DNA of 64,000 bases from Acidimicrobiia bacterium (GTDB lineage: Bacteria > Actinomycetota > Acidimicrobiia > Spongiisociales > JAHEDJ01), in the NCBI GenBank assembly GCA_035471805.1, contig DATIPS010000023.1, forward strand, positions 1-64,000. Direction: 5' to 3'. Below are positions 1-64,000 of the stretch, in pieces. How positions within the stretch are numbered: position 1 is the first letter of the stretch; each line of letters begins with the position of its first letter. The position numbers and the translations under genes were made by a program. Under the pieces are notes generated by a model that saw nothing but the letters and a program-made list of their open reading frames with translations, was not told the origin of the DNA and did no database searches.

Positions 1-1
1 C

Positions 2-547
2 AGTCCCATCGCCGGCCACATCGATGGCATCTGGGCCAACGATTACATCGAGACCCCTGCCCCGCCGGGCTTCCTCGACCGCCTCGACATTCGCGAATCC
101 GAGCGACGGATCACCCGCCTCGGCTACACGCTCGACAACACCGGAAAGACCAAGGCCGTCTTCGAAGTCAACAAGGGCGTGAACAAGAACCCCCAGGTCG
201 ACGTGAACTCGCGCATGTCCGAGGAGCAGCGCCGGGTGCCCATCCGGCACATGATCTATATCGCCGACGGTCCCAGCGATGTGCCGGTCTTCTCGATTCT
301 CAACCAGCACGGTGGCAAGACCCTCGGTGTCTACAACACCGAACCGGTGAACAACTTCGCACAGGTGAAGAGACTTCAGGAGCAGGGTCGTATCCAAGGC
401 ATGGCCAAAGCCGATTACCGCGAAGGAGAAGCGGCCTTCCTCTGGTTGATGGACAGCCTCGACCAGATCGCAGATGAAATCGTCACCGCCCGCCGCCGCG
501 CCTTCGCCCAGATCCCGCGCGCCCCCGGCCACGTCGACGAGGACTGA
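2..547 (+). CDS. HAD-superfamily hydrolase, 3' part only
   Basis: The reading frame is open from the first bases of the window and the true start lies upstream, so only the C-terminal 181 residues are present. The segment IADGPSDVPVFS matches the last conserved acidic motif (motif IV, Mg-binding) of the haloacid dehalogenase superfamily and is followed by a glycine-rich turn and GVYNTE. HAD enzymes of this type are mostly phosphomonoester hydrolases. The nucleophile motif (DxDxT) would lie before the window, so the substrate cannot be judged. A hairpin follows the stop at 559-582. Confidence 0.72.
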   Translation, partial: SPIAGHIDGIWANDYIETPAPPGFLDRLDIRESERRITRLGYTLDNTGKTKAVFEVNKGVNKNPQVDVNSRMSEEQRRVPIRHMIYIADGPSDVPVFSILNQHGGKTLGVYNTEPVNNFAQVKRLQEQGRIQGMAKADYREGEAAFLWLMDSLDQIADEIVTARRRAFAQIPRAPGHVDED

Positions 548-558
548 AGGAGTCTAGG

Positions 559-582
559 GATCCGGTATTCAGATTCCGGATC
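559..582. terminator. Hairpin between convergent genes
   Basis: GATCCGG and CCGGATC form a perfect 7-bp inverted repeat with a 10-base loop between the convergent HAD and enoyl-CoA hydratase genes. There is no clear T-run, so it may be only a weak or bidirectional terminator. Confidence 0.4.
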
Positions 583-636
583 GAGCGAAGCAGAACCTGA
601 GCTCAGAACCCGTCAATCGGAAGGTGCCGCCGGGGC

Positions 637-1410
637 CTACCGTCCTTTGAACTCCGGCGCCCGCTTCTCCACGAACGAGGCAACCCCCTCCACCAGGTCC
701 TCGGTTGCGAAACAGATCACCTGGCCATGATGCTCCTGCTCGAGTGTCTCCTCGAACGAGAGCTCGAAAGATCGATCAAGGTTGCGTTTGGCGAACATCT
801 GGGGAATCGGAGCACCGGCGGCAAGTGACTCGGCGAGGCGCTGTGCCGTCTCTCGCAGGGATCCGGCATCCACGACGTCGAGAACGAGACCTATCTGCTT
901 GGCTTCCAAAGCATCGACGATCCGGCCGCTCAACACGAGTTCCTTCGCTCTCTGAAGACCGACCAGGCGCGGTAGCAGCCAGGTGCCTCCAAAGTCGACG
1001 GTCAGTCCGCGCCGCACGAAGATCTCTGAGAACCTCGCTCGATCCGAGGCGATGACAATGTCACAACCGAGGGCAAGATTCATCCCCGCACCGGCCGCCA
1101 CACCATCAACCGCAGCAATCGTCGGCTTGGTCAACCGGTGCAGAGCGAGCGCCGCCGCGCCGACCTGCTTCATGCGCGCCACCTGCACATCCACCGACTG
1201 CACACCTGAGTTCTCGGTGCCGAGTTCGGCGCCCGAGCAGAACTCGCCACCGGCGCCGGTGACGACCAGGGCTCGCTGTGCGGACAGATCGAAGTCGGTG
1301 AACGCGGAGGCGAGTTCTTCCCAGCCGGGGACGGGGATCGCGTTCAAGTGTTCCGGATGATTCAGGGTGAGCCAGCGAACCGGACCGTGATCGACAGTTT
1401 CAACGAACAT
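637..1410 (-). CDS. Enoyl-CoA hydratase/isomerase family protein
   Basis: A complete crotonase-fold protein of 257 residues, the usual length. The oxyanion-hole segment CSGAELG, the helix segment GVAAGAGMNLALGCDIVIAS and the following FSEIFVRRGL..DFGGTWLLPRLVG are clear. The Asp in the VDFGG segment sits where the PaaG-like isomerase subgroup carries its catalytic acid, so a delta3-delta2 isomerase or PaaG-like role in acyl-CoA or phenylacetate metabolism is as likely as a plain hydratase. I chose ATG 1410; a GTG lies one codon upstream. No pathway neighbours are adjacent, so the exact substrate is open. Confidence 0.85.
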   Translation of the reverse strand: MFVETVDHGPVRWLTLNHPEHLNAIPVPGWEELASAFTDFDLSAQRALVVTGAGGEFCSGAELGTENSGVQSVDVQVARMKQVGAAALALHRLTKPTIAAVDGVAAGAGMNLALGCDIVIASDRARFSEIFVRRGLTVDFGGTWLLPRLVGLQRAKELVLSGRIVDALEAKQIGLVLDVVDAGSLRETAQRLAESLAAGAPIPQMFAKRNLDRSFELSFEETLEQEHHGQVICFATEDLVEGVASFVEKRAPEFKGR

Positions 1411-1470
1411 CACCCCAGCCTATTAGTCATTCCCGGCAGAGTCCCGCTCACAGTCCCGCTCCCCGATACC

Positions 1471-1593
1471 ATGGGCGCCGATATGGGATTCAATCCGTTC
1501 CGGGAGCAACGCAGCACTGCATTCGATATCGGGATGGTCGTTGTTGCACTGGCGGCCACCGCCGGAGTAATCATCTGGGCAATCGCAGGATGA
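1471..1593 (+). CDS. Small single-pass membrane protein
   Basis: A 40-residue protein (36 if ATG 1483 is used). It begins with a basic NPFREQR segment followed by one hydrophobic stretch, DIGMVVVALAATAGVIIWAI, that fits a single membrane helix near the C terminus. Its stop overlaps the start of the next gene by ATGA, which argues for translational coupling and against a spurious frame. No function is recognised. Confidence 0.6.
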   Translation: MGADMGFNPFREQRSTAFDIGMVVVALAATAGVIIWAIAG

Positions 1594-1784
1594 ACGAAGC
1601 CGTTGTGCCGGTCCAGCCGTACGCGGCGAGAAAGCACTACATCTGCCCGGGCTGCGAATCCAGCATCGATCCCGGCACCTTCCACGTCGTGGTAATCCCG
1701 CAGGACACCCCCGACTTGCGGCGGCACTGGCACCGGGGATGCTGGTTCAAGGAGCGTCGCAGACGTTTCGGTCGCGCTTCCTAA
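1590..1784 (+). CDS. Small CXXC zinc-ribbon-like actinobacterial protein
   Basis: A 64-residue protein containing YICPGCESSIDPGTFHVVV and then RRHWHRGCW. This pattern recurs in actinobacterial conserved proteins, some annotated without experiment as ATP/GTP-binding. The CPGC pair with the later His and Cys could bind one zinc ion. It overlaps the upstream membrane peptide by four bases. Its stop overlaps the stop of the convergent yraN gene within CTAA at 1781-1784. Function is unknown. Confidence 0.65.
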   Translation: MNEAVVPVQPYAARKHYICPGCESSIDPGTFHVVVIPQDTPDLRRHWHRGCWFKERRRRFGRAS

Positions 1785-2119
1785 CACACCGACCTGAGCC
1801 AACGTATGCGAGCACCGGAGTCGATGAGCGAAACCGCCACCAGATCGATTCGCGTTGCCCTGGGCTTGAGACCCTCGGCAAGTCGACGGACGGTGTGGGC
1901 CTTTTCGTCGGTGAAAGCTTCCTCGGGCAGGAAATGATCGTCCCCGACCGCCACTGCGGTCTTCACCTCTATTGCGACGCGCCGCCCGTGATCGTCCGCG
2001 AGGATGTCGATCTCACCGCGACCGGCCCTGACGTTGCGATCGACGACCACCAGACCGTGCCGCTCCACAAAGTCGGCGGCTATCCGCTCGCCGAGTATTC
2101 CGACTTCCGCTCTCGTCAG
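1781..2119 (-). CDS. YraN/UPF0102 family putative endonuclease
   Basis: A restriction-endonuclease-like fold protein of 112 residues. The signature LGERIAADFVERHG, then GRGEIDILADD and AIEVKT, fits the UPF0102 family (E..D..EVK core). The role in cells is poorly defined. The only plausible start is CTG at 2119, which overlaps the TGA of the upstream DUF2469 gene as CTGA and gives a protein starting Met-Thr-Arg. No ATG, GTG or TTG lies at a sensible place, and upstream codons in the frame encode the tail of the other gene's frame. The yraN-DUF2469-lepB-rplS order is typical of actinobacteria. Confidence 0.83.
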   Translation of the reverse strand: MTRAEVGILGERIAADFVERHGLVVVDRNVRAGRGEIDILADDHGRRVAIEVKTAVAVGDDHFLPEEAFTDEKAHTVRRLAEGLKPRATRIDLVAVSLIDSGARIRWLRSVC

Positions 2120-2412
2120 ATTTGAACGCCGGCTTCGAGTTCCTCGATGTTGACGTCCCGGAATGTCATTACGCGTACCTTTGAAAGGAATCGCGCCGGT
2201 CGGTACATGTCCCAAACCCAAGCATCCTCAAGCTCGATCTCGAAATACACGGAACCGTTCGACTCTTGTTTGCCGACGACAACAGAGTTGGCGAGATAGA
2301 AGCGGCGTTCGGTCTCTACGACGAACTTGAACATCGGGAGGACGTCGCGATACTCCTTGTAGATCTGGAGCTCGGCTTCGGTTTCGTATCGTTCGAGGTC
2401 TTCTTCGTGCAT
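2116..2412 (-). CDS. DUF2469 family conserved actinobacterial protein
   Basis: A 98-residue acidic protein recognised by ERRFYLANSVVV and EDAWVWDMYRPARF, both hallmarks of DUF2469. This small family is found almost only in actinobacteria, typically near lepB, rnhB and yraN as here. Function is unknown. An rnhB gene, usual between lepB and this gene, is absent at this position. The gene is translationally coupled to yraN by a CTGA overlap. Confidence 0.9.
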   Translation of the reverse strand: MHEEDLERYETEAELQIYKEYRDVLPMFKFVVETERRFYLANSVVVGKQESNGSVYFEIELEDAWVWDMYRPARFLSKVRVMTFRDVNIEELEAGVQI

Positions 2413-2432
2413 TCACAGACTCCCTGTGTGGT

Positions 2433-2465
2433 GCCCGGGGATCGAGATCTTACAGATTCCCGGGC
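2433..2465. terminator. Hairpin between lepB and DUF2469
   Basis: GCCCGGG at 2433-2439 and CCCGGGC at 2459-2465 form a 7-bp inverted repeat in the 87-base gap between lepB and DUF2469. It lacks a T-run and could be an attenuator or mRNA-stabilising hairpin. Confidence 0.35.
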
Positions 2466-2499
2466 CCAACCGTTGTACCTTCTCGGTGAGACAGATTCG

Positions 2500-3261
2500 C
2501 TACAGCGAACCAAAACGGTCGAACGGCCAGAGACGGACAAAGGCCCTGCCGACGATCGAGTCCTGTGGGATCGAACCGAACTTGCGACTGTCCTGGCTGG
2601 AGCTCCGATTGTCTCCCATGACGAACACCATTTCATCCGGAATCGTCTGAGGACCGAAGTCCTGCATTATCACGCCCGGCGACAGGTACGGTTCGTCGAT
2701 CGGCACTCCGTCTATGAAGACCCTGTTGTCTTTGATCTCAATGGTCTCGCCGGGAAGGGCGATGATGCGCTTGATGAGATCGTCCGGAACGAGAGCGGTC
2801 TGGATCCCCAGGGATTCCTTCACGGCCGTCCAGGCGGCTTCCACGAAGGACTGGTCTTTCGATGCGGCCGCAAACGGCGAGTCGAAGACAACGATGTCTC
2901 CCCGATCAGGTTCGCCGAACGTGTAGCTCAGCTTGTTGACCATCACCCGGTCGTCCACTTCCAGAGTAGGAATCATCGATCCCGATGGAATGAAGAAAGC
3001 CTGGACGAAGAAGGTCTTGATCAGAACGGCGACGACGAGCGCCACCAGGATCAGAATGGGAAGCTCGATCAGGAACGAAACGAATCCGCCCCGCTTTTTG
3101 TGTTTGGGGCGAACCCTGCGCACCGGCTCCTGATTCTCGGGCCGATCGCCGGCTTCCGGACTGTTGCGAAATGGACCGATATCGAACGGATCCGCTCCGG
3201 CCCAGCCATCATCGCCATCGCCGCCGGGGAATCCAGCTGCGTCAGCCACGTCTGGGTCCAT
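2500..3261 (-). CDS. lepB: Signal peptidase I
   Basis: Type I signal peptidase, 253 residues, which cleaves Sec/Tat signal peptides at the outer face of the membrane. It has a Gly/Asp-rich cytoplasmic N terminus (residues 1-55), one membrane helix (about 62-84), the IPSGSMIPTL box with catalytic Ser95, and KRIIALPGE with catalytic Lys164. The MGDNR box with SRKFG follows near the C terminus. All family motifs are intact. It lies between rplS and DUF2469, the standard actinobacterial context. Confidence 0.95.
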   Translation of the reverse strand: MDPDVADAAGFPGGDGDDGWAGADPFDIGPFRNSPEAGDRPENQEPVRRVRPKHKKRGGFVSFLIELPILILVALVVAVLIKTFFVQAFFIPSGSMIPTLEVDDRVMVNKLSYTFGEPDRGDIVVFDSPFAAASKDQSFVEAAWTAVKESLGIQTALVPDDLIKRIIALPGETIEIKDNRVFIDGVPIDEPYLSPGVIMQDFGPQTIPDEMVFVMGDNRSSSQDSRKFGSIPQDSIVGRAFVRLWPFDRFGSL

Positions 3262-3288
3262 ACTCCGGCCGACACCGGATCGAGACCA

Positions 3289-3630
3289 CTAACGCTGCTC
3301 TTTGATTCGCGCAGACTTGCCGACCCGGTCCCTCAGGTAATAGAGCTTGGCCCGTCGCACATCGCCGCGACGCACGACCTCGATCTTCTGGATGATCGGA
3401 GCATGAACCGGAAACACCCGCTCGACACCGACGCCGAAGCTCATCTTTCGAACGGTGAAAGTACTTCGGAGGCCCCCGCCATCTCTGGCGATGGCAACAC
3501 CTTCGAATGCCTGCACGCGCTCGCGGCCACCCTCGACCACGCGGACGTGCACGCGGACGGTATCGCCGGCTTTGAACTCGGGGATGTCGTCGCGTATGTA
3601 CGCGCTCTCGACCTGGTCAAGCATGTTCAT
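3289..3630 (-). CDS. rplS: 50S ribosomal protein L19
   Basis: L19 lies at the 30S-50S interface. The 113-residue protein contains the family segments [16 protein letters not shown] and [19 protein letters not shown] and ends [17 protein letters not shown] 3630 is preceded by AAGGAG at a spacing of six bases, which sets the start inside a longer open frame. The 79-base leader between trmD and rplS has no overlapping gene and may carry leader regulation. Confidence 0.97.
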
Positions 3631-3709
3631 TGGAAACTCCTTGAGACGCGCCGGAGAAGGCCGGCGGCTAGAGATTGTATACCGTTGGGACCGTCTAGTC
3701 CAAGATGGA

Positions 3710-4372
3710 TCAGTCGAGTAGATCGGGTCTCCGCCGGCGCGTCCGCTCGAGCCTTTGATCGGCTCTCCACTCTTCGATACGGCCATGGTCGCCGGACAAC
3801 AGCACCTCCGGCACCTTCCACCCGCGATAATCCGCCGGCCGCGTGTAATGGGGCTCCGCCAGGAGGGAGTCCCGAAACGACTCGCCGGCGATCGACTGCT
3901 CGTTTCCCAGCACTCCGGGAATCAGCCTTCCGATACCTTCGATCACCGTCAGCGCGGCGGCCTCTCCACCCGGCAGAACGAAATCACCGACCGAGACCTC
4001 TTCGTCGATGAAATGCTCGACTACCCGCTCGTCCACTCCCTCATACCGGCCGCACACGAGGGTCAGATGGTCGAGAGTCGCGAAACGATCCAGCATCTCC
4101 TGATCGAGGGGCTTCCCGGCCGGGGTCATGAGCACCCGCACGGTATCGGACAACGGCTCGAGCGCCTTCGCCAACGGTTCGATCATCATCACCATGCCGG
4201 CCCCACCCCCGTAGGGGGCGTCATCCACTTGACGATGAAAACCCGTGGCGAAATCACGCAGGTCGACCGTCTCAATCTCGAGGTAACCCGCTTCAATTGC
4301 CCGGCCGACGACGCCGGCGTTCAACGGGCTCGAAAAATATCCTGGAAAGATGGTTATGACAGTGATCTTCAC
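3710..4372 (-). CDS. trmD: tRNA (guanine-N1)-methyltransferase
   Basis: TrmD methylates G37 of tRNAs with a G at position 36, using S-adenosylmethionine, and prevents frameshifting. The trefoil-knot SPOUT segments [21 protein letters not shown] and [14 protein letters not shown] are intact. The start is GTG 4372, giving 220 residues beginning [13 protein letters not shown], somewhat short for the family because of a compact C-terminal domain. Upstream open codons in the frame are antisense to the next gene. In most bacteria rimM is directly upstream; here it is almost 10 kb away. Confidence 0.95.
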
Positions 4373-4445
4373 GACCGAAAGAAAGGTAGTACGACTTTGA
4401 TCATGGGGTATGCTCGCATCCCGGCTTCGCGGAGGGAAACAGACC

Positions 4446-6404
4446 GTGGCTGACACAACGAACTCAAGCGCAGACCCGTGGGGCTTGCCAGAAAACGACT
4501 CGATATCGGTTCCTAGTCCGGATTCGGTCGACCATGAGGCGGTATCTGCACCGATCGAACCGGTCGAACCCGCTGAAGAATCACTCGAGATATCGGAGCC
4601 GGCCACCGGCGATTTCGGTTTCGAGTCGGTCGGTGAAGAACCGGCCGAAGGTTCCCTGCCCGACGAGGAAGCCGACCCGACGCCTCCGTCCAAACCTGAA
4701 TCGCGCGGGCCTCTCTCTCAAGTTCTCGCCGCCTCCGGACTTTTCGGTGGATACCCGCTCCCACCTGCGGCCGAATCAACGGATGAGGAAGAGACCGGAG
4801 AAGCCGGGCAGATACCCGAGCCGGTCGAAGAGAGCCTCGACACGTTCACTCTCGAAGCAGCGGCGGAGGACGATGCGACCGAACCGCCCGGTCTCACCGA
4901 ACCTACGAGCGGCGCGGCGCTCGGCGTCGGGGCCACCGATGCGGATCTACCTCCCGAACCGCCGCCGTGGATGGTCATCGAGTCGACTCCAGCCGTACAA
5001 GACGCAGTCACCGAAGAACTGCACGAAGCGGCGGTGGAAGAAGTCGCCACAAACGGAATCGAAGCGGCCGTCGATGAGGCTGCCGCGGCGTTTGCCGAAG
5101 TCACTCTCCCGGCGGACGCAGACGTCGAAACGCCGCTCGAAGAATTGTCCGAACCGGTCGAAATCGCCGAAACGACCGCCCCGGATGCCGAGTTCGAGTC
5201 TCTTGTCGCCGAACTGGCCGACACGGCCCTCGACATTGCCGGGGACGCAGGTAGCAGTCCGGCAGACGGAGGTTTCACAATCGATCGCGACGACACCCCT
5301 TCGGTCTACAGAGAACTCGAGGGTCTGGCCACGCCGGAGCCGGTTGCCGATATCCCGCCGGTCGATGAGGCCACCGTCTCGTTCGAGGAGATCGCCGAAG
5401 AGGATTTCGCCTTCTCGGCGGGAGAGACCGCCGATGACTACCAGGCCGAGGCCGCCGGTGAGATCGAACCTGCCGGCGAGCCGGCGGCGGCCCCCGCCGA
5501 GTGGGGCGTCTTCGAGTTCTCCGATGAGCCATCCGAGCCCGACGCTCCGGTCTTCGGCGTCACCTTCGGAAGGGACGGCGATCCGGAACCTGCACCGGAA
5601 CTAGTCGATGAACCTGAGCTAGTCGATGAGCCCTCCGACGAAAGCGAGGAGGATCACGCCCAGGTCTTCCCCGAGCCGGGAGCAGAGTTTCCCGGCGATG
5701 CAACTCTCGAACCGGAGGTCGGAGCGGCGGAAGTTACCGATCCCCTGCCGGACACGCCGTCGGGAATCGACGAGATGGTCTACGAATCCGCCGACGATTC
5801 ACCGGAAGAGCCTCTGATCAGCTTCGAACCCGCCCTCTCGGTCGTCGACGAAACCCCTGAGCACGAGGAACCCATCTTGCCGGAACCGGCAGATACCGAA
5901 GCGCTGATCGATGTCCTCGCGGAGTCGGAGGAGCCGGTCACTTCGCAACCGTCGGAGACCGCCCCAGCCCCATTCGATGCGACGCCGGACGCCGGCGGTT
6001 CGGCTCCGGAGGAGACGCCTGTCGAAACGGCGCCCGAACCGGAGCCCGATGCGGCACCAGCCATCGAGTGGGGCTCACGCTGGCAGGAGTCCGCCCAGGG
6101 ATGGGTCGAGGATGATCAGGGTCGCAGCACGTGGCGGCCCATCGTCACAACCAGTCCGCTTCTGTCTGAATGGCAGATCGACACCTACCTGGGCGTGGTG
6201 TCGGCGGACGTCGTGCTCGGGTCGGGGCCGGTCGAGTTCGAAATGACTGCGGGGCGTACCAGCGCCATGCGCTCGATGGTGGATGAAGCGATGTTGCGCG
6301 GTGCCCACGCAATCGTCGGTGTGTCCACGACCGTGGCACCCGTCGGACGGGCAACGGTACTGACGGCCACCGGGACCGCCGTGACCCTCAAAGCTCAGGA
6401 CTGA
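4446..6404 (+). CDS. Long acidic low-complexity protein with C-terminal YbjQ-like domain
   Basis: A 652-residue protein with GTG start 4446, preceded by GGAGGG. Residues 1 to about 540 are low complexity, dominated by Glu, Pro, Ala, Asp and Val, with an ELVDEP tandem duplication near 5602-5632 and no signal peptide or membrane helix. Residues about 541-560 carry a Trp-rich linker (WGSRWQESAQGWVEDD). Residues 565-652 match the YbjQ/DUF74 family: TTSPLL..YLGVVSADVV, an Arg-Thr-Ser motif and GAHAIVGVSTT. YbjQ proteins are usually about 105 residues and form pentamers of unclear function. The acidic part is probably disordered and its role is unknown. Confidence 0.75.
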   Translation: MADTTNSSADPWGLPENDSISVPSPDSVDHEAVSAPIEPVEPAEESLEISEPATGDFGFESVGEEPAEGSLPDEEADPTPPSKPESRGPLSQVLAASGLFGGYPLPPAAESTDEEETGEAGQIPEPVEESLDTFTLEAAAEDDATEPPGLTEPTSGAALGVGATDADLPPEPPPWMVIESTPAVQDAVTEELHEAAVEEVATNGIEAAVDEAAAAFAEVTLPADADVETPLEELSEPVEIAETTAPDAEFESLVAELADTALDIAGDAGSSPADGGFTIDRDDTPSVYRELEGLATPEPVADIPPVDEATVSFEEIAEEDFAFSAGETADDYQAEAAGEIEPAGEPAAAPAEWGVFEFSDEPSEPDAPVFGVTFGRDGDPEPAPELVDEPELVDEPSDESEEDHAQVFPEPGAEFPGDATLEPEVGAAEVTDPLPDTPSGIDEMVYESADDSPEEPLISFEPALSVVDETPEHEEPILPEPADTEALIDVLAESEEPVTSQPSETAPAPFDATPDAGGSAPEETPVETAPEPEPDAAPAIEWGSRWQESAQGWVEDDQGRSTWRPIVTTSPLLSEWQIDTYLGVVSADVVLGSGPVEFEMTAGRTSAMRSMVDEAMLRGAHAIVGVSTTVAPVGRATVLTATGTAVTLKAQD

Positions 6405-6424
6405 CCGGTCGTCCGTGGCCGGTC
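6403..6424. terminator. Hairpin between convergent stops
   Basis: GACCGG and CCGGTC form a 6-bp inverted repeat with a 10-base loop that covers the stop of the YbjQ-domain gene and reaches the stop of the convergent small membrane gene. Confidence 0.35.
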
Positions 6425-6425
6425 C

Positions 6426-6614
6426 TCAGCCGGCCGCGGACTTCCACAGGACGAATATCCCCAGAATGATCAGCGGTACGCCGACGATTGATCCCACAAC
6501 CGTCAGGCTGAGCAGAATACCCACGGCAACCAGGACAAGCGCCAGCGCACCCCCGGCCAACCGGAGCGCCAAGCCGATCAGACCACCCACCGCCCGTAAC
6601 GGCCAGGTGATCAT
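6426..6614 (-). CDS. Small two-helix membrane protein
   Basis: A 62-residue hydrophobic protein with two predicted membrane helices (about residues 8-29 and 32-57) and a charged Lys near the end. Its ATG overlaps the stop of the DUF4097 gene by four bases (ATGA), so it is the last gene of a four-gene operon. Function is unknown; co-translation with an envelope-type beta-repeat protein suggests a membrane-associated role. Confidence 0.7.
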   Translation of the reverse strand: MITWPLRAVGGLIGLALRLAGGALALVLVAVGILLSLTVVGSIVGVPLIILGIFVLWKSAAG

Positions 6615-7381
6615 GCGCGATCCAGCCGAACATCGCCCGACACCGACCTGAACCGGATCGAGACGGACTCACCATCCACGACTTCGGTCGCGTCCTTGCG
6701 GCTCTCCGGCAAGTGCACGTTGCCCGTCATGGTTTGGAGGTCTACTTGAACGCGCCGGCCCGAAGGTATCCGGGCGGTCAAGTCGCCGGAGACGGTCTTG
6801 CAGTCGACCTCTCCGCCGAGAAAACGATCTACTTCGATGTCACCCGAAGCCGTCTTGATGCGAAGATCTCCGGAGGCGGCTCCGATCTCGATATCGCCCG
6901 AGGCAGATGAGATCGTGCAATGGCGCCCAACCGTTCGGATGTCGATATCGCCGGAAGCCGTCGTGATCTGCACCCGCCCCTGCACCTCTTCGACGTCGAC
7001 GTCGCCCGAAGCCGCCTTGAGGGTGAGATCTCGTTCGATCTTTCTCGCAGATACGTCGCCCGAGGCGGCCGACACGCGCAGATCCCCGATCGTGCTCATC
7101 ACTTCGACATCGGCAGAAGTCACGGCAATGTCGACCTCGGAGTCGTGCGGAACACGCAGGGCCACCCGATGAGATCCGGACGAAAAGCTTCGCTCGGATG
7201 ACTGGCGAATGGAGACCGCATCACCATATCGTTCGACCGTGAAGGCATCGGCATTCTTACCGTCGATCATCACCTCGACTCCACCGTCGTCGTGACCGTC
7301 GACGAGAATCCGACCTGTACGGGTCCGCACCTCGATGCGGGGCCTGGCCCCGACCTCATAGAACTCTCTGCGCACGCTCAT
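6611..7381 (-). CDS. DUF4097 family beta-strand repeat protein
   Basis: A 256-residue protein built of short repeats ending in Ser-Gly-Asp (ASGDVSA, ASGDVDV, ASGDIDI, ASGDIEI, ASGDIEV, VSGDLTA, VSGDVRL). This is typical of the DUF4097 (putative adhesin) beta-helix family. No signal peptide or membrane helix is visible, so it may act inside the cell or with the co-encoded membrane peptide. ATG 7381 overlaps the stop of the upstream gene (ATGA) and is preceded by GGGGAG, which sets the start. DUF4097 genes often sit near regulators or sensors, as here; their function is not established. Confidence 0.82.
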   Translation of the reverse strand: MSVRREFYEVGARPRIEVRTRTGRILVDGHDDGGVEVMIDGKNADAFTVERYGDAVSIRQSSERSFSSGSHRVALRVPHDSEVDIAVTSADVEVMSTIGDLRVSAASGDVSARKIERDLTLKAASGDVDVEEVQGRVQITTASGDIDIRTVGRHCTISSASGDIEIGAASGDLRIKTASGDIEVDRFLGGEVDCKTVSGDLTARIPSGRRVQVDLQTMTGNVHLPESRKDATEVVDGESVSIRFRSVSGDVRLDRA

Positions 7382-7824
7382 AGATCGAAGCTCCCCGTTA
7401 CCTTCCCGCCCCGCTCGGTACGTTTTCTTGCCTTGGATGAAAGGGTCTTGACGACCCAAGTGTTCACCGAGTCGCCGGCCTGACCGGCGTTCTCTTCTAC
7501 GAGATCCTTCAGAACCTCCGGCAGGCGGAGGGTGAGACGTGCTTCGTAGTCTCCGGTTATCTCGCCGCCGTCTTCCTCGGACGGCCTGATGCGCAGAGCA
7601 GGTTCACCATCTGTGAGCACTACTTCAACCTCGTAGTCGGACAGTTGGGCTCCGACCTCGAGAGCTGCCTGCTGGGCAAGATCGAGAGCTATTTGCTTCA
7701 TTGCCGGTTCGATGGCGGCGAGCATCATGCGCGTCGCTGCCTCTACCCCGGGGTCGTCACCGCCGATCATGACCTGCTGCGCCACAGCTTGCTCGAGAGC
7801 GGCGATCGCTGCTGTTGTGTTCAT
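7378..7824 (-). CDS. HicB-like ribbon-helix-helix protein
   Basis: A 148-residue protein. The C-terminal part (about 93-133), with EARLTLRLPEVLKDLVEENA then SVNTWVVKTLSSK, matches the Arc/HicB-type ribbon-helix-helix DNA-binding fold, followed by a basic tail. The N-terminal 90 residues form an acidic alpha/beta region of unknown function. The same arrangement upstream of DUF4097 is familiar in actinobacteria, often annotated as a HicB-family antitoxin, but no HicA toxin is present. It is coupled by ATGA overlaps to the genes on both sides. The palindrome at 7956-7974 is a natural candidate operator. Confidence 0.75.
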   Translation of the reverse strand: MNTTAAIAALEQAVAQQVMIGGDDPGVEAATRMMLAAIEPAMKQIALDLAQQAALEVGAQLSDYEVEVVLTDGEPALRIRPSEEDGGEITGDYEARLTLRLPEVLKDLVEENAGQAGDSVNTWVVKTLSSKARKRTERGGKVTGSFDL

Positions 7825-7937
7825 CGACCCACCTTTTCGCGGTCTTCCCAGCGGCGCCTCACAGGCATGAAGCTCCTGATGAGCTCTCGCCGGTGCACGC
7901 GGTGGTATTCCAAACCCATCTCCGGAGTAGTAAACAT
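7821..7937 (-). CDS. 38-residue basic peptide, first gene of the RHH-DUF4097 operon
   Basis: A short open frame of 38 codons beginning MFTTPEMGLEYHRVHRRE and ending REKVGR. Its TGA overlaps the ATG of the RHH gene as ATGA. A Shine-Dalgarno-like GAAAGGA lies 7 bases before the ATG. The peptide is strongly basic (ten Arg, one Lys) and contains FMPVRRRW. The overlap, ribosome site and position just after a palindromic promoter site support translation. It may be a functional peptide or a leader that couples translation. No family is recognised. Confidence 0.6.
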   Translation of the reverse strand: MFTTPEMGLEYHRVHRRELIRSFMPVRRRWEDREKVGR

Positions 7938-7955
7938 TTGAGCGTCCTTTCGTGC

Positions 7956-7974
7956 TGACATCATTATGATGTCA
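7956..7974. promoter_or_regulatory. 19-bp perfect palindrome, putative operator
   Basis: TGACATCATTATGATGTCA is a perfect palindrome (9-1-9) located 19 bases before the start of the 38-residue peptide, where a promoter core would lie. Further TGTCA half-sites follow up to about 7995. Ribbon-helix-helix proteins bind such sites, so autoregulation by the second gene of the operon is the simplest reading. Confidence 0.6.
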
Positions 7975-8019
7975 CAATGCTGTCAGACTGTCAAGGACTT
8001 CCGAACGGCGCCGGATCCC

Positions 8020-8655
8020 CTAGATGAGCTTGCGGTCCTGCGCCCAACGGCTGAGCTCGTGGCGATTCGAGAGTTGCAGCTTGCGAAGAACGCTGGACAC
8101 ATGAGTTTCCACCGTCTTGACCGAGATGAAGAGCTGCTCCCCTATCTCCCGATAGGTATATCCGCGCGCGATGTGCTGGAGCACCTCGCGTTCACGCGGT
8201 GTCAACTGGTCCAAGTCGGGATTGATCTCGGTTACCGGAATCGAACTGAACGCATCCAGAACGAAACCGGCCAGCATGGGCGAGAACACTGCATCGCCTG
8301 CCGCAACTCGCCTGACTGCTTCGGACAGCTCGGCAGACGAGATCGTCTTGGTCACGTAGCCGCGCGCTCCCGCACGGACGACGGCGACAACATCTTCGGC
8401 AGCGTCGGACGCCGAGAGTGCCAGGAAGGCTATCTCCGGATGTTTGGGAGAGACGGCCTCGATCACGGCCCTGCCTCCGCCGCCCGGCATATGAACGTCG
8501 ATGAGCACGACGTCGGGGAGCCGCTCGGCGATCAACTCAATCGCAGCGCCGACCTCCGAAGCCTCTCCGACGACCTCGATGTCGTCTCCGACCTCGGCGC
8601 GCACTCCCGACCGAAAGAGGTCGTGATCATCCACGATGAAGACTCTTATGGTCAA
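8020..8655 (-). CDS. NarL/FixJ-type response regulator
   Basis: A 211-residue two-domain regulator. The receiver domain (1-120) has the acidic pair Asp9-Asp10, phospho-acceptor Asp53 (LIDVHMP), a Ser/Thr switch in LALSASD and Lys in VTKTIS. The C-terminal LuxR-type helix-turn-helix (about 148-205) contains LTPREREVLQHIARG and ISVKTVETHVSSVLRKL. It forms an operon with the sensor kinase upstream through an ATGA overlap at 8652-8655, so the two form a cognate pair. The stimulus is unknown. Confidence 0.93.
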   Translation of the reverse strand: MTIRVFIVDDHDLFRSGVRAEVGDDIEVVGEASEVGAAIELIAERLPDVVLIDVHMPGGGGRAVIEAVSPKHPEIAFLALSASDAAEDVVAVVRAGARGYVTKTISSAELSEAVRRVAAGDAVFSPMLAGFVLDAFSSIPVTEINPDLDQLTPREREVLQHIARGYTYREIGEQLFISVKTVETHVSSVLRKLQLSNRHELSRWAQDRKLI

Positions 8656-9782
8656 GCTCCGAACCCCAACTCGAGAATCACCTCTGTACCGGCTCCCTCA
8701 TTGGACCGAATCGTTGCCGATCCACCATGTCGTTCCAGGCGTGCGACTATCGATTCGGTGATGCCTTTCCTGTCCGCCGGCACCTGACCCGGATCGAACC
8801 CCGAACCCCGGTCGCGCACGAACAGGCCGGCGGACCCATCCGTCACCTCTGCAAAGACGGAGAACTCGTCCACAGAAGCATGCCGTGCCGCGTTGATCGC
8901 TGCCTCCCGGCCCGCTTTGACCAGCGCGTCGACGGCCGGACCGACCGTTGTGTCACCCACGACGATCGTCTGAATCCGAACCCCGAACAACTCCTCGACT
9001 TCCGCAGTCATGGCGCGTACCGCGGCCGCGAAGCTCTCCGCCGGAGACGCACCAGATCCAAAGAGCCAGGCTCTGAGCTCGCGTTCCTGGCGGCGGGCAA
9101 GCGATACCGTCTCGTCGAAATCGCCGGCGCGCTGAATCAGCGCCAGAGTCTGGAGAACGGAGTCGTGCAAGTGCGCGGCCATCTCAGACCGTTCCTCCGC
9201 TCTGGCTCGCGAAGCACGCTCCGCGGCGAGGGCGTCCTCGGCTTCCCATCGCAGACGATCACTCCGCCGGATGACACCCACCGCCCAACCTGCCAGCAGG
9301 CCGCCGAATATGTAGATCAGCACGGCAGCCGAATCGGTCGTCGGGTCGGATCCGGTGCTCTCGATGAGGCGCAGAATCGTGGCCGTCGAAAGTGCCGCGG
9401 CGGTGGCAAGGCCCCCGGCGATGGCAAAGCTGAATACCCCCATGAAGACCGTTGACATCGGGTAGCCGCCGTAGAAGTTCGAGGCCGTCCCGGCTATGTC
9501 GCTGCTGAACAAGACCCAGATCGTCACGCAGACGTCGGCCACGAGCCACCACCAGGTCCGTAACACGAAGCTGTCTCTCCGATGAAACCAACCGGTCAGA
9601 AACGACCATCCGCCGACCCCGACCATTGTGGCGACCACGACGGCTGGTCGATCGGGTGACGCCGACCCGGCCAGAGTTATCAGGCCGAGCATCCCGAGCC
9701 AGATGCCGCCCACCACCCGGTAGCCGACGACCACCCTGCCGATGACGCGGTCGATATCCGCCGGGGCAATGGTTGATTCCAT
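8652..9782 (-). CDS. HisKA_3-type sensor histidine kinase
   Basis: A 376-residue membrane kinase. About five or six membrane helices occupy residues 17-175, followed by a short coiled coil (175-200). The dimerisation/phosphoacceptor segment AAHLHDSVLQTLALIQR has His206, and the HATPase region carries RDRGSGFDPGQVP and GITESIVARLERHGG. It lacks a recognisable extracellular sensor domain, so it probably senses through its membrane part. A TAGCCT box six bases before the ATG suggests a leaderless transcript. It is co-transcribed with the response regulator. Confidence 0.92.
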   Translation of the reverse strand: MESTIAPADIDRVIGRVVVGYRVVGGIWLGMLGLITLAGSASPDRPAVVVATMVGVGGWSFLTGWFHRRDSFVLRTWWWLVADVCVTIWVLFSSDIAGTASNFYGGYPMSTVFMGVFSFAIAGGLATAAALSTATILRLIESTGSDPTTDSAAVLIYIFGGLLAGWAVGVIRRSDRLRWEAEDALAAERASRARAEERSEMAAHLHDSVLQTLALIQRAGDFDETVSLARRQERELRAWLFGSGASPAESFAAAVRAMTAEVEELFGVRIQTIVVGDTTVGPAVDALVKAGREAAINAARHASVDEFSVFAEVTDGSAGLFVRDRGSGFDPGQVPADRKGITESIVARLERHGGSATIRSNEGAGTEVILELGFGA

Positions 9783-9788
9783 GCGCGG

Positions 9789-9794
9789 AGGCTA
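9789..9794 (-). promoter_or_regulatory. -10 box of a probably leaderless sensor kinase mRNA
   Basis: On the minus strand TAGCCT lies exactly six bases before the kinase ATG (9782), the TANNNT-N6-ATG spacing of leaderless actinobacterial transcripts. Confidence 0.45.
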
Positions 9795-9860
9795 CCCGGC
9801 GAGTATTCACAATCGGCGCCATATCCGCCGCCGTGAGGTCCGGCTACCGTGGAGCGCGCC

Positions 9861-10133
9861 ATGACGAAACCGCTCTCACCCGCAGCAATCGTCTTCGCCA
9901 TCGTTGGAGCGAGCATTCACCTGGTCATGGGGTTCTTCGTGGCGTTCAGCGGACTGCTCGTCCCACCGTGGGGAGTGGGTGTCCTGGTCGCAGTGTGGTT
10001 GGGGCTTACGGTGTGGGGCGGACGGAGCTGGCGGAACGGGCCGTCCATAACCATGGGACTGCCGCTGCTGATGGTTGCCTTCTGGTTCGCCTTCCTGACG
10101 TTCGGCGACCTCGTCCTGGGCTGGACCGCCTAA
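9861..10133 (+). CDS. Small three-helix membrane protein
   Basis: A 90-residue hydrophobic protein with three predicted membrane helices (about 8-30, 34-50 and 66-87). ATG 9861 has GGAG at six bases and is preferred over an upstream in-frame GTG at 9849. It is transcribed away from the sensor kinase and ends 8 bases before the stop of convergent cofH. No family is recognised. Confidence 0.6.
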   Translation: MTKPLSPAAIVFAIVGASIHLVMGFFVAFSGLLVPPWGVGVLVAVWLGLTVWGGRSWRNGPSITMGLPLLMVAFWFAFLTFGDLVLGWTA

Positions 10134-10141
10134 CCCAACGT

Positions 10142-11995
10142 TCAGGTTCGCTCGACTACCTCATACAGCGTCGTCCGCTGAGAGGGCGTCCTCCCGGCCT
10201 CCCGAATGACCGTCTCGAATTGTTCAGACGTCATCTCTTCACCGTGTGACGCGCCGGCCGCCCGCGTGATTATCTCGCCCATCAGGGTGCCGCCGATATC
10301 GTTGGCCCCGGCATTGAGAAGACGTCCGACGCCGTCCAAGCCCAACTTGACCCAGGATGCCTGGATGTTCGGGATCAACCCGTCGAACGCGATCCGTGCA
10401 AGTGCATGGATCAGCACGACCTCGTCCCAGGTCGGACCAGGACGGGCGCGCCCCCGCAACCAGATCGGCGATCCCATGTGAACGAACGGAAGCGGCACGA
10501 ACTCTGTGAACCCGCCGGTACGTTTCTGGATCTCTCCAACCACCTCGTAATGGTTGGCCCACGAAGCAGGTCCATCGATGTGGCCGAACATGACCGTGGC
10601 CGTGGCGCGCAGGCCGACCTCATGCGCCGTCAGCATCACCTCCGCCCATTCGGCCGTCGTTATCTTGTCCGGGCACAGATGGGCGCGCACCCGGTCATCG
10701 AGAATCTCCGCAGCGGTGCCGGGGAGCGTGCCGAGACCGGCGTGGCGGAGCCGCACGAGGTAATCCCGAAGATCCGACCCGAGAGTCTCAGCACCCTGCC
10801 AGACCTCGAGCGGCGTGAATCCGTGTATGTGGACGTGGGGCAGACGCTCCTTGATCGCTTCGACTACTGCCACATAGAAGTCGCCTGTGTAATCGGGGTG
10901 AATTCCGCCCTGCAGAGTCACTTCCGTCGCTCCCCGCGCGACGGCCGACTCCGCCAGATGAACGATTTGCTCGACCGTCATCGAGTAGGGCTCGCCCCGC
11001 AGGTTCAAGCTGCGCGGTCCCTTTGAGAATGCGCAGAACCCGCAGCGGAAGTAGCACAGATTGGTGTAGTTGATGTTGCGATTGACAACGTAGGTGACGG
11101 TCTCGCCGGCCGTTTGCTGCCGCAGCGTGTCGGCCGTGAAGCCGACCGCATCGACCTGAGCCCCTCGGGCGTGGAAGAGCATCTCCAATTCGTCACGGGT
11201 CGGCCGGTGTCCCTCGAGCGACCGTTCGAGAATGGGTCTCAACGCCCCCGCTCCTTCCAGGCCTTCCGGGCCCGCCGCGCCGACCCAGGCGGCGTCTGCC
11301 CATTGCGCCGAGAACCGTCGGGCCGGCAGAGGCACTCTCTGGTCCTTGCCCGGCGCCCACTCATACCGGGGTCGCACAGCCCCCCGCCCGTCGATCTGGT
11401 TCAGCCAGGTTGTGAACAGATCATCCGACAGTTCTCGCCGCACCGAGTCGAGGTCCAGATCGATCGGGAAGGCCGGACGTTCGATCAGCGCGCCGAGCGC
11501 GTCACGCAACTCGCCGATCCTCTCCATACCCCAGTCGCGCAGCAGCAGATCGGAGGCGCCCTCCTCAACTGCTCGCACGGCATCGTCGACGGTGTCGACG
11601 AACACCGAGACCGACGTCTCCACTCCCGGCAGAGCAGCCAACGATGCCGCCGCGGCCACGTTTGAACGGCCGGTTCGCAAGAAGGCCGCCCGGCTCCTGG
11701 CAACACCATCGAGCACCACGGACCGCGCTCCCTCGTCGAGCACCGTTATCCGCCACCCGGCGACACCGAGTTCCGCCAGCCGCACGGCTTGCTCCGGTGC
11801 TACCACCCAGGCTGCGGGTGATCCGTCCGTCCCCGCCGTCTCTACGGGCAGAATCCCGCCCGCGAGAGCGGCCGCACGATCGTCCCCGCGGACGCCGATC
11901 ATCTCGAGGGTCGTCGTTCCTTCGCGACGCCGTGTGACGGCGGACAACTCGGTCACTTCCGAAGCCGGGCGAACCCTGCAGAATGTGATGGTCAC
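10142..11995 (-). CDS. cofH: FO synthase subunit CofH with an unusual N-terminal extension
   Basis: CofH is the radical-SAM 5-amino-6-(D-ribitylamino)uracil-tyrosine transferase of coenzyme F0/F420 synthesis. The radical-SAM motif CYFRCGFC (Cys314, Cys318, Cys321; CX3CX2C) follows NRNINYTNL. The rest of the barrel and C-terminal CofH features (TLQGGIHPDY, HVHIHGFTPLEV, ATVMFGHIDG) are intact. The canonical domain starts near residue 245. The first 240 residues form an extra alpha/beta region with a VFVDTVDDAVRAVEEGASDLLL segment that I cannot assign. It starts at GTG 11995 and overlaps cofG by GTGA, so both subunits are co-translated. Confidence 0.9.
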   Translation of the reverse strand: MTITFCRVRPASEVTELSAVTRRREGTTTLEMIGVRGDDRAAALAGGILPVETAGTDGSPAAWVVAPEQAVRLAELGVAGWRITVLDEGARSVVLDGVARSRAAFLRTGRSNVAAAASLAALPGVETSVSVFVDTVDDAVRAVEEGASDLLLRDWGMERIGELRDALGALIERPAFPIDLDLDSVRRELSDDLFTTWLNQIDGRGAVRPRYEWAPGKDQRVPLPARRFSAQWADAAWVGAAGPEGLEGAGALRPILERSLEGHRPTRDELEMLFHARGAQVDAVGFTADTLRQQTAGETVTYVVNRNINYTNLCYFRCGFCAFSKGPRSLNLRGEPYSMTVEQIVHLAESAVARGATEVTLQGGIHPDYTGDFYVAVVEAIKERLPHVHIHGFTPLEVWQGAETLGSDLRDYLVRLRHAGLGTLPGTAAEILDDRVRAHLCPDKITTAEWAEVMLTAHEVGLRATATVMFGHIDGPASWANHYEVVGEIQKRTGGFTEFVPLPFVHMGSPIWLRGRARPGPTWDEVVLIHALARIAFDGLIPNIQASWVKLGLDGVGRLLNAGANDIGGTLMGEIITRAAGASHGEEMTSEQFETVIREAGRTPSQRTTLYEVVERT

Positions 11996-13128
11996 CTACC
12001 CACTCCCTCCCGAATCGCCGCGTAGCCTTCGTCGTCCGTCGCCGCCCGGATGGCGGACAGCACGCCCTCGTCTATCCACCTGTCGGTGATGAACTCGGGA
12101 TACACGGGTAGGCGAGGACGGAGTGTATAACCGGCCGCCGACGTCCTGTGATCGAGTTCGGCCAGGTGAGGCCATGGTTGTTCCGGGTTCACCCAGTCGA
12201 TCGTCAGAGGGGACACGCCACCCCAGTCGTTGATACCGGCCCGCAAGTAGACCTCGTACCTCTCGGTCAGGTTCGGCGGAACCTGGATGTTCATCTCGGG
12301 TCCGAACAGCCATCGGGCCACTGCTACGACCCGGGCGAAGTAGAGGGGCACCGGCTCGGCGCTGCGTTTCATTCGTGTATCGGCCTTGGCCCTGAAGTTC
12401 TGGACGATGATCTCCTGAATGTGGCCCGAACGGGAATGAAGGCGTTCGAGGGCCAGGAGCGAGTCGACGATCTCCCGGTTGGTCTCACCGATGCCGATGA
12501 GCACGCCCGAAGTGAATGGCACCGCAGCGCGGCCGGCCGCCTCGATTGTGGCCACTCGCCCGACCGGGTCCTTGTCGGGACAATCGAAATGAGGCATCCC
12601 CCTCTCCATCAGGCGAGGTGAGATGTTCTCGAGCATGAGGCCCATCGAGGAGTTGGAAGGCCGCAGCATCTTGATGGCGGCCTCATCCATGAGCCCCGGA
12701 TTCGCATGCGGAAACAAGCTGGTGGTAGTCGCGACCAACTCGGTCATCTCCCGGACGTAGTCCAACGTCGAGTCGAGCCCGCGTTCGTCCAGGAATCGAC
12801 GCGCTTGGTCCCAGCGGTCCTCGGGCCGGTCTCCGAGAGTGAAGAGTGCCTCGGTGCAGCCGTGCCTTTCCCCGGCCCCGGCTATGGCGAGAACTTCATC
12901 CGGCTCGAGATATTCGCCGCCCGCCCCGGGCGGCTTGGCGAACGTGCAGTACGTGCACCGATCCCGGCAGAGCGTCGTCAACGGAACGAACACCTTGCGG
13001 CTGTAGGTGACCGTTCTCCCGTGACCCTCGTCTCGAAGTCGGCCGGCTTCGTCAAACAGCGGAGCGGCGTCGACCGACCCATCCAGGTAGGCGACTGCGA
13101 GATCGGGGTCGAAACGCGGGTGAGGCAT
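11992..13128 (-). CDS. cofG: FO synthase subunit CofG
   Basis: CofG is the radical-SAM 7,8-didemethyl-8-hydroxy-5-deazariboflavin synthase. It acts on the CofH product to give F0, the chromophore of F420. The 378-residue protein carries CRDRCTYC (CX3CX2C) after VFVPLTTL, then TLGDRPE, GVLIGIGETNRE and IQEIIVQNFRAK. Start ATG 13128 gives MPHPRFDPDL. In most actinobacteria CofG and CofH are fused as FbiC; here they are separate genes with a four-base overlap. The F420-type LLM oxidoreductase at 49567 is a possible user of the cofactor. Confidence 0.93.
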   Translation of the reverse strand: MPHPRFDPDLAVAYLDGSVDAAPLFDEAGRLRDEGHGRTVTYSRKVFVPLTTLCRDRCTYCTFAKPPGAGGEYLEPDEVLAIAGAGERHGCTEALFTLGDRPEDRWDQARRFLDERGLDSTLDYVREMTELVATTTSLFPHANPGLMDEAAIKMLRPSNSSMGLMLENISPRLMERGMPHFDCPDKDPVGRVATIEAAGRAAVPFTSGVLIGIGETNREIVDSLLALERLHSRSGHIQEIIVQNFRAKADTRMKRSAEPVPLYFARVVAVARWLFGPEMNIQVPPNLTERYEVYLRAGINDWGGVSPLTIDWVNPEQPWPHLAELDHRTSAAGYTLRPRLPVYPEFITDRWIDEGVLSAIRAATDDEGYAAIREGVGR

Positions 13129-13179
13129 GAATCGACACGCTAGTCCCGGTCGCGCCGATAGATGGGGCCGGTCCACGGC

Positions 13180-13185
13180 TACTCT
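13180..13185 (+). promoter_or_regulatory. -10 box of a probably leaderless lipoprotein mRNA
   Basis: TACTCT lies seven bases before ATG 13193, the start that places a lipoprotein signal at the N terminus. There is no ribosome-binding site, which fits leaderless initiation. Confidence 0.45.
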
Positions 13186-13192
13186 CATGGGA

Positions 13193-14056
13193 ATGCGGAG
13201 ATCGTTCCTCATTCTGCTCGTCGTTCTGTCCGCAGTTGCCTGCGGAAGCCTGGCGCCGACCGCTTCTTCGGATGCGCCCGAGACGACGGTTCAGACGAGC
13301 TCACCCACCACCGAGGGGCCGGTGGCGGCCCCCTGTCTCGAAGGTTTGAACAGTTTCTTCGGCGACGGCCCACTGGGTTCTCAGTCCGGCGATGCAGCCG
13401 ACGCCGCGACCATCACCGGGCTTGCAATGACCCCGTATGAAGGTTGCGAACGGTTGGTCGTTGAACTGGCTGCGGCATCAGGCGCACCGGCAACGTCGCT
13501 CGGTGAGACCCGTGCCGAGTTCATCCGGGCAAACGGCATAGTCCGGGTACATCTCGATCCGTCGATTACCGGAACGGCTCTGTCGGATGTCGTGTTCGGC
13601 GGGTCGCTGATAGACCGTGTCTACGTAGTCCGTGATTTCGACAACTCGTTGTTCTTCGACGTTCACCTGTCCGGGCCCGCTGTCGCCAGATTCTCGGAGG
13701 TCTCCAGTCCCGCGCGGCTCGTGGTCGACCTCGCCCCGGGTGGTGGCGAAATACGCCGAGCCGCCCACGAGAGCTTCATCGTCGTCATGCCTGTTGACGA
13801 CACCTTGACTCCGCCGGTCTCCGTCGAGGGATACGGACGCACATTCGAGGCGAACGTCGTTATCCGGGCGCGCCGGGACGGCAACATCGTGGCCGAGGCC
13901 TACACGACCTCGACCGACTACCTGGAGACGTGGGGCCGATTCGAGGTCGGCCTGCCGGCCGACATCACCGGAAACCTCGAACTCTTCATCGGTGAAGATT
14001 CAGCTCGCGACGGTGCGGAACAGGGTGTTCGCCTCGAGGTGACCGTGGAGGGTTGA
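13193..14056 (+). CDS. Lipoprotein with AMIN-like and Gmad2 domains
   Basis: A 287-residue exported lipoprotein. The signal MRRSFLILLVVLSAVACGS ends in a lipobox (VACG), with a Ser/Thr-rich spacer to about residue 45. Residues about 65-190 resemble an AMIN-like beta domain (ERLVVELA and, later, RLVVDLAPG). Residues 205-285 match the Gmad2 immunoglobulin-like domain (VEGYGRTFEANVVIRARRDG, AEAYTTSTDYLETWGRF). Such proteins sit on the outer face of the membrane and probably bind cell-wall material. ATG 13193 is preferred because a TANNNT box lies seven bases before it; ATG 13187 is the alternative. Confidence 0.78.
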   Translation: MRRSFLILLVVLSAVACGSLAPTASSDAPETTVQTSSPTTEGPVAAPCLEGLNSFFGDGPLGSQSGDAADAATITGLAMTPYEGCERLVVELAAASGAPATSLGETRAEFIRANGIVRVHLDPSITGTALSDVVFGGSLIDRVYVVRDFDNSLFFDVHLSGPAVARFSEVSSPARLVVDLAPGGGEIRRAAHESFIVVMPVDDTLTPPVSVEGYGRTFEANVVIRARRDGNIVAEAYTTSTDYLETWGRFEVGLPADITGNLELFIGEDSARDGAEQGVRLEVTVEG

Positions 14057-14070
14057 AGGCGAACTCCCCT

Positions 14071-14550
14071 TCAGACCAGCCCTTCGATGAGGGTGACCCG
14101 GATCTTGCCTTGTTCGGGCAAGACCTCCGGCACGAGTTCGTCCACAAAAGGAACTTCGATCGTCTTTCCGGTAACGGTCTCGATGACCAGGCGGTCTTGA
14201 GCCGATCCTGCAATGACGCCAACGACTTCTCCGAGCCGATCGCCGTCGGCATGCACGGCCAGTCCAATGAGATCCTCCGGCCAGAATTCGCCCGAGTCGA
14301 GCTCTCTCAGCTCGACCCCCCGCGCCACGAGCTCGAGACCATGCAGCGCTTCTGCGTCGTTGCGCGATGTCACCTCTGCAAACCCGACCAGCAGAGTGTT
14401 CTTGTGAGGACGGGAATGGATGACTACCAGTTGGCGGTCCCCCGCTTCGAGCCGGGCGCCGGGTTCGAACAAACGGTCGTCGTCGACCAGCACCCGCACT
14501 GATACCTCGCCCCTGATTCCGTGGGCCCGGCCGATACGGCCGACGGTCAG
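14071..14550 (-). CDS. rimM: 16S rRNA processing protein RimM
   Basis: RimM helps mature the 30S head region and binds S19. The 159-residue protein begins TVGRIGRAHGIRGEVSVRVL, the family N terminus, and has a PRC-barrel C-terminal half (ELDSGEFWPEDLIGL, GEVVGVI, VPFVDELVPEVL). The only start compatible with family alignment is CTG 14550, one base after the khpA stop, giving Met-Thr-Val. No ATG, GTG or TTG is available before the first conserved strand. It follows rpsP and khpA in the normal order, but trmD does not follow. Confidence 0.92.
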   Translation of the reverse strand: MTVGRIGRAHGIRGEVSVRVLVDDDRLFEPGARLEAGDRQLVVIHSRPHKNTLLVGFAEVTSRNDAEALHGLELVARGVELRELDSGEFWPEDLIGLAVHADGDRLGEVVGVIAGSAQDRLVIETVTGKTIEVPFVDELVPEVLPEQGKIRVTLIEGLV

Positions 14551-14551
14551 A

Positions 14552-14803
14552 TCAGTCGACGAACTCAACGCCGGCGCGCAGGCCTTCTTCGTCGGCCGCA
14601 GCCTGGGCGAGCGTGCGAATGGCACGGGCGACCCGACCGCGACGTCCGATGACCCGGCCCATGTCGGACTTGGCCGTGCGGACCTCGGCTGTGACCTCTT
14701 CGGGGCCCTCTTCGATGATCGTTACCTCGACCTGTTCGGCGTCGTCGACGATTTCTGAAACGACGTAGCGGACCACCCGCTCGACGATTTCTCCCTTACT
14801 CAC
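14552..14803 (-). CDS. khpA: KH-domain RNA-binding protein KhpA
   Basis: An 83-residue single KH domain with the GXXG-type loop in GRVIGRRGRVARAIRTL. KhpA (YlqC) is an RNA chaperone that works with KhpB in cell-division and envelope control. GTG 14803 overlaps the TGA of rpsP (GTGA). The gene sits between rpsP and rimM as in most Gram-positive bacteria. Confidence 0.93.
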   Translation of the reverse strand: MSKGEIVERVVRYVVSEIVDDAEQVEVTIIEEGPEEVTAEVRTAKSDMGRVIGRRGRVARAIRTLAQAAADEEGLRAGVEFVD

Positions 14804-15258
14804 TCAGATTCCTCTCCGGCTTCGGCCTCGGGTTCTGCCGGTGCTTCTTGAGCATCCCCGGCTTCTTCAGCTTCTTCGACCGATTCCTCGACCGGTGTCT
14901 CGGCGGCGTCGTCAACGGATGCCTCTTCGGCATCCGCATCAGCGTCTGCTTCTTCAACGGTCGGAGCAGCCTTCACACCCACGGTGTAGATTTCGCCCTT
15001 GGCCACTTTGAACCGGGCCCATGCGCCGGAAACCTCGAGCAACTTCTGTGCGGTCTCGGTTGGTTGTGCGCCCTTCATCAGCCAGTCGAGCGCCCGATCG
15101 TTGTCGATCTCGATCAACGACGGATCCTGACGTGGTTCGTAACGGCCGATGGCCTCTAGATAGCGCCCGTCGCGGGGCCTGCGGCCGTCCATCACGACGA
15201 CCCGGTAGACGGGCTGCTTCTTCTTTCCATACCGCTGGAGGCGGATCTTCACCGCCAT
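14800..15258 (-). CDS. rpsP: 30S ribosomal protein S16 with long acidic tail
   Basis: The S16 core (residues 1 to about 95) is standard: AVKIRLQRYGKKKQPVYRVVV, RDGRYLEAIGRYEPR, and RALDWLMKGAQPTETAQKLL. The protein then continues for about 55 residues of almost only Ala, Glu, Asp and Pro, giving 152 residues instead of the usual 80-115. Acidic S16 extensions occur in actinobacteria, but this one is long. The gene is four bases downstream of ffh and coupled to khpA. Confidence 0.95.
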   Translation of the reverse strand: MAVKIRLQRYGKKKQPVYRVVVMDGRRPRDGRYLEAIGRYEPRQDPSLIEIDNDRALDWLMKGAQPTETAQKLLEVSGAWARFKVAKGEIYTVGVKAAPTVEEADADADAEEASVDDAAETPVEESVEEAEEAGDAQEAPAEPEAEAGEESE

Positions 15259-15262
15259 CTCG

Positions 15263-16609
15263 TCACCTCTTCCCTTTTCGTCCCGGCATCAGCCCTCCGA
15301 GACCCGGCATTCCCGGGAAGCTTCGGCCGTCAGCCATCATCTTCATCATCTTCTGTGTTTCGGCGAATTGCTTCAGCAGACCGTTCACTTCCTGAGGGGT
15401 GGTGCCCGATCCTGCTGCGATTCGCCGTTTGCGACTCCCGTCGATGCTTTTCGGGTTGTGCCGCTCATCGGGAGTCATCGAGCGGATGATCGCTTCGACT
15501 CGACCCAAGTCCTTGTCGGAAACCTCAATGTTCTTCAGCGCCGACGAGGCGCCTGGGATCATAGCAAGCAACCCGTCGAGTGGCCCCATCTTCTTCAGCT
15601 GTTGAAACTGACCCAGGAAGTCCTCCAGCGTGAAACTGGCTGTTCGAAGCTTGTCGGCCATGAGTTTGGCCTCTTGCTCGTCCCAAGCGGTTTCGGCTTT
15701 CTCGATCAGGGTGAGGACATCTCCCATACCGAGAATCCGCGACGCCATCCGATCCGGATGGAACGGTTCGAAGTCGCTGAGGCTTTCCCCGAGCCCGGCG
15801 AACTTGATCGGCCGCCCCGTGACCTCGCGCACCGAGATTGCCGCTCCGCCACGAGCATCACCGTCGAGCTTGGACAGGACTATGCCGGTGAGATCGGTGT
15901 ACTCGAGGAACCCCTTGGCAACGTTGACCGCGTCCTGGCCCGTCATCGCGTCGACCACCAGAAGTACTTCGGAGGGGTTTGAAGCCTTTCTCACCTCTGC
16001 CAGTTCGCCCATCAACTCGGAGTCGATTTGCAGGCGACCGGCAGTATCGACGATCACGACGTCGTTGCCGAGCCGCTTGGCTTCCTTCAGCGCGGCCTTG
16101 ACCAGTTTCGCCGGCTTGCCTCCCCGCTCGGTGTAGACGGGAACGTCGATCTGGCGGCCCAGGGTCTCCAGCTGATCGATTGCTGCGGGCCTCTGCAGGT
16201 CTGCGGCCACCAGCAGAGGGCGCTTACCCTGTTTGCGAAGGTGAAGGGCGAGCTTGCCTGCAGATGTGGTCTTGCCGGAGCCTTGCAAGCCAACCATCAG
16301 GATGGTCAGCGGCGGCGTGGAGGACGAGTTCAGGCGGGCGACTTCGACACCGAGAGTGGTGATCAGCTCCTCATGGACGATCTTGATGACCTGCTGGCCC
16401 GGTGACAGGCTCTTTGAGGTCTCTTCTCCGACCGCCCGCTGCTTGATCCGGGCAAGCAGGGTCTTGGCGACGGTGACGTTGACGTCGGCCTCGAGCAGGG
16501 CCAGCCGGACCTCTCTGAGCGTCGCGTCGACGTCGGCTTCGTTCAAGCGCCCTTTGCCGCGCAGTTTCGTGAAAATGCCGGTGAACCGGTCGGAGAGGGA
16601 TTCGAACAT
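15263..16609 (-). CDS. ffh: Signal recognition particle protein Ffh
   Basis: Ffh (SRP54) binds 4.5S RNA and signal sequences and, with FtsY, delivers nascent membrane proteins to SecYEG. The 448-residue protein has an N domain (1-90), the G domain with GLQGSGKTTSAGKL, DTAGRLQID and TKLDGDARGG, and a Met-rich M domain ending GLGGLMPGRKGKR. ATG 16609 is preferred; a GTG lies three codons upstream. Ffh leads the operon ffh-rpsP-khpA-rimM. A TACACT box at 16619-16624 may be the -10 element. Confidence 0.96.
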   Translation of the reverse strand: MFESLSDRFTGIFTKLRGKGRLNEADVDATLREVRLALLEADVNVTVAKTLLARIKQRAVGEETSKSLSPGQQVIKIVHEELITTLGVEVARLNSSSTPPLTILMVGLQGSGKTTSAGKLALHLRKQGKRPLLVAADLQRPAAIDQLETLGRQIDVPVYTERGGKPAKLVKAALKEAKRLGNDVVIVDTAGRLQIDSELMGELAEVRKASNPSEVLLVVDAMTGQDAVNVAKGFLEYTDLTGIVLSKLDGDARGGAAISVREVTGRPIKFAGLGESLSDFEPFHPDRMASRILGMGDVLTLIEKAETAWDEQEAKLMADKLRTASFTLEDFLGQFQQLKKMGPLDGLLAMIPGASSALKNIEVSDKDLGRVEAIIRSMTPDERHNPKSIDGSRKRRIAAGSGTTPQEVNGLLKQFAETQKMMKMMADGRSFPGMPGLGGLMPGRKGKR

Positions 16610-16682
16610 GGACGTCACAGTGTATCCAGTCGCGAGCCTCTAGCGGCCGGCCGGCGGCAAACAGCCGGCGCTGCCGGTGCAT

Positions 16683-16688
16683 TACGCT
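16683..16688 (+). promoter_or_regulatory. -10 box of a probably leaderless ppc mRNA
   Basis: TACGCT lies seven bases before the ATG of PEP carboxylase (16696), with no ribosome-binding site between them. It lies in the 86-base divergent region shared with ffh. Confidence 0.45.
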
Positions 16689-16695
16689 CGTCCAT

Positions 16696-19428
16696 ATGAA
16701 CGATCGTGATTCAGCGCTCCGTGCCGACATTCGGCGACTCGGCAACGAGCTGGGTGAAGCGCTGGTTCGACAGCACGGACCGGAGCTCCTGGCGCTGGTC
16801 GAGCAGGTTCGATCTCTCACCAAGACGATGCGGGAGCCCGGGTCCTCTCCGGACGGCGAGGACCTCGATTCGTTGCTCGGCCACCTCGACATGGCGACCA
16901 CCATCCGGCTGGTTCGCGCCTTCACCACCTATTTCCATCTCGCCAACGTCGCCGAGCAGACCCACCGCGTTGATCAGCTGAGCCACCGCACCGATCGCGA
17001 GCGGGAGTGGTTCGAAGCCGCGGTGGACGCCGTTGGAGAATCAGACACCAAGATCTCCGAGCTGACCGCACTCGTGGAGCGGCTCGAACTCCGCCCGGTG
17101 TTCACCGCCCACCCAACCGAAGCCGCCCGCCGATCGATCCTGACCAAACTCGGCGATCTGGCCGATCTGTTGGAAGAGAGAAACGATCCGCGGGCGGATG
17201 CCGGAGATCATCGCCGCATCGATCGCAGAGTGAGGGAGCTCATCGATCTCCTCTGGCAAACCGATGAACTCCGGCGTGATCGCCCCGAGCCGATCGACGA
17301 GGCACGCTCCGTTGTCTTCTACTTCGATCAGCTCTTCGAGCGAGTGGCACCGGCGCTGCTGGATGAGGTGGCGGTTCAACTGCAACGGTTGGGAATCGAT
17401 CTCCCCGCCTCGGCACATCCCGTTCGTTTCGGGACGTGGGTCGGCGGCGACCGCGACGGAAACCCGAACGTCACTCCCCCCGTCACCACCTCGGTCTTGG
17501 AGATGCAGCATGAGCACGCCCTTCGGAATCTGATTGCATCGATCGAGGACTTGGCCGACGAGCTGAGCACTTCGACCCGCATCCGCAGCGTTTCGGAGGC
17601 GATGCGCGAGTCGCTGGTACGCGATCGGAGCCTGCTCCCCGAGGTTCACAGGAGATTCGGCGACATGAACGCTGAAGAGCCCTACAGGTTGAAGTGCGCC
17701 TTCATCCATCAGCGCCTGGCCAACACACGGCGTCGGATCGAGGAAACCAGCCGCCATATCGAGGGACTCGACTATTCGACTGCCGATGACCTACTGGCGG
17801 ATCTCGAGATCATGCGCGGCTCGCTCGTCGAGAACCACGGAGAGCTCCTGGCCTCCGGAGTGGTGACCCGGATGATGAGGAACGTCGCCACCTTCGGGTT
17901 CCACCTGGCCACGATGGACATACGGGAGCATTCGGAGAAGCACGAGGAAGCGCTGGTCGCCCTGTTCGCGGGTATTGGAGCCGACTACGCCGCTCTCGAT
18001 GAGCAACAAAGGCTGGAACTCCTGGATGCGGAGTTGTCCGGCCGCAGACCGCTGGCGGCGCCGGCGGCGGTGTTCGATTCCGGCGTTGCGGCCACCATCG
18101 ACACATTCTCATCGGTGCGCGCCTCGCTGGATCGCTTCGGTGACGGGGTCATCGAGAGCTACATAATCTCAATGACACGCGACGCCTCCGACGTTCTGGC
18201 CGCCGCCGTTCTTGGTCGGGAGGCCGGTCTGGTAGACGTACCGAGCGGCGTCGCCCGTATCGGATTCGTCCCGCTCCTCGAGACCACCGACGAGCTCCGC
18301 AAGGCCGGCAGGATTCTCGATCAGATGCTCGACAGCCCGTCCTACCGACAGCTGGTGCGGTTGCGTGGCGATCTGCAGGAAGTGATGCTCGGCTACTCGG
18401 ATTCGAATAAGCACGGCGGAATCACCTCTTCGCAATGGGAGATATACAAGGCCCAGAGAGAGTTGCGTGATGTCGCCGATCGGCACGGAGTCGTGCTCCG
18501 CCTGTTTCACGGCCGGGGCGGCACGATCGGCCGCGGAGGCGGACCCACACACGAAGCCATCATGGCTCAGCCGTTCGGGACGCTCGACGGTTCCGTGAAG
18601 ATCACAGAGCAGGGAGAGGTCATCTCGGACAAATACGGCCTGCCGGGTCTCGCCAGGCGCAACCTGGAACTCACGCTTGCCGCCGTTTTCGAAGCATCGT
18701 TGCTCCATCGAGAACCGCGCCAGTCTCCCGTGGTCCTCAAGGGGTGGGATGAGGCCATGGACGCGATCTCGTCCGCCGCCTACGCGGCGTACCGGTCCCT
18801 GGTCCGGGACCCCGGCCTGGTCGACTACTTCCTGAGTTCAACGCCGGTCGACGAACTCGGGGCAATGAATATCGGAAGCCGCCCGTCGCGGCGCCCGGGC
18901 GGCAGTGGATCTCTCGAAGATCTGCGAGCCATCCCCTGGGTATTCGGCTGGACGCAGACCCGACAGATCGTCCCCGGTTGGTACGGTGTCGGATCCGGGC
19001 TGGCCGCCGCCCGGGCAGAGGGTCTCGGCGACGTCATCGATGAGATGTACCGGAACTGGTCGTTCTTTCGCACTTTCATCTCAAACGTCGAGATGACCCT
19101 CACCAAGACCGATCTGGAGATTGCGCAACGCTACGTGGAGTTGCTGGTCGATCCATCTCTACACCCGATTCTGGAGCGGATTCGCGAGGAGTACGAGCGC
19201 AGCGTGAGCGAAGTTCTCCGCGTCACCGGCGATGAGCGACTCCTGGACGGGTCACCTCTGCTGCAGCGCACCCTGGAGGTGCGGGATCGTTACCTGGATC
19301 CGCTGCACTACCTGCAGATGTCGCTGCTGGCGCGGTCGCGACGGTCTGCGGAAACCGATCTATTGCTTCAGCGGGCTCTGCTCCTGACGGTCAACGGGAT
19401 TGCGACGGGGTTGCGGAACACCGGCTGA
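16696..19428 (+). CDS. ppc: Phosphoenolpyruvate carboxylase
   Basis: PEP carboxylase makes oxaloacetate from PEP and bicarbonate, an anaplerotic reaction. The 910-residue protein has all family motifs: FTAHPTEAARR with the catalytic His, GGDRDGNPNVT, GYSDSNKHGG with the catalytic Lys-His pair, FHGRGGTIGRGGGP, GWTQTRQIVPGWYGVG and the conserved C terminus RNTG, where the carboxylate helps form the active site. Length and C terminus show it is complete. It is divergent from ffh and stands alone. Confidence 0.97.
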   Translation: MNDRDSALRADIRRLGNELGEALVRQHGPELLALVEQVRSLTKTMREPGSSPDGEDLDSLLGHLDMATTIRLVRAFTTYFHLANVAEQTHRVDQLSHRTDREREWFEAAVDAVGESDTKISELTALVERLELRPVFTAHPTEAARRSILTKLGDLADLLEERNDPRADAGDHRRIDRRVRELIDLLWQTDELRRDRPEPIDEARSVVFYFDQLFERVAPALLDEVAVQLQRLGIDLPASAHPVRFGTWVGGDRDGNPNVTPPVTTSVLEMQHEHALRNLIASIEDLADELSTSTRIRSVSEAMRESLVRDRSLLPEVHRRFGDMNAEEPYRLKCAFIHQRLANTRRRIEETSRHIEGLDYSTADDLLADLEIMRGSLVENHGELLASGVVTRMMRNVATFGFHLATMDIREHSEKHEEALVALFAGIGADYAALDEQQRLELLDAELSGRRPLAAPAAVFDSGVAATIDTFSSVRASLDRFGDGVIESYIISMTRDASDVLAAAVLGREAGLVDVPSGVARIGFVPLLETTDELRKAGRILDQMLDSPSYRQLVRLRGDLQEVMLGYSDSNKHGGITSSQWEIYKAQRELRDVADRHGVVLRLFHGRGGTIGRGGGPTHEAIMAQPFGTLDGSVKITEQGEVISDKYGLPGLARRNLELTLAAVFEASLLHREPRQSPVVLKGWDEAMDAISSAAYAAYRSLVRDPGLVDYFLSSTPVDELGAMNIGSRPSRRPGGSGSLEDLRAIPWVFGWTQTRQIVPGWYGVGSGLAAARAEGLGDVIDEMYRNWSFFRTFISNVEMTLTKTDLEIAQRYVELLVDPSLHPILERIREEYERSVSEVLRVTGDERLLDGSPLLQRTLEVRDRYLDPLHYLQMSLLARSRRSAETDLLLQRALLLTVNGIATGLRNTG

Positions 19429-19571
19429 CCGAACCGTGCCGCCGCGCTGACCGGCGCCCCTCTGGGGGAAACGGCCGGAATCCGCGGGTGCGGGGCCGGC
19501 GGCACGACGGTGACGGACGGACTTCCGGCGTGGACGGTAGATTGAGGGCACCCACAAACAGGAGCCCAGAG

Positions 19572-20192
19572 TTGAGTCTCACGGTCGTCGATCACCCGCT
19601 CACCCGTCACTATCTCTCGACGCTGCGCGACGAGAAGACCCCGCCCGAGAAATTCAGGGAGACGACCAGACGACTGGCCTACACGCTCCTGATCGAGGCG
19701 ACTGCTGACCTCGAGCTGGCCGAGGCGCCTATCAAGACTCCTTTGGAGCCGACCACCGGCTACCGGATCGGGAGGAACCTCGTGGCGGTTGCCGTTCTCC
19801 GCGCAGGGCTCGGACTGCTCGACGCGGTCATCGATCTCCTGCCGGATGTTCATGTCGGATATGCGGGTGTGCAACGGAACGAGGAAACGGCGCTCCCCCA
19901 GGAGTACTACACGAAGTTCCCGGATCTTCGAGACGCACGGGTCATCATCCTCGAGCCGATGCTCGCCACCGGGGGCTCGCTGTCATGGGCGGTTGAGAAG
20001 GTGAAGGCGAACGGAGCACACGAGATCCTCGCCCTGTGTGTCGTGGCTGCCCCGGAGGGTGTGGCGAGAATGGAGAAGGACCACCCCGACGTCCGGGTCG
20101 TCACGGCCGGCCTCGACCGCGGGCTGAGCGACACGTACTACATCCAACCGGGCCTCGGCGACATGGGAGATCGACTGTTCGGGACCCTTTGA
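19572..20192 (+). CDS. upp: Uracil phosphoribosyltransferase
   Basis: UPRTase converts uracil and PRPP to UMP in pyrimidine salvage. The 206-residue protein has VAVLRAGLGLLDAV, VGYAGVQRNEETALPQEYYTKFP, the PRPP-binding segment LEPMLATGGSLSWAV, and the uracil-binding tail YYIQPGLGDMGDRLFGT. TTG 19572 is chosen because GGAG lies seven bases before it and the product begins at the family N terminus (SLTVVDHPLTRHYLSTLRD). It opens a run of nucleoside-salvage genes. Confidence 0.95.
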   Translation: MSLTVVDHPLTRHYLSTLRDEKTPPEKFRETTRRLAYTLLIEATADLELAEAPIKTPLEPTTGYRIGRNLVAVAVLRAGLGLLDAVIDLLPDVHVGYAGVQRNEETALPQEYYTKFPDLRDARVIILEPMLATGGSLSWAVEKVKANGAHEILALCVVAAPEGVARMEKDHPDVRVVTAGLDRGLSDTYYIQPGLGDMGDRLFGTL

Positions 20193-20204
20193 GGGAGGGT
20201 TCTC

Positions 20205-20230
20205 GGTTCTGAGATCTAGGTTCTGAGCTA
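20205..20230. repeat. Tandem GGTTCTGAG repeat
   Basis: Two copies of GGTTCTGAG (20205-20213 and 20219-20227) lie 14 bases apart in the gap after upp. A closely similar arrangement, GGTTCTGAGCTCAGGTTCTG, occurs on the minus strand at 591-610 in another intergenic gap. Confidence 0.4.
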
Positions 20231-20331
20231 GCGAAACCACTTCACGGTTGCGCCTCCGAACCCAAAACCCATCCCCTGGAACTCTCCGCACCGCCCGGCG
20301 ATTCCCCAACGCGAACCTCTAGATTCACCTT

Positions 20332-20598
20332 GTGAACTTCGAGGACAACGTCCGGGAGATCCTTTTGTCGCTCGCCCCAGGCGAGGTAGTGACATACGGC
20401 GAAGTAGCGGCCCAAGCCGGGCGCCCGGGTGCTGCCCGCGCTGTTGGCAATTATCTTCACAAAAGCACCGGGCTTCCGTGGTGGCGCGTCGTAGCCTCGT
20501 CCGGACGCCTGGTCCCCGGGCTGGAGGAGCGCCATGCGGAGCTACTCCGATCCGAAGGCGTAGAGCTGCGCAACGGCAAGGTTGCAAAGAACCGGTAG
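20332..20598 (+). CDS. Alkyltransferase-like (ATL) DNA-binding protein
   Basis: An 88-residue relative of the C-terminal domain of O6-alkylguanine-DNA alkyltransferase. The helix-turn-helix segment VVTYGEVAAQAGRPGAARAVG with the arginine finger is intact. The active-site PCHRV motif is PWWRVV, so the alkyl-accepting Cys is replaced by Trp. ATL proteins bind and flip O6-alkylguanine without repairing it and hand the lesion to nucleotide excision repair. The start is GTG. It lies between upp and deoB with no obvious functional link. Confidence 0.93.
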   Translation: MNFEDNVREILLSLAPGEVVTYGEVAAQAGRPGAARAVGNYLHKSTGLPWWRVVASSGRLVPGLEERHAELLRSEGVELRNGKVAKNR

Positions 20599-20655
20599 AT
20601 TCGCGTATGCCCGATTTCGCGATTGCGACGAACTGAAGAGATCGGAAGGTGAACC

Positions 20656-21825
20656 GTGCTGGATCGAGCGATCGTCATTGTGATGGATTCCTGCGGGGCG
20701 GGCGAGGCCCCCGACGCACCCGACTACGGTGATCAGGGTTCCGACACGCTCGGCCACACAGCACAGGCCGTCGGCGGCCTCGATCTCCCCAACTTCCAAA
20801 CCGCGGGACTGGGCAACCTGCACGGCAACTTGCTCGGTGTTCCTGCGGTTTACCGACCGACGATGGGCTTCGGGCGGTTGGCCGAGGCCAGCGCCGGCAA
20901 GGATTCCACGACGGGCCACTGGGAGATCGCCGGAGTCATAACCGAGGAAGCCGACGCCACGTTCACAGACACGGGGTTCCCAACGGCGCTGGTCGAAGGA
21001 ATCGAAGAGGAATCCGGACACAAGTTCTTCGGCAACTACGCCGCATCCGGCACCGAAATCATCGAGGACCTGGGGCCCAGGCATATGGAGACCGGGAAAC
21101 TGATCCTCTACACGTCGGCCGACTCTGTGTTCCAGATCGCCGCCCACAAGGACGTTGTCCCTCTCGAGGAGCTCTACCGGGTATGCAGGATCGCCCGCAA
21201 ACACTGCAACGACTACCGCATCGGACGGATCATCGCCCGTCCCTTCGAAGGCGAACCTGGAGCATTCCGGCGGACCTACGAACGACAGGACTTCGCGCTG
21301 CCACCCCACGCCTCGACAATGCTGGACATTGCTCAGGAGCACGGTATCCCCACTCTCGGAATCGGCAAGATCGAGGATCTCTTCACCGGTCGCGGCCTCG
21401 ATCGGGCCGTTCACACAGAGGGAGATACAGATGGACTCGAACACACGCTCCGGGCCCTCGAGGAGATGGCTCGCGGTTTGATCATGGTCAACCTGGTCGA
21501 CCTCGACATGGTCTATGGACACCGTGAGAATCCGGCAGGATACGCAGAAGGCCTCCAGGTCATCGACAGCTTCCTACCAGAGCTCAGCGCTTCACTCGGT
21601 TCCAACGACGTTCTCGTGTTTGCTGCGGATCATGGAAACGACCCGACCGACGGAAGCACCGACCACACGCGAGAATACGTTCCGCTTCTCGTCGCAGGCC
21701 TCAACGCCGCCGGGGTGGATCTCGGTAATCGCTCGACCTACGCCGACGTCGCCGCCACCATTTGCGATGGTTTCGGGATCCCCCTCCCCGCCGCCGGAAC
21801 CTCGTTCCTCGAGGAGATCAGCTAG
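20656..21825 (+). CDS. deoB: Phosphopentomutase
   Basis: DeoB interconverts (deoxy)ribose 1- and 5-phosphates, linking nucleoside phosphorylases to central carbon metabolism. The 389-residue alkaline-phosphatase-fold protein has VIVMDSCGAGEAPDA with metal-binding Asp, GKDSTTGHWEIAG with the phosphorylated Thr, and the late metal sites VDLDMVYGHR and VFAADHGNDP. The start is GTG 20656 with GAAGGTG before it. Its TAG shares CTAG (21822-21825) with the stop of convergent deoA. Confidence 0.96.
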   Translation: MLDRAIVIVMDSCGAGEAPDAPDYGDQGSDTLGHTAQAVGGLDLPNFQTAGLGNLHGNLLGVPAVYRPTMGFGRLAEASAGKDSTTGHWEIAGVITEEADATFTDTGFPTALVEGIEEESGHKFFGNYAASGTEIIEDLGPRHMETGKLILYTSADSVFQIAAHKDVVPLEELYRVCRIARKHCNDYRIGRIIARPFEGEPGAFRRTYERQDFALPPHASTMLDIAQEHGIPTLGIGKIEDLFTGRGLDRAVHTEGDTDGLEHTLRALEEMARGLIMVNLVDLDMVYGHRENPAGYAEGLQVIDSFLPELSASLGSNDVLVFAADHGNDPTDGSTDHTREYVPLLVAGLNAAGVDLGNRSTYADVAATICDGFGIPLPAAGTSFLEEIS

Positions 21826-23144
21826 ACGGCCACGCCCCCCGAACGGACCTCGCCGTATACCAGAGGTGTTCCCCGCTGCTCCGAAATCTCGAACGCACCT
21901 TCGGTCATGGGAAGAGTGTCGGCCAGCCTGGCTTCCTCGTTCCAGTAGATGCGGGCCAGCACCTGCCCGGCGTTGACCTCATCTCCGACCTTTACCTCGA
22001 TGGCCAGACCGACACCCGGGTCGATGTCGTCTTCCTTCCGCTCGCGTCCGGCACCGAGCCGGAGAGCAGCCATCCCGATATCAAACGCGTCGATGCGCAC
22101 CACATACCCGGCATGAGTAGCGAGCACCACGTGCTCGTTCTTCGCGTGCGCAAGGAGTGACGTGTCGTGGAGCACTGCAGGATCGCCGCCTTGGGCCAAC
22201 ACAACCTGTTCGAATTTCTCGAATGCCGCACCCGACGACACCGCTCTCTCGAGGCGGAGCCTGGCATCGGCCCGGGTGGCTTCGATTTCGGCCAACAGCA
22301 GCATCTCCTCAGCCAAGCGATAGACGACTTCAACAAGGTCGCGCGGTCCGCCCCCATGCAGCACCTCTACCGATTCTGCAATCTCGTTGGCATTTCCGAC
22401 CATCCGCCCCAGTGGCTGATTCATGTCGGTCAAGACCGCTACCACGGGCGTACCCCGTGCCTCTCCGATACCAACCATCGTCTCGGCGAGAAGGCGGGCC
22501 TGATCCAGTTCCTTCATGAATGCTCCGCGCCCGACCTTGACATCGAGCACCAATGCACCCAAACCGACGGCAAGCTTCTTGGACATGATGGATGAGGCGA
22601 TCAGTGGAATCGAAGGAACCGATCCCGTTGCATCCCGCAACGCGTAGATCGCCCCATCGGCGGGTGCCAGAGTCCCGGACTGGCCGGCGAGCACCAGCCC
22701 GGTCTTTTCCACGACAGCAATAAACTCCTGCGGCGACAATCGTGTTCGGAAGCCCGGGATCGTTTCTAGCTTGTCGACCGTTCCGCCGGTGTGACCGAGA
22801 CCTCGGCCACTCATCATGGGCACCGCCACTCCGCAGGCTGCCACCATCGGTGCCAGAGGAATGCTCACCTTGTCACCCACGCCGCCCGTCGAGTGTTTGT
22901 CGACTTTTGGTGCATCGATATGGGATAGATCCAGGACCTCGCCCGAGTGAAGCATGGCATCGGTCCAGACATCGAGCTCTGGGCCGTCAAGACCTTCCTT
23001 GAAGACGGCCATGAGCATGGCGGCCATCTGGTAGTCCGGGATCTGGCCTTTCGAGTACTCGGCGATCAACCAGCGGATTTCCTCGCTCCGCAGGATCCCA
23101 CCATCACGCTTACGCTCGATGAGTTGCCGGAAGCTGAAGGCCAT
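21822..23144 (-). CDS. deoA: Thymidine/pyrimidine-nucleoside phosphorylase
   Basis: This enzyme splits thymidine, and probably uridine, with phosphate to give the base and (deoxy)ribose 1-phosphate. The 440-residue protein has the family signature SGRGLGHTGGTVDKLE, phosphate-binding KHSTGGVGDK and GALVLDVKVGRGAFMK, plus a C-terminal barrel domain with VGDEVNAGQVLARIYW. ATG 23144 has GAGGAG before it. It is convergent with deoB, whose product uses the sugar phosphate released here, and divergent from the purine phosphorylase gene. Confidence 0.95.
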   Translation of the reverse strand: MAFSFRQLIERKRDGGILRSEEIRWLIAEYSKGQIPDYQMAAMLMAVFKEGLDGPELDVWTDAMLHSGEVLDLSHIDAPKVDKHSTGGVGDKVSIPLAPMVAACGVAVPMMSGRGLGHTGGTVDKLETIPGFRTRLSPQEFIAVVEKTGLVLAGQSGTLAPADGAIYALRDATGSVPSIPLIASSIMSKKLAVGLGALVLDVKVGRGAFMKELDQARLLAETMVGIGEARGTPVVAVLTDMNQPLGRMVGNANEIAESVEVLHGGGPRDLVEVVYRLAEEMLLLAEIEATRADARLRLERAVSSGAAFEKFEQVVLAQGGDPAVLHDTSLLAHAKNEHVVLATHAGYVVRIDAFDIGMAALRLGAGRERKEDDIDPGVGLAIEVKVGDEVNAGQVLARIYWNEEARLADTLPMTEGAFEISEQRGTPLVYGEVRSGGVAV

Positions 23145-23287
23145 TTCGACTCTCCTCGGTAGAACCTGAGCGTCTTTCGTCAGACATCAGAACACTAGGC
23201 CGTCGAGTCGACCGTCTCCACGACCCGACTCTTATGGACATTTGCCGGCCACCCGTCGATACTCCCCAGTCGTCAACGACTGGCAGA

Positions 23288-24112
23288 ATGATGAACTTCG
23301 GCGAGATTCAGAATGCAGCCAAAGCCATTGGCGAGCTCAGCGGACGAGGGAGGCACCAGGTTGGCGCAGTACTGGGTTCGGGCTTCAGCAGTTATGCCGC
23401 CGGCCTACCGAACGCTGTTGCTATTCCATACCGGGAGATCCCGGGCTTTCCGGTTCCGCAAGTTGCGGGCCACGCCGGAACCGCCTATTCGGTGGAACTG
23501 GAGGGTGTTCCGGTTCTCCTTCTGGCCGGCCGAGCGCACCTCTACGAAGGGCATGCAATCGATCAAGTGGTGTTCGCAGTCCGATCCGTTATCGCCAATG
23601 GAGCCGATACCATTCTGCTCACTAACGCCAGTGGAGGCTGCGGCGAAGGGCTCGAACCTGGCGACCTCGCACTGATCCGAGATCATCTCAACCTCACAGG
23701 ACAGAACCCACTGTTCGGACCGAATGATGACCGACTCGGAACCCGCTTTCCTGATCTAAGCGCTGCATACGATCCAGATCTGCGCCGTTTGGCCAGCGAC
23801 GTTGCCCAAACGGTCGACGTTGAGCTCCGCGAAGGTGTATATGCCTGGTTCACAGGACCAACATACGAAACGCCCGCCGAGGTTCAGATGGCGAAGAGAC
23901 TCGGTGCCGACCTGGTCGGCATGTCGACGGTTCCGGAGACGATCGCGGCCCGGCATATGGGCGCCAGGGTCATCGCCATCTCATTAGTGACCAACCTGGC
24001 CGCCGGCATCTCTCCCGTGCCACTGTCTCATGCCGAAGTGCAGGAGACGGCGGACGCAGCTCGCGAACGTTTCACACGGCTGATCGACGCTCTCCTCCCT
24101 CGTCTGGCTTGA
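23288..24112 (+). CDS. Purine nucleoside phosphorylase, trimeric class
   Basis: PNP splits purine nucleosides to base and ribose 1-phosphate. The 274-residue protein belongs to the trimeric (PNP-II, PunA-like) class: GSGFSSYA phosphate site, GRAHLYEGH, LTNASGGCGEG, WFTGPTYETPAE and VGMSTVPETIAARH. ATG 23288 or the adjacent 23291 gives the family N terminus. Upstream frame codons lie in the deoA divergent promoter region. It completes, with deoA, deoB, upp and cdd, a nucleoside catabolism and salvage neighbourhood. Confidence 0.93.
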   Translation: MMNFGEIQNAAKAIGELSGRGRHQVGAVLGSGFSSYAAGLPNAVAIPYREIPGFPVPQVAGHAGTAYSVELEGVPVLLLAGRAHLYEGHAIDQVVFAVRSVIANGADTILLTNASGGCGEGLEPGDLALIRDHLNLTGQNPLFGPNDDRLGTRFPDLSAAYDPDLRRLASDVAQTVDVELREGVYAWFTGPTYETPAEVQMAKRLGADLVGMSTVPETIAARHMGARVIAISLVTNLAAGISPVPLSHAEVQETADAARERFTRLIDALLPRLA

Positions 24113-24226
24113 GCGGGCGCTCCGCGGCCGCCCCCGCCTTTGAGCATCTTCGGGAGTCCAATTGTCGATCCGGTGTGAGCAATTGTTAGCATCGGTTCAC
24201 TAGTCATATACGCGAAGGAGCGTCGA

Positions 24227-24985
24227 ATGAGAGTCGCCGTCTGCGTCAAGCAGATTCCCGACCCGGCCTCCCCATACGATCTCGATCCGGATACGCATTT
24301 CGTGGTCCGTCCCACAGATCAGGTGCTGGACGACACCGACCGCTACGGAGTTGAGATGGGGCTGCAACTCGCAGAGCAAACCGAGGGGACGGTCACACTG
24401 GTGTCGATGGGACCCGGCGGGAACCTACAAGGAATCCGCCAGGCTCTCGCCATGGGAGCCGACAAAGCCGTCGTCGTCGACGACGGAACCCTGCAGGGAT
24501 CTGATTCACTGGCCACCGCCGGGATTCTGGCGGCCGCCATCAAACGGGAAGGGTTCGATCTCGTCATAGCCGGGACCGAGTCGACCGACGGCTACGCCGG
24601 GATCCTGCCGCAGCAACTCGCCGAGTTGCTGGGTGTACCCGCCCTGACCTTCGCCAAGAAGGTCTCCGTAGAAGGCGCCACGGTTCGTATCGAGCGCCAG
24701 ACGCAGACCGGATACGACGAAGTCGAGGCGCCCGCCCCTGCCCTGGTGAGCGTCACGGCGGGAGTGGTGGAGCCCCGCTACCCGACCTTCAAGGGAATCA
24801 TGCAGGCGAAGTCCAAGCCCGTGGAGACGTTGACGGCGCAAGACCTGGGTGTTGGAGTGACCACCCGGCAGAAGATCGTGGCCGTCCGCCCGGCACCTGA
24901 GAGAGCCTCGGGAGAAGTGATTGAAGATGACGGCGAGGCTCATCTGAGAATCGTGGCATTGCTCGAACAGGCAAAGGTGATCTGA
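24227..24985 (+). CDS. etfB: Electron transfer flavoprotein beta subunit
   Basis: ETF beta, 252 residues, binds AMP and passes electrons from acyl-CoA dehydrogenases to ETF-ubiquinone oxidoreductase. It starts MRVAVCVKQIPDPASPYDL and contains VTLVSMGPGGNLQGIRQALAMGAD, the AGTESTDGYAGILPQQLA segment and the recognition-loop region ALVSVTAGVVEPRYPTFKGIM. GAAGGAG precedes the ATG. It is one base away from etfA and forms a two-gene operon ended by the hairpin at 25965-25994. Confidence 0.95.
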   Translation: MRVAVCVKQIPDPASPYDLDPDTHFVVRPTDQVLDDTDRYGVEMGLQLAEQTEGTVTLVSMGPGGNLQGIRQALAMGADKAVVVDDGTLQGSDSLATAGILAAAIKREGFDLVIAGTESTDGYAGILPQQLAELLGVPALTFAKKVSVEGATVRIERQTQTGYDEVEAPAPALVSVTAGVVEPRYPTFKGIMQAKSKPVETLTAQDLGVGVTTRQKIVAVRPAPERASGEVIEDDGEAHLRIVALLEQAKVI

Positions 24986-24986
24986 C

Positions 24987-25943
24987 ATGACCAGAACCTG
25001 GGTCTTTGTTGAAGAAACTGAAGAGGGACCTGCAACCGTCGGGCTCGAGTTACTGACCAAAGCGAGAGGTTTCGGCGGCGAACTGGCCGCCGTTTTCCTC
25101 GGAAAGGGATCGGAGGAGAACCTCGCCGTACTCGGCGCGCACGGAGCCGCCAAGGTGTTCCACATGACTCCTTCCGATGCTCTGCCCACCGCCGCGGCGG
25201 CCGCGGCCCTCGCAGACCTGGCAGGCAGCCACTCCCCCGACCTGATCCTCTTCGGCCTCACCTATACGGGCCGCGATGTGGCCGGGCGCCTCAGCGCCCG
25301 TATGAACAAGACCATCTTGTCGAACGCCACCGATATCTCGGTGGAAGGCGGAACGGTGACCGTCACCAATGAGATCCTCGGCGGGACGACACTCGTCGAT
25401 GCCGTCTTCGAGAACGATCCGCCGTACCTGGTCATCGCCCGCCCGAAGTCCTTCCCCGCTGAGCCCTCCGGCGGCGGTGCACCCGAAATCGAAACGGTGT
25501 CGCTGCCGGACATCGGCCACGCCGGTTCGGCGATCGTGACGGCGAGCCACACCGAGCATCTCGAGGGACCGAAGCTCGAAGACGCTGCCATCGTGGTTGC
25601 AGCAGGTCGGGGAATCGGGACGGAAGAGGGGTTCGCGGTAATAGAAGAGCTTGCCTCCAAGCTCGGCGCCGCCACGGCCGCGACACGGGCGATCGTCGAT
25701 GCGGGGTGGGTCCCCTATTCCAAGCAGGTCGGCCAGACCGGCAAAACGGTCAAACCGGATGTGTACATCGCGGCCGGTGTCTCGGGGGCGATGCAGCATC
25801 TGGTGGGGATGAAGGACTCCAAAGTCATCATCGCCATCAACAAAGACGAGGAAGCCCCGATCTTCGGGGTGTCTGATCTCGGCGTGGTCGGCGACCTGCA
25901 CAAGGTCCTGCCGAAACTCATCGAAGCACTCGGCAACCGCTAG
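24987..25943 (+). CDS. etfA: Electron transfer flavoprotein alpha subunit
   Basis: ETF alpha, 318 residues, carries the FAD. The C-terminal FAD domain has [14 protein letters not shown], the [29 protein letters not shown] segment (conserved Arg, Gln-Val-Gly, Gly-Lys-Thr) and [30 protein letters not shown]. The N-terminal half pairs with ETF beta. No acyl-CoA dehydrogenase gene is adjacent. Confidence 0.96.
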
Positions 25944-25964
25944 CCCGGCCGGCCGTCGATTGGC

Positions 25965-25994
25965 ACTGAGCCTCCTCAGGCGAGGAGGCTCAGT
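25965..25994. terminator. Strong bidirectional hairpin between etfA and cdd
   Basis: ACTGAGCCTCCTC and GAGGAGGCTCAGT form a perfect 13-bp stem with a four-base loop, placed between the convergent etfA and cdd genes. The position and strength fit a terminator serving both directions. Confidence 0.8.
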
Positions 25995-26000
25995 CGCGTT

Positions 26001-26393
26001 CTAACTCTCCAGCTTGAATCCGTAGGGGAGCAGTTCGTCGAGAGTGTGTTCGCGTAACTGTCCTGAACCGGCTGTGACGATGACCCTCTCGACGCCGAAC
26101 TCGTTCATCAACTGGCGGCAGTTGCCGCACGGGTAGGCCCCGTCCACGGAGTCGGCGTCAATGCAGGCAACGGCGACCGTGGGGATCTTCCGGGCCCCGG
26201 ACGCGACGGCATGGCTGATCGCAACTCCCTCCGCACAGATAGCAGAGCCGAAGGCTGCGTTCTCGACGTTGGAGCCGCTGTAAACGGCCCCGTCGTCCGC
26301 AACCACCACCGAGCCGACCCGGAATCCACTGTAGGGGGCATAGGCCCTCTCAGCCGCCTCACGAGCGCTCTCAGCGAGATCTGCCGCGTTCAT
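26001..26393 (-). CDS. cdd: Cytidine deaminase
   Basis: Cdd deaminates cytidine and deoxycytidine to uridine forms. The 130-residue protein has the zinc site in AICAEGVAI (Cys and catalytic Glu) and YPCGNCRQLMNEF (two Cys), plus the substrate segment YSGSNVENAA. It is a standard homotetrameric type. Its ATG overlaps the ftsY stop by four bases, so it is the last gene of the smc-ftsY run, while functionally it belongs with deoA, deoB and upp. Confidence 0.95.
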   Translation of the reverse strand: MNAADLAESAREAAERAYAPYSGFRVGSVVVADDGAVYSGSNVENAAFGSAICAEGVAISHAVASGARKIPTVAVACIDADSVDGAYPCGNCRQLMNEFGVERVIVTAGSGQLREHTLDELLPYGFKLES

Positions 26394-27418
26394 GCGTCCG
26401 CCAGAAGTGCATCGACGAACGCTCTGGGCTCAAACGGGATCAAATCCTCCACACCCTCTCCTATGCCGATGAACTTCACCGGAACACCGTAGTCCTGCTC
26501 GATCGCCACCACGATGCCGCCCTTGGCGGTGCCGTCGAGTTTCGTGAGCACTATCCCGGTGACCCCGACAACTTCGGTGAACTGTTCGATCTGGGCAAGG
26601 CCGTTTTGTCCGGTCGTGGCGTCGAGCACCAGCAATACCTCGTCGACCGAACCGGCCTCTCGTTCCAGTACGCGGACAATTTTTCCCAGTTCCTGCATGA
26701 GGTTGTGCTTGGAGTGGAGCCGGCCGGCCGTGTCCACGATGACGACGTCCAGGCGGCGCGCCCTGGCTGCCTGAAACGCGTCGAAAGCCACGGCTGCCGG
26801 ATCGGCACCAGCCTGCCCGGAGACGATCTCGACCCCGACCCTGTCCGCCCAGGTCTTCAGCTGCGCGTCGGCAGCCGCCCGGAATGTGTCCGCGGCTCCC
26901 AGTAGCGCCGTCGAACCCGACGCCTCGATCCGGGCGGCGAGTTTGGCGATGCTGGTCGTCTTGCCGACTCCGTTCACGCCGACCACGACGACCACACTGG
27001 GCGAACCGTCGAGATGGAGGTCGCGCTCCTTACCGTCGAGGATGGCGAGCAGTTCGTCATGGAGGATCTGCCTGGCGTCGACTGCCTCACCGGGATCGGA
27101 AGCACGCACCCGTCCGACCACTTCCGCGGTGGCTCGCACACCAACATCCGCAGCGATGAGGGCCTCTTCCAGCCCGGCCCAGAACTCCCCGTCCACCGGT
27201 CCCCGATTGAAGAGGCCTTTCAGGCGACCGCCCAGCGCTCGTCGGGTCTTCTCGAGACGATCGGCAAGCGACCCGGCTCCCGGGATTGTGTCCGGCCGGG
27301 GCCGTGTCATCTCCAGCGTGCCGGCTTGCGCGAGGCCACGTCGACGCCGGCGGAGAACGAACACGCCCAATACGATGGCAAGCGCGACCGCGATGGCGAT
27401 GAGAAGCACGGGATCCAT
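26390..27418 (-). CDS. ftsY: Signal recognition particle receptor FtsY
   Basis: FtsY, 342 residues, docks Ffh-ribosome complexes to the translocon. It has an N-terminal membrane helix (about 4-23) followed by basic RRRRR, in place of the acidic A domain of proteobacteria. The NG domain has GVNGVGKTTSIAKL, DTFRAAADAQL, DTAGRLHSKHNLM and TKLDGTAKGG. It lies 11 bases after smc in the same direction, a frequent actinobacterial order. Confidence 0.96.
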   Translation of the reverse strand: MDPVLLIAIAVALAIVLGVFVLRRRRRGLAQAGTLEMTRPRPDTIPGAGSLADRLEKTRRALGGRLKGLFNRGPVDGEFWAGLEEALIAADVGVRATAEVVGRVRASDPGEAVDARQILHDELLAILDGKERDLHLDGSPSVVVVVGVNGVGKTTSIAKLAARIEASGSTALLGAADTFRAAADAQLKTWADRVGVEIVSGQAGADPAAVAFDAFQAARARRLDVVIVDTAGRLHSKHNLMQELGKIVRVLEREAGSVDEVLLVLDATTGQNGLAQIEQFTEVVGVTGIVLTKLDGTAKGGIVVAIEQDYGVPVKFIGIGEGVEDLIPFEPRAFVDALLADA

Positions 27419-27429
27419 GACGGACGATT

Positions 27430-30400
27430 CTACGACGAAGAGACCGTCACGGGAGATTCAACCATCCGTTTGGCGATGACTTTCGACGAGCCACCCGGCT
27501 CCATCGTTACCCCGTAGAGGATGTCCGCAGCCTCCATGGTCTGCTGCTGGTGCGTGACGATCACGAGTTGGGCGGTCCGACGGAACTCGTCGACCAGCCG
27601 CAGGAATCGACGGAGATTGGCATCGTCGAGGGCCGCTTCGACCTCGTCGACGATGTAGAACGGGCTTGGACGGGCTTTGAACACCGCGAACAGAAACGCC
27701 AGCGCGGCCAGCGACCGCTCACCACCGGACAAGAGCGACAATCGGCCTACTTTCTTGCCGAGCGGCTGAGCCTCGATATCGACACCGGTGGCGAGCAGGT
27801 CGTCCGGTTCCGTCAGCACGAGGCGGCCTCGTCCTCCCGGGAAGAGCACCGAGAAATGCTGTTCGTAGGCCGCCGCCACCTCGTCGAAAGCGGTCTTGAA
27901 CAGGCCGACGATCTCCTCATCGAGGGCGGCAATCACCTTGCGGAGTTCGTTCCTGCTGCTCTCTAGATCATCCAACTGTTCCTGGAGATTAGATCGCCGC
28001 GCCTCGAGTTCCTGATACTCATCCGCAGCCAGCGGGTTGATCGTCCCCATCCTCCGCAACTCGGCCTCGAGCGAAGCCAACCGCTCCCTGTGATTGGTCC
28101 CTTCTTCGACATCCGGAGCAGGTGCGGCGAGTGCTTGCTCCTCTGAAGCGTCGACGTCGCGGCGCAACGCCTCTGCCACCGACTCCAAACGAACCTTCAA
28201 CTCGGCGGATTCGACGTCGAGCCTGGCGCGTAGTTCCTTCCTCTCGGCGATCGACAGCCGGATCTCGTCGAGCAGGGTGCGAGCTGCCGTGAGTCGCTCT
28301 CCGGCCTCGCCGGCAGCTCGACGAAGTTCGATCTGGCGCTCGCGCAGGGTCGCTATGTGCATCCGGACGGCCGCAAGGCTGCGCCGGGCACCTTCCTGAG
28401 CCTTCTCCAGCACCTCGAGACGTTGCGGGTCGTCGGGGCGATCGATCAGATCCTGGAGCTCGCCCTGTATCGAGACCAGACGGTCCTCGAGCAAGCGGCG
28501 GCGTTCGACGACCGCGCCCAGCTCGGAGGCGGCTTGCTGTCTCTCCTCCCGTGCGGCGTCTCGTTGCACGGCAACCAACCTGCGGCGCTCGGCCAGTTCC
28601 TCCCATGCCTGCTGGCGTTCAGCCTCTTCGCCCTCCAGCGCATTCAGACGTCCTCGCAGCTCGGCGATCCGGGACTCCCGCCCGGCCGCGGACTCCAGCA
28701 GAAGGGATCGGCGTTGCTCGAGCCGGTCGATCTCGTGTACAACCGCGCTCCGCGTGCGCTCGAGGCGGGCCAGTGCTTCCGTGGCTCCCGAGAGGTCGGT
28801 CTCGATGAGCTCCAAAGCCTCGAGCGCCTTGCGCTCGACATCGCGTGTCATCTCGAAGTCCCGGCGGGCTGCCACGTGCCTGCTCTCGGCCCGGGCCAGG
28901 GCAATCCCGGCCTCCTCGAGCGCTACGCGCGCATGCTCGAGGACGGCCGGCGTGGCCCCATCGGGGTGGGCCACCCGGATGCCGTCGGCGGTGATCAGAT
29001 CTCCCTCGGGAGTGACCACCCGGAGGGCCGGGTGCTTTGCAACGATCTGCCATCCGGCCGACCATCCCTCGGCGACGATCACATCGCCGAGAAGGGCCGC
29101 AGCCAGGTCGCGATCGGCTTGCGGCCCCAGGATGTCGACGAGGACCTGCAGGCCGTATGCTGCCGCAACGGGCCTTGCCGGTAAATCGCCCGAGGTGAAC
29201 CGGGAGGTGACGAGAGGAACACCTCCAAGACCGTGGGCCTTGAGATCTCCGACGACCTGTTCTACGGCCTCCGGGGATTTCACAGCCAGTGCATCGCTCC
29301 AGGCACCTAATGCCGCATCGACTGCGGCCGCGAAGCCATCCGGTACGTCGAGAACCATGGAGACGCTCCCCCGCACGCCCGAGGCAGCTGCCGCCCGGTC
29401 CCGGGCTTGCGGGTCGGCGAGGCCGTCTGCTGCGGCTTCGAGAGCCTCTACTCGTGCACCTGCCGCCGAAACGAGCAGGCGAGCTTCCTGGAGGTCGGAT
29501 TCGGCGCTCTCCCAGATCTTCTGCTGGTTGCGACGGTCTGCGACGGCCATTTCGTGGCTCTGCTGGGCCACGGTCGCGTCGATATCGTGCTGCTCGATCT
29601 CATTCTTGAGCCGGTCTGTCTCAATCGACTCGGCTTCCAGCTGCGCATGGAGTGCTTCGAGCCGACGACCGACCTGATCGGCCTCACGCTCGTCTCTCAC
29701 AACGGCGGCGTTCAACGACCCGAGGTCGCCGCGCACCGCCGCGATCGCCCCCTCTGTCGGCATCTGCTCCTGTTCGGCAAGCGAGCGCTCTTCGTCCTCG
29801 AACTCTCGATGAGCCCGCTCTGCCCGGTCGGCCTCGGCCCTGGCGCGCCGTTCTTCGTCGGAGCTCTTGGCCAGTTCAGACTGGATCTGCCTAGCTTCTT
29901 CTTGCACATCCCGCCGCCGCTCGCCGGCCCCCTGGATACGTTGCGAGAGAGCGCGATGTCGCTCGTGTGCCACCTGACCGATGCGCCGGAATCGTTCGGC
30001 GGCCGTTTCGAGCCGCGCCGCCGCCGCGGTGTCTTCCTCGAGCCTGCGACCGGTGTCTCCTGCCGCGACCGTCAACGGCCCGATAGAAGCAGACAGCCTC
30101 GCCTCCTCTTCCCCGGCCTCGACCAGCCATTTGTCCAGTTCGGCGTGCTCGCCGTCGACGACGGACAATCTCCGGCTGATGGCACGGAGGTCCTCTCCAC
30201 CCAGGTAGAGGCGAAGTGCCCGCACCTCGCCGCGAACGACCAGGTAGCGCTCTGCCGCCCTGGCCTGACGCCGGAGAGGCCGGATTTGTCGTTGGAGTTC
30301 TCCGAGTATGTCCTTGAGACGGACAAGGTCGGCATCGGTGGCGTCGAGACGCCGGATGGCGCGGTCCTTTCTCAACCGATGCTTGAGCACCCCGGCCGCC

Positions 30401-30888
30401 TCCTCGATGACCGACCTGTGGTCCTCGGGTTTGGCGTTGAGAATCTGATCGAGTTGACCCTGGCCGACAATGACGTGTTGATGTCTGCCGACGCCACTGT
30501 CGGACAGCAACTCCTGCACATCGAGGAGGCGCACGTCGACGCCGTTGATCTCGTAGTCCGATGAACCATCCCTGTACAGACGGCGGCTTATCGAAACCTC
30601 ATCGAGGTCGAGGGGCAGCGAACGGGACAGGTTGTCGAAGGTGAGGGTGACCTCGGCTCTGCCGAGGGCCGGCCGGGTGGCGGTTCCGGCGAAGATGACG
30701 TCTTCCATCTTCTGTGTACGCAACGTGCGAGTCGACTGGGTGCCCATCACCCACGCGATCGCATCGACGATATTGGATTTGCCCGAGCCGTTGGGCCCGA
30801 CCACGACCGTGACGCCGGGTTCGAGTTCCAGGCGCGTTCGATCGGCGAACGACTTGAATCCAACTATCTTCAGCGTCTTGAGATACAA
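27430..30888 (-). CDS. smc: Chromosome segregation protein SMC
   Basis: SMC, 1152 residues, condenses and segregates the chromosome with ScpA and ScpB. Walker A is GPNGSGKSN in the N-terminal head, followed by two long coiled coils around a hinge near residues 500-640. The C-terminal head has the signature LLSGGERSLAALAFLFA and Walker B FYIVDEVEAALDDAN. TTG 30888 is chosen because AAAGGTG lies eight bases before it and the product then starts YLKTLKIVGFKSFA, the family N terminus. ScpAB genes are not in the window. Confidence 0.96.
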   Translation of the reverse strand: MYLKTLKIVGFKSFADRTRLELEPGVTVVVGPNGSGKSNIVDAIAWVMGTQSTRTLRTQKMEDVIFAGTATRPALGRAEVTLTFDNLSRSLPLDLDEVSISRRLYRDGSSDYEINGVDVRLLDVQELLSDSGVGRHQHVIVGQGQLDQILNAKPEDHRSVIEEAAGVLKHRLRKDRAIRRLDATDADLVRLKDILGELQRQIRPLRRQARAAERYLVVRGEVRALRLYLGGEDLRAISRRLSVVDGEHAELDKWLVEAGEEEARLSASIGPLTVAAGDTGRRLEEDTAAAARLETAAERFRRIGQVAHERHRALSQRIQGAGERRRDVQEEARQIQSELAKSSDEERRARAEADRAERAHREFEDEERSLAEQEQMPTEGAIAAVRGDLGSLNAAVVRDEREADQVGRRLEALHAQLEAESIETDRLKNEIEQHDIDATVAQQSHEMAVADRRNQQKIWESAESDLQEARLLVSAAGARVEALEAAADGLADPQARDRAAAASGVRGSVSMVLDVPDGFAAAVDAALGAWSDALAVKSPEAVEQVVGDLKAHGLGGVPLVTSRFTSGDLPARPVAAAYGLQVLVDILGPQADRDLAAALLGDVIVAEGWSAGWQIVAKHPALRVVTPEGDLITADGIRVAHPDGATPAVLEHARVALEEAGIALARAESRHVAARRDFEMTRDVERKALEALELIETDLSGATEALARLERTRSAVVHEIDRLEQRRSLLLESAAGRESRIAELRGRLNALEGEEAERQQAWEELAERRRLVAVQRDAAREERQQAASELGAVVERRRLLEDRLVSIQGELQDLIDRPDDPQRLEVLEKAQEGARRSLAAVRMHIATLRERQIELRRAAGEAGERLTAARTLLDEIRLSIAERKELRARLDVESAELKVRLESVAEALRRDVDASEEQALAAPAPDVEEGTNHRERLASLEAELRRMGTINPLAADEYQELEARRSNLQEQLDDLESSRNELRKVIAALDEEIVGLFKTAFDEVAAAYEQHFSVLFPGGRGRLVLTEPDDLLATGVDIEAQPLGKKVGRLSLLSGGERSLAALAFLFAVFKARPSPFYIVDEVEAALDDANLRRFLRLVDEFRRTAQLVIVTHQQQTMEAADILYGVTMEPGGSSKVIAKRMVESPVTVSSS

Positions 30889-30947
30889 CGAACTACACCT
30901 TTGTGATTCCGGCAGGCTATCACAGACCGAAAGCGATCCAGCGTTTG

Positions 30948-31238
30948 CTACAAGCGAATTTCGAAGCCCCTCGTGGCCTTCTCGGGGTCGACCCTTCTCT
31001 CCGCAACTTCGCCGACTCGCGCCCAGCGCGGACCGCGCCGCACCCACCGTGCAAACGATTCGACGGCCGTCGCGGATCCCTGAGCATGGATCTCAACACG
31101 ACCGTCGGCCAGGTTGCGGACCCAGCCGTCAACTCCGGCCTCCCGCGCCGCCTCGACGGTGCCCGCCCGGAAGCCAACCCCCTGAACGCGACCGGACACG
31201 ACCAACCGCACGGCGGTCAGATCTGACAGGTCGGACAC
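30948..31238 (-). CDS. acyP: Acylphosphatase
   Basis: A small (about 96 residues) acylphosphatase that hydrolyses carboxyl-phosphate bonds. The motif VSGRVQGVGFRAGT holds the phosphate loop and catalytic Arg, and GWVRNLADGRVEIHAQG supplies the catalytic Asn. GTG 31238 gives a 22-base overlap with mutM. A CTG at 31220 that overlaps the mutM stop (CTGA) and a GTG further in are alternatives. Located between mutM and smc, a common arrangement in actinobacteria. Confidence 0.92.
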   Translation of the reverse strand: MSDLSDLTAVRLVVSGRVQGVGFRAGTVEAAREAGVDGWVRNLADGRVEIHAQGSATAVESFARWVRRGPRWARVGEVAERRVDPEKATRGFEIRL

Positions 31239-32047
31239 CAGAAGCTGCTCCTTCCTCCGATCACCGTTCGCTCGATTGCTGTTCCATCACGCCCGCAGTG
31301 TTCACCGGCGCGTCCGTAGACCTTCAAACGTGCGAGATACTCCCCCGCCCTGCCGTCGGGCAAGAGATATGCGAGGTCGTTGAGGCTCGTCCCGCCGAAC
31401 CGCAGCCCGGCACGCAGGACGGGGCCGATGGAGCCGCGCAAGAGACGGACCTCCTCCTTGGTCAACGTCCCGGCCGCCCGGCCCGGACGGATGCGCGCCC
31501 GATGGAGTACCTCATCTGCGTAGATGTTGCCCAGCCCGGCAACGAACCGCTGGTCGAGCAGCAATGACTTGATGGCAACCGTCCTGTCCGCCAGCCGGGC
31601 GATCAGCTGGGGATAGCGCGGGAGATCGTCCAATGCATCCGGGCCGAGCAGGGCAAAGGGCTGTGCGTCGAACTCATCCGGTGTCAAGACGGCGGTGAAC
31701 CCGAAGGTACGCGGATCGACGAAGTGCAGTTCCTGATTCCGGTCGGTCTCGACGACCACGTGCGTATGAGGAATTCGATCGCTTCCGGCGGCCTCGAGAC
31801 GAATCCGGCCCGACATTCCCAGATGGATGACCCAGGTGAGGTCGCCTTCGACTTCGATCAGCATGAACTTGCCATGCCGTCCCACCGAATCGACGCGCCG
31901 GCCGAGAAGGCGGTCGCGAAAGTCGCGCGGACGCGGTTGACGACGGGTCATCCGCGGGTGATCAGCCCGAACACCGACGACCACTGCTCCCTCCAGAGCA
32001 GGAGCGAGCGACCGACGAACGGTCTCTACTTCGGGAAGTTCGGGCAT
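31217..32047 (-). CDS. mutM: Formamidopyrimidine-DNA glycosylase with altered zinc finger
   Basis: Fpg/MutM excises 8-oxoguanine and formamidopyrimidines. The 276-residue protein begins PELPEVETV with the catalytic Pro and Glu, has GRHGKFMLIE with the catalytic Lys and QRFVAGLGNIYADEVL in the helix-two-turn-helix. The C-terminal zinc finger normally has four Cys (CX2C-X16-CX2C). Here it reads C251-G-R-D254 followed by C271-P-T-C274, so the second Cys is Asp. His250 next to Cys251 might substitute or zinc affinity may be changed. Everything else is intact. Confidence 0.94.
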   Translation of the reverse strand: MPELPEVETVRRSLAPALEGAVVVGVRADHPRMTRRQPRPRDFRDRLLGRRVDSVGRHGKFMLIEVEGDLTWVIHLGMSGRIRLEAAGSDRIPHTHVVVETDRNQELHFVDPRTFGFTAVLTPDEFDAQPFALLGPDALDDLPRYPQLIARLADRTVAIKSLLLDQRFVAGLGNIYADEVLHRARIRPGRAAGTLTKEEVRLLRGSIGPVLRAGLRFGGTSLNDLAYLLPDGRAGEYLARLKVYGRAGEHCGRDGTAIERTVIGGRSSFWCPTCQI

Positions 32048-32113
32048 ATCGAGTTTCCGGGTGGCAGCTGGCAGGTAGCAGGATACGGGCTCACCGAAGC
32101 AAGTTGGGGTGGG

Positions 32114-32794
32114 CTACGGCTGCCGTTGCTCCTGCAGAGACTCGAGGGCTCGCTGGGCGGCGGCCTGCTCGGCTTCCTTCTTCGAGCGGCCGCTGCCGGC
32201 TCCGATGATCTCCCCGTCGACCATCACGGTCGCAGAGAAGACGCGATCGTGATCTGGGCCGTCTCCGTCGACTTCATACGCGGGTGTCTTCGTCTGCGCG
32301 GCGAGCACTTCCTGCAATCGCGTCTTGTAGTCGAGGCGACCGGGACTCGCTGCCTTCTCCCGGATCAGCGGCTCCCAGTGCTCGATGATCACCGAGCGGG
32401 CCGCCTCCATTCCGGCATCCAGGTAGACCGCCGCCAGGATGGCTTCCAGACCGTCGGCGAGTATCGAAGCCTTCTCGCGCCCACCGGTCGACTCCTCTCC
32501 CCTGCCGAGCCGAATGTCCGCACCCAGTTCGATCTGTCGGGCGATTCGAGCCAGCTCGGACCGGTTGACGCAGGCGGCCCGCACCTTGGCCATCTGACCT
32601 TCCTGCAGTTGCGGAAACTCGAAGAAGAGGAAATCGGTGACTACCAGCTGGAGAACGGCATCTCCGAGGAATTCGAGTCGTTCGTTGGAGGGCTCGGCCG
32701 GCTGTTCGGACTCCAGCGATCGGTGGGTCAATGCATGCACCAGCAGATCCGGTGAGCGAAAGGTATGCCCGAGGCGCTGCTGAAGCTCCTTCAA
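32114..32794 (-). CDS. rnc: Ribonuclease III
   Basis: RNase III processes rRNA precursors and other double-stranded RNA. The 226-residue protein has the signature NERLEFLGDAVLQLV, the metal-binding GLEAILAAVYLDAG segment, and a C-terminal double-stranded RNA-binding domain (DYKTRLQEVLAAQ ... GRSKKEAEQAAAQRAL). TTG 32794 overlaps the plsX stop as TTGA and gives the family N terminus. The long upstream frame is antisense-like sequence inside plsX and is not used. Confidence 0.95.
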   Translation of the reverse strand: MKELQQRLGHTFRSPDLLVHALTHRSLESEQPAEPSNERLEFLGDAVLQLVVTDFLFFEFPQLQEGQMAKVRAACVNRSELARIARQIELGADIRLGRGEESTGGREKASILADGLEAILAAVYLDAGMEAARSVIIEHWEPLIREKAASPGRLDYKTRLQEVLAAQTKTPAYEVDGDGPDHDRVFSATVMVDGEIIGAGSGRSKKEAEQAAAQRALESLQEQRQP

Positions 32795-33762
32795 GTGCTG
32801 ATCCGCCTGGCTACATGGCCGGCCAGATCTCGAGCAGCCCCTTCGGCCGCCATCCTGACCGCATGGGCGATGGCGATTCTGGAAGATGAGCCGTGCGCTA
32901 TCACCACCACACCGTGGGTACCCAACAGGTGCCCGCCACCGTGCTCTTCGTGATCGATGCTCTTGCGGATCTCCGCCATGACCGGGACCAGGGCGGCCAC
33001 TTCTTCCGGAGGGAGCTTGATCAGTGCGGACCGGAAGAACTCGGCAATGAACTCCACCGCGCCTTCGGTTGTCTTGAGAAGGACATTGCCCGTGAAACCG
33101 TCTGTGACGAACACGTCGGCCCGATCTGAGGCGAGATCGCGGCCTTCCACATTGCCGATGAAGTTGAGACTGGTGGAGCGAAACAACTCGTAGGCGGCCT
33201 TCTCCAGGTCCCTGCCTTTGCCCTCCTCCTCGCCGATGTTCAAGAGGCCGACGCGCGGGCGCGGCACTCCGAGGTAGAGCTCTGCAACCACGGCACCCAT
33301 GACGCCAAACTGCACCAGGTGCTCCGGCTTGCACTCGGTATTGGCCCCGGAATCGAGGACTACCGTGTGACTGCCCGGGGTCGGAAAGATCGAAGCGACC
33401 GCCGGTCGCAAAACACCGGGCAGCCTCCGGAGAAACACTGCCGCGGCGGCCAGCGTTGCTCCGGTGGAACCGGCGGAGACCAGCGCGTCGGCTTCGCCCG
33501 CTCTCACCAGCCTCGCGGCCACCGCGATCGAAGCATCCGGCTTCTCCCTGATGGCTCGCGCCGGATCCTCGTGCATCTCGATCAGTTGTTGAGCCCCGAC
33601 CACGGGGAGATCCGCTCCGAGCGCGGACAAGCGATCGGCAATGATCGAAGGTTCACCGACGAGAATCACTTCATGGCCGGCCGCGGCCGCGGCTACGCCA
33701 CCGGCGATTATTTCGTCGGGGGCGTTGTCACCCCCCATCGCGTCGAGGGCTACACGGGCCAT
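32791..33762 (-). CDS. plsX: Phosphate acyltransferase PlsX
   Basis: PlsX makes acyl-phosphate from acyl-ACP for phospholipid synthesis by PlsY. The 323-residue protein starts MARVALDAMGGDNAPDEII and contains VSAGSTGATLAAA, the LNIGEEEGKG segment and VTDGFTGNVLLKTTEG. It follows rpmF by ten bases and precedes rnc with a four-base overlap, the common rpmF-plsX-rnc order. Confidence 0.96.
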   Translation of the reverse strand: MARVALDAMGGDNAPDEIIAGGVAAAAAGHEVILVGEPSIIADRLSALGADLPVVGAQQLIEMHEDPARAIREKPDASIAVAARLVRAGEADALVSAGSTGATLAAAAVFLRRLPGVLRPAVASIFPTPGSHTVVLDSGANTECKPEHLVQFGVMGAVVAELYLGVPRPRVGLLNIGEEEGKGRDLEKAAYELFRSTSLNFIGNVEGRDLASDRADVFVTDGFTGNVLLKTTEGAVEFIAEFFRSALIKLPPEEVAALVPVMAEIRKSIDHEEHGGGHLLGTHGVVVIAHGSSSRIAIAHAVRMAAEGAARDLAGHVARRIST

Positions 33763-33772
33763 GGTCGGCAGG

Positions 33773-33949
33773 CTATTCGGTGTCGATAATCTCGCGACCG
33801 CGGTAGGTACCGCAGTTCGGGCAGGCGCGGTGCGGCAGCTTGGGGCTGTGGCACTGCGGGCAATTCGACGCGCCGGTACGATTCAGCTTCCACTGAGCTT
33901 TCCGCCGCCGCGTGCGAGAGCGCGACATCTTCTTCTTGGGCACCGCCAT
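33773..33949 (-). CDS. rpmF: 50S ribosomal protein L32
   Basis: L32, 58 residues. It begins MAVPKKKMSRSRTRRRKAQW, the family signature, and has a complete four-Cys zinc ribbon (Cys30, Cys33, Cys43, Cys46: CPQC and CPNC). It lies between the DUF177 gene and plsX. The DUF177-rpmF pairing is conserved across many phyla. Confidence 0.97.
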   Translation of the reverse strand: MAVPKKKMSRSRTRRRKAQWKLNRTGASNCPQCHSPKLPHRACPNCGTYRGREIIDTE

Positions 33950-33960
33950 GGGCGCACTCC

Positions 33961-34482
33961 TTAGGTGTCCTGAGGGTCCAGCAGCTGCCGCAGGGCAGCA
34001 AGTGGGTGGTCCGACTCGTCAGTATGGCCGGAACACGGATTGGTATTCAAGTCGGTTCCGCACACAGTGCAAAGTCCTTTGCAGTCGGGCCGGCAGAGAG
34101 GGGCCAGCGGAAGGTCCAGCACGACCTCGTCTCGAACTGCCGGTTCGAGGTCGATCGTCCCGTCGGACTGGAGGCGGCGGCCGTCTTCGTCGGGCACCGC
34201 CTGGTAGACCTGCATCACATCGACCGACCGTTCATCGTCCCATTCGGATAGGCAGCGGTGACAGGTAAGGGTCGCTCGGAATGTCGCTCTGCCGTTGGCA
34301 ACGACACCGTCGGACAAGGCCGAAACCCGCAACGTCAACCGGACGTCGTCATCGACCTGCCCGCTGTCGAGGTTCACCTCGACATGGCCTTGAACCCGGT
34401 ATTCGCGGTGGTCCCCGGGCCGCAGTTCACCAACGGCGACGACGAACGGCGAGGGAACAGAGTCACCCGAAGCTCTACTCAC
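33961..34482 (-). CDS. DUF177/YceD family protein
   Basis: YceD proteins are linked to 23S rRNA processing or ribosome assembly and almost always sit upstream of rpmF, as here. The 173-residue protein has the paired cysteines CHRCLSEWDDE and the C-terminal cluster CRPDCKGLCTVCGTDLN, likely zinc binding. GTG 34482 overlaps the stop of the coiled-coil gene (GTGA). Confidence 0.9.
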   Translation of the reverse strand: MSRASGDSVPSPFVVAVGELRPGDHREYRVQGHVEVNLDSGQVDDDVRLTLRVSALSDGVVANGRATFRATLTCHRCLSEWDDERSVDVMQVYQAVPDEDGRRLQSDGTIDLEPAVRDEVVLDLPLAPLCRPDCKGLCTVCGTDLNTNPCSGHTDESDHPLAALRQLLDPQDT

Positions 34483-35006
34483 TCAGGTACCTCTGGTGGA
34501 GCGGGACGCGCCCGATGGAACTCGGCTCTGGCCTCCCGGATCTGTTTGAGCAGGTTGGCGAAGAGTATCTCGAGATGCTGGAGCCGGTCCTCGGCAAAGT
34601 CCTCGGCCTCGAGGCGAATACGACGAGCATCCCCCTCGGCGTGACGGACCAGCGTGTTTGCCTCTTCGACGGCCTCGGCAAGAACGTGGGAATCGCTGAC
34701 GAGTTCACTTGCGCGTTCTGTGGCCTCGCGGCGGATCTGCGCGGCCTTCTCCTGAGTCCGAGCGATGAAAGCCTCACGCTCGCGAATCATCCAGCGTGCC
34801 GTCCGTAACTCCTCGGGTAGTTCGGCCTTGACCTGCTGGAGCGCCCTGATCATTGCCTCTCGATCCAACCGGACCTGATCGGAGAGCGGAACGGACCGCG
34901 CCTGTTCAACACCCCGGATGAGGCCATCCAGGAGCTCGACCACGCCTGTCGGATCCGGAAGCTCGACCATCTCCTCAACTTCCCGGTCTTCTGGAATCTC
35001 ATTCAT
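34479..35006 (-). CDS. DivIVA-like coiled-coil protein
   Basis: A 175-residue acidic, helical protein, mostly coiled coil from about residue 45 to 165 (RTARWMIREREAFIARTQEK, RREATERASELV, ARRIRLEAEDFAEDRLQHLE). Similar actinobacterial proteins between coaD and the yceD-rpmF pair are called DivIVA-like or ATP-synthase-B-like; their function is not established. ATG 35006 overlaps the coaD stop by four bases. A longer frame through coaD is a shadow. Confidence 0.8.
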   Translation of the reverse strand: MNEIPEDREVEEMVELPDPTGVVELLDGLIRGVEQARSVPLSDQVRLDREAMIRALQQVKAELPEELRTARWMIREREAFIARTQEKAAQIRREATERASELVSDSHVLAEAVEEANTLVRHAEGDARRIRLEAEDFAEDRLQHLEILFANLLKQIREARAEFHRARPAPPEVPE

Positions 35007-35479
35007 CGCGGCATCTTTGCGTTGATCGCCCGCTGCACTTCGGCAGGCACCAGGCGGTCGGTGTTTCCACCCAATCTTGCCACTTCTTTCACGAGCGATG
35101 AGGAGATGTACCCATGTGAAGGGTTGGTGGCGACGAAACAGGTCTCGAGTCCCGACAGGTGATGATTCATCTGCGCCATCCGGAGTTCGCTGTCGAAATC
35201 GGCGACCCCGCGCAGCCCCTTGACGATCACATCGATCCCTCTTCCCACGGCGAAGTCGACGAGGAGCCCGTCGAAAGCCTCGACGCTGACCCGGTCGACG
35301 TCGCGGAAGACTTCCCGGAGTAGATCCACACGCTCTTCGGCGCCGAACATCGGGCTCTTGGAAGGATTGCCGATGACGCCGACCAAGACCTCGTCGAAGA
35401 TGGCGACGGACCGCCGGATCACATCCACGTGCCCGTTGGTCGGCGGATCGAAACTGCCTGGGCAAAGTGCAATGGTCAA
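35003..35479 (-). CDS. coaD: Phosphopantetheine adenylyltransferase
   Basis: CoaD makes dephospho-CoA from 4'-phosphopantetheine and ATP. The 158-residue protein has the nucleotidyltransferase motif GSFDPPTNGHVDVI, VKGLRGVADFDSELRMA and the ISSSLVKEVA signature. It overlaps rsmD upstream and the coiled-coil gene downstream by four bases each, showing tight coupling. Confidence 0.96.
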   Translation of the reverse strand: MTIALCPGSFDPPTNGHVDVIRRSVAIFDEVLVGVIGNPSKSPMFGAEERVDLLREVFRDVDRVSVEAFDGLLVDFAVGRGIDVIVKGLRGVADFDSELRMAQMNHHLSGLETCFVATNPSHGYISSSLVKEVARLGGNTDRLVPAEVQRAINAKMPR

Positions 35480-36018
35480 GGCATCTTCCTCTCGTATCGC
35501 CAGAGGCGAGTTCCTCCGTACCGGCGGGTATCGACCCTGCTCAGACCGGCCGGCGCATCCGGCTCGGCTTCACCGTCGGGACGGTGAAGAACGACGGTCC
35601 CTCCGACAGGAATCCTACCGGCGATGAGTGTCAGTATCTCACTTACGGAAGCAAGATCCAGTGCATACGGCGGGTCGACGAACACCAGGTCGAACTGATC
35701 TCCCGTTGACTTGAGGTATCTGACGACGTCTTCGGCGACGATTCGACCCCCGAGCCCCACCATCCCGATATTCTCCCGAAGGGCCTCGAGCGCGGGTCGT
35801 CCCTGCTCAACGAATACCGCCGAAGCGGCTCCCCTGCTGAGGGCCTCGAGACCGAGTGAACCGGAGCCTGCGTACAGGTCGAGCACCCGGCCGGCCCGAA
35901 TGAGTTCGCCCAGCGAAGAGAAAAGGGCCTCCCGGGCGCGATCCATCATCGGCCTGGTGGCCATTCCCCTGGGGCTACGCAACCGGCGGCCGCGCGCTTG
36001 TCCGGCAATGATTCTCAT
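35476..36018 (-). CDS. rsmD: 16S rRNA (guanine966-N2)-methyltransferase RsmD
   Basis: RsmD methylates G966 of 16S rRNA. The 180-residue protein starts MRIIAGQARGRRLRSP, has TRPMMDRAREALFSSL, the SAM-binding loop VLDLYAGSGSLGLEALSRGA and the catalytic motif FVDPPYA. ATG 36018 is chosen over an upstream in-frame ATG at 36045 because it gives the family start. It is coupled to coaD, the usual partner. Confidence 0.95.
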   Translation of the reverse strand: MRIIAGQARGRRLRSPRGMATRPMMDRAREALFSSLGELIRAGRVLDLYAGSGSLGLEALSRGAASAVFVEQGRPALEALRENIGMVGLGGRIVAEDVVRYLKSTGDQFDLVFVDPPYALDLASVSEILTLIAGRIPVGGTVVLHRPDGEAEPDAPAGLSRVDTRRYGGTRLWRYERKMP

Positions 36019-36280
36019 GCGGGGCAAGGCTACTTGTCGGAACATCCAAACCTCCGTTGGCCGAGAGCCGTGCCTGCAATGGGATGGTCACGCGCGCCGT
36101 ACTCGTCGGTGTGGGAACGGTCGCTGGTTGACGACCATCGCGCCGCGAGTCTCCTCCCTCTCCGTCGCTGTTCGTTCTCGACCGGCATTCGATCGAGAAA
36201 CGGAAGAAGGGGGCGCGCCCGGCCGGACCGTCAGCTCGCCGGCTCGAATCGGCCGGACGGGTCCGGGCCGGCATCCTGTC
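36019..36280. other. Intergenic region between recG and rsmD
   Basis: The 262 bases between recG and rsmD, both on the minus strand, hold no convincing gene. The open frames here are Arg/Ser/Thr-rich without a recognisable pattern. A promoter for rsmD-coaD would be expected, but I see no clear element. Confidence 0.4.
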
Positions 36281-38911
36281 TCAGGACACGAACAACCACT
36301 CGACGGCGTCCCCGAGCATCTCTCTGATCTCTTCTCTGATCTCCGGATGTGCGACTAGTTCAGGATCGCGGGCGACCAGATCGAAAGCCTCTCGCCGCGC
36401 CGCAATGAGTGTGTCGGTGTCCTTGAGGATGTCGGCGAGTCTCAGATCGGCCAGCCCGGACTGGCGGGTACCGAACACCGTTCCCTGCCCTCGAATCCGC
36501 AGATCCTCTTCGGCCAGCCTGAAGCCGTCGTTCGTGGAGACCATTGCCGCGATCCTTGCTTCGCCCTCGTCGGTGGTCGGGTCGGCCACGAGGATGCAGA
36601 AGGAGACATGATCTCCTCGCCCGACGCGGCCGCGCAACTGGTGAAGCTGGCTGAGTCCGAATCGATCGGCGTCCTGTATGACCATCATTGTCGCGTTCGG
36701 GATGTCGATACCGACCTCTATGACGGTTGTGGCCACCAGGATGTCGATCTGCCCTTCCCTGAAGCCCCTCATCACGGCTTCCTTCTCCCTCGACGGCAGC
36801 TGACCGTGCAGGAGCCCGAGCCGCAGATCGGGAAATACGCCTTGGAGACGTTCGTACTCGACGGTGGCGGAGGCAGCTTCGATCTTCTGACTGTCCTCGA
36901 CCAGCGGGCACACGAAGAAGGCTTGCCGGCCCCGGGCGACTTGTTGCCGGACCTCCTCGTACACGCCCGACAGAGCCGCCGGATCAACGGCACGCGTCTC
37001 GACAGGTGTCCGACCGGGCGGCATCTCGTCGAGCACCGAGACATCGAGATCGCCGTAGAGGGTCATGGACAACGTACGCGGGATCGGCGTTGCGGTCATG
37101 ATCAACAGATCGGGGTCTACGTCTACCGCCTTTTCCTTGAGGAGCACCCGCTGATGGACACCGAAACGGTGTTGCTCATCGACGACGGCCAACCCGAGGC
37201 GGTTGAAATGGACGCCTTCCTGTATCAAGGCATGGGTGCCGACCACCACGTCGATCTTCCCTTCACCTATCCAGCCGACGAGTTCTTCGCGTTTCGTTGT
37301 TCCCCGCGGCCTGAAGTTGACTTCCGCATGACTGGCGGTGAGCAGCGCCATGGATACCTGGTGTTCCCCCGGTTCCTCCACGAACAGCGAATCCATCCCA
37401 GTTCCGTCGCTCGTGGGCGGCTGCATTCCGGCCGACTCGATGAGACCCGAGATCCCCAGGAAGTGCTGCACGGCCAGCACCTCGGTAGGTGCCATGACCG
37501 CCGTTTGATAGCCGCTGCCCACGGCGGCCAACAGAGCGAACACCGCCACCAGCGTCTTGCCCGACCCAACTTCGCCCTGCAACAGCCGGTGCATCGGGTG
37601 TGGAGCTGCCAGATCATTGAGAATGTCGTAGACCGACTGGATTTGGGCGTTGGTCGGCGGAAACGGAAGGTGGTGGGCAAACGCCGATGCCAGTGGATTG
37701 GCCTCCCGCCCGGCCAGCCGGGTGCCGGGCGCGTTCGCATCCACGCCGGAGAGGAGGTGCCGGATTTCAGGCGGGTAGATTCCCTTTGCCCGGCCGCTCC
37801 CGGTCATCCTCTCCATTGCACTCATCAGTTCGCCGGTACTGCTCACCAGCTTCTCCGCCGAATCCAGGAGAGCACCGACGGCCATCGCGATCCGGCGGAC
37901 CTCCTCGGCATCGCCTCGCCCCTCGGCCGCCACCGCCAGAAGGGCATCGGCCAGGTCGGGAACCTGCCCGGCCAGGGACTCGATCTTGGCGGCGTCATCG
38001 ACTTCTCCCGAAGCCGAGGCAAGGAGCGTGGCGACGTTCCCATCGAGAGAAGCCGCGATTTCACCGATGAACTCCCCTGAGGCGCCCTCGTGCGCAATCC
38101 ATTGCAGCTTCATCCGGGTTGCCACCAGCGACATGTGACGGCGCACGAGATGCGGGTTGACGCGATGGCTGAATCCCTGAGCTTGATCGATCATGCGGCG
38201 TTTGTTCAAAGCCAGCGCTACTTCGAGGCGGAACAGCTCATCGAAGACCAGACGGCGGCGGGCGGGCTGCACGTCCTCCATGGTCTCCGGGAAGTGCATG
38301 CCGGCTATGGCCAGGTCGCGGTCGATCAGGCCGAGGCGGACGACGAGGTCCGCCGGCAAAGGATCGAGCACCGGTCTCGAGCGCAACAGGGCATTGTGTA
38401 CGGCACGGCGCATGTGGCCGGGTCCGACTTCCCCGATCGACGGGTGGATCGGAACGACACGTCCCGTCACCAATGATTCGAGGTCGCCGGTCAGCATGTC
38501 GACGGCAGGGCTGTTCATCTGCCGTCTGCCCTTTCTCGCTTCGAGCTTGCCGCTCACCGCAACTTCGGCACCCTCAGTGAGCTGGCGAGCACGAAACGCC
38601 TGGTTGAACCAAACGCACCGGAGGCTTCCTGTTTCATCGGCGAGGTCAGCCTCGACGATTGTCAGGTTGCGGCGCGGGCGACGCGTTGACACCCTGCCCA
38701 CCCGGCCCATGACCGTCACCTCCTCGCCGACAGGCAGCGAGTCGATTGGAGTGACGGTGCTGCGGTCCAGGTATCGCCTGGGAGTGTGCAAGAGGAGGTC
38801 GGTGACAGAGGCGATACCTGCCTTCCGCAGGGATTGACCACGCTTCCCCGTCAAGCCCTTGACTTGCTCGACGGGGACCGACGTCAGGTAGGCGAGGCTT
38901 CGACCAGTCAC
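36281..38911 (-). CDS. recG: ATP-dependent DNA helicase RecG with a large insertion
   Basis: RecG regresses stalled replication forks. The N-terminal wedge/OB region has VMGRVGRVSTRRP and the helicase domains have GEVGSGKT (446-453), VVDEQHRFGVHQR, MTATPIPRTL and QLRGRVGRGDHVSFC. At 876 residues it is about 170 longer than usual. The extra length is an insertion at about 241-408, between the wedge-to-helicase linker (ELFRLEVALALNKRRM) and HLPFPPTNAQ; it is Ala- and charge-rich and looks helical. Its ATG overlaps the fakA-like stop by four bases. Confidence 0.94.
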   Translation of the reverse strand: MTGRSLAYLTSVPVEQVKGLTGKRGQSLRKAGIASVTDLLLHTPRRYLDRSTVTPIDSLPVGEEVTVMGRVGRVSTRRPRRNLTIVEADLADETGSLRCVWFNQAFRARQLTEGAEVAVSGKLEARKGRRQMNSPAVDMLTGDLESLVTGRVVPIHPSIGEVGPGHMRRAVHNALLRSRPVLDPLPADLVVRLGLIDRDLAIAGMHFPETMEDVQPARRRLVFDELFRLEVALALNKRRMIDQAQGFSHRVNPHLVRRHMSLVATRMKLQWIAHEGASGEFIGEIAASLDGNVATLLASASGEVDDAAKIESLAGQVPDLADALLAVAAEGRGDAEEVRRIAMAVGALLDSAEKLVSSTGELMSAMERMTGSGRAKGIYPPEIRHLLSGVDANAPGTRLAGREANPLASAFAHHLPFPPTNAQIQSVYDILNDLAAPHPMHRLLQGEVGSGKTLVAVFALLAAVGSGYQTAVMAPTEVLAVQHFLGISGLIESAGMQPPTSDGTGMDSLFVEEPGEHQVSMALLTASHAEVNFRPRGTTKREELVGWIGEGKIDVVVGTHALIQEGVHFNRLGLAVVDEQHRFGVHQRVLLKEKAVDVDPDLLIMTATPIPRTLSMTLYGDLDVSVLDEMPPGRTPVETRAVDPAALSGVYEEVRQQVARGRQAFFVCPLVEDSQKIEAASATVEYERLQGVFPDLRLGLLHGQLPSREKEAVMRGFREGQIDILVATTVIEVGIDIPNATMMVIQDADRFGLSQLHQLRGRVGRGDHVSFCILVADPTTDEGEARIAAMVSTNDGFRLAEEDLRIRGQGTVFGTRQSGLADLRLADILKDTDTLIAARREAFDLVARDPELVAHPEIREEIREMLGDAVEWLFVS

Positions 38912-40515
38912 TCCACGGAGAGATAGTAGGGGTAGAGCGGTTGACCACCGACGACCACCTCGATCTCGACATCCGGACGCTGCTCGGCAATCCAGCGCAC
39001 GGCGGCTTCGGTGGCTTCCTCGAGCGCGCCTTCTCCGGTGATGAGCGTTACCAGCTCTCGTTCCGGATCGACCAGATGCTCCAGCAACCCGACCAGTGCT
39101 TGTGCGAGAGACTCAGAAGCAGATGTGATCTCTCCGTCGGCCAGGCCGAACCAGTCGTCTTTGCGGATTTCGCCGAAATCGACGACCGCGTTCCGTACCG
39201 CCCTCGTGACCTCACCGGTGATCACCGAGTCGGCTGCCGCTCTCATCCGGGCCACCAAGGCGTCGATGTCGGGAGCATTGGGCATGAAAGAGACCATTGC
39301 GGCCAGTCCCTGCGGCACCGACCGTGTCGGAACGACGTGGACCCGCTTCGTGCTGTGCGCATCGACCTGATCGGCCACCGGAATGATGTTCTTGTTGTTG
39401 GGCAGCAAGATCACCGTCCCTGCCGGCAGAGCTTCCACCACTTCGAGAAGGTCGGCTGTCGAGGGGTTCATCGTCTGTCCGCCCTGCACGATGCCGGATG
39501 CTCCGTTCGTCCGGAACAACTCGGCAATACCATCCCCTGCTGCCACCGGGACGACGGCGACGGGGGCGTTGAAGTACTCGCTGATCGGCTCGAAGCCGGG
39601 TGTGTGAAACGCACTCTCGCCGACCTGGTCCAGGAGGTCCGTGACACGAATGTCGCGAACGCGCCCGACATCGATTCCGGCCTCGATGGCCGCTCCGATG
39701 TGGTTGGTGTGAATGTGGCAGTTCCACATGCCATCTCCTCCGACGACCACAATCGAGTCTCCAAGCTCACCCCAACCGTCGCGAAAGCCGTCAACGCTCT
39801 CGGCTTCCAGGAAGAACATGACCTCATAGCGAAGATCACTCTCCTCCCGCTGTTTGTCCGCTCCTGCCGCTACCGCATCCACGAAGAGCCGGTCCGGAAA
39901 GACCACATCGGTACCCGTCACCTCTTCGAGGAAAGCGCCGATGAGGAGGAGCAATCCGGCGCCGCCGGCGTCCACCACTCCTGCTTGTTTGAGCACCGGC
40001 AGCAGTTCCGGAGTCTGCTCCAAGGCCAGCTCGGCACGTTCGTAGACGCGCTCCAGCAATGTGCTGAGATCCTCCTCGGCGGCAGGATCCGCATCTGCGG
40101 CAGCTTCCGCCGCCGCCCGGAGCACGGTCAGAATCGTTCCTTCCACCGGGCGCAACACTGCCTGATAGGCCGCCTCCGAAGCCAGGTCGAGTGCCTCGAC
40201 TAGATCGGCGGAGCCGACATCCGACCGAGACCGGAATGTATCGGACAAGCCACGGAGAATCTGCGAGAGGATCACGCCGCTGTTGCCTCTTGCGCCCATC
40301 AGAGAGCCGTGGGCGATTGCCTGTGATACCTCGGCCATACTCTCCGCATCACCGATGGCATCGATCACCGACCCGACGGTGAGCCGCATGTTCGTACCGG
40401 TGTCGCCGTCCGGGACCGGGTAGACGTTCAGCCGGTTGAGAGCTTCGCGATGCTCCCCGAGCCGGTCGTAGTAGAGTTCGATTATCCGCTTGAGGCGGCC
40501 GGCATTTAGCCGCAT
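38908..40515 (-). CDS. DAK2-domain fatty acid kinase (FakA-like)
   Basis: A 535-residue homologue of FakA (YloV), which phosphorylates fatty acids bound to FakB. The N-terminal DAK2 ATP-binding domain (1-200) has NVYPVPDGDTGTNM with metal-binding Asp residues and GARGNSGVILSQILRG. The middle and C-terminal parts resemble the DegV-like and DhaK-related domains of FakA (CHIHTNHIGAAI, LLPNNKNII). It is the first gene of the run to recG. No fakB is adjacent, so substrate assignment rests on the family. Confidence 0.88.
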   Translation of the reverse strand: MRLNAGRLKRIIELYYDRLGEHREALNRLNVYPVPDGDTGTNMRLTVGSVIDAIGDAESMAEVSQAIAHGSLMGARGNSGVILSQILRGLSDTFRSRSDVGSADLVEALDLASEAAYQAVLRPVEGTILTVLRAAAEAAADADPAAEEDLSTLLERVYERAELALEQTPELLPVLKQAGVVDAGGAGLLLLIGAFLEEVTGTDVVFPDRLFVDAVAAGADKQREESDLRYEVMFFLEAESVDGFRDGWGELGDSIVVVGGDGMWNCHIHTNHIGAAIEAGIDVGRVRDIRVTDLLDQVGESAFHTPGFEPISEYFNAPVAVVPVAAGDGIAELFRTNGASGIVQGGQTMNPSTADLLEVVEALPAGTVILLPNNKNIIPVADQVDAHSTKRVHVVPTRSVPQGLAAMVSFMPNAPDIDALVARMRAAADSVITGEVTRAVRNAVVDFGEIRKDDWFGLADGEITSASESLAQALVGLLEHLVDPERELVTLITGEGALEEATEAAVRWIAEQRPDVEIEVVVGGQPLYPYYLSVE

Positions 40516-40609
40516 AGAAAAGTCCCTAAGGTCAGATCGGCCGAGTATACGGTTTCCCGGCAGATCGCTCCGGTGCTAAGCTCCGGCGCCGTTCCCCAAA
40601 GGTTTACTG

Positions 40610-40798
40610 ATGTCCTATCGCTGTGAAGTCTGCAACAAAGAACCGAGCTTCGGCAGGAAGGTCTCCTTCTCGCACAAGCGTTCCAACCGCCGCTGGACCC
40701 CCAATATCCAGCGTGTGCGCGTCAAGCACGGATCGAACACCAAACGAGTGCGGGTCTGCACCTCCTGCCTCAAAGCCGGCAAGGTCGAGAAGGCCTAG
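40610..40798 (+). CDS. rpmB: 50S ribosomal protein L28, zinc-binding form
   Basis: L28, 62 residues. It begins MSYRCEVCNKEPSFGRKVSFSH and has the four-Cys form (Cys5, Cys8, Cys50, Cys53). This marks the zinc-containing paralogue rather than the Cys-less one induced by zinc starvation in actinobacteria. AAAGG lies before the ATG. It is divergent from the FakA-like gene, a conserved arrangement in Gram-positive bacteria. Confidence 0.96.
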   Translation: MSYRCEVCNKEPSFGRKVSFSHKRSNRRWTPNIQRVRVKHGSNTKRVRVCTSCLKAGKVEKA

Positions 40799-40807
40799 CC
40801 GACCATC

Positions 40808-41020
40808 ATGCAGGGCGTCGTCAAGACATACGACACCGGCACCCAAACCGGCGTCATCGTCCTCGATCCCGAACGAGACGAGGTCTACCTGCGCCCCGGC
40901 TCACTGGAAGGCAGCATGTTTCGTTTCCTGCGGCAGGGCCAGCGCGTGACCTTCGACCTGGTCGAAGACGAAGACAAGAGTTTCGTCACCAACGTGCGCA
41001 TCGGCCACGACGGGTATTGA
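40808..41020 (+). CDS. Divergent cold-shock-domain-like protein
   Basis: A 70-residue single OB-fold protein. MQGVVKTYDTGTQTGVIVLD aligns with the first strands of cold-shock proteins, and GQRVTFDLVEDEDKSFVTNVRI with the last strands. The RNP1 (KGFGFI) and RNP2 (VFVHF) aromatic residues are replaced (TGVIVL, VYLRPG), so nucleic-acid binding may be weak or altered. It lies 9 bases after rpmB, probably in one transcript. Confidence 0.75.
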   Translation: MQGVVKTYDTGTQTGVIVLDPERDEVYLRPGSLEGSMFRFLRQGQRVTFDLVEDEDKSFVTNVRIGHDGY

Positions 41021-41029
41021 GGCGTCCGC

Positions 41030-41048
41030 CGGTCGCTGCCGGCGACCG
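41030..41048. terminator. Hairpin after the cold-shock-like gene
   Basis: CGGTCGC and GCGACCG form a 7-bp stem with a five-base loop between the convergent cold-shock-like gene and GntR regulator gene. No T-run follows. Confidence 0.5.
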
Positions 41049-41066
41049 TCGGGGAACATCTGCCGA

Positions 41067-41744
41067 TCAGCCGAGAACGCTGTCGAAGGCATTCATCGAT
41101 GATCGGAGATGGCCGAGAGTCGCCTCGGCTGCTGCTTCCGGGTCACGGTTCTGAATCGCGGTCAGGATTGCCCCATGACCCTCATTGGCTTCGCTCAGCA
41201 GACTTGGAGCTTCCAGGGCGACCCCGACGTACATCACCGATGCATCTTGCAGGGTCCGGATGATCCCGGCGATGCGCGGTGAGAGGCTGGTCTCGTAGAT
41301 TCCCATGTGGAACTCGCGGTTGAACTGAACCCAGCGTGCCGGGCTGGTCTCCTCCAGCATTAGCTGGTGAAGGCGCTCCAGACGTTCGAGGTGCTCGGGG
41401 GTGACTCGTTCGACAGCCTTGCGGATCGCCATCGGCTCGAGGAGCATCCTGACCTCGTAGATCTCCTTGAACTCCAGGAGGCTCAGCTCCTGGACCACTG
41501 CGCCGCGATGCGGATCGAATCTCACCAGCCCTTCGGATGCGAGATCACGCAGGGCTTCGCGCACGGGAGTAGTGCTCACCTCCATCATCTCCGCGAGGTC
41601 GGATTGAACGAGCCGGGAACCGGAGGGAAGCTCGCCGGCGAGAATCTTGTCGCGCATGAGTTCGAGAACGAGCTCATGAGTAGTGCGGCGAGCATCCGAA
41701 ATCGACCGGGCATTCGCCACGACGGGCTCCATCGAGTCTTTCAC
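41067..41744 (-). CDS. GntR/FCD-family transcriptional regulator
   Basis: A 225-residue regulator. The winged helix-turn-helix (about 20-85) has LVQSDLAEMMEVSTTPVREALRDLASEGLV. The C-terminal FCD ligand domain (about 95-220) has the Asp/His metal- or acid-binding pattern (EVRMLLEPMAI, NREFHMGIYE, GHGAILTAI). FCD regulators usually sense small organic acids and repress the nearby catabolic genes. It is divergent from the DRE-TIM enzyme gene and a site resembling an operator lies at 41945-41963, with a related one at 48597-48624. It is the likely control gene of the island to 50412. Confidence 0.9.
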   Translation of the reverse strand: MKDSMEPVVANARSISDARRTTHELVLELMRDKILAGELPSGSRLVQSDLAEMMEVSTTPVREALRDLASEGLVRFDPHRGAVVQELSLLEFKEIYEVRMLLEPMAIRKAVERVTPEHLERLERLHQLMLEETSPARWVQFNREFHMGIYETSLSPRIAGIIRTLQDASVMYVGVALEAPSLLSEANEGHGAILTAIQNRDPEAAAEATLGHLRSSMNAFDSVLG

Positions 41745-41944
41745 TCCACGCTCCCTTCGACTCTTCCCATTGCCATACCTTCCATTCCGTCTCCGCGCAC
41801 AAAACCCGCATGCTCTGAACAGGTTCCGGGCAACGCGATTCGAACGTCTGTGCCCGGATCTACCCAGCGGAGCCCTCGCTCAACCAAGCTAAATCGCCGT
41901 AGAACATCGTGATCGCGGCCGGTCACAACACTCAGTGATCTGAT
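41745..41944. other. Divergent regulatory region of the catabolic island
   Basis: The 247-base gap between the GntR gene and the DRE-TIM gene contains the operator-like site at 41945-41963. The part described here shows no further gene; the promoter of the regulator must lie in it, but I cannot single out a clear -10/-35 pair. Confidence 0.35.
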
Positions 41945-41963
41945 ATCCTACAGGATGCAGGAT
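41945..41963. promoter_or_regulatory. Putative operator of the GntR regulator, site 1
   Basis: ATCCTACA and TGCAGGAT form an imperfect inverted repeat (7 of 8 positions) around GGA, 28 bases before the start of the DRE-TIM enzyme gene. It overlaps a TATCCT that could be the -10 element. The ATCCTACA half-site recurs in a perfect repeat at 48597-48624. Confidence 0.5.
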
Positions 41964-41991
41964 GGAACGTCGGCCGGAAACGAGGAGCATC

Positions 41992-43221
41992 ATGTCAGAG
42001 GGTCCCTGGAAGTCAGATCTGTTCTTCTCCAGCCCATGGAACTACTTGCCGGAGGTCACGGATTCGTTCCAACTCCCGGACAAGATTCAAATACATGATG
42101 TCACCCTGCGTGACGGCGAACAGCAAGCGGGTGTGGAGTTCACGGCCGACGAGAAGGTCCGGATCGCCGAAGCACTGTCGGAGGCAGGCATCCACCGGAT
42201 CGAGGCGGGCCTTCCGGCTGTGTCCCCTTCTGACACCGAGGCCGTGAAGAGGATTGCGGCGGCAGGATTGGACGCAGAGATCTATGCGTTTTCCCGTTGC
42301 ATGGTGAGCGACGTCGAACTGGCACTCGAGTGCGGAGTTTCCGGCGTGATCATGGAGGTGCCGGCGAGCCACCATGTGATCGAGAAGGCCTACCGGTGGC
42401 CGCTCGAACGGGCAATCGAGGCTTCGATAGAGTCGACGCTCTTCGCACACGAGAACGGTTTGAAAGTCACCTTCTTCCCGATCGACGCCACCCGCGCCAC
42501 GATGACGGACCTGCTGGACGATCTCGAGGCCGTGGCGACGAACGGCTACGTGGACAACATAGGTCTCGTGGACACGTTCGGTGTGTGCTCGCCCCATGCC
42601 ATCACCTACTACACACGTCGCGTGAGGGAACGACTGAAGGTTCCGGTCGAAACACACTTCCACATGGACTTCGGCATGGGTGTCGCCAACACGATCCTGG
42701 CAGCCGGGGAAGGTGCCTCGGTGCTGCAGACCACAGTCAGCGGCATAGGTGAGCGGGCAGGCAATGCCCCGACAGAGGAAACAGTCCTGGCGCTCCTGAC
42801 GATGTACGGGATGGACCTCGGGATCAAGACGGAGAAGTTCACGGAGATTGCCCGTCTGGTGGCCGAACTCTCGGGAGTTCACCAACCGGCGAACCGGCCG
42901 GTGACCGGCGAGAAACTGTTCAACGTCGAATCTGGAATCATCACCACCTGGCTCAAGAACGTCGGGGACGATCTCACCGAACCCTTCCCCTACCGGCCCG
43001 AACTGGTCGGACAACCTCAACCCGAATCGGTACTCGGCAAAGGGTCGGGCCTCGACTCGGTGGCCATCTGGCTGGGCAAGAACGGGATCAACGACGCAGA
43101 GACGTCCCAGATCGAGGCCATCCTCTCCGAGGTCAAGGGAAAGTCGCTGGCCAAGAAGGGACTGCTCGACAACGACGAGTTCCTCGACATCGTCCGCGAG
43201 GTGCTGCCGGACCGGGTATAA
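41992..43221 (+). CDS. DRE-TIM metallolyase-family synthase/lyase (LeuA/HMGL-like)
   Basis: A 409-residue member of the superfamily of isopropylmalate, homocitrate and citramalate synthases and HMG-CoA lyase. The N-terminal motif HDVTLRDGEQQAGVEFT carries the catalytic Arg-Asp, HFHMDFG holds the metal-binding His-X-His, and GIGERAGNAPTEE is the flexible-loop motif. A C-terminal subdomain has VLGKGSGLDSV. It lacks the LeuA regulatory domain. The context with a GntR repressor, RraA-like aldolase and FAH hydrolases points to catabolic C-C bond cleavage or formation rather than amino-acid synthesis. ATG 41992 follows GAGGAG. Confidence 0.82.
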   Translation: MSEGPWKSDLFFSSPWNYLPEVTDSFQLPDKIQIHDVTLRDGEQQAGVEFTADEKVRIAEALSEAGIHRIEAGLPAVSPSDTEAVKRIAAAGLDAEIYAFSRCMVSDVELALECGVSGVIMEVPASHHVIEKAYRWPLERAIEASIESTLFAHENGLKVTFFPIDATRATMTDLLDDLEAVATNGYVDNIGLVDTFGVCSPHAITYYTRRVRERLKVPVETHFHMDFGMGVANTILAAGEGASVLQTTVSGIGERAGNAPTEETVLALLTMYGMDLGIKTEKFTEIARLVAELSGVHQPANRPVTGEKLFNVESGIITTWLKNVGDDLTEPFPYRPELVGQPQPESVLGKGSGLDSVAIWLGKNGINDAETSQIEAILSEVKGKSLAKKGLLDNDEFLDIVREVLPDRV

Positions 43222-43252
43222 CGACGGCGCCGCGGGCAACCCGAAACCCAAC

Positions 43253-43281
43253 ACGGCCGCGGCATTGCATGCCGCGGCCGT
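43253..43281. terminator. Strong bidirectional hairpin between convergent genes
   Basis: ACGGCCGCGGCAT and ATGCCGCGGCCGT form a perfect 13-bp stem with a three-base loop between the DRE-TIM gene and the convergent RraA-like gene, ending just before the latter's stop. Confidence 0.8.
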
Positions 43282-43282
43282 C

Positions 43283-43897
43283 CTAATTCAGCCCGAGGAT
43301 CTCAACCGTCGATTCTCCGGACCGGATACGGGCCATCCAGTTTCGCTCCTGGGCTGCCAAACGTTCGACCGCACTCAACGCCTCCGCCGTGTCTTGGACC
43401 GGAACGACTGTGACTCCATCGGCGTCCCCGACGACCATGTCGCCGGGGTTGACCACGACACCTCCACACTGGATCGGAACACCGTGAGCGCCCCGGAATC
43501 CTTTGTGAGGGCCTGCCGGGCAAGTCGCCCTGGCGAAGACCGGAAACTCCAACGAGGAGATTTCGTCGATGTCTCGAACGGCGCCGTCTATGACCACACC
43601 GACTAATCCCCGCTCGATCGCCGCCACGGTCATGACCGCGCCCCAAACCGCCCGGGCTGTGCCCCCCTGCGCGTCCACGACGAGGACGGATCCGGGCCTT
43701 GCCTCCACCAGCGCTCTGTGGATGGTCGACGAGTCTCCGATGCCCGTGGTGACTGTGTGAGCCGGACCGGCGAGCCGCTTGCCGCTCAGGCGCCGTATGC
43801 CGCCGTCCATCGCGCCCATCCGACCAACGACATCTGAGAGGTTGGCAGTGGCAATCCCGATCCACGCGTCGGGATCGAAGCCGTCCGGCGGAGTCAA
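43283..43897 (-). CDS. RraA-like family aldolase/decarboxylase
   Basis: A 204-residue RraA-like fold protein. In this family metal-dependent 4-hydroxy-4-methyl-2-oxoglutarate aldolases and oxaloacetate decarboxylases share GGTARAVWGAVMTVAAIERG and the Arg-Asp pair in VVIDGAVRDIDEI, both present here. True RNase E inhibitors lack the Asp. An aldolase or decarboxylase acting on a 4-hydroxy-2-oxo acid, giving pyruvate, is likely. Its start overlaps the stop of the dehydrogenase gene by four bases. Confidence 0.83.
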   Translation of the reverse strand: MTPPDGFDPDAWIGIATANLSDVVGRMGAMDGGIRRLSGKRLAGPAHTVTTGIGDSSTIHRALVEARPGSVLVVDAQGGTARAVWGAVMTVAAIERGLVGVVIDGAVRDIDEISSLEFPVFARATCPAGPHKGFRGAHGVPIQCGGVVVNPGDMVVGDADGVTVVPVQDTAEALSAVERLAAQERNWMARIRSGESTVEILGLN

Positions 43898-44739
43898 TCG
43901 TTCTCCCTGCTGCGCACGACTGCACCGAGACAGGAAACATCGAGATCGCCGAAACCGAGCTCCAACCCGGCCCGAGTTAGTTCTCGGACGGCCTCCACGA
44001 CACCACCCGGCCCGAACTCCTCGCCGACCAGTTCCATGTCTTTCGCAGCCTGACGAAGCGAGAATCCCCCGGAAGGTGCGTCACCGGCTATGGAGTCGGC
44101 TCGGGCGGCGGCGAGGGGGGAGATCCGCTCGATGACGGAAGCGAAGGTCGGGATATCCAGATTGGGCTCGCGTTCGCGAACCCACGACAGGCTCTCGGCT
44201 GCGGCGGCGATCACGGAAACCAGAAAGCCGTTCACACCCAGCTTCGCGACCGATCCGCTGCCGATCGGGCCGAACACCACCGTCCGTTTCGCTATCGCGT
44301 CGAACAGGCTCTGGTATCGGTCGAACAACGCCTGGTCTCCGCCGCCGAGGATCGTGAGCTGCGCGTTCTCGGCAGGCTTCACAGAACCGCTGACCGGCGC
44401 GTCGAGAAACTCGAACCCGGCCCCGACCACGCGTTCGGCGAGGCCCTCGGCAGCAGCTGGTCCAACAGTGGAAGACTGGATCAAGACCGATCCCGGTCTT
44501 GCTCCGCTTGCCCACCCGCCATCTCCAAACACGACCTCCTCGACTGCATCGGCGGCCGAAACCATCACAAACGCCACTCCGGAATGCTCGGCGACGGCCT
44601 TCGGGGAATCGACGAGGTCGACGCCGTCGGGCGCCTCGACCGGCGATCGGTTCCAGGCGAACACACGATGCCCCGATCGAGCGAGGTTGGCGGCCATCGG
44701 CCGTCCCATCGCGCCTAGTCCCATGAATCCAACATCCAT
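43894..44739 (-). CDS. NAD(P)-dependent beta-hydroxyacid dehydrogenase
   Basis: A 281-residue member of the 3-hydroxyisobutyrate/tartronate semialdehyde reductase family. It has the Rossmann motif VGFMGLGAMGRPMAANL, substrate motif DAPVSGSVKPAEN and catalytic-Lys motif GSGSVAKLGVNGFL. The C-terminal helical domain contains a shortened LRQAAKDMELV segment. AAGGAG lies seven bases before the ATG. Members of this family oxidise or reduce short beta-hydroxy acids or semialdehydes; the substrate here must fit the surrounding pathway. Confidence 0.87.
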   Translation of the reverse strand: MDVGFMGLGAMGRPMAANLARSGHRVFAWNRSPVEAPDGVDLVDSPKAVAEHSGVAFVMVSAADAVEEVVFGDGGWASGARPGSVLIQSSTVGPAAAEGLAERVVGAGFEFLDAPVSGSVKPAENAQLTILGGGDQALFDRYQSLFDAIAKRTVVFGPIGSGSVAKLGVNGFLVSVIAAAAESLSWVREREPNLDIPTFASVIERISPLAAARADSIAGDAPSGGFSLRQAAKDMELVGEEFGPGGVVEAVRELTRAGLELGFGDLDVSCLGAVVRSREND

Positions 44740-44872
44740 GCCAAGTCTCCTTCAGTAGCGGCCGGGCAACAACGTCGGCCGGTGCCCCGGCGAAGAGCCT
44801 CGGGTTGCCGAGCCTGTGCTCCCGAGCCTATCTCCAACTTCACCCGACCGGCGGCGGACCGCGCTGCCGGAC

Positions 44873-45715
44873 CTACGGAGCAACCACCCGGTTGCGAAGC
44901 CTTCCCAGGCCCTCCACCTCGCATTCGACCACGTCACCGGGCCGGAGGAAACGAGGCGGATCCATGACGAAACCGACGCCGTGCGGAGTCCCGGTCAACA
45001 GCACATCTCCGGGCTCGAGTGTCATGCCCCTGGCGAGGAAATGGATCAGGTGATCGACGGGGAACAGCATCTCGCTGGTGGAGGAGTCTTGTCGAACTTC
45101 CCCATTGACCAGGGTCCTTATGCCGAGCGCCTGAGGATCCGGCACTTCGTCGGCCGTGGTGATCCACGGCCCGATTGGACAATAGGTATCGAAGCTCTTC
45201 GATCGGACCAGCTGACCGTCGGACTTCATGCAATCTCGCGCCGTCACGTCGTTCGCCACGGTGTAGCCGAAGACCGACCGAAGGGCTTCGCCCTTGGCGA
45301 TGCCTTTGGTGCGGGTTCCGATGATCGCGGTTAGCTCGGTCTCATAGTCGGCCATGGCGGTCATCTGTGCGTCGACGACTATGTCATCGGTCGGACCCGT
45401 CAGTGAAGTGTTGGCCTTCATGAACAGGATCGGGTTCACCGGCGGTTTCGAGTTGGTCTCGCGTATGTGATCCGAGTAGTTGAGACCGATCGCCATCAAC
45501 TTGCCCGGCGCGACGACCGGAGCAAGGAACACAGGATCGACGGCACCTCCTCCGAGCGCCGCGACGTCCAGCGCAGCAAGAGCCTCTGCCGCAGCTACCA
45601 GTTCCGGCGTGGTAGCCACATCGATTCCCAAAGACCCGAGGTCGAGCCATGAATCGTCTCCACACCGGACTGCATAGGCAGGGCCGGAAGGCCCGGCTAT
45701 TCGAGCAATTTTCAT
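44873..45715 (-). CDS. Fumarylacetoacetate hydrolase-family protein 1
   Basis: A 280-residue FAH-domain protein. AIGLNYSDHIRET, the metal-binding DYETELTAIIG segment (two acidic residues), GYTVANDVTARDCM and GDVLLTGTPHGVG are all clear. FAH enzymes hydrolyse or decarboxylate acylpyruvates and related beta-diketo or hydroxy-oxo acids. A 133-base gap separates it from the dehydrogenase gene and 18 bases from the permease gene, so it is probably part of a minus-strand transcript running from 48516. A second paralogue lies at 48632. Confidence 0.9.
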   Translation of the reverse strand: MKIARIAGPSGPAYAVRCGDDSWLDLGSLGIDVATTPELVAAAEALAALDVAALGGGAVDPVFLAPVVAPGKLMAIGLNYSDHIRETNSKPPVNPILFMKANTSLTGPTDDIVVDAQMTAMADYETELTAIIGTRTKGIAKGEALRSVFGYTVANDVTARDCMKSDGQLVRSKSFDTYCPIGPWITTADEVPDPQALGIRTLVNGEVRQDSSTSEMLFPVDHLIHFLARGMTLEPGDVLLTGTPHGVGFVMDPPRFLRPGDVVECEVEGLGRLRNRVVAP

Positions 45716-45733
45716 GGTTCTATTCCTTTCGGA

Positions 45734-46609
45734 TCAGCCTGTTCCCTGGATCTCGAAGATCTCCGACTTGTGCCAGAACAGCAGCTTCCTCTCGGTCCAG
45801 GCCACGAGGCCGAACAAGAGAAGGCCGATTATCCCGAGATAGACGATCAGGGCGAATACACGGTCAATCCTCAACGTTTGCGCGCTGAAGCGAATCAGCT
45901 CACCCAATCCATGGCCCCCACCCAGGTATTCACCGACCACCGCCCCGACCACAGAGAACACCGCGGCAGTCTTGAGGCCGGCGAAGATGAACGGCAATGC
46001 GGAAGGCAGTTTCAACTTGCGCAACGTTTGCCATCTGGTCGAGTCCATCGATTGGAACAGCATCAGGGATTCCGACTCAACCGCCGCCAGACCGGCCGCC
46101 GTATCGACAATCACGGGGAAGAAAGCGATGAACGCCGCCATGACAATCTTCGAGTTGACGCCAAACCCGAACCAGGCCACGAAAACCGGGGCGAAAGCGA
46201 CCTTCGGAAGTGCGTTGAACGAAACCAGGTAGGGCATGACCGCTCGCCGCCCCAACCGGGTTTCGCCGACGACTACCCCGAGAAGGAAGCCGAGGGTCGC
46301 AGCAGACAGAAATCCCCAAATCACCTCCTGGGAGGTGATCCAGAGTCCTTCGGCGACATGCCCACCGGTAAAGATGTTCTTGGTCGTATCCCACAGTTCC
46401 TCGAACATATCAACCGGTCCGGGGAAGAGTATCTTGGTGCGCTCCGGCATCTGGCCGGAGACCAGCCACCAGATTCCCATCATGGCGAACCCCAAAACGG
46501 TGATCGAAACCCACTGGGGCACCCGGTCGATCCACTTGCCCGAATACCAGAGTTCCTCTGCGTCGGACATCTCGCTGGGAGCGCCGAGTATTTCAGTCTT
46601 CTGACTCAT
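45734..46609 (-). CDS. ABC transporter permease, SsuC/TauC type
   Basis: A 291-residue inner-membrane permease with about six helices and the EAA-type loop AAGLAAVESESLMLFQSMDSTRWQTLRKLKLPSALPFIFAG, which contacts the ATPase. It belongs to the family carrying sulfonates, nitrate, pyrimidine precursors and aromatic or organic acids. It overlaps the ATPase gene by four bases. Confidence 0.92.
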   Translation of the reverse strand: MSQKTEILGAPSEMSDAEELWYSGKWIDRVPQWVSITVLGFAMMGIWWLVSGQMPERTKILFPGPVDMFEELWDTTKNIFTGGHVAEGLWITSQEVIWGFLSAATLGFLLGVVVGETRLGRRAVMPYLVSFNALPKVAFAPVFVAWFGFGVNSKIVMAAFIAFFPVIVDTAAGLAAVESESLMLFQSMDSTRWQTLRKLKLPSALPFIFAGLKTAAVFSVVGAVVGEYLGGGHGLGELIRFSAQTLRIDRVFALIVYLGIIGLLLFGLVAWTERKLLFWHKSEIFEIQGTG

Positions 46610-47439
46610 GCCAGGCCTCCGCCGTTCATGCCCATGTCGAGACTCGCACGGACCTTCCGCACCAATGCACCAAACTCCGGGGTGGTCATCATGTCGAGTG
46701 TGCGCGGGCGTGGGAGGTCCACTTCCACGATGGTGTCGATCCGCCCGGGACGGGCGGACATGACGAACACCTGGTCGGCCAGGAAAACCGCCTCGGGAAT
46801 CGCATGCGTGACCATGAATGAAGTGGCTTCACGCTCCAGGCAAATCCGCTGCAACTCGACGTTCATGTACTCACGGGTCAACTCGTCAAGCGCACCGAAA
46901 GGCTCGTCGAGCAGCAGTATCGCCGGCCCGGTTACGAGCATCCGGCAAATGGCGACTCTCTGCGCCATTCCCCCCGACAGCTCGAACGGACGCACCTCGT
47001 CGAATCCCTTGAGTCCTACCAGCTCCAGTAGGTTGAGAGCATCTTCGGATCTCGCTTTCGCCTCCGCCGCGCCCGATCTGATCTCGATCGGCAACAGCAC
47101 ATTGTCGAGCGATGTCCGCCAGGGCAGCAGCGTCGGCTGCTGGAACATGATCCCGATGTCCTGGCGGGGGCCGGTAACCGGCTCGCCGTTGAGCAGGATC
47201 TCCCCGGAGGTCGCCGGTATCAGCCCGGCCATGATCTTCAGGAGGGTCGACTTCCCGCAGCCGCTGGGGCCGATGACACTGGTGAAAGTGCCGTGGCGAA
47301 GAGTGACATCGACATTGTCGAGGGCCTTCAAGCCGCGTTTGTGAAACGTCTTGTTGAGTTTGGTGATCCTGACGACTTCATCGTTGATCGGGCGGGACTC
47401 CTGTCCCGCCCGATCAACCGAATCGGTTGATTCGATCAT
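46606..47439 (-). CDS. ABC transporter ATPase, SsuB/TauB type
   Basis: A 277-residue nucleotide-binding subunit with Walker A GPSGCGKSTLLKIMAGL, Q-loop QQPTLLPW, signature LSGGMAQRVAI, Walker B ILLLDEPFGALDELT and the switch His in VTHAIPEAV. It lies between the permease and binding-protein genes, six bases from the latter. Confidence 0.95.
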   Translation of the reverse strand: MIESTDSVDRAGQESRPINDEVVRITKLNKTFHKRGLKALDNVDVTLRHGTFTSVIGPSGCGKSTLLKIMAGLIPATSGEILLNGEPVTGPRQDIGIMFQQPTLLPWRTSLDNVLLPIEIRSGAAEAKARSEDALNLLELVGLKGFDEVRPFELSGGMAQRVAICRMLVTGPAILLLDEPFGALDELTREYMNVELQRICLEREATSFMVTHAIPEAVFLADQVFVMSARPGRIDTIVEVDLPRPRTLDMMTTPEFGALVRKVRASLDMGMNGGGLA

Positions 47440-47445
47440 CCTGAA

Positions 47446-48516
47446 TCAGCTACCGGCGTTCGCGTGAGCCTTCTCAACGTACTCATTCGTGAAGGCGGAG
47501 CTGACGTCGGGCAGTTCGGCGAGCGTGCCGTCGTCGACGAGACTCTGCCCCCAGTCGGCCCATGCCTGCGGATCATACGTGCCCCACGGCAGCCCACCCA
47601 GCGGTTTGCTGACCACGAGAGTCAGATCCAGCAGCGCTCGAGCAAGCTCGGGATCGGTTGCCTCTTCCGGGTTCATCTTGGCACAGTCGGCCTCTGCGGC
47701 ATCCGGGTTGGCCTCGGCAAAGAGGGCACCCTTGACCAGTCCGTTGACGAAACCCTGAACCAGATCGGGATCGGAGTCGATCAGCTGCTGGGTCGTTGCG
47801 TATCCGTTTCCGAACACGGTCTTGTACTCCGGAGGAGTGATCTCGAGCAACGGCAATCCGCGAGCTTCAATGATGGCCATGTCGGGCACTGCGGCGGCGT
47901 AGGCTTCGATTTCACCGCGCTCAAAGGCTGCCGTGGCCGGGCCGCCGTCTCCGACGGGTAGGAACTCGAAATCGACGCCCTCTTCGAGACCGGCTGCGAC
48001 GAGGATCGGGCGCACGAAAGTGACTTCCGAGCCTTCTGCGGTTCCCACTCCGATGACCGTCGGTCCGTCGGTGCCTTTCAGATCGGCCGGCACCTTGTAG
48101 TCGGAGTCCTCGAGTACCACTAGTCCGAAGAGTGCCTGGGCGAACCCGTTGTAAATGGCAACGGCGTCTCCACCCTCTGCCCGGGCGGCGAGCACCGGTC
48201 CGGGTCCGGGAATGCCGAACTCCGCCTGGCCGGCGGCCATAGCTTGCAGGACCGCGCCTGATCCGTCAACGGCTTCGAACGAGGCGTCGATGCCCTCCTC
48301 CTCGAGGAATCCCTGATAAATGGCAGAGCACAGCTGGAACCAGATCACCGCGGAAGGATTCGGCGCCAGAACGGTGACTTCGGTCAAGTCGGCTGCGGCG
48401 GCCGTTGTGGCGGTGTCTCCTGCCCCGGTTGTGGACGTGTCGTCGGAGCCCCCGCATGCGGCCACCACCAGAGCCAGCACGATGAGCACAACGGTCAGTG
48501 AACGCTTGCGAAACAT
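47446..48516 (-). CDS. ABC transporter substrate-binding lipoprotein, NMT1/SsuA type
   Basis: A 356-residue exported lipoprotein: basic N terminus, hydrophobic stretch LTVVLIVLALVVAACGG with lipobox AAC-G, a Thr/Ala-rich linker, then an SsuA/NMT1-like two-lobe binding fold (SAIYQGFLEEEGIDASFEAV, AAGQAEFGIPGPGPVLAARA). ATG 48516 has GGAGGT four bases before it. It is the first gene of the transporter operon and is divergent from the second FAH gene across the palindrome at 48597-48624. The ligand is unknown, presumably the substrate of the surrounding enzymes. Confidence 0.9.
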   Translation of the reverse strand: MFRKRSLTVVLIVLALVVAACGGSDDTSTTGAGDTATTAAAADLTEVTVLAPNPSAVIWFQLCSAIYQGFLEEEGIDASFEAVDGSGAVLQAMAAGQAEFGIPGPGPVLAARAEGGDAVAIYNGFAQALFGLVVLEDSDYKVPADLKGTDGPTVIGVGTAEGSEVTFVRPILVAAGLEEGVDFEFLPVGDGGPATAAFERGEIEAYAAAVPDMAIIEARGLPLLEITPPEYKTVFGNGYATTQQLIDSDPDLVQGFVNGLVKGALFAEANPDAAEADCAKMNPEEATDPELARALLDLTLVVSKPLGGLPWGTYDPQAWADWGQSLVDDGTLAELPDVSSAFTNEYVEKAHANAGS

Positions 48517-48596
48517 CCTTACCTCCAAGTCAGGCTTTCGCCATGAGTTTCCCATTTGGGCAGTCGTAGACGGTCGATCTGCTCTGCCACGCCCAA

Positions 48597-48624
48597 CATC
48601 CTACATCATATGCGATGTAGGATG
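48597..48624. promoter_or_regulatory. Perfect inverted repeat, putative operator site 2
   Basis: CATCCTACATC and its exact reverse complement flank six bases (ATATGC). The repeat sits between the divergent transporter and FAH genes. TAGGAT in its right arm lies eight bases before the FAH ATG, a leaderless-type -10. TATGAT and TAGGAT read on the minus strand could serve the transporter operon. A bound repressor would block both promoters. The half-site matches site 1 at 41945-41963. Confidence 0.65.
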
Positions 48625-48631
48625 CTTGGAG

Positions 48632-49498
48632 ATGAGACTGATTTCCTATGAACATGCCGGGGCGCGAGCGGTCGGAGCCATCGTTGGCGACGAGGTCGTC
48701 GATCTCAGTTCCACCGGACTCGTCCCCACGGACATGGTCGATGCTATTGCCGGGTGGTCGCTCGAATCCGCCCTGGAAGCAGTCCGGCAAGGCCCCCGAC
48801 GGCCCCTGTCGACGGTCCGGATACTCGCCCCGCTGCAAATGAGAAAGAACGTCATCGCGGTCGGCCGGAACTACCGCGATCACGCGAAGGAGTTCTCGGA
48901 TTCCGGATTCGACGCCTCGGAAAAGCAGATGATTCCCGACAATCCGGTCGTCTTCACCAAGTCACCTACCTCGGTGATAGGGCAGGACGAGCCGATCGTC
49001 CTCGCCAACGACCCCACCGGAACGACCGACTACGAGGGCGAGATGGCTGTGGTCATCGGTCGCCGCGCGAAAAACGTGTCTGAGGATGATGCTCTCTCGT
49101 GCGTGTTCGGATGGACGATCGTCAACGACGTAACCGCCCGGGACCTTCAGAAGCGCCACGTCCAGTGGTTCATCGGAAAGAGCCCCGACACGTTCTGCCC
49201 CATGGGTCCGTGCATAACCACCCGCGACGAACTCCCGGATATCCGTTCATCCTGGATGCGTACGCGTGTGAACGGTGAACTCCGTCAGGAGGCCCCCATC
49301 TCGGCGCTGATCTTCGATACCGAGTCGCTCATCGTCACCCTGTCGTCCGTCATGACGCTGGAACCGGGAGATGTCATCGCTACCGGAACCGGTCTGGGCG
49401 TCGGAATCGGATTCGACCCCCCGCGCTACCTGGCCGGAGGCGATGTCGTCGAGATCTCCATCGATGGCATCGGCACGCTCCGTAATCCAGTCGAATAA
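48632..49498 (+). CDS. Fumarylacetoacetate hydrolase-family protein 2
   Basis: A 288-residue FAH-domain protein, paralogous to that at 44873. It has AVGRNYRDHAKEF, the acidic metal site DYEGEMAVVIGRRAKNV, GWTIVNDVTARDLQ, and GDVIATGTGLGVG. The start ATG 48632 has no spaced ribosome site but a TAGGAT box eight bases before it, so the mRNA may be leaderless. It is 74 bases upstream of the LLM oxidoreductase gene and likely co-transcribed with it. Two FAH paralogues in one island suggest two successive steps or two related substrates. Confidence 0.9.
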   Translation: MRLISYEHAGARAVGAIVGDEVVDLSSTGLVPTDMVDAIAGWSLESALEAVRQGPRRPLSTVRILAPLQMRKNVIAVGRNYRDHAKEFSDSGFDASEKQMIPDNPVVFTKSPTSVIGQDEPIVLANDPTGTTDYEGEMAVVIGRRAKNVSEDDALSCVFGWTIVNDVTARDLQKRHVQWFIGKSPDTFCPMGPCITTRDELPDIRSSWMRTRVNGELRQEAPISALIFDTESLIVTLSSVMTLEPGDVIATGTGLGVGIGFDPPRYLAGGDVVEISIDGIGTLRNPVE

Positions 49499-49566
49499 GC
49501 CCTCGTCCGCGATCGTTCGTTCCCGCGGGCGCATAGGGTGGGATGCATCCGAATCACAGAGAGGTC

Positions 49567-50412
49567 ATGATCATGGGACGATTCGCCATCAAGACTCCCC
49601 CACAGCATGTGAGCTGGGACGACACGCTGGCCGTGTGGAAGGAAGCAGATCAGATAGACCTGTTCGAGTCGGCCTGGGTCTTTGACCACCTCTACCCCAT
49701 CGCCGGTGACCCTCATGGCCCCTGCCTCGAAGCATGGGTCACTCTCACGGCGCTCGCCCGTGCCACCTCCCGGATCCGGGTGGGAACGATGGTGCACGGC
49801 ATGCACTTCCGGCATCCGGCCGTCACCGCCAAGATGGCGGCGACGCTCGATATCGTGTCCGGTGGTCGTCTCAATCTCGGGCTCGGCGCCGGCTGGTTTC
49901 AGACCGAGGTCGACGCCTACGGTCTCGAGCTCGGAACCATCAAGGAGCGTATGGATCGATTCGAGGAGGGGGTGGAGGTAATCGCTCGCTTGTTGTCGGA
50001 CCGTTCCCTCGACTTCGAAGGCGACTATTACACGTTCACCGATGCCCACTGCGAGCCGAAAGGCCCGCAGAGCCCGCGTCCGCCGATCGCCATCGGCGGC
50101 GGCGGGGAACGCCGGACCCTGAGGACCGTTGCGAAGTGGGCCGACATCTGGGATGCACTGAGGATCGAGCCCGATGCCTGGAGCCACAAGAACGACGTTC
50201 TCCTCTCACACTGTGAGGCCGTGGGACGCGACGCCGACGAGATTACGCGCAGCGCCCACGTCTTCACCCCCGCCGATGCGGATCCGAATGCCCTGGCCGA
50301 CCAGGCTGCACGATTGTTCGAGACCGGTCTGGACATGGCGGTCTTCAGCCTGAGGGCACCGTTCGACCCCGGAATGGTGCAGCCGCTGGCGGAGGCGTTG
50401 CAGCAGGTATGA
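49567..50412 (+). CDS. LLM-class F420-dependent oxidoreductase
   Basis: A 281-residue luciferase-like TIM-barrel oxidoreductase (279 if ATG 49573 is used). The segments ESAWVFDHLYPI, RIRVGTMVHGMHFRHPAVTAKMAATLDIVSGGR and GLGAGWFQTEVDAYGL are typical of actinobacterial F420-dependent members. Whether it uses F420 or FMN cannot be settled from sequence, but the same window encodes F420-precursor synthesis (cofG, cofH). Its position after the second FAH gene makes it part of the catabolic island. Confidence 0.88.
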   Translation: MIMGRFAIKTPPQHVSWDDTLAVWKEADQIDLFESAWVFDHLYPIAGDPHGPCLEAWVTLTALARATSRIRVGTMVHGMHFRHPAVTAKMAATLDIVSGGRLNLGLGAGWFQTEVDAYGLELGTIKERMDRFEEGVEVIARLLSDRSLDFEGDYYTFTDAHCEPKGPQSPRPPIAIGGGGERRTLRTVAKWADIWDALRIEPDAWSHKNDVLLSHCEAVGRDADEITRSAHVFTPADADPNALADQAARLFETGLDMAVFSLRAPFDPGMVQPLAEALQQV

Positions 50413-50507
50413 CACAGGCCGATTGGTCATCCCCACCATCGTGGAGTCGCCGCAGCACAGGCATGGTGCTTCGCTCCTGACTTGGCGTCCGGGAACGAAG
50501 CCGACGT
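50413..50507. other. Intergenic region after the LLM gene
   Basis: Part of a 390-base stretch (50413-50803) without an intact gene. Apart from a possible NUDIX remnant (50508-50643) and the hairpin at 50761-50782, nothing recognisable is seen. Confidence 0.4.
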
Positions 50508-50643
50508 GCCACGCCGCAAAGAACTCGCCGTTCCTGTCGTCTGGATGGAGATTGCGAGTGAGCAGAATCTCGCCCCGGTCGATTATCACCGCCTTGGCGG
50601 CAAGGCGCATCGAAGGGACACCCTCGTTCATCAGGACTCTCAA
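50508..50643 (-). pseudogene. Possible NUDIX hydrolase remnant
   Basis: The frame begins near MRLAAKAVIIDRGEILLTRN, which looks like the first strands of a NUDIX hydrolase. The Nudix box (GX5EX7REUXEEXGU) never appears, and the frame continues into sequence that does not resemble the family before running antisense to the LLM gene. I read it as a decayed or truncated fragment; chance similarity is possible. Confidence 0.33.
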
Positions 50644-50760
50644 CCACGGTGGTCCGATGACGAGTTGGTCGTCCCGGAGGGCGGGCGATGCATGCGGAAG
50701 GGGTACTCACCTACACGTGAATGCCGTCCTCCCCGACCGACCAGACCCCAATCACACCGA

Positions 50761-50782
50761 GGGCCCGGGCGAACCCGGGCCC
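50761..50782. terminator. Perfect GC-rich hairpin
   Basis: GGGCCCGGG and CCCGGGCCC form a 9-bp perfect stem with loop CGAA, 22 bases beyond the stop of the RAM-domain gene. It probably ends the minus-strand operon from 54428. Confidence 0.7.
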
Positions 50783-50803
50783 TGCGCTGGAAACTGATGC
50801 CGG

Positions 50804-51037
50804 CTAGAGGTTCACCACCGGACAGGTGAGCGTCCGGGTGATCCCTTCGATGGCCTGAATGCGTGCTACAACGAGTTTCCCGAGTTGGTCGACATCGCCG
50901 GCAGATGCCCTGACGACAACGTCATATGGGCCGGTCACGTCATCTGCGGATTCGACACCCGGAATCTTGCGCGCTTCCTCGGCTACCGAGGCTGCTTTGC
51001 CGACCTCGGTCTGGATCAGCACGTACGCTAGAACCAC
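50804..51037 (-). CDS. Stand-alone RAM (Lrp/AsnC ligand-binding) domain protein
   Basis: A 77-residue protein consisting only of the Lrp/AsnC effector domain: LAYVLIQTEVGKAASVAEEA, PGVESADDVTGPYDVVVRA and the C-terminal strand ITRTLTCPVVNL. It has no DNA-binding half. Such proteins form oligomers and bind amino acids; their roles are mostly unknown. GTG 51037 is fixed by AAGGAGGGG just before it. It lies 46 bases after ddl, so an amino-acid-related role near D-Ala metabolism is possible. Confidence 0.88.
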   Translation of the reverse strand: MVLAYVLIQTEVGKAASVAEEARKIPGVESADDVTGPYDVVVRASAGDVDQLGKLVVARIQAIEGITRTLTCPVVNL

Positions 51038-51083
51038 GGACCCCTCCTTCTGTCTGGGTTGCTTCGGAGAATACCATCCGTGA

Positions 51084-52172
51084 TCAACCAAGTTTGGATG
51101 AAATCGAAGACGCACTCCGCAATGCGACCCCGTCGGCTCCGGCGGTCGTGAAGGCGACAGCCGGTGACTGTTCTGCTTCCGTCAGCATGTCGCGCAGGAG
51201 CCGGATCCGGCTCACTCCTGCTTCTGCCCACAGGTATGCAGAGAGACTGCCCGGAATGGTGTTTATCTCGTTCACATAGAGCTTGTCGCCGTCTTGGAGG
51301 AAATCGATCCGAGCCACAGATCGAGTGCGGACCAGGCCGGCGACGACGGCCGACATCGAACGGATCGACTCAGCCAACTCGGCCGGAATGTCAGCGGGGA
51401 TCTCACGGGCGGAACCGTCGAGCCCGCCGCCGGAGAGGTACTTCTGCCGGTAGTCGTAGATGCGTGCCGTGTCATCCGGTCGAATCGGCGCTTCGATCGG
51501 GGAGAGCTCGAACTGCGGGAATGTACGAACCGAGATGTTGAGGTCCCTGCTGTCGGGCAAGAACGGCTCGACGACTGCCCCCCTTCGCATGTGCGAAGAC
51601 GATGCCGACAGCGCCTGAGCAGTTGCCCAGTCTTCCACTACCTCTATACCGATGGACGAGCCACCGAAGCGCGGCTTGGCAATATAGGGACCGTCGAAAG
51701 CCGGGGCTCGACCCGGACCGACGAGCGCCCGGGGCAGTGTCGGCAGCCCGGCCGCCGCCACCACCGCTCCAAAAGCGAACTTGTCCATCCCGAGGACCGA
51801 ACCGGCCGCGTCTGGACCGGTGTACCGGATCCCGGCGAGGTCTAGCGCACCCTGAAGGGTCCCATCCTCACCCGGGCCTCCGTGACAACAGTTGACGACG
51901 GCCGAAGGCGCCAGCGCCTTCTTCTTGAGGAAGAACCCCCCTCCCGGAGCAGCCTCGAACCGGAGCTGCCTTGCCTTGACCGGGACCCCGTCCGCGAAGT
52001 CTGCGGCTTCCATACCCGCATCGACCAGGTGCCAATCGGCGGCCTTGGACCAGTAGATAGCGTCCACTGCCATCCCCGCCCCGGTCAACGTTCGTGCTGC
52101 CTGCAGGCCGGTCAGAATGCTGATGTCGTGTTCCGGCGAAGGTCCACCAAACAAGACGGCCGGTCTGCTCAT
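51084..52172 (-). CDS. ddl: D-alanine--D-alanine ligase
   Basis: Ddl joins two D-Ala for the peptidoglycan stem. The 362-residue ATP-grasp protein has VLFGGPSPEHDISILTG, NCCHGGPGEDGTLQGALD, PRFGGSSIGIEVV and the metal-binding VNEINTIPGSLS. ATG 52172 with GAGGAG upstream is chosen. It is 13 bases downstream of a membrane-anchored Mur ligase whose substrate would be the D-Ala-D-Ala made here, so the two probably act in sequence. Confidence 0.9.
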   Translation of the reverse strand: MSRPAVLFGGPSPEHDISILTGLQAARTLTGAGMAVDAIYWSKAADWHLVDAGMEAADFADGVPVKARQLRFEAAPGGGFFLKKKALAPSAVVNCCHGGPGEDGTLQGALDLAGIRYTGPDAAGSVLGMDKFAFGAVVAAAGLPTLPRALVGPGRAPAFDGPYIAKPRFGGSSIGIEVVEDWATAQALSASSSHMRRGAVVEPFLPDSRDLNISVRTFPQFELSPIEAPIRPDDTARIYDYRQKYLSGGGLDGSAREIPADIPAELAESIRSMSAVVAGLVRTRSVARIDFLQDGDKLYVNEINTIPGSLSAYLWAEAGVSRIRLLRDMLTEAEQSPAVAFTTAGADGVALRSASSISSKLG

Positions 52173-52185
52173 GGCTTGCTCCTCA

Positions 52186-53703
52186 TTACGGGTAGTGGTC
52201 CGGCAAGTCGTTCTCGTAGAGAACGACATCCCCCAGACCGAGGTGTGTACGCACCCATTCGACTGCTTGCGATCGGGAATCGACCACGATAACGGATGCA
52301 GCACCTCCGGCGGTACCGCGCAGCAACGCCCGACGGTTGGTGCGACCCACGATGAGGATGTCCGTGGCGATCCCTGCCGCGTGTGCCGCCATCTCCGTAT
52401 TCGCTTTCGCCTGGGCCGCCCCGAGCTCCACCATGCCCGGAGTCACCAGCACCCGTCGCGCACCGGACCCCAACTCCCCCAGCATCGCCAATCCTGCCTT
52501 CGCGCCGGCCGGGTTCGAGTTGTAGGTGTCGTCGATGATCGTGAACCCGAGTTCGCTCTGCGACACGGTCTGACGATGTGCCGGCCGGCCGGCTCGGACC
52601 AGAGAGGAAGCGATCGAGTTCTGATCGAATCCAAGAGCCACGGCGGCCCCGATCGCGCAGGCCACATTGGTTGCAAATGCCGGCGGTGGATCAAGAGCGG
52701 TCACGAAAGCCCCACCGATCCAGACCTCCTGTCTTCCGGCCTCCTCCCGCACACAGACATCGGCGCTCGAGTCCTTCGCGGAACATCTGATCACCCGACG
52801 TTCACCTGCCAGCCGATCCGCCAGCCCGGCCAATAGCTCGTCGTCGATGTTGAGCACCGCAACCCGCGCTCCTGCGACGATCTCCGCTTTCGCTTGCAAT
52901 GTTCGCTCCAGGGACCCGAAACGCTCGAGGTGGACGGGCCCGATCGCGGTGATAACGCCGACTTCCGGAGGAATCCACGAACACAGCGCGGCGATTTCTC
53001 CCGGACCGTAGGTCCCCATCTCCGCCACGAAAACCTCAGTGCCGGGGGTGAGATGCTCGTTGATGGTGCGGGCCAAACCCATGGCGTTGTTGAAGCTCGC
53101 CGGGCTCACAACGGTCTGAAAACCGCTGTCCAACAGCAGCCTGGCGTACTCCTTGGTCGTGGTCTTGCCATACGAGCCGGTGATCGCCAGGACCCGTGGA
53201 CCGATCGACACCAGCTTGCTCCCGGCCTGCTCGATCCAGCGCTTGCCGAGAACGGCTTCGATAGGAGTCGCCGCAGCAAGAGCCAGATCAACCAGAATCG
53301 GCATCAGGAAGGCCGACACGGCCCCGGCGACCGCCGCGCGACCCGAAGCCGCCCCGGCGGCGGCCACGATCAGCGTCAGCAGGCCGGTGACGAAGGCGAG
53401 GCGGCGGAGGCGACCCGTCCAGCGAAGCGGCGCCGTGGTGCCGCGTAGACCCAACCCGAGCGGTCCCAGCGCGCCTGCCGCGACCGGGAAAACCGCCAAC
53501 CAGTCCCACCAGGGCGAGCCGGCCAATCCGGCGATGCCGGCGAGGACCAGAGCCAGGTTCCCGAGACCTGTTCCTGCCCACCAGCGAACGGCAAAGCGCA
53601 TACTCGATCCCGCGATGTAGTGCTCACGCTGGGCAACCCGCAAGAATCTGAGCGAGGCAGGAACCGCGGCGGCGAGGCCCAGCAGGAGCAGCGCCCACGT
53701 CAC
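52186..53703 (-). CDS. Membrane-anchored MurF-like Mur ligase
   Basis: A 505-residue protein. Residues 1-150 contain about four or five membrane helices. The Mur ligase part begins near 165: ATP loop LAITGSYGKTTTKEYARLLL (176-182), SFNNAMGLARTINEHL, VAEMGTYGPGEIA, AIGPVHLERFGS and IIDDTYNSNPAG, closest in pattern to MurF. MurF adds D-Ala-D-Ala to the UDP-MurNAc tripeptide and is normally soluble. The membrane domain suggests action on a lipid-linked precursor or an accessory role. It sits between ddl and a hydrolase gene, outside any dcw cluster. Confidence 0.82.
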   Translation of the reverse strand: MTWALLLLGLAAAVPASLRFLRVAQREHYIAGSSMRFAVRWWAGTGLGNLALVLAGIAGLAGSPWWDWLAVFPVAAGALGPLGLGLRGTTAPLRWTGRLRRLAFVTGLLTLIVAAAGAASGRAAVAGAVSAFLMPILVDLALAAATPIEAVLGKRWIEQAGSKLVSIGPRVLAITGSYGKTTTKEYARLLLDSGFQTVVSPASFNNAMGLARTINEHLTPGTEVFVAEMGTYGPGEIAALCSWIPPEVGVITAIGPVHLERFGSLERTLQAKAEIVAGARVAVLNIDDELLAGLADRLAGERRVIRCSAKDSSADVCVREEAGRQEVWIGGAFVTALDPPPAFATNVACAIGAAVALGFDQNSIASSLVRAGRPAHRQTVSQSELGFTIIDDTYNSNPAGAKAGLAMLGELGSGARRVLVTPGMVELGAAQAKANTEMAAHAAGIATDILIVGRTNRRALLRGTAGGAASVIVVDSRSQAVEWVRTHLGLGDVVLYENDLPDHYP

Positions 53704-54428
53704 TTCAGCAGTCCGTCGATGGCAGCCCTCAACCGATCGGGATGAGAGAGGTGGACGTCATGGCCGGCACCGGCGACCACGTCGAGGGTCACATCGGCAA
53801 TGGCGTCGACCGCGCTTCTGGCCACCGCCGGCGGCACTGCGGCATCATCCGCGCCCCACACCAGTCTCACGGGACACGTGAGACGTGCCAGTTCGCTCTC
53901 ATAGCTCTCGTTGACGACCTTGACCAGTACGTCGCGCATGACCCCGGTCGCTGCTCGATAGTCGGCGGAACCGAACCGGCGACGGGCCCGCTCCAGCCGC
54001 TCATCCGAAATGAGGCCTGCCTTGCGGGCGCTCCGAATCAGACGATATCGCCACGGAATGCTCGCGGCAGGGCGCTCCCGGCGAACCAGGGGCACGCCGA
54101 CCAGTACGAGGCCGGAAACAGCATCGGGGAGCGCGGCCGCCAGAGCCACCGCGACCCGGCCACCGAACGAATGTCCGACAACGACCGGCGGCGCGTCGAA
54201 CTCACCGAGCACGTCCTCGATCAGCCCTGCATATCCGGCAGCTCCGACCGGATGCTCGGGAGCCGGTGACGCACCAAAGCCGGGAAGATCGAGCGCAATC
54301 GCCTCATAACCCTGCAACAGACCATCGAAATCGGCCCGCGTTCGTCCCCATCCGTGCAGTGCGAGAACTTGCAGCGGGCCTTCTCCGTGCCGCACGCCGA
54401 AGAGAGCTCCATAGGCACGTAGCGTCAT
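53700..54428 (-). CDS. Alpha/beta hydrolase
   Basis: A 242-residue hydrolase with the oxyanion segment LHGWGRTRADFDGLL, nucleophile elbow GHSFGGRVA, catalytic Asp in VWGADDAAVP and His in GAGHDVHLSHPDR. The substrate is unknown. It overlaps the Mur ligase gene by four bases. The co-encoding with a Mur ligase and Ddl suggests an envelope-related ester or amide substrate, but this is only context. Confidence 0.88.
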   Translation of the reverse strand: MTLRAYGALFGVRHGEGPLQVLALHGWGRTRADFDGLLQGYEAIALDLPGFGASPAPEHPVGAAGYAGLIEDVLGEFDAPPVVVGHSFGGRVAVALAAALPDAVSGLVLVGVPLVRRERPAASIPWRYRLIRSARKAGLISDERLERARRRFGSADYRAATGVMRDVLVKVVNESYESELARLTCPVRLVWGADDAAVPPAVARSAVDAIADVTLDVVAGAGHDVHLSHPDRLRAAIDGLLK

Positions 54429-54468
54429 CGGAAGCCCGACGATCCGAGATCGGTCATGGCGCGGAGAT

Positions 54469-54474
54469 TACCCT
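54469..54474 (+). promoter_or_regulatory. -10 box of a probably leaderless sensor kinase mRNA
   Basis: TACCCT lies seven bases before GTG 54482 in the divergent gap, with no ribosome-binding site. It supports that start codon. Confidence 0.45.
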
Positions 54475-54481
54475 GACCGTC

Positions 54482-56329
54482 GTGACCATCCCTTCAATCA
54501 ACGAACTGCGCTCGACGAGAGCGGCGATGGCTGCCTCCAGGGGCCGGGTCGTCAAACTCGCTCTTCGCGCCGGATGGCTCATGCTCGCCGGGTTTCTGTT
54601 CGCCTCTTGGCGGATCGGGGAAATCGGGGACATACGCGCATGGGCTCCGTTGGCGGCAATCGCGGTGGTTCTCGCGGCGCTGGCCATCCCCAACTGGGAG
54701 CTGACGCTCCGCCGCGGCTCCGGAGACCTGCTGCTGATACTGGGCGTGATCACAATCGGGTCTGCGATGAGCATCATGGCGACCATCCCGGCCTTCGCTT
54801 CGTTCGTTCTCATCGGCTATTTCGGCGTAGTGGCGCTCATGGCGGCACTCTCTCACTGGGTCGTTCCGCTGGTGACGGCATTGGTACTGATCGCAACGAA
54901 CTTCATCGCCCGGGCCGCCTTCGATCGCCTGCCGACCGCCGAAGACATAGTGGTCCCGACAATCACCCTGGTCGTCGTTGCGATAGCCACCGCCGCTATC
55001 ACAAACGAGCTGCGTCGGGAGATTGGCGTCGGAATCCGGAGACAGCAAGAACTCGAAGCCAGGGAGCGAGACCTCGAGCGCCTCTATGAGGTATCTCGAA
55101 CGCTGGCCGCCGGCGATTCGCTGACGCGGGTTCTTCCCGAGCTCGTCGGCAAGATAGCCACCCACCTCCAGGCCGAAGTCGGGGTCGTATTGCTTCACGA
55201 TCGAGACCGGGCCGCTCTTGAAGTGGTGAGCCCCATCTGGGCGGCGGGGCATACCCTGGAAGTGAACGGCTACCTACTCCCTCTGCGGCGAAGAGGCGAC
55301 ATAGAGCAAACGTTCGTGTCCGGACAGGCGCGCCGGTTCGGCCAGAGCGACGCCAACACTGCCAACCACCTTCTGAACGAGCTCGGCGTCGAGCACGCCC
55401 TCGCGGTCCCGCTCAAGGTAGAGAACCGGACGATGGGGGTCATGATGGTGGCGGACCGCACGGACGGAGCGCCGTTCACAGACGAGGACCTCGAAGTTCT
55501 CACCTCTCTGTCGGCCCCTGCCGCACTGGTTCTCGCCCACCTCGGCCGCTTCGAGGAGGCGGCCGAAACCGGCCGCCGGATGGAGGAACTCGCCCAACTC
55601 AAATCTGATTTCGTTTCGGTCGTATCGCATGAGTTGCGGACCCCGCTGACAAGCATCATCGGCTCGCTCGACACAATTGCCAGACCCGAACTCGCTCCTC
55701 AGAGCAGCAGCGCACTCAGCTTGCTCGACTCGGCCCGCAATCAGGCAGCTCGCCTCCGCCTCCTGATCGAGAACCTGCTGATGACCTCCCGCATCGACAA
55801 CCAGGCCCTGCCCCAGCACCCGGCCGAGATAGACCTCGAACCCTTCATAAGGGGTGTCATCGAGGAGATCCCCGAGGCACCCGAGCACGTCGCCCTTCGG
55901 GTCGCCGGTTCGATCAGTCTGAGGGTCGATCCGGATCACCTCGGACGGGTAGTCATCAATCTGGTCCAGAACGCACTGAAGTATGCGCCCGGCGCCCCCA
56001 TCGAACTCTCCGCCGTAGTCGCAGCTGATCGGATTGAAATCAGCGTCGTCGACCATGGTCCCGGGATCTCACCCGACATGCGCGCCAAGGTGTTCGAACC
56101 CTTCACCCAACTGGAGCCGGCGGCGACGAGATCACGCAGCGGGACCGGGCTGGGTCTGGCCATTGTCAAGGGTCTGGCCGAATCGATGGGTGGATCGGTG
56201 CGTCTCGAGGAGACGCCGGGCGGAGGGGCGACCTTCGTCGTCGATTTGCCGCTCCGCCCCCGGTCGGTACCGCGTTCTTCGGACCACGGGGAACTGGATT
56301 ACTCCCGGAGCCCCGCCGCCACGGAATGA
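54482..56329 (+). CDS. Membrane sensor histidine kinase with GAF domain
   Basis: A 615-residue kinase. Residues about 25-175 hold five or six membrane helices, followed by a coiled coil and a GAF-like sensor domain (about 200-360: LERLYEVSRTLAAGDSLTRVLPELV, ALAVPLKVENRTMGVMMVA). HisKA has SHELRTPLTSIIG with His383, and HATPase_c has VVINLVQNALKYAPG, VDHGPGISPDM and SGTGLGLAIVKGLAE. No response regulator gene is adjacent, so it is an orphan here. The last 31 bases overlap convergent fabI. GTG 54482 is preferred; an ATG 15 codons later is an alternative. Confidence 0.92.
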   Translation: MTIPSINELRSTRAAMAASRGRVVKLALRAGWLMLAGFLFASWRIGEIGDIRAWAPLAAIAVVLAALAIPNWELTLRRGSGDLLLILGVITIGSAMSIMATIPAFASFVLIGYFGVVALMAALSHWVVPLVTALVLIATNFIARAAFDRLPTAEDIVVPTITLVVVAIATAAITNELRREIGVGIRRQQELEARERDLERLYEVSRTLAAGDSLTRVLPELVGKIATHLQAEVGVVLLHDRDRAALEVVSPIWAAGHTLEVNGYLLPLRRRGDIEQTFVSGQARRFGQSDANTANHLLNELGVEHALAVPLKVENRTMGVMMVADRTDGAPFTDEDLEVLTSLSAPAALVLAHLGRFEEAAETGRRMEELAQLKSDFVSVVSHELRTPLTSIIGSLDTIARPELAPQSSSALSLLDSARNQAARLRLLIENLLMTSRIDNQALPQHPAEIDLEPFIRGVIEEIPEAPEHVALRVAGSISLRVDPDHLGRVVINLVQNALKYAPGAPIELSAVVAADRIEISVVDHGPGISPDMRAKVFEPFTQLEPAATRSRSGTGLGLAIVKGLAESMGGSVRLEETPGGGATFVVDLPLRPRSVPRSSDHGELDYSRSPAATE

Positions 56330-57081
56330 AAGCCGCCATCGACGTGAACGACCTCCCCCGTCGTCATCGGCGTCCAATCGGAGAGGAGCAGCGCCACCAT
56401 CTGCGCGACCGGAGTCGGATCCGATGAATCCCACTCGATGGGCGATCGCTGCTGCCAGGCTTTCTCGAGAGACTGGAATCCGGGTATCGACTTGGCAGCG
56501 ATCGTTGACAACGGACCGGCCGAAACAGCATTGACACGGATCCTGTCGGCGCCGAGGTCGCGGGCCAGGTAGCGGGTTACGGACTGGAGTGCTGACTTCG
56601 CAACACCCATCCAGTCGTAGATCGGCCATGCCTGCGAATTGTCGAAATCCAGAGCGACCAGAGCTCCCCCGCCGGCCGACCTCATCAGCGGTGCCAGACC
56701 CACCGCCAGTGTCTTGTAAGAGAAGGCTGAGGTACGAAAAGCCGTAACGGCACTCTCCACAGGCGTGTTGAGGAAGTTGCCGCCAAGCGCATCCTGCGGT
56801 GCGAACGCAATGGCGTGAAGCGCTCCGTCGACGACACCCCAACGTGAGTGGAGATCGGCGGCAAGCGCATCCATATGCGACTGGTCGTTTATGTCGAGTT
56901 CGAGAACATCGGCAGCCTTGGGAAGGCGCTTGGAAGCTCGTTCCGTCAATCGCATACCGCGTCCGAAGCCCGTCAGCACGATCTCGGCTCCCTCTTCCTG
57001 AGCAATGCGCGCTGCATGCCAGGCGATTGACGTATCGGTTACGACTCCGGTAATGACGAGTTTCTTTCCCTCTAGCAGCAT
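56299..57081 (-). CDS. fabI: Enoyl-[acyl-carrier-protein] reductase (InhA-like FabI)
   Basis: FabI reduces enoyl-ACP with NADH in the last step of fatty-acid elongation. The 260-residue SDR-fold protein has VITGVVTDTSIAWHAARIAQ, HAIAFAPQDALGG, the Tyr-X6-Lys motif in YDWMGVAKSALQS and NAVSAGPLSTIAAKSIPGF. The wording DFDNSQAWPIYDWMGVAKS is close to mycobacterial InhA. ATG 57081 with AGGAG upstream is chosen over the longer frame. The upstream gene is 7 bases away. Confidence 0.93.
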   Translation of the reverse strand: MLLEGKKLVITGVVTDTSIAWHAARIAQEEGAEIVLTGFGRGMRLTERASKRLPKAADVLELDINDQSHMDALAADLHSRWGVVDGALHAIAFAPQDALGGNFLNTPVESAVTAFRTSAFSYKTLAVGLAPLMRSAGGGALVALDFDNSQAWPIYDWMGVAKSALQSVTRYLARDLGADRIRVNAVSAGPLSTIAAKSIPGFQSLEKAWQQRSPIEWDSSDPTPVAQMVALLLSDWTPMTTGEVVHVDGGFHSVAAGLRE

Positions 57082-57088
57082 GCCTCTC

Positions 57089-57457
57089 CTATCCACCAAA
57101 GTCCGTGCCGATATTGGCGACTGCGCGGAAGCCGGCACCCATCAGAAACAGCAGGAGCAACCCCCAGGCCAGAGCAGCACGTTTCTCGATCTCGGCGCGA
57201 TATATGTAGGCAAACGCCACCGTCGCGGCGATGATCATTCCGTAGAAGAGGTGTCCCGACCCCGGTTCGCCCTCGCCGGCGAAGAGCACCAAACCGACTG
57301 CACCTTGCGCGAGCATCACCGCGACCGCCACAAGCGAGGCCCGCTTGAACAACGGTCCTGGTTGGCGCTTGATAGCGGCAAGAAAGAGACCCCATATCCC
57401 GGTCGCCCCGGTCAATCCGATCGCGATCCAGGCACCGATACCGTGGAACTCGGTCAC
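57089..57457 (-). CDS. Four-helix membrane protein
   Basis: A 122-residue hydrophobic protein with four predicted membrane helices and a short basic cytoplasmic loop (KRQPGPLFKR). It starts MTEFHGIGAWIAIGLTG and lies seven bases upstream of fabI in the same direction, so the two probably share a transcript. No function is recognised. Confidence 0.7.
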   Translation of the reverse strand: MTEFHGIGAWIAIGLTGATGIWGLFLAAIKRQPGPLFKRASLVAVAVMLAQGAVGLVLFAGEGEPGSGHLFYGMIIAATVAFAYIYRAEIEKRAALAWGLLLLFLMGAGFRAVANIGTDFGG

Positions 57458-57524
57458 GCTCCTCCTCTCAATGGTCGGAGGGACCTTACCTGCTGACGGC
57501 CGCCGGCGAGCGTCGCGCTTCTGC

Positions 57525-57803
57525 TCAGTCGACTTCGACCAGCTGGCCGGTGCGCAAATCGAGAACGAACTCCTGGTTGTTGGAGGAATCCGCTATCCAG
57601 TTCGCCAGTTGGGCTCCCGGACTTCGAACAACCCACCAGGCATACTCGGATCGCCCGGCCGCGTGGAAGTCCTGTTTGGCGAGTCGGCCGGCGGCGACAG
57701 CTTCTCGTTCGTCGGTGAAGGTGCCGATGACTCGCTCGCTCGGAGTCGGGTTTGGGCGGCCGACAACCTCTTCGATTTCGACGAATTCAACAGCTTCGAA
57801 CAT
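57525..57803 (-). CDS. Hypothetical small acidic protein
   Basis: A 92-residue soluble, acidic protein beginning MFEAVEFVEIEEVVGRP, with a central segment GTFTDEREAVAAGRLAKQDF and a C-terminal EYAWWVVRSPGAQLANWIAD. The pattern suggests a small alpha/beta fold and protein-like composition. I recognise no family. It is 67 bases upstream of the membrane protein gene. Confidence 0.55.
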   Translation of the reverse strand: MFEAVEFVEIEEVVGRPNPTPSERVIGTFTDEREAVAAGRLAKQDFHAAGRSEYAWWVVRSPGAQLANWIADSSNNQEFVLDLRTGQLVEVD

Positions 57804-57918
57804 CTCGCCCTCCCGATGACCGACTGACCCATATGTTACCGGCCCGCAACGATTCGCGACAGGTTATCCGCGCCTTCCGATGAATGGCTAGTGCGCTCGA
57901 ATCTCTGCCCGCTGCAGA

Positions 57919-58521
57919 TCAGATCTCGTCGAGGAGCTTCTGCTTCTTGGCCGCGAACTCCTCGTCGGTCAGGATGCCGTCCTTGTGAAGACGAGCGAGT
58001 GCCTCCAGTTGCCCGGCCGCTCCTCCTCCTCTGCCGCCTTCGAGCTCGACCGTGCGCTTTTCCCGGAGTTGGTAGATCACAGACTGGACGTCCTCGGGGC
58101 GCGGGATGTCGGTGAAACGGCTCTGCCCGTGCTCTCCCGCCGACTCGATCAAGAGATCTCCCGACCGGACCAGCCGCTCCAGAATCGACTGGGAGAAGGC
58201 AACGTCGTTGATCACCTCGAGCGGGATCTCCTTTCCGCGACGGGCGAGAACTCCGGATCGGGCTATCAAGCGCTCGGTCGTGATGATGTAGCGGGTGAAC
58301 CACCAATCCAGGTAACGCGGCAGCGCAATGACGAGCCAGACGAGTGCCAGCGCGGCGATGGACATCCACCTGGCGACGTCCTCGAGCAGGACGGCGACGG
58401 CCACCTCGGCGGCAATCGCGACGACCGTCACAACAGCAGGCACGATTATTCGCTGCCAGTGCGGTCGGAACTCGACTTGAACCGTTTCCCCGGGACTCAG
58501 CAAGCGTTCTGGATATGGCAT
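57919..58521 (-). CDS. PH-like (bPH2/DUF304) and SHOCT-domain membrane protein
   Basis: A 200-residue protein. Two membrane helices (about 27-47 and 52-70) are followed by a bacterial PH-like domain (YIITTERLIARSGVLARRGKEIPLEVINDVAF, RSGDLLIES). A C-terminal SHOCT helix follows: LEALARLHKDGILTDEEFAAKKQKLLDEI. SHOCT domains mediate oligomerisation. ATG 58521 is chosen because TACTAT lies exactly six bases before it, giving a leaderless mRNA. The longer frame starts inside the 53-base repeat of the adjacent RNA locus and is not used. Confidence 0.88.
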   Translation of the reverse strand: MPYPERLLSPGETVQVEFRPHWQRIIVPAVVTVVAIAAEVAVAVLLEDVARWMSIAALALVWLVIALPRYLDWWFTRYIITTERLIARSGVLARRGKEIPLEVINDVAFSQSILERLVRSGDLLIESAGEHGQSRFTDIPRPEDVQSVIYQLREKRTVELEGGRGGGAAGQLEALARLHKDGILTDEEFAAKKQKLLDEI

Positions 58522-58527
58522 GGGCAC

Positions 58528-58533
58528 ATAGTA
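58528..58533 (-). promoter_or_regulatory. -10 box of the bPH2/SHOCT gene
   Basis: TACTAT on the minus strand lies six bases before ATG 58521. It gives the gene its own leaderless promoter, downstream of the last terminator of the RNA locus. Confidence 0.55.
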
Positions 58534-58562
58534 CGCGAGTTGCGAGTCGCGAGCCGCCTCCG

Positions 58563-58615
58563 CGGACGCGGAAAACCCCGAGAAAGCTCTGACCGAAGTC
58601 ATCACCCTCTCGGGG
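58563..58615 (-). terminator. 53-base repeat, copy 2: terminator-like hairpin
   Basis: On the minus strand CCCCGAGA and TCTCGGGG form an 8-bp stem followed by TTTT. Inside is a smaller hairpin TGAC-TTCG-GTCA with a UUCG tetraloop. The 53 bases are identical to 59185-59237. It ends the structured region 42 bases before the bPH2 start. Confidence 0.65.
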
Positions 58616-59184
58616 TTCCCGAACCCCGCTCCGGTTCGAGTCCCGAAGGACCCAGCGCCGAGGCGAGTTCCGAAGCAGTGTTTCCACTACTCCAGACCCA
58701 AAGCCTTTCAGCTCCAGGTGCCCTCCACCAGGCCCGAAGGTCCGGTGTCGAACATCTCCTCTTTCGAGGAGCCTCTCGTTTCGGATCGACACCACCCGTT
58801 TCCAGGAAGTGCCTCTCGTTTCCGAGAGGGTGGCTTCCCGTTTCCGAGAAACCCGGTCGCCTCCGAAGAGGAAACCAACACTTCAGCCGGTCGCCCGCTC
58901 GACCCGAAGGTCTCCCGGAACGGGCGATCCTTACGAACCGCCTCTCCCTTTCAGGAGTCCACCGAAGTGGTTGTCCCTTCCAAAACCGCTCGGTTTCCCA
59001 AACGGACCCTTCCGGGACGATGCCGTCTCGGGGTCTCCCCCAAACCGGCAGAACGGGAACTTATCTGCCGTCCCCGCCCAGCGCAAGCCAGGAACGAACC
59101 TAGATTTCGCGACCCTAAAAATAGAATTCGCGGGCCACCCGATCCGCGAACCGGTAGGCAGCAGCATCAGCGACTCACCTCCCC

Positions 59185-59237
59185 CGGACGCGGAAAACCC
59201 CGAGAAAGCTCTGACCGAAGTCATCACCCTCTCGGGG
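59185..59237 (-). terminator. 53-base repeat, copy 1: terminator-like hairpin
   Basis: Identical to copy 2 at 58563-58615: 8-bp stem CCCCGAGA/TCTCGGGG, internal UUCG hairpin, then TTTT on the minus strand. It would end a short RNA of about 185 bases starting near 59370. In that RNA GAAACTGC (59351-59358) and GCAGTTTC (59281-59288), read on the minus strand, close a long-range 8-bp helix. Confidence 0.65.
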
Positions 59238-59376
59238 CTACCGGTCCCGGGAACTCCTGGCCCGAAGGCTCGGTCTTCCCGAAACTGCCTTCACCGGCGT
59301 TGCCGCCGATGCCGGCCCGAAGAGTCCTCTCGGTCTCTTCAGTTCGCTGTGCAGTTTCCTGCGCTGCGATAACTTG

Positions 59377-59406
59377 AACATAACGCCCTGCGTCGGACGG
59401 CGTCAA
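59377..59406 (-). promoter_or_regulatory. Sigma70-like promoter of the RNA locus
   Basis: On the minus strand TTGACG (59401-59406) and TATGTT (59377-59382) are separated by 18 bases, close to the consensus of the housekeeping sigma factor. Transcription would start near 59370, directly at the beginning of the hairpin-rich region. Confidence 0.6.
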
Positions 59407-59408
59407 GG

Positions 59409-59420
59409 CACAGCGCTGTG
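59409..59420. promoter_or_regulatory. 12-bp palindrome
   Basis: CACAGCGCTGTG is a perfect palindrome just upstream of the -35 box of the RNA promoter and upstream of the direct repeats preceding the nuclease gene. It may be a protein-binding site. Confidence 0.35.
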
Positions 59421-59423
59421 TTC

Positions 59424-59454
59424 TTTTCGCGACCTAACTGGAGTTTTCGCGACC
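59424..59454 (+). repeat. Two TTTTCGCGACC direct repeats, 20 bp apart
   Basis: TTTTCGCGACC occurs at 59424-59434 and 59444-59454, two helical turns apart, 42-72 bases before the start of the RecB-family nuclease gene. A third, shorter copy (TTTCGCGACC) lies at 59105-59114 inside the RNA locus. The spacing and position suggest an activator or repressor binding cooperatively. Confidence 0.5.
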
Positions 59455-59483
59455 CAGATCTCAGTTCTGTCATTCCCGTGCCG

Positions 59484-59489
59484 TATAGT
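59484..59489 (+). promoter_or_regulatory. -10 box of the nuclease gene
   Basis: TATAGT lies exactly six bases before ATG 59496, so the nuclease mRNA is probably leaderless. It diverges from the RNA promoter about 100 bases away. Confidence 0.6.
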
Positions 59490-59495
59490 CCTGAC

Positions 59496-60284
59496 ATGCC
59501 ATTAGAAACCCTGTCGCCGAGCAGAGCGAGCGACTTCAAGCAGTGTCCGCAGCTCTTCAAGTTCCGCTCGATCGACCGCATCCCGGAGCCCGTGACCGTC
59601 CATCAGGCTCGCGGGACGACGGCCCACCTGGCCCTGCAGGACCTGTACGACTTCTCCCCCGAACAGCGCACTCCGGAGGCCCTCTTCGACCTCTTTCGCA
59701 AGGCGTGGACGGATCTACGGGCAACCGACGAGTACGCCGACCTGTTCGCCTCGGACGAGGAAGAACGCTCGTGGGGAATCGAAAGCCTCGAACTACTGGC
59801 CAACTATTTCGCGATCGAGAACCCGAGCGAGGTAGCCCCTCTGGAACGCGAGATGGACATGCTCGAGGATCTCGGCGGAATCACAATTCGCGGGATTCTC
59901 GACCGAATGGACGAACTGCCGGAAGGCGACCTGGTCATCACCGATTACAAAACGGGGAAGGCGCCACCCGAACGTTTCGCTCTCTCGGCTTTCTTCGCAC
60001 TGAAGATCTATGCGCTCTTGATTCGACACAAGACGGGCCGATCACCGGTCGAGGTCCGCTTGTTGTATCTCAATGGACCAACGCTCTATCGACTCCCGAT
60101 CAGCGATGGCCACCTGAATGGAATGGAACAGCAGCTACGAGCACTGTGGGCGGCGATCGACAGAGCAATCGACACGGGCAGCTTCCCTCCCCGCCCCGGA
60201 CCACTCTGCGACTGGTGTTCCTTCCAGGATCGATGCCCGGCATTTGCGGTCGAGGAAGTAGAAGTCCCGACGAGGCAGGCGTGA
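59496..60284 (+). CDS. RecB-family PD-(D/E)XK nuclease with Fe-S cluster
   Basis: A 262-residue stand-alone RecB/Cas4-type nuclease. The core has GTTAHLALQDL, the metal-binding Asp in GILDRMDE and ITDYKTGK (about 148-155) with catalytic Asp and Lys. One Cys near the N terminus (Cys17, FKQCPQLF) and three at the end (CDWCSFQDRC, about 238-247) match the 4Fe-4S cage of this family. It would cut or resect DNA ends. It is followed by a cysteine peptide gene and the AdnA-like gene, so it probably works in the same repair pathway. CRISPR genes are absent. Confidence 0.9.
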   Translation: MPLETLSPSRASDFKQCPQLFKFRSIDRIPEPVTVHQARGTTAHLALQDLYDFSPEQRTPEALFDLFRKAWTDLRATDEYADLFASDEEERSWGIESLELLANYFAIENPSEVAPLEREMDMLEDLGGITIRGILDRMDELPEGDLVITDYKTGKAPPERFALSAFFALKIYALLIRHKTGRSPVEVRLLYLNGPTLYRLPISDGHLNGMEQQLRALWAAIDRAIDTGSFPPRPGPLCDWCSFQDRCPAFAVEEVEVPTRQA

Positions 60285-60385
60285 TCTCCGGCACGGACCT
60301 ACCGGTGATCCTTCGTTCGGCGGCGTGACGAGCTTGGATAACGCCGTCTCCCGTTACGAAGAGTTTTTCTGTCACAGCCATCCGA

Positions 60386-60391
60386 TACGTT
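60386..60391 (+). promoter_or_regulatory. -10 box of the 40-residue peptide gene
   Basis: TACGTT lies six bases before ATG 60398, fitting a leaderless transcript and supporting the small gene. Confidence 0.4.
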
Positions 60392-60397
60392 GGTGTC

Positions 60398-60520
60398 ATG
60401 AACGAGATACAAGCCATCCAGCGAATGCTGTCAGAGGTCGGAATCGAAGCCGAAGAAGTGTTCACCGGAGAGAGCCGGGCATGCCCGGTGTGCCGGTGCG
60501 AACGGCCACTAGCGGCATAG
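60398..60520 (+). CDS. 40-residue cysteine-containing peptide
   Basis: A short open frame beginning MNEIQAIQRMLSEVGIEAEE and ending with the cluster ACPVCRCERP, three Cys in five residues. The first half looks like one amphipathic helix and the second like a half zinc ribbon. It has a TACGTT box six bases before the ATG and sits between the nuclease and AdnA-like genes. I recognise no family, and it is too short for composition alone to prove coding. Confidence 0.5.
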   Translation: MNEIQAIQRMLSEVGIEAEEVFTGESRACPVCRCERPLAA

Positions 60521-60538
60521 CCGAACGCTCGGGATCGA

Positions 60539-63500
60539 GTGGAGATGTCTGAGTGGCGGATTGGTCCTGAGGATTGGCCGGAAGCCGTCGCACGGGTCGG
60601 CGGTTCGCAGATAGTCGTGGCGGGACCGGGGACCGGCAAGACAGAGTTTCTCGTGCGCCGCTTCCTGGAACTCACCGAGCTGCACTCGGTGCCGGCGGAG
60701 CGTATCGCGATGCTGACCTTCTCCCGGCGAGCTGCCTCAGATCTCAAGGACCGGGTACTCAAGCGGTCCGGCGGCTCGACCACCGAAGTCCCTGCCTCGA
60801 CATTCCACTCTCTCGCCTTCCGACTCCTCGAGCGACACGGTCGGGATTGCTTTGGCTGGGAAGAGATGCCTTCGCTCCTGACGGGCCCGGAACAGGTCGC
60901 CCTCGTCTCAGAACTACTCGCTTCGGAAGAACCCGATCGATGGCCGGTTCTGTTTCGCCCGCTCCTTGGTTCGGTTTCTTTCGCAGAAGAGGTCGCCGAC
61001 TTCATCATGCGAAGTCGCGAATATCTGCTCGGTGATGCAGAGCTTCGCTCACTGGCCGGCCGAAGGGACGACTGGCGGGCGCTTCCCGACTTCCTCGAAC
61101 GATACGCAAAGGAGTTGACCAGAAGGGGAAGGCTCGACTACGGATCACTCCAGATGCTCGCCGTCGAGCTCCTTCAGGATCCCGGTGTCCGGGAGCAGGT
61201 GGCAGAGCAGTTCCACTACCTGATCGTCGACGAATACCAGGACACCACGGCCGCCCAGTCCGAGATGCTGGCCAGGTTGACGGAAGGCCACCGCAACATC
61301 ACCGTGGCAGCAGACCCCTATCAATCGGTCTACTCGTTTCGGGGTGCCGAGCTTCACAACGTGGCAGATTTTCCGGGACGGTTCACCAACCCGGACGGAT
61401 CACCGGCAGCGAGACTGGTCCTGACCACCTCCTTCCGTGTCCCTCCTGAAATCCTCTCGGCTGCCGTGCGGCTGACTGCCGGGGGCGATCTGCCCGGTGG
61501 GACGGGTCCGGTGGTCCCAGCCTCGCATTCCGGCCGGGTCGAGGTCCGCAGGTTCCGGCAGCAATCAGAGGAAGCCGAATGGATCGCCGGTGAAATCGAA
61601 CGCCTCCATATCGAGGAAGGGCTCCCGATCAGGACCATCGCCGTATTGGTGAGGTCCAAGCGCAGATTCCTTCCGGAACTGTCGCGGGCACTGGAGCGCC
61701 GATCGATCCCACATGATCTTCCGGATGCCCGGCTCGTCGATCATCCCGGCGTGAGGCTCATCTTCGATATCGTCCTTGCCGCGCAGGCCGACGACACAGC
61801 CGGAGGTAGCCTCGACGCCGACCGGGTCATCAGACGCCTGCTTCTCGGACCGCTATTCGGTGTTCCGCTGAGCATCGAGCGAGAGGCATACCGGCATCGC
61901 CTCCGTTCCGGCCGGCCCTGGCCGGCAATCCTCGAGGAATCGGTTCCGGGAGCCGATGCACTGGCCGCGTTGCTGTCCGACTCCTCCTGGGCGACTTCGG
62001 GCTCGGCCGCCGCCGGGTTCTGGGTTCTCTGGAACACGCTCCCGCAGTTCGATGCGCTTGTCCACGACCAGGACCGGGCGGATTATCGTTCGGCGTGGTC
62101 GGCGTTTGCCCAGGTCCTCAGCCGCCAGGAGGCTCGCGATCCGCATCTCACGCTCGCCGGCTACGTCAACCTGGCCGAGCGGGAAGACTTCGAGGCGACT
62201 CCACTGCTCCGCTACTCCGGCGACGCGAGCGACCGGTTGACCCTGACGACGCTCCACCAGTCGAAAGGCCTCAGTTTCGAAGTCGTCTTCATCGCCGACG
62301 CAGTTGAGGGTGTCATGCCCGACCTGCGAAGGCAGCGCTCCATTCTCCAGACACGGCTGCTTTCTCCTCACCACGATCCAGACCCGCTCGCGGCACGGCA
62401 GTTCAGATTGCAGGAGGAAATGCGGCTCGCATATACGGCAATGACCAGGGCAACCCGCCGGGTCGTCTGGACGGCGACGGACGCTGGAAGTGAAGACCCG
62501 CGCCGGAGGCCCAGCCGATTCCTTTCGGCGATCGGTATCGAACCGATGGATGCGGCGGCTGAGCGGGAACCCCCGATGGACTCGAACGAAAGAGCCCCGG
62601 TCACCCCGGCGGAGGCCGAAGCCCACCTCCGGCGTATGCTGGTGGACCCCGCAACCGCACCCTCGCGCCGGTTGGCGGCGGCAGCAACCCTCCATCGTCG
62701 GCCCAATCCGGCGATACGGCCGGTGGACCAGCTGGCCGGAATGAGGCCGCGCGGGGTCGATTCCGGGATCATCGACTCCGGCCTGACCCTCTCCCCCAGC
62801 CAGGCAGACACCTACGCGACCTGTCCGAGGCAGTATGCGCTCGGACGGCGGCTCGATGCTGCCGGAGACGCCGGACCGTACGCTTCCTTCGGACAGCTCA
62901 TCCACGATGTTCTCGAACGAGCTGAACGCGCGGCGGTCGACGCGGGCGCTGCCCACGGCTCCGTCGATGTTGCGCTCGGGCATCTCCGAGAGCTCATCTC
63001 GTCGACCGACTTCGGACCGGCTGCCCGCCGGGAGGCCTGGCGCAAACGAGCCGAGCGCCTGCTGGTCGGAATGTATGAAGCGTGGATCAGGCCCGGTTCG
63101 GTGCCCGTCCTTTTGGAACACCCGCTCGAGGCAACCATCGACGGTATCCGATGGAGAGGCAGGGCAGACCGAATCGAACTAATACCTTCGGGCGGAGTAC
63201 GCATCGTCGACTACAAGACAACAGCTTCACCCAAACCGGCTGCCGAAGCTGCGGTATCCATCCAACTGGCGTTCTACTTGTTCGCTGCAAAGGGCGACCC
63301 TGCGGTCCGAGAACACGGCGAGCCGACCGAAGCCGAGTTCTGGTATCCGCTCGCCAATCGGAAACAACGGTGGTCGGCCCTGGATACGGCCCAGATGACC
63401 GGTGTCGTGGAAAAGATGGCCGAGATCGGCCGATCGATCGCCGCCGAGAACTGGACGCCCACTGTGAGCGCCGCCTGCCCGGGATGTCCGGTTCGGACCG

Positions 63501-63544
63501 TTTGCCCCGAATGGCCGGAAGGACGGGAGTCGTTCACGCGATGA
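60539..63544 (+). CDS. AdnA-like UvrD-family helicase-nuclease
   Basis: A 1001-residue protein joining a superfamily 1 helicase to a C-terminal RecB-type nuclease, the plan of AdnA in the mycobacterial AdnAB end-resection complex. Helicase motifs are VVAGPGTGKTEFLVRR (about 28-35), MLTFSRRAASDLKDRV, YLIVDEYQDTT (about 228), VAADPYQSVYSFRGA and TLHQSKGLSFEVVFI. The nuclease has IRIVDYKTTAS (about 888), and Cys in YATCPRQYAL and CPGCPVRTVCPEW form the Fe-S site. The start is GTG 60539 or ATG 60545. It overlaps the next helicase gene by ATGA. AdnB-like or PcrA-like identity of the partner cannot be settled. Confidence 0.88.
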   Translation: MEMSEWRIGPEDWPEAVARVGGSQIVVAGPGTGKTEFLVRRFLELTELHSVPAERIAMLTFSRRAASDLKDRVLKRSGGSTTEVPASTFHSLAFRLLERHGRDCFGWEEMPSLLTGPEQVALVSELLASEEPDRWPVLFRPLLGSVSFAEEVADFIMRSREYLLGDAELRSLAGRRDDWRALPDFLERYAKELTRRGRLDYGSLQMLAVELLQDPGVREQVAEQFHYLIVDEYQDTTAAQSEMLARLTEGHRNITVAADPYQSVYSFRGAELHNVADFPGRFTNPDGSPAARLVLTTSFRVPPEILSAAVRLTAGGDLPGGTGPVVPASHSGRVEVRRFRQQSEEAEWIAGEIERLHIEEGLPIRTIAVLVRSKRRFLPELSRALERRSIPHDLPDARLVDHPGVRLIFDIVLAAQADDTAGGSLDADRVIRRLLLGPLFGVPLSIEREAYRHRLRSGRPWPAILEESVPGADALAALLSDSSWATSGSAAAGFWVLWNTLPQFDALVHDQDRADYRSAWSAFAQVLSRQEARDPHLTLAGYVNLAEREDFEATPLLRYSGDASDRLTLTTLHQSKGLSFEVVFIADAVEGVMPDLRRQRSILQTRLLSPHHDPDPLAARQFRLQEEMRLAYTAMTRATRRVVWTATDAGSEDPRRRPSRFLSAIGIEPMDAAAEREPPMDSNERAPVTPAEAEAHLRRMLVDPATAPSRRLAAAATLHRRPNPAIRPVDQLAGMRPRGVDSGIIDSGLTLSPSQADTYATCPRQYALGRRLDAAGDAGPYASFGQLIHDVLERAERAAVDAGAAHGSVDVALGHLRELISSTDFGPAARREAWRKRAERLLVGMYEAWIRPGSVPVLLEHPLEATIDGIRWRGRADRIELIPSGGVRIVDYKTTASPKPAAEAAVSIQLAFYLFAAKGDPAVREHGEPTEAEFWYPLANRKQRWSALDTAQMTGVVEKMAEIGRSIAAENWTPTVSAACPGCPVRTVCPEWPEGRESFTR

Positions 63545-64000
63545 AGCTGATCCCGACGCCCGAGCAGACCGAAATAGTCGAGTACCCCCCATTGCCGCTC
63601 CGCATCGCCGCCGGAGCAGGGACCGGAAAGACCACTACCCTCGCAATGCGGATCGCTCATCTGGTTGCGACGTCGGCCGCGCAGCCCGAACAGATCCTCG
63701 GCATCACGTTCACCAACAAGGCTGCTCAGGAGTTGGGTGAGCGAATCGCCGAGATGCTGGACGGAACCGTTCAACCGGGTCGCGATGTCGAGATCCACAC
63801 CTACCACGGTTTCGCAGCACTCATACTGAGTGAGTTCGGGGCACTGGCCGGGGTGGAGCACGACGCGAAGATCATCACACCGACCTTCGCACGACAACTG
63901 TTGTTCGACTCAATCGAATCGGGGTCGTATGAACACCTCGACATAACCTGGCGCGGCATCGTCGACCGGCCGGAAAAGCTCGCATCCGATCTGGGAGACA
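63541..64000 (+). CDS. UvrD/AdnB-like helicase, 5' part only
   Basis: The frame starts at ATG 63541, overlapping the upstream stop as ATGA, and runs off the window after 153 codons. It has the Q-motif PTPEQTEIV, Walker A AAGAGTGKTTTLAMRI and motif Ia GITFTNKAAQELGERI, then VEIHTYHGFAALIL. These are superfamily 1A helicase motifs. Next to an AdnA-like gene it is probably AdnB, which carries the main motor and a second nuclease domain; the nuclease part would lie beyond the window. Confidence 0.85.
   Translation, partial: MKLIPTPEQTEIVEYPPLPLRIAAGAGTGKTTTLAMRIAHLVATSAAQPEQILGITFTNKAAQELGERIAEMLDGTVQPGRDVEIHTYHGFAALILSEFGALAGVEHDAKIITPTFARQLLFDSIESGSYEHLDITWRGIVDRPEKLASDLGD

Follow-up and report, generated by a model that had tools for sequence, protein, structure and literature searches.

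The minus strand of the window (the whole stretch of 64,000 nucleotides that was analysed) contains a protein-free locus, which is best explained as two side-by-side members of an undescribed family of structured RNAs, each having a separate promoter and intrinsic terminator and acting by binding protein; to this reading in full we would give about an even chance. Its basis is far firmer. Comparison of sequences makes it almost certain that such a family exists, that it is encoded on the minus strand, that its members share a core of four hairpins (H1–H4), preceded by a direct-repeat operator and an unvarying promoter, and that it is inherited at one chromosomal position across one order. The minus strand was taken as the transcribed one because the base pairing and the tetraloops sit on that strand.

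Organization of the locus

Judging by its signals, the locus comprises two genes, each with an operator, a promoter and a terminator of its own, and not one read-through RNA (Table 1); the promoter, start and termination of both genes are predictions. The preliminary description had placed a TTGACG-N18-TATGTT promoter at one end of the locus and stems followed by TTTT at 59185 and 58563. The promoter is present at 59406–59377, and both stems are real, being two copies of one 67-nt terminator repeat that stands at both ends of the locus, 622 bp apart, with 93% identity. An RNA of 185 nt with read-through to 808 nt had also been proposed. The gene of about 185 nt was retained, but the second RNA (~490 nt) appears to be an independent gene; since an operator and a promoter lie near 59133–59058, read-through is not needed to explain it. 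Similarly, the suggested long-range 8-bp helix (59281–59288 with 59351–59358) pairs perfectly in the window; in both congeners, however, GGAGUCUU stands in place of its 3′ arm, so the helix is not conserved.

RNA gene 1 contains H1–H4 in order with the operator-promoter upstream, and gene 2 carries the core as its 3′ part. With the covariance model R2, which describes the four hairpins, gene 1 scored 129.9 bits, the window sequence being part of the training set of this model. The extra hairpin of gene 1 was found in the genus of the window; the remaining 11 short units in alignment A4 lack it.

Table 1. Predicted features of the RNA locus and genes flanking it (window coordinates).
Feature	Position	Strand	Description
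UvrD helicase-nuclease gene	60539–63544		After the PD-(D/E)XK nuclease gene
PD-(D/E)XK (RecB-like) nuclease gene, PF12705	59496..60284	plus	Divergent syntenic neighbour; Pfam
Operator, RNA gene 1	59425..59452	minus	Direct repeat TCGCGAAA-N12-TCGCGAAA
Promoter 1	59377..59406	minus	TTGACG (59406–59401), N18, TATGTT (59382–59377)
RNA gene 1	59185..59376	minus	~185 nt (59370–59185); four-hairpin core and one extra hairpin
Transcription start, RNA gene 1	~59370	minus	Predicted
H1 of gene 1	59345..59368	minus	GNRA cap (GGAAAC)
H2 of gene 1	59317..59342	minus	Cap CGAGAG (GAGA tetraloop); compensatory double changes in 8 of 11 pairs
Extra hairpin of gene 1	59287..59316	minus	GCAA/GAAA loop; alignment A4
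H3 of gene 1	59248..59281	minus	UUCG cap; conserved internal loop GGRAGACC/GGAGU
H4 of gene 1	59185..59247	minus	Terminator-like hairpin CCCCGAGAGGGU..CUUUCUCGGGGUUUU; near-invariant across the order
Operator, RNA gene 2	59105..59133	minus	CCGCGAAT-N13-TCGCGAAA; first repeat degenerate
Promoter 2	59058..59086	minus	TTGCGC (59086–59081), N17, TAAGTT (59063–59058)
RNA gene 2	58563..59056	minus	~490 nt (59051–58563); longer hairpin chain
Transcription start, RNA gene 2	~59051	minus	Predicted
Core-like 3′ part of RNA 2	58563..58725	minus	Four-hairpin model R2, 88.4 bits; segment outside the training set
H4 of gene 2	58563..58625	minus	Terminator-like hairpin; R1, 75.4 bits
bPH_2 and SHOCT gene (PH)	57919..58521	minus	Downstream syntenic neighbour; Pfam

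The promoter of every unit has the form TCGCGAAA-N12/13-TCGCGAAA-N18-TTGnnn-N17/18-TAnnnT. The direct repeat, [CT]CGCGAA[AGT], recurs at a spacing of 20 or 21 bp in 43 units; in 40 of these the TTG begins exactly 26 nt past the first base of the second repeat, TAnnnT stands 17 or 18 nt past the −35 hexamer in 37 of 41, and the architecture of promoter 1 was seen again in about 40 relatives. From this regular spacing of repeat and promoter, we infer a regulated promoter. The exact operator repeat pattern gave a single match in the genome assembly of the window, at RNA gene 1. At several other loci of g34 and f6 genomes (L174–L185 and L191), TCGCGAAA direct repeats are followed by GGGCCC(C/A)YCCCCCGCCACCACC and apparently belong to another dispersed element. 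Since these matches lead into that element and not into an RNA-gene promoter, no wider regulon can be read from them.

Two further observations concern the intergenic sequence. An array of about 95 bp made of the 7-bp unit GCGACTC lies between RNA units in the congener L021, upstream of its third unit (~5900–6000), and a remnant of such an array adjoins gene 2 of the window (58530–58560). In another congener, L022, a transporter-like stretch (~2930–4250; MFS-like, judged by eye) is inserted between its two RNA units, so this intergenic region tolerates insertions.

Folding and covariation of the RNAs

The minus strand of the region 58540–59420 folds at −486 kcal/mol compared with −388 ± 7 kcal/mol for shuffled sequences (z = −13.2; 0 of 20 shuffles), and the z-score of the plus strand is −3.2. 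The wealth of hairpins and the strand bias of their loops noticed in the preliminary description were borne out by counting: there are 18 perfect Watson–Crick stems (at least 4 bp, 4-nt loop) in the locus against 4.3 ± 2.1 in shuffles (maximum 13), and, read on the minus strand, 12 of them have GNRA or UNCG loops, compared with none read on the plus strand and an average of 0.4 (maximum 2) in shuffles. Over 43 units, the RNA strand had 126 such loops and its complement 5, and shuffles gave about 7. The loop types included CUUCGG (39), GGAAAC (15), GGAGAC (15) and GGCAAC (13).

The short form of the RNA is about 165 nt long and consists of the four hairpins in fixed order, namely H1 with a GNRA loop, H2 mostly with CGAGAG, H3 with a UUCG-type loop and H4 as the terminator. 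The internal loop of H3 is invariant among the short forms aligned. In 14 core sequences from several families, 94.8% of cells are paired compared with 84.9% in shuffles, which leave relatedness in, and at most 58% in slid controls. Double changes affect 25 pairs and 80 cells compared with 14.9 and 26.0 in shuffles, and 0 of 500 shuffles reach these values. In five copies of gene 2 of the window, 97.8% of 152 pairs are kept and 8 pairs are compensatory, against 2.9. These counts should be read with the composition of the alignments in mind, A4 and A2 being small and A3 having been collected with a sequence pattern. Outside the training set, RNAs like unit 1 scored 86–116 bits with R2 (L041, 116; L127, 111; L057, 102; L112 and L085, 101 each). 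The hairpin sequences differ between families and the pairing is retained.

H4 follows a different pattern. In 84 copies, gathered via a BLAST seed and patterns, it showed 127 double-change cells compared with 56 in shuffles (0 of 500), and it covaries at its ends and tip only. Among 145 hits of its covariance model, some of which are antisense readings of the same near-palindromic hairpin, an A is opposite a C in 75 and a G opposite a U (G25.U53) in 136; the retention of these positions indicates that the sequence is kept beyond what pairing needs. This invariance may partly reflect the terminator role and the way in which the copies were collected; nonetheless, the H4 sequence is kept in covariance-model hits of other families. 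A K-turn in the internal loop of H4 (GAUGAC/GUCAGA in the window) was considered and rejected, as it is absent from most copies and the helix is continuous, with no 3-nt bulge.

The statement that the locus encodes no convincing protein was also upheld. Long ORFs overlap it on both strands, yet indels in congeners break their frame, and every reading frame is interrupted in at least one homologue of unit 1.

In minimum free energy (MFE) folds of 14 homologues, from which alone unpaired runs were taken, the longest such run is 4–7 nt. Together with the invariance of paired and internal-loop positions, this scarcity of single-stranded sequence favours RNAs that bind protein over RNAs that pair with other RNAs, and we regard protein binding as a plausible mode of action, at slightly under an even chance. 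The principal alternative is a trans-acting sRNA that pairs with target mRNAs and has its hairpins for stability only. The size, the own promoter, the strong terminator, the tandem copies and the operator are all typical of such sRNAs. However, no conserved single-stranded seed was seen in the alignments or the MFE folds, the loops are mostly GNRA or UNCG tetraloops, and the hairpins diverge in sequence between families while keeping their pairing, so that an sRNA of this type seems unlikely, although pairing with a target RNA could occur through a loop or after partial melting of a stem.

Distribution, synteny and autonomy of the RNA genes

The region of the locus is single-copy in the genome of the window. 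BLAST found matches in 56 of 99 relatives. R1, the covariance model of the end hairpin, matched 148 of 395 genomes of the class Acidimicrobiia, 117 of them from the same order, in which 20 listed genomes had no match; the 31 matching genomes outside the order gave mostly weak hits and belong mainly to family f23. The order carrying the RNA family was taken to be UBA5794, in which the family ZC4RG35 has been placed (PMC12008989). Homologues are known from no fewer than 117 of the roughly 137 UBA5794 genomes sampled. In a sample of the phylum, the R2 matches listed include 7 genomes of the order, three f23 genomes and two others at threshold level (E-values of 6e-4 and 9e-4, which are rough, as are all covariance-model E-values here), and the sampled rest of the phylum Actinomycetota yielded no family members beyond weak look-alikes. 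In GTDB genomes, an exact pattern was found on 72 contigs, nearly all of them with the label Acidimicrobiia or Actinomycetota. A search of IMG/VR with an exact pattern gave no match to the RNA family, phage and plasmid records had none either, and a phage, plasmid or viral origin was rejected for want of a match in such records.

Nearly all homologues stand between a gene for a RecB-like nuclease (recB) and one for a bacterial PH-domain protein. In all 37 loci in which both neighbours were detected, these two genes are divergent and flank the RNA, which mostly forms two units. Genus g34 has kept recB and has no RNA at the locus, which on this comparison is a real loss; the only congener with no match (G003), on the other hand, is explained by an assembly that lacks the recB locus. 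Three adjacent hairpins of gene 2 are missing from the congeners L021 and L023. Some members of family f23, of the same class (L194, L196–L201 and L203), carry a different hairpin-chain RNA of about 300 nt, likewise with no Rfam match. It has a conserved 5′ part (CUGGCACAGU..CUCGUAGUUCACGUAG), an R1-like terminator and DnaA-box-like sequences (TGTGGAAAA / GTGGATAAC) upstream, and it may be homologous to the RNA of the window.

The arrangement of the units varies. Both face recB in L209, they lie on both strands in L210, and tandem units were found in L208 (~283 bp apart) and L021. In genome G090, a block of 221 bp comprising operator, promoter, RNA and terminator is copied at two unrelated sites, right after stop codons; these copies (L235, ~3304–3510; L236, 3216–3436) are 94% identical, complete minimal RNA genes next to unrelated genes. 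Such ectopic and inverted copies indicate that the element is an autonomous RNA gene.

The same arrangements bear on the idea that the locus acts in cis on the PH-domain gene, as its 5′ leader or attenuator. As expected of such a leader, the last terminator in most loci is co-oriented with PH and stops just short of its start codon. However, each unit comes with a separate promoter and terminator, and the PH gene of the window has its own TACTAT 6 nt ahead of the ATG (58519–58533, minus strand), from which it is probably leaderless and a unit of its own. We consider a PH leader very improbable; as leaders of PH or of recB, the units were rejected on the basis of their orientation and ectopic copies.

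The chance is comparably small that the family has already been described under another name, whether as a terminator family, a large ornate RNA, a 6S-like RNA or a published RNA with no Rfam entry. No publication on it was found in the open-licence literature, a coverage that gives this possibility some room. Against it, the whole window has no match in Rfam 15 at the gathering threshold; 13 of 14 related loci have none either, and the remaining one, L194, has a tRNA only. With E-values of up to 5 allowed, the best match of the locus was Gammaretro_CES (E = 0.75, chance level), and L027 had none. An Rfam search and a test for covariation among homologues had been named in the preliminary description as checks on the claim that the minus strand encodes a structured RNA not described before. 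Both agree with that claim, the covariation exceeding shuffled and slid controls, and no codon-like conservation was seen. The family is new by Rfam, and its broad kind, orphan structured bacterial RNAs, is already known.

A hairpin element acting as DNA (a recombination site, or a replication or mobile hairpin repeat) could account for duplicated, inverted and ectopic whole units beside genes of DNA-repair nucleases, but it is highly improbable given that folding and GNRA/UNCG loops favour one strand, that the G25.U53 pair is retained, and that a promoter and a terminator stand at fixed ends.

Proposed mechanism and comparison with known systems

In the proposed mechanism, a transcription factor would bind the direct-repeat operator and switch the RNAs on or off. 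The RNAs, nearly all double-stranded with GNRA and UUCG caps, would then bind one or more proteins as sequestering or scaffold RNAs, and the long forms, having more hairpins, would possibly offer more binding sites. Candidate recognition sites are the parts that are invariant in sequence, namely the H3 internal loop and H4. The mixture of GNRA loops over the 43 units (GAAA, GAGA, GCAA and GCGA) argues against one loop-reading protein. The 5′ arm of H4, CCC-GAGA-GGG, is a repeat of the H2-type GNRA hairpin and may form such a hairpin by itself while the 3′ arm is still to be synthesized. A more specific and speculative version, which we hold to be doubtful, is that one dedicated regulator acting through the TCGCGAAA operator drives a cluster of hairpin-chain RNAs throughout the order, and that H3, together with an H4 that has two states, is where a lineage-specific protein binds them. 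In this version, H4 would be the CCC-GAGA-GGG hairpin in the nascent RNA and the terminator helix in the finished one, and the chains would grow and shrink by gain and loss of tetraloop hairpins.

Since nearly the whole order keeps the locus at one place, with a rigid promoter and strong covariation, it is very likely important to the cells. The family provides ready covariance models (R1 and R2) for metatranscriptome searches and a case of hairpins gained and lost like modules. It also points to a putative RNA-binding protein and a putative transcription factor in an uncultured, widespread group. If the dedicated-regulator version were true, this would be a kind of RNA regulator for which no counterpart has been described.

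Among known systems, CsrB/RsmZ-type RNAs are protein-sequestering chains of stable hairpins, variable in number, with their own promoter and terminator and little single-stranded sequence; CsrA recognises multiple GGA motifs in the hairpin loops of these sponges. The RNAs of the window share with them the hairpin chain, its variable number of hairpins, the scarcity of single-stranded sequence and the own promoter and terminator. However, they have no repeated GGA loop motif of the kind read by CsrA, their caps over 43 units are UNCG/GNRA tetraloops and not ANGGA loops, and there is no Rfam-level relationship.

GOLLD, ROOL and OLE are large, ornate, tetraloop-rich bacterial RNAs whose role in the cell is not established (PMC12286853). 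The likeness lies in the elaborate, tetraloop-rich structure and in the longer forms of several hundred nucleotides. In contrast, the window family has no Rfam match to them and is a linear hairpin chain with a 165-nt core, in which no conserved junction or pseudoknot was seen; it also has chromosomal synteny in place of a phage or mobile context. STAXI and other motifs are repeated hairpins with UUCG loops near DNA-manipulation genes (PMC2864571), a feature common to the window family. Unlike STAXI, to which it has no Rfam match, each of its units is bounded by its own promoter and terminator and contains four different hairpins in a set order. Finally, H4 resembles ordinary intrinsic terminators in that it closes a unit as a GC-rich stem-loop with U residues after it, but it differs from them in its order-wide sequence conservation, its retained A.C mismatch and the three covarying hairpins ahead of it.
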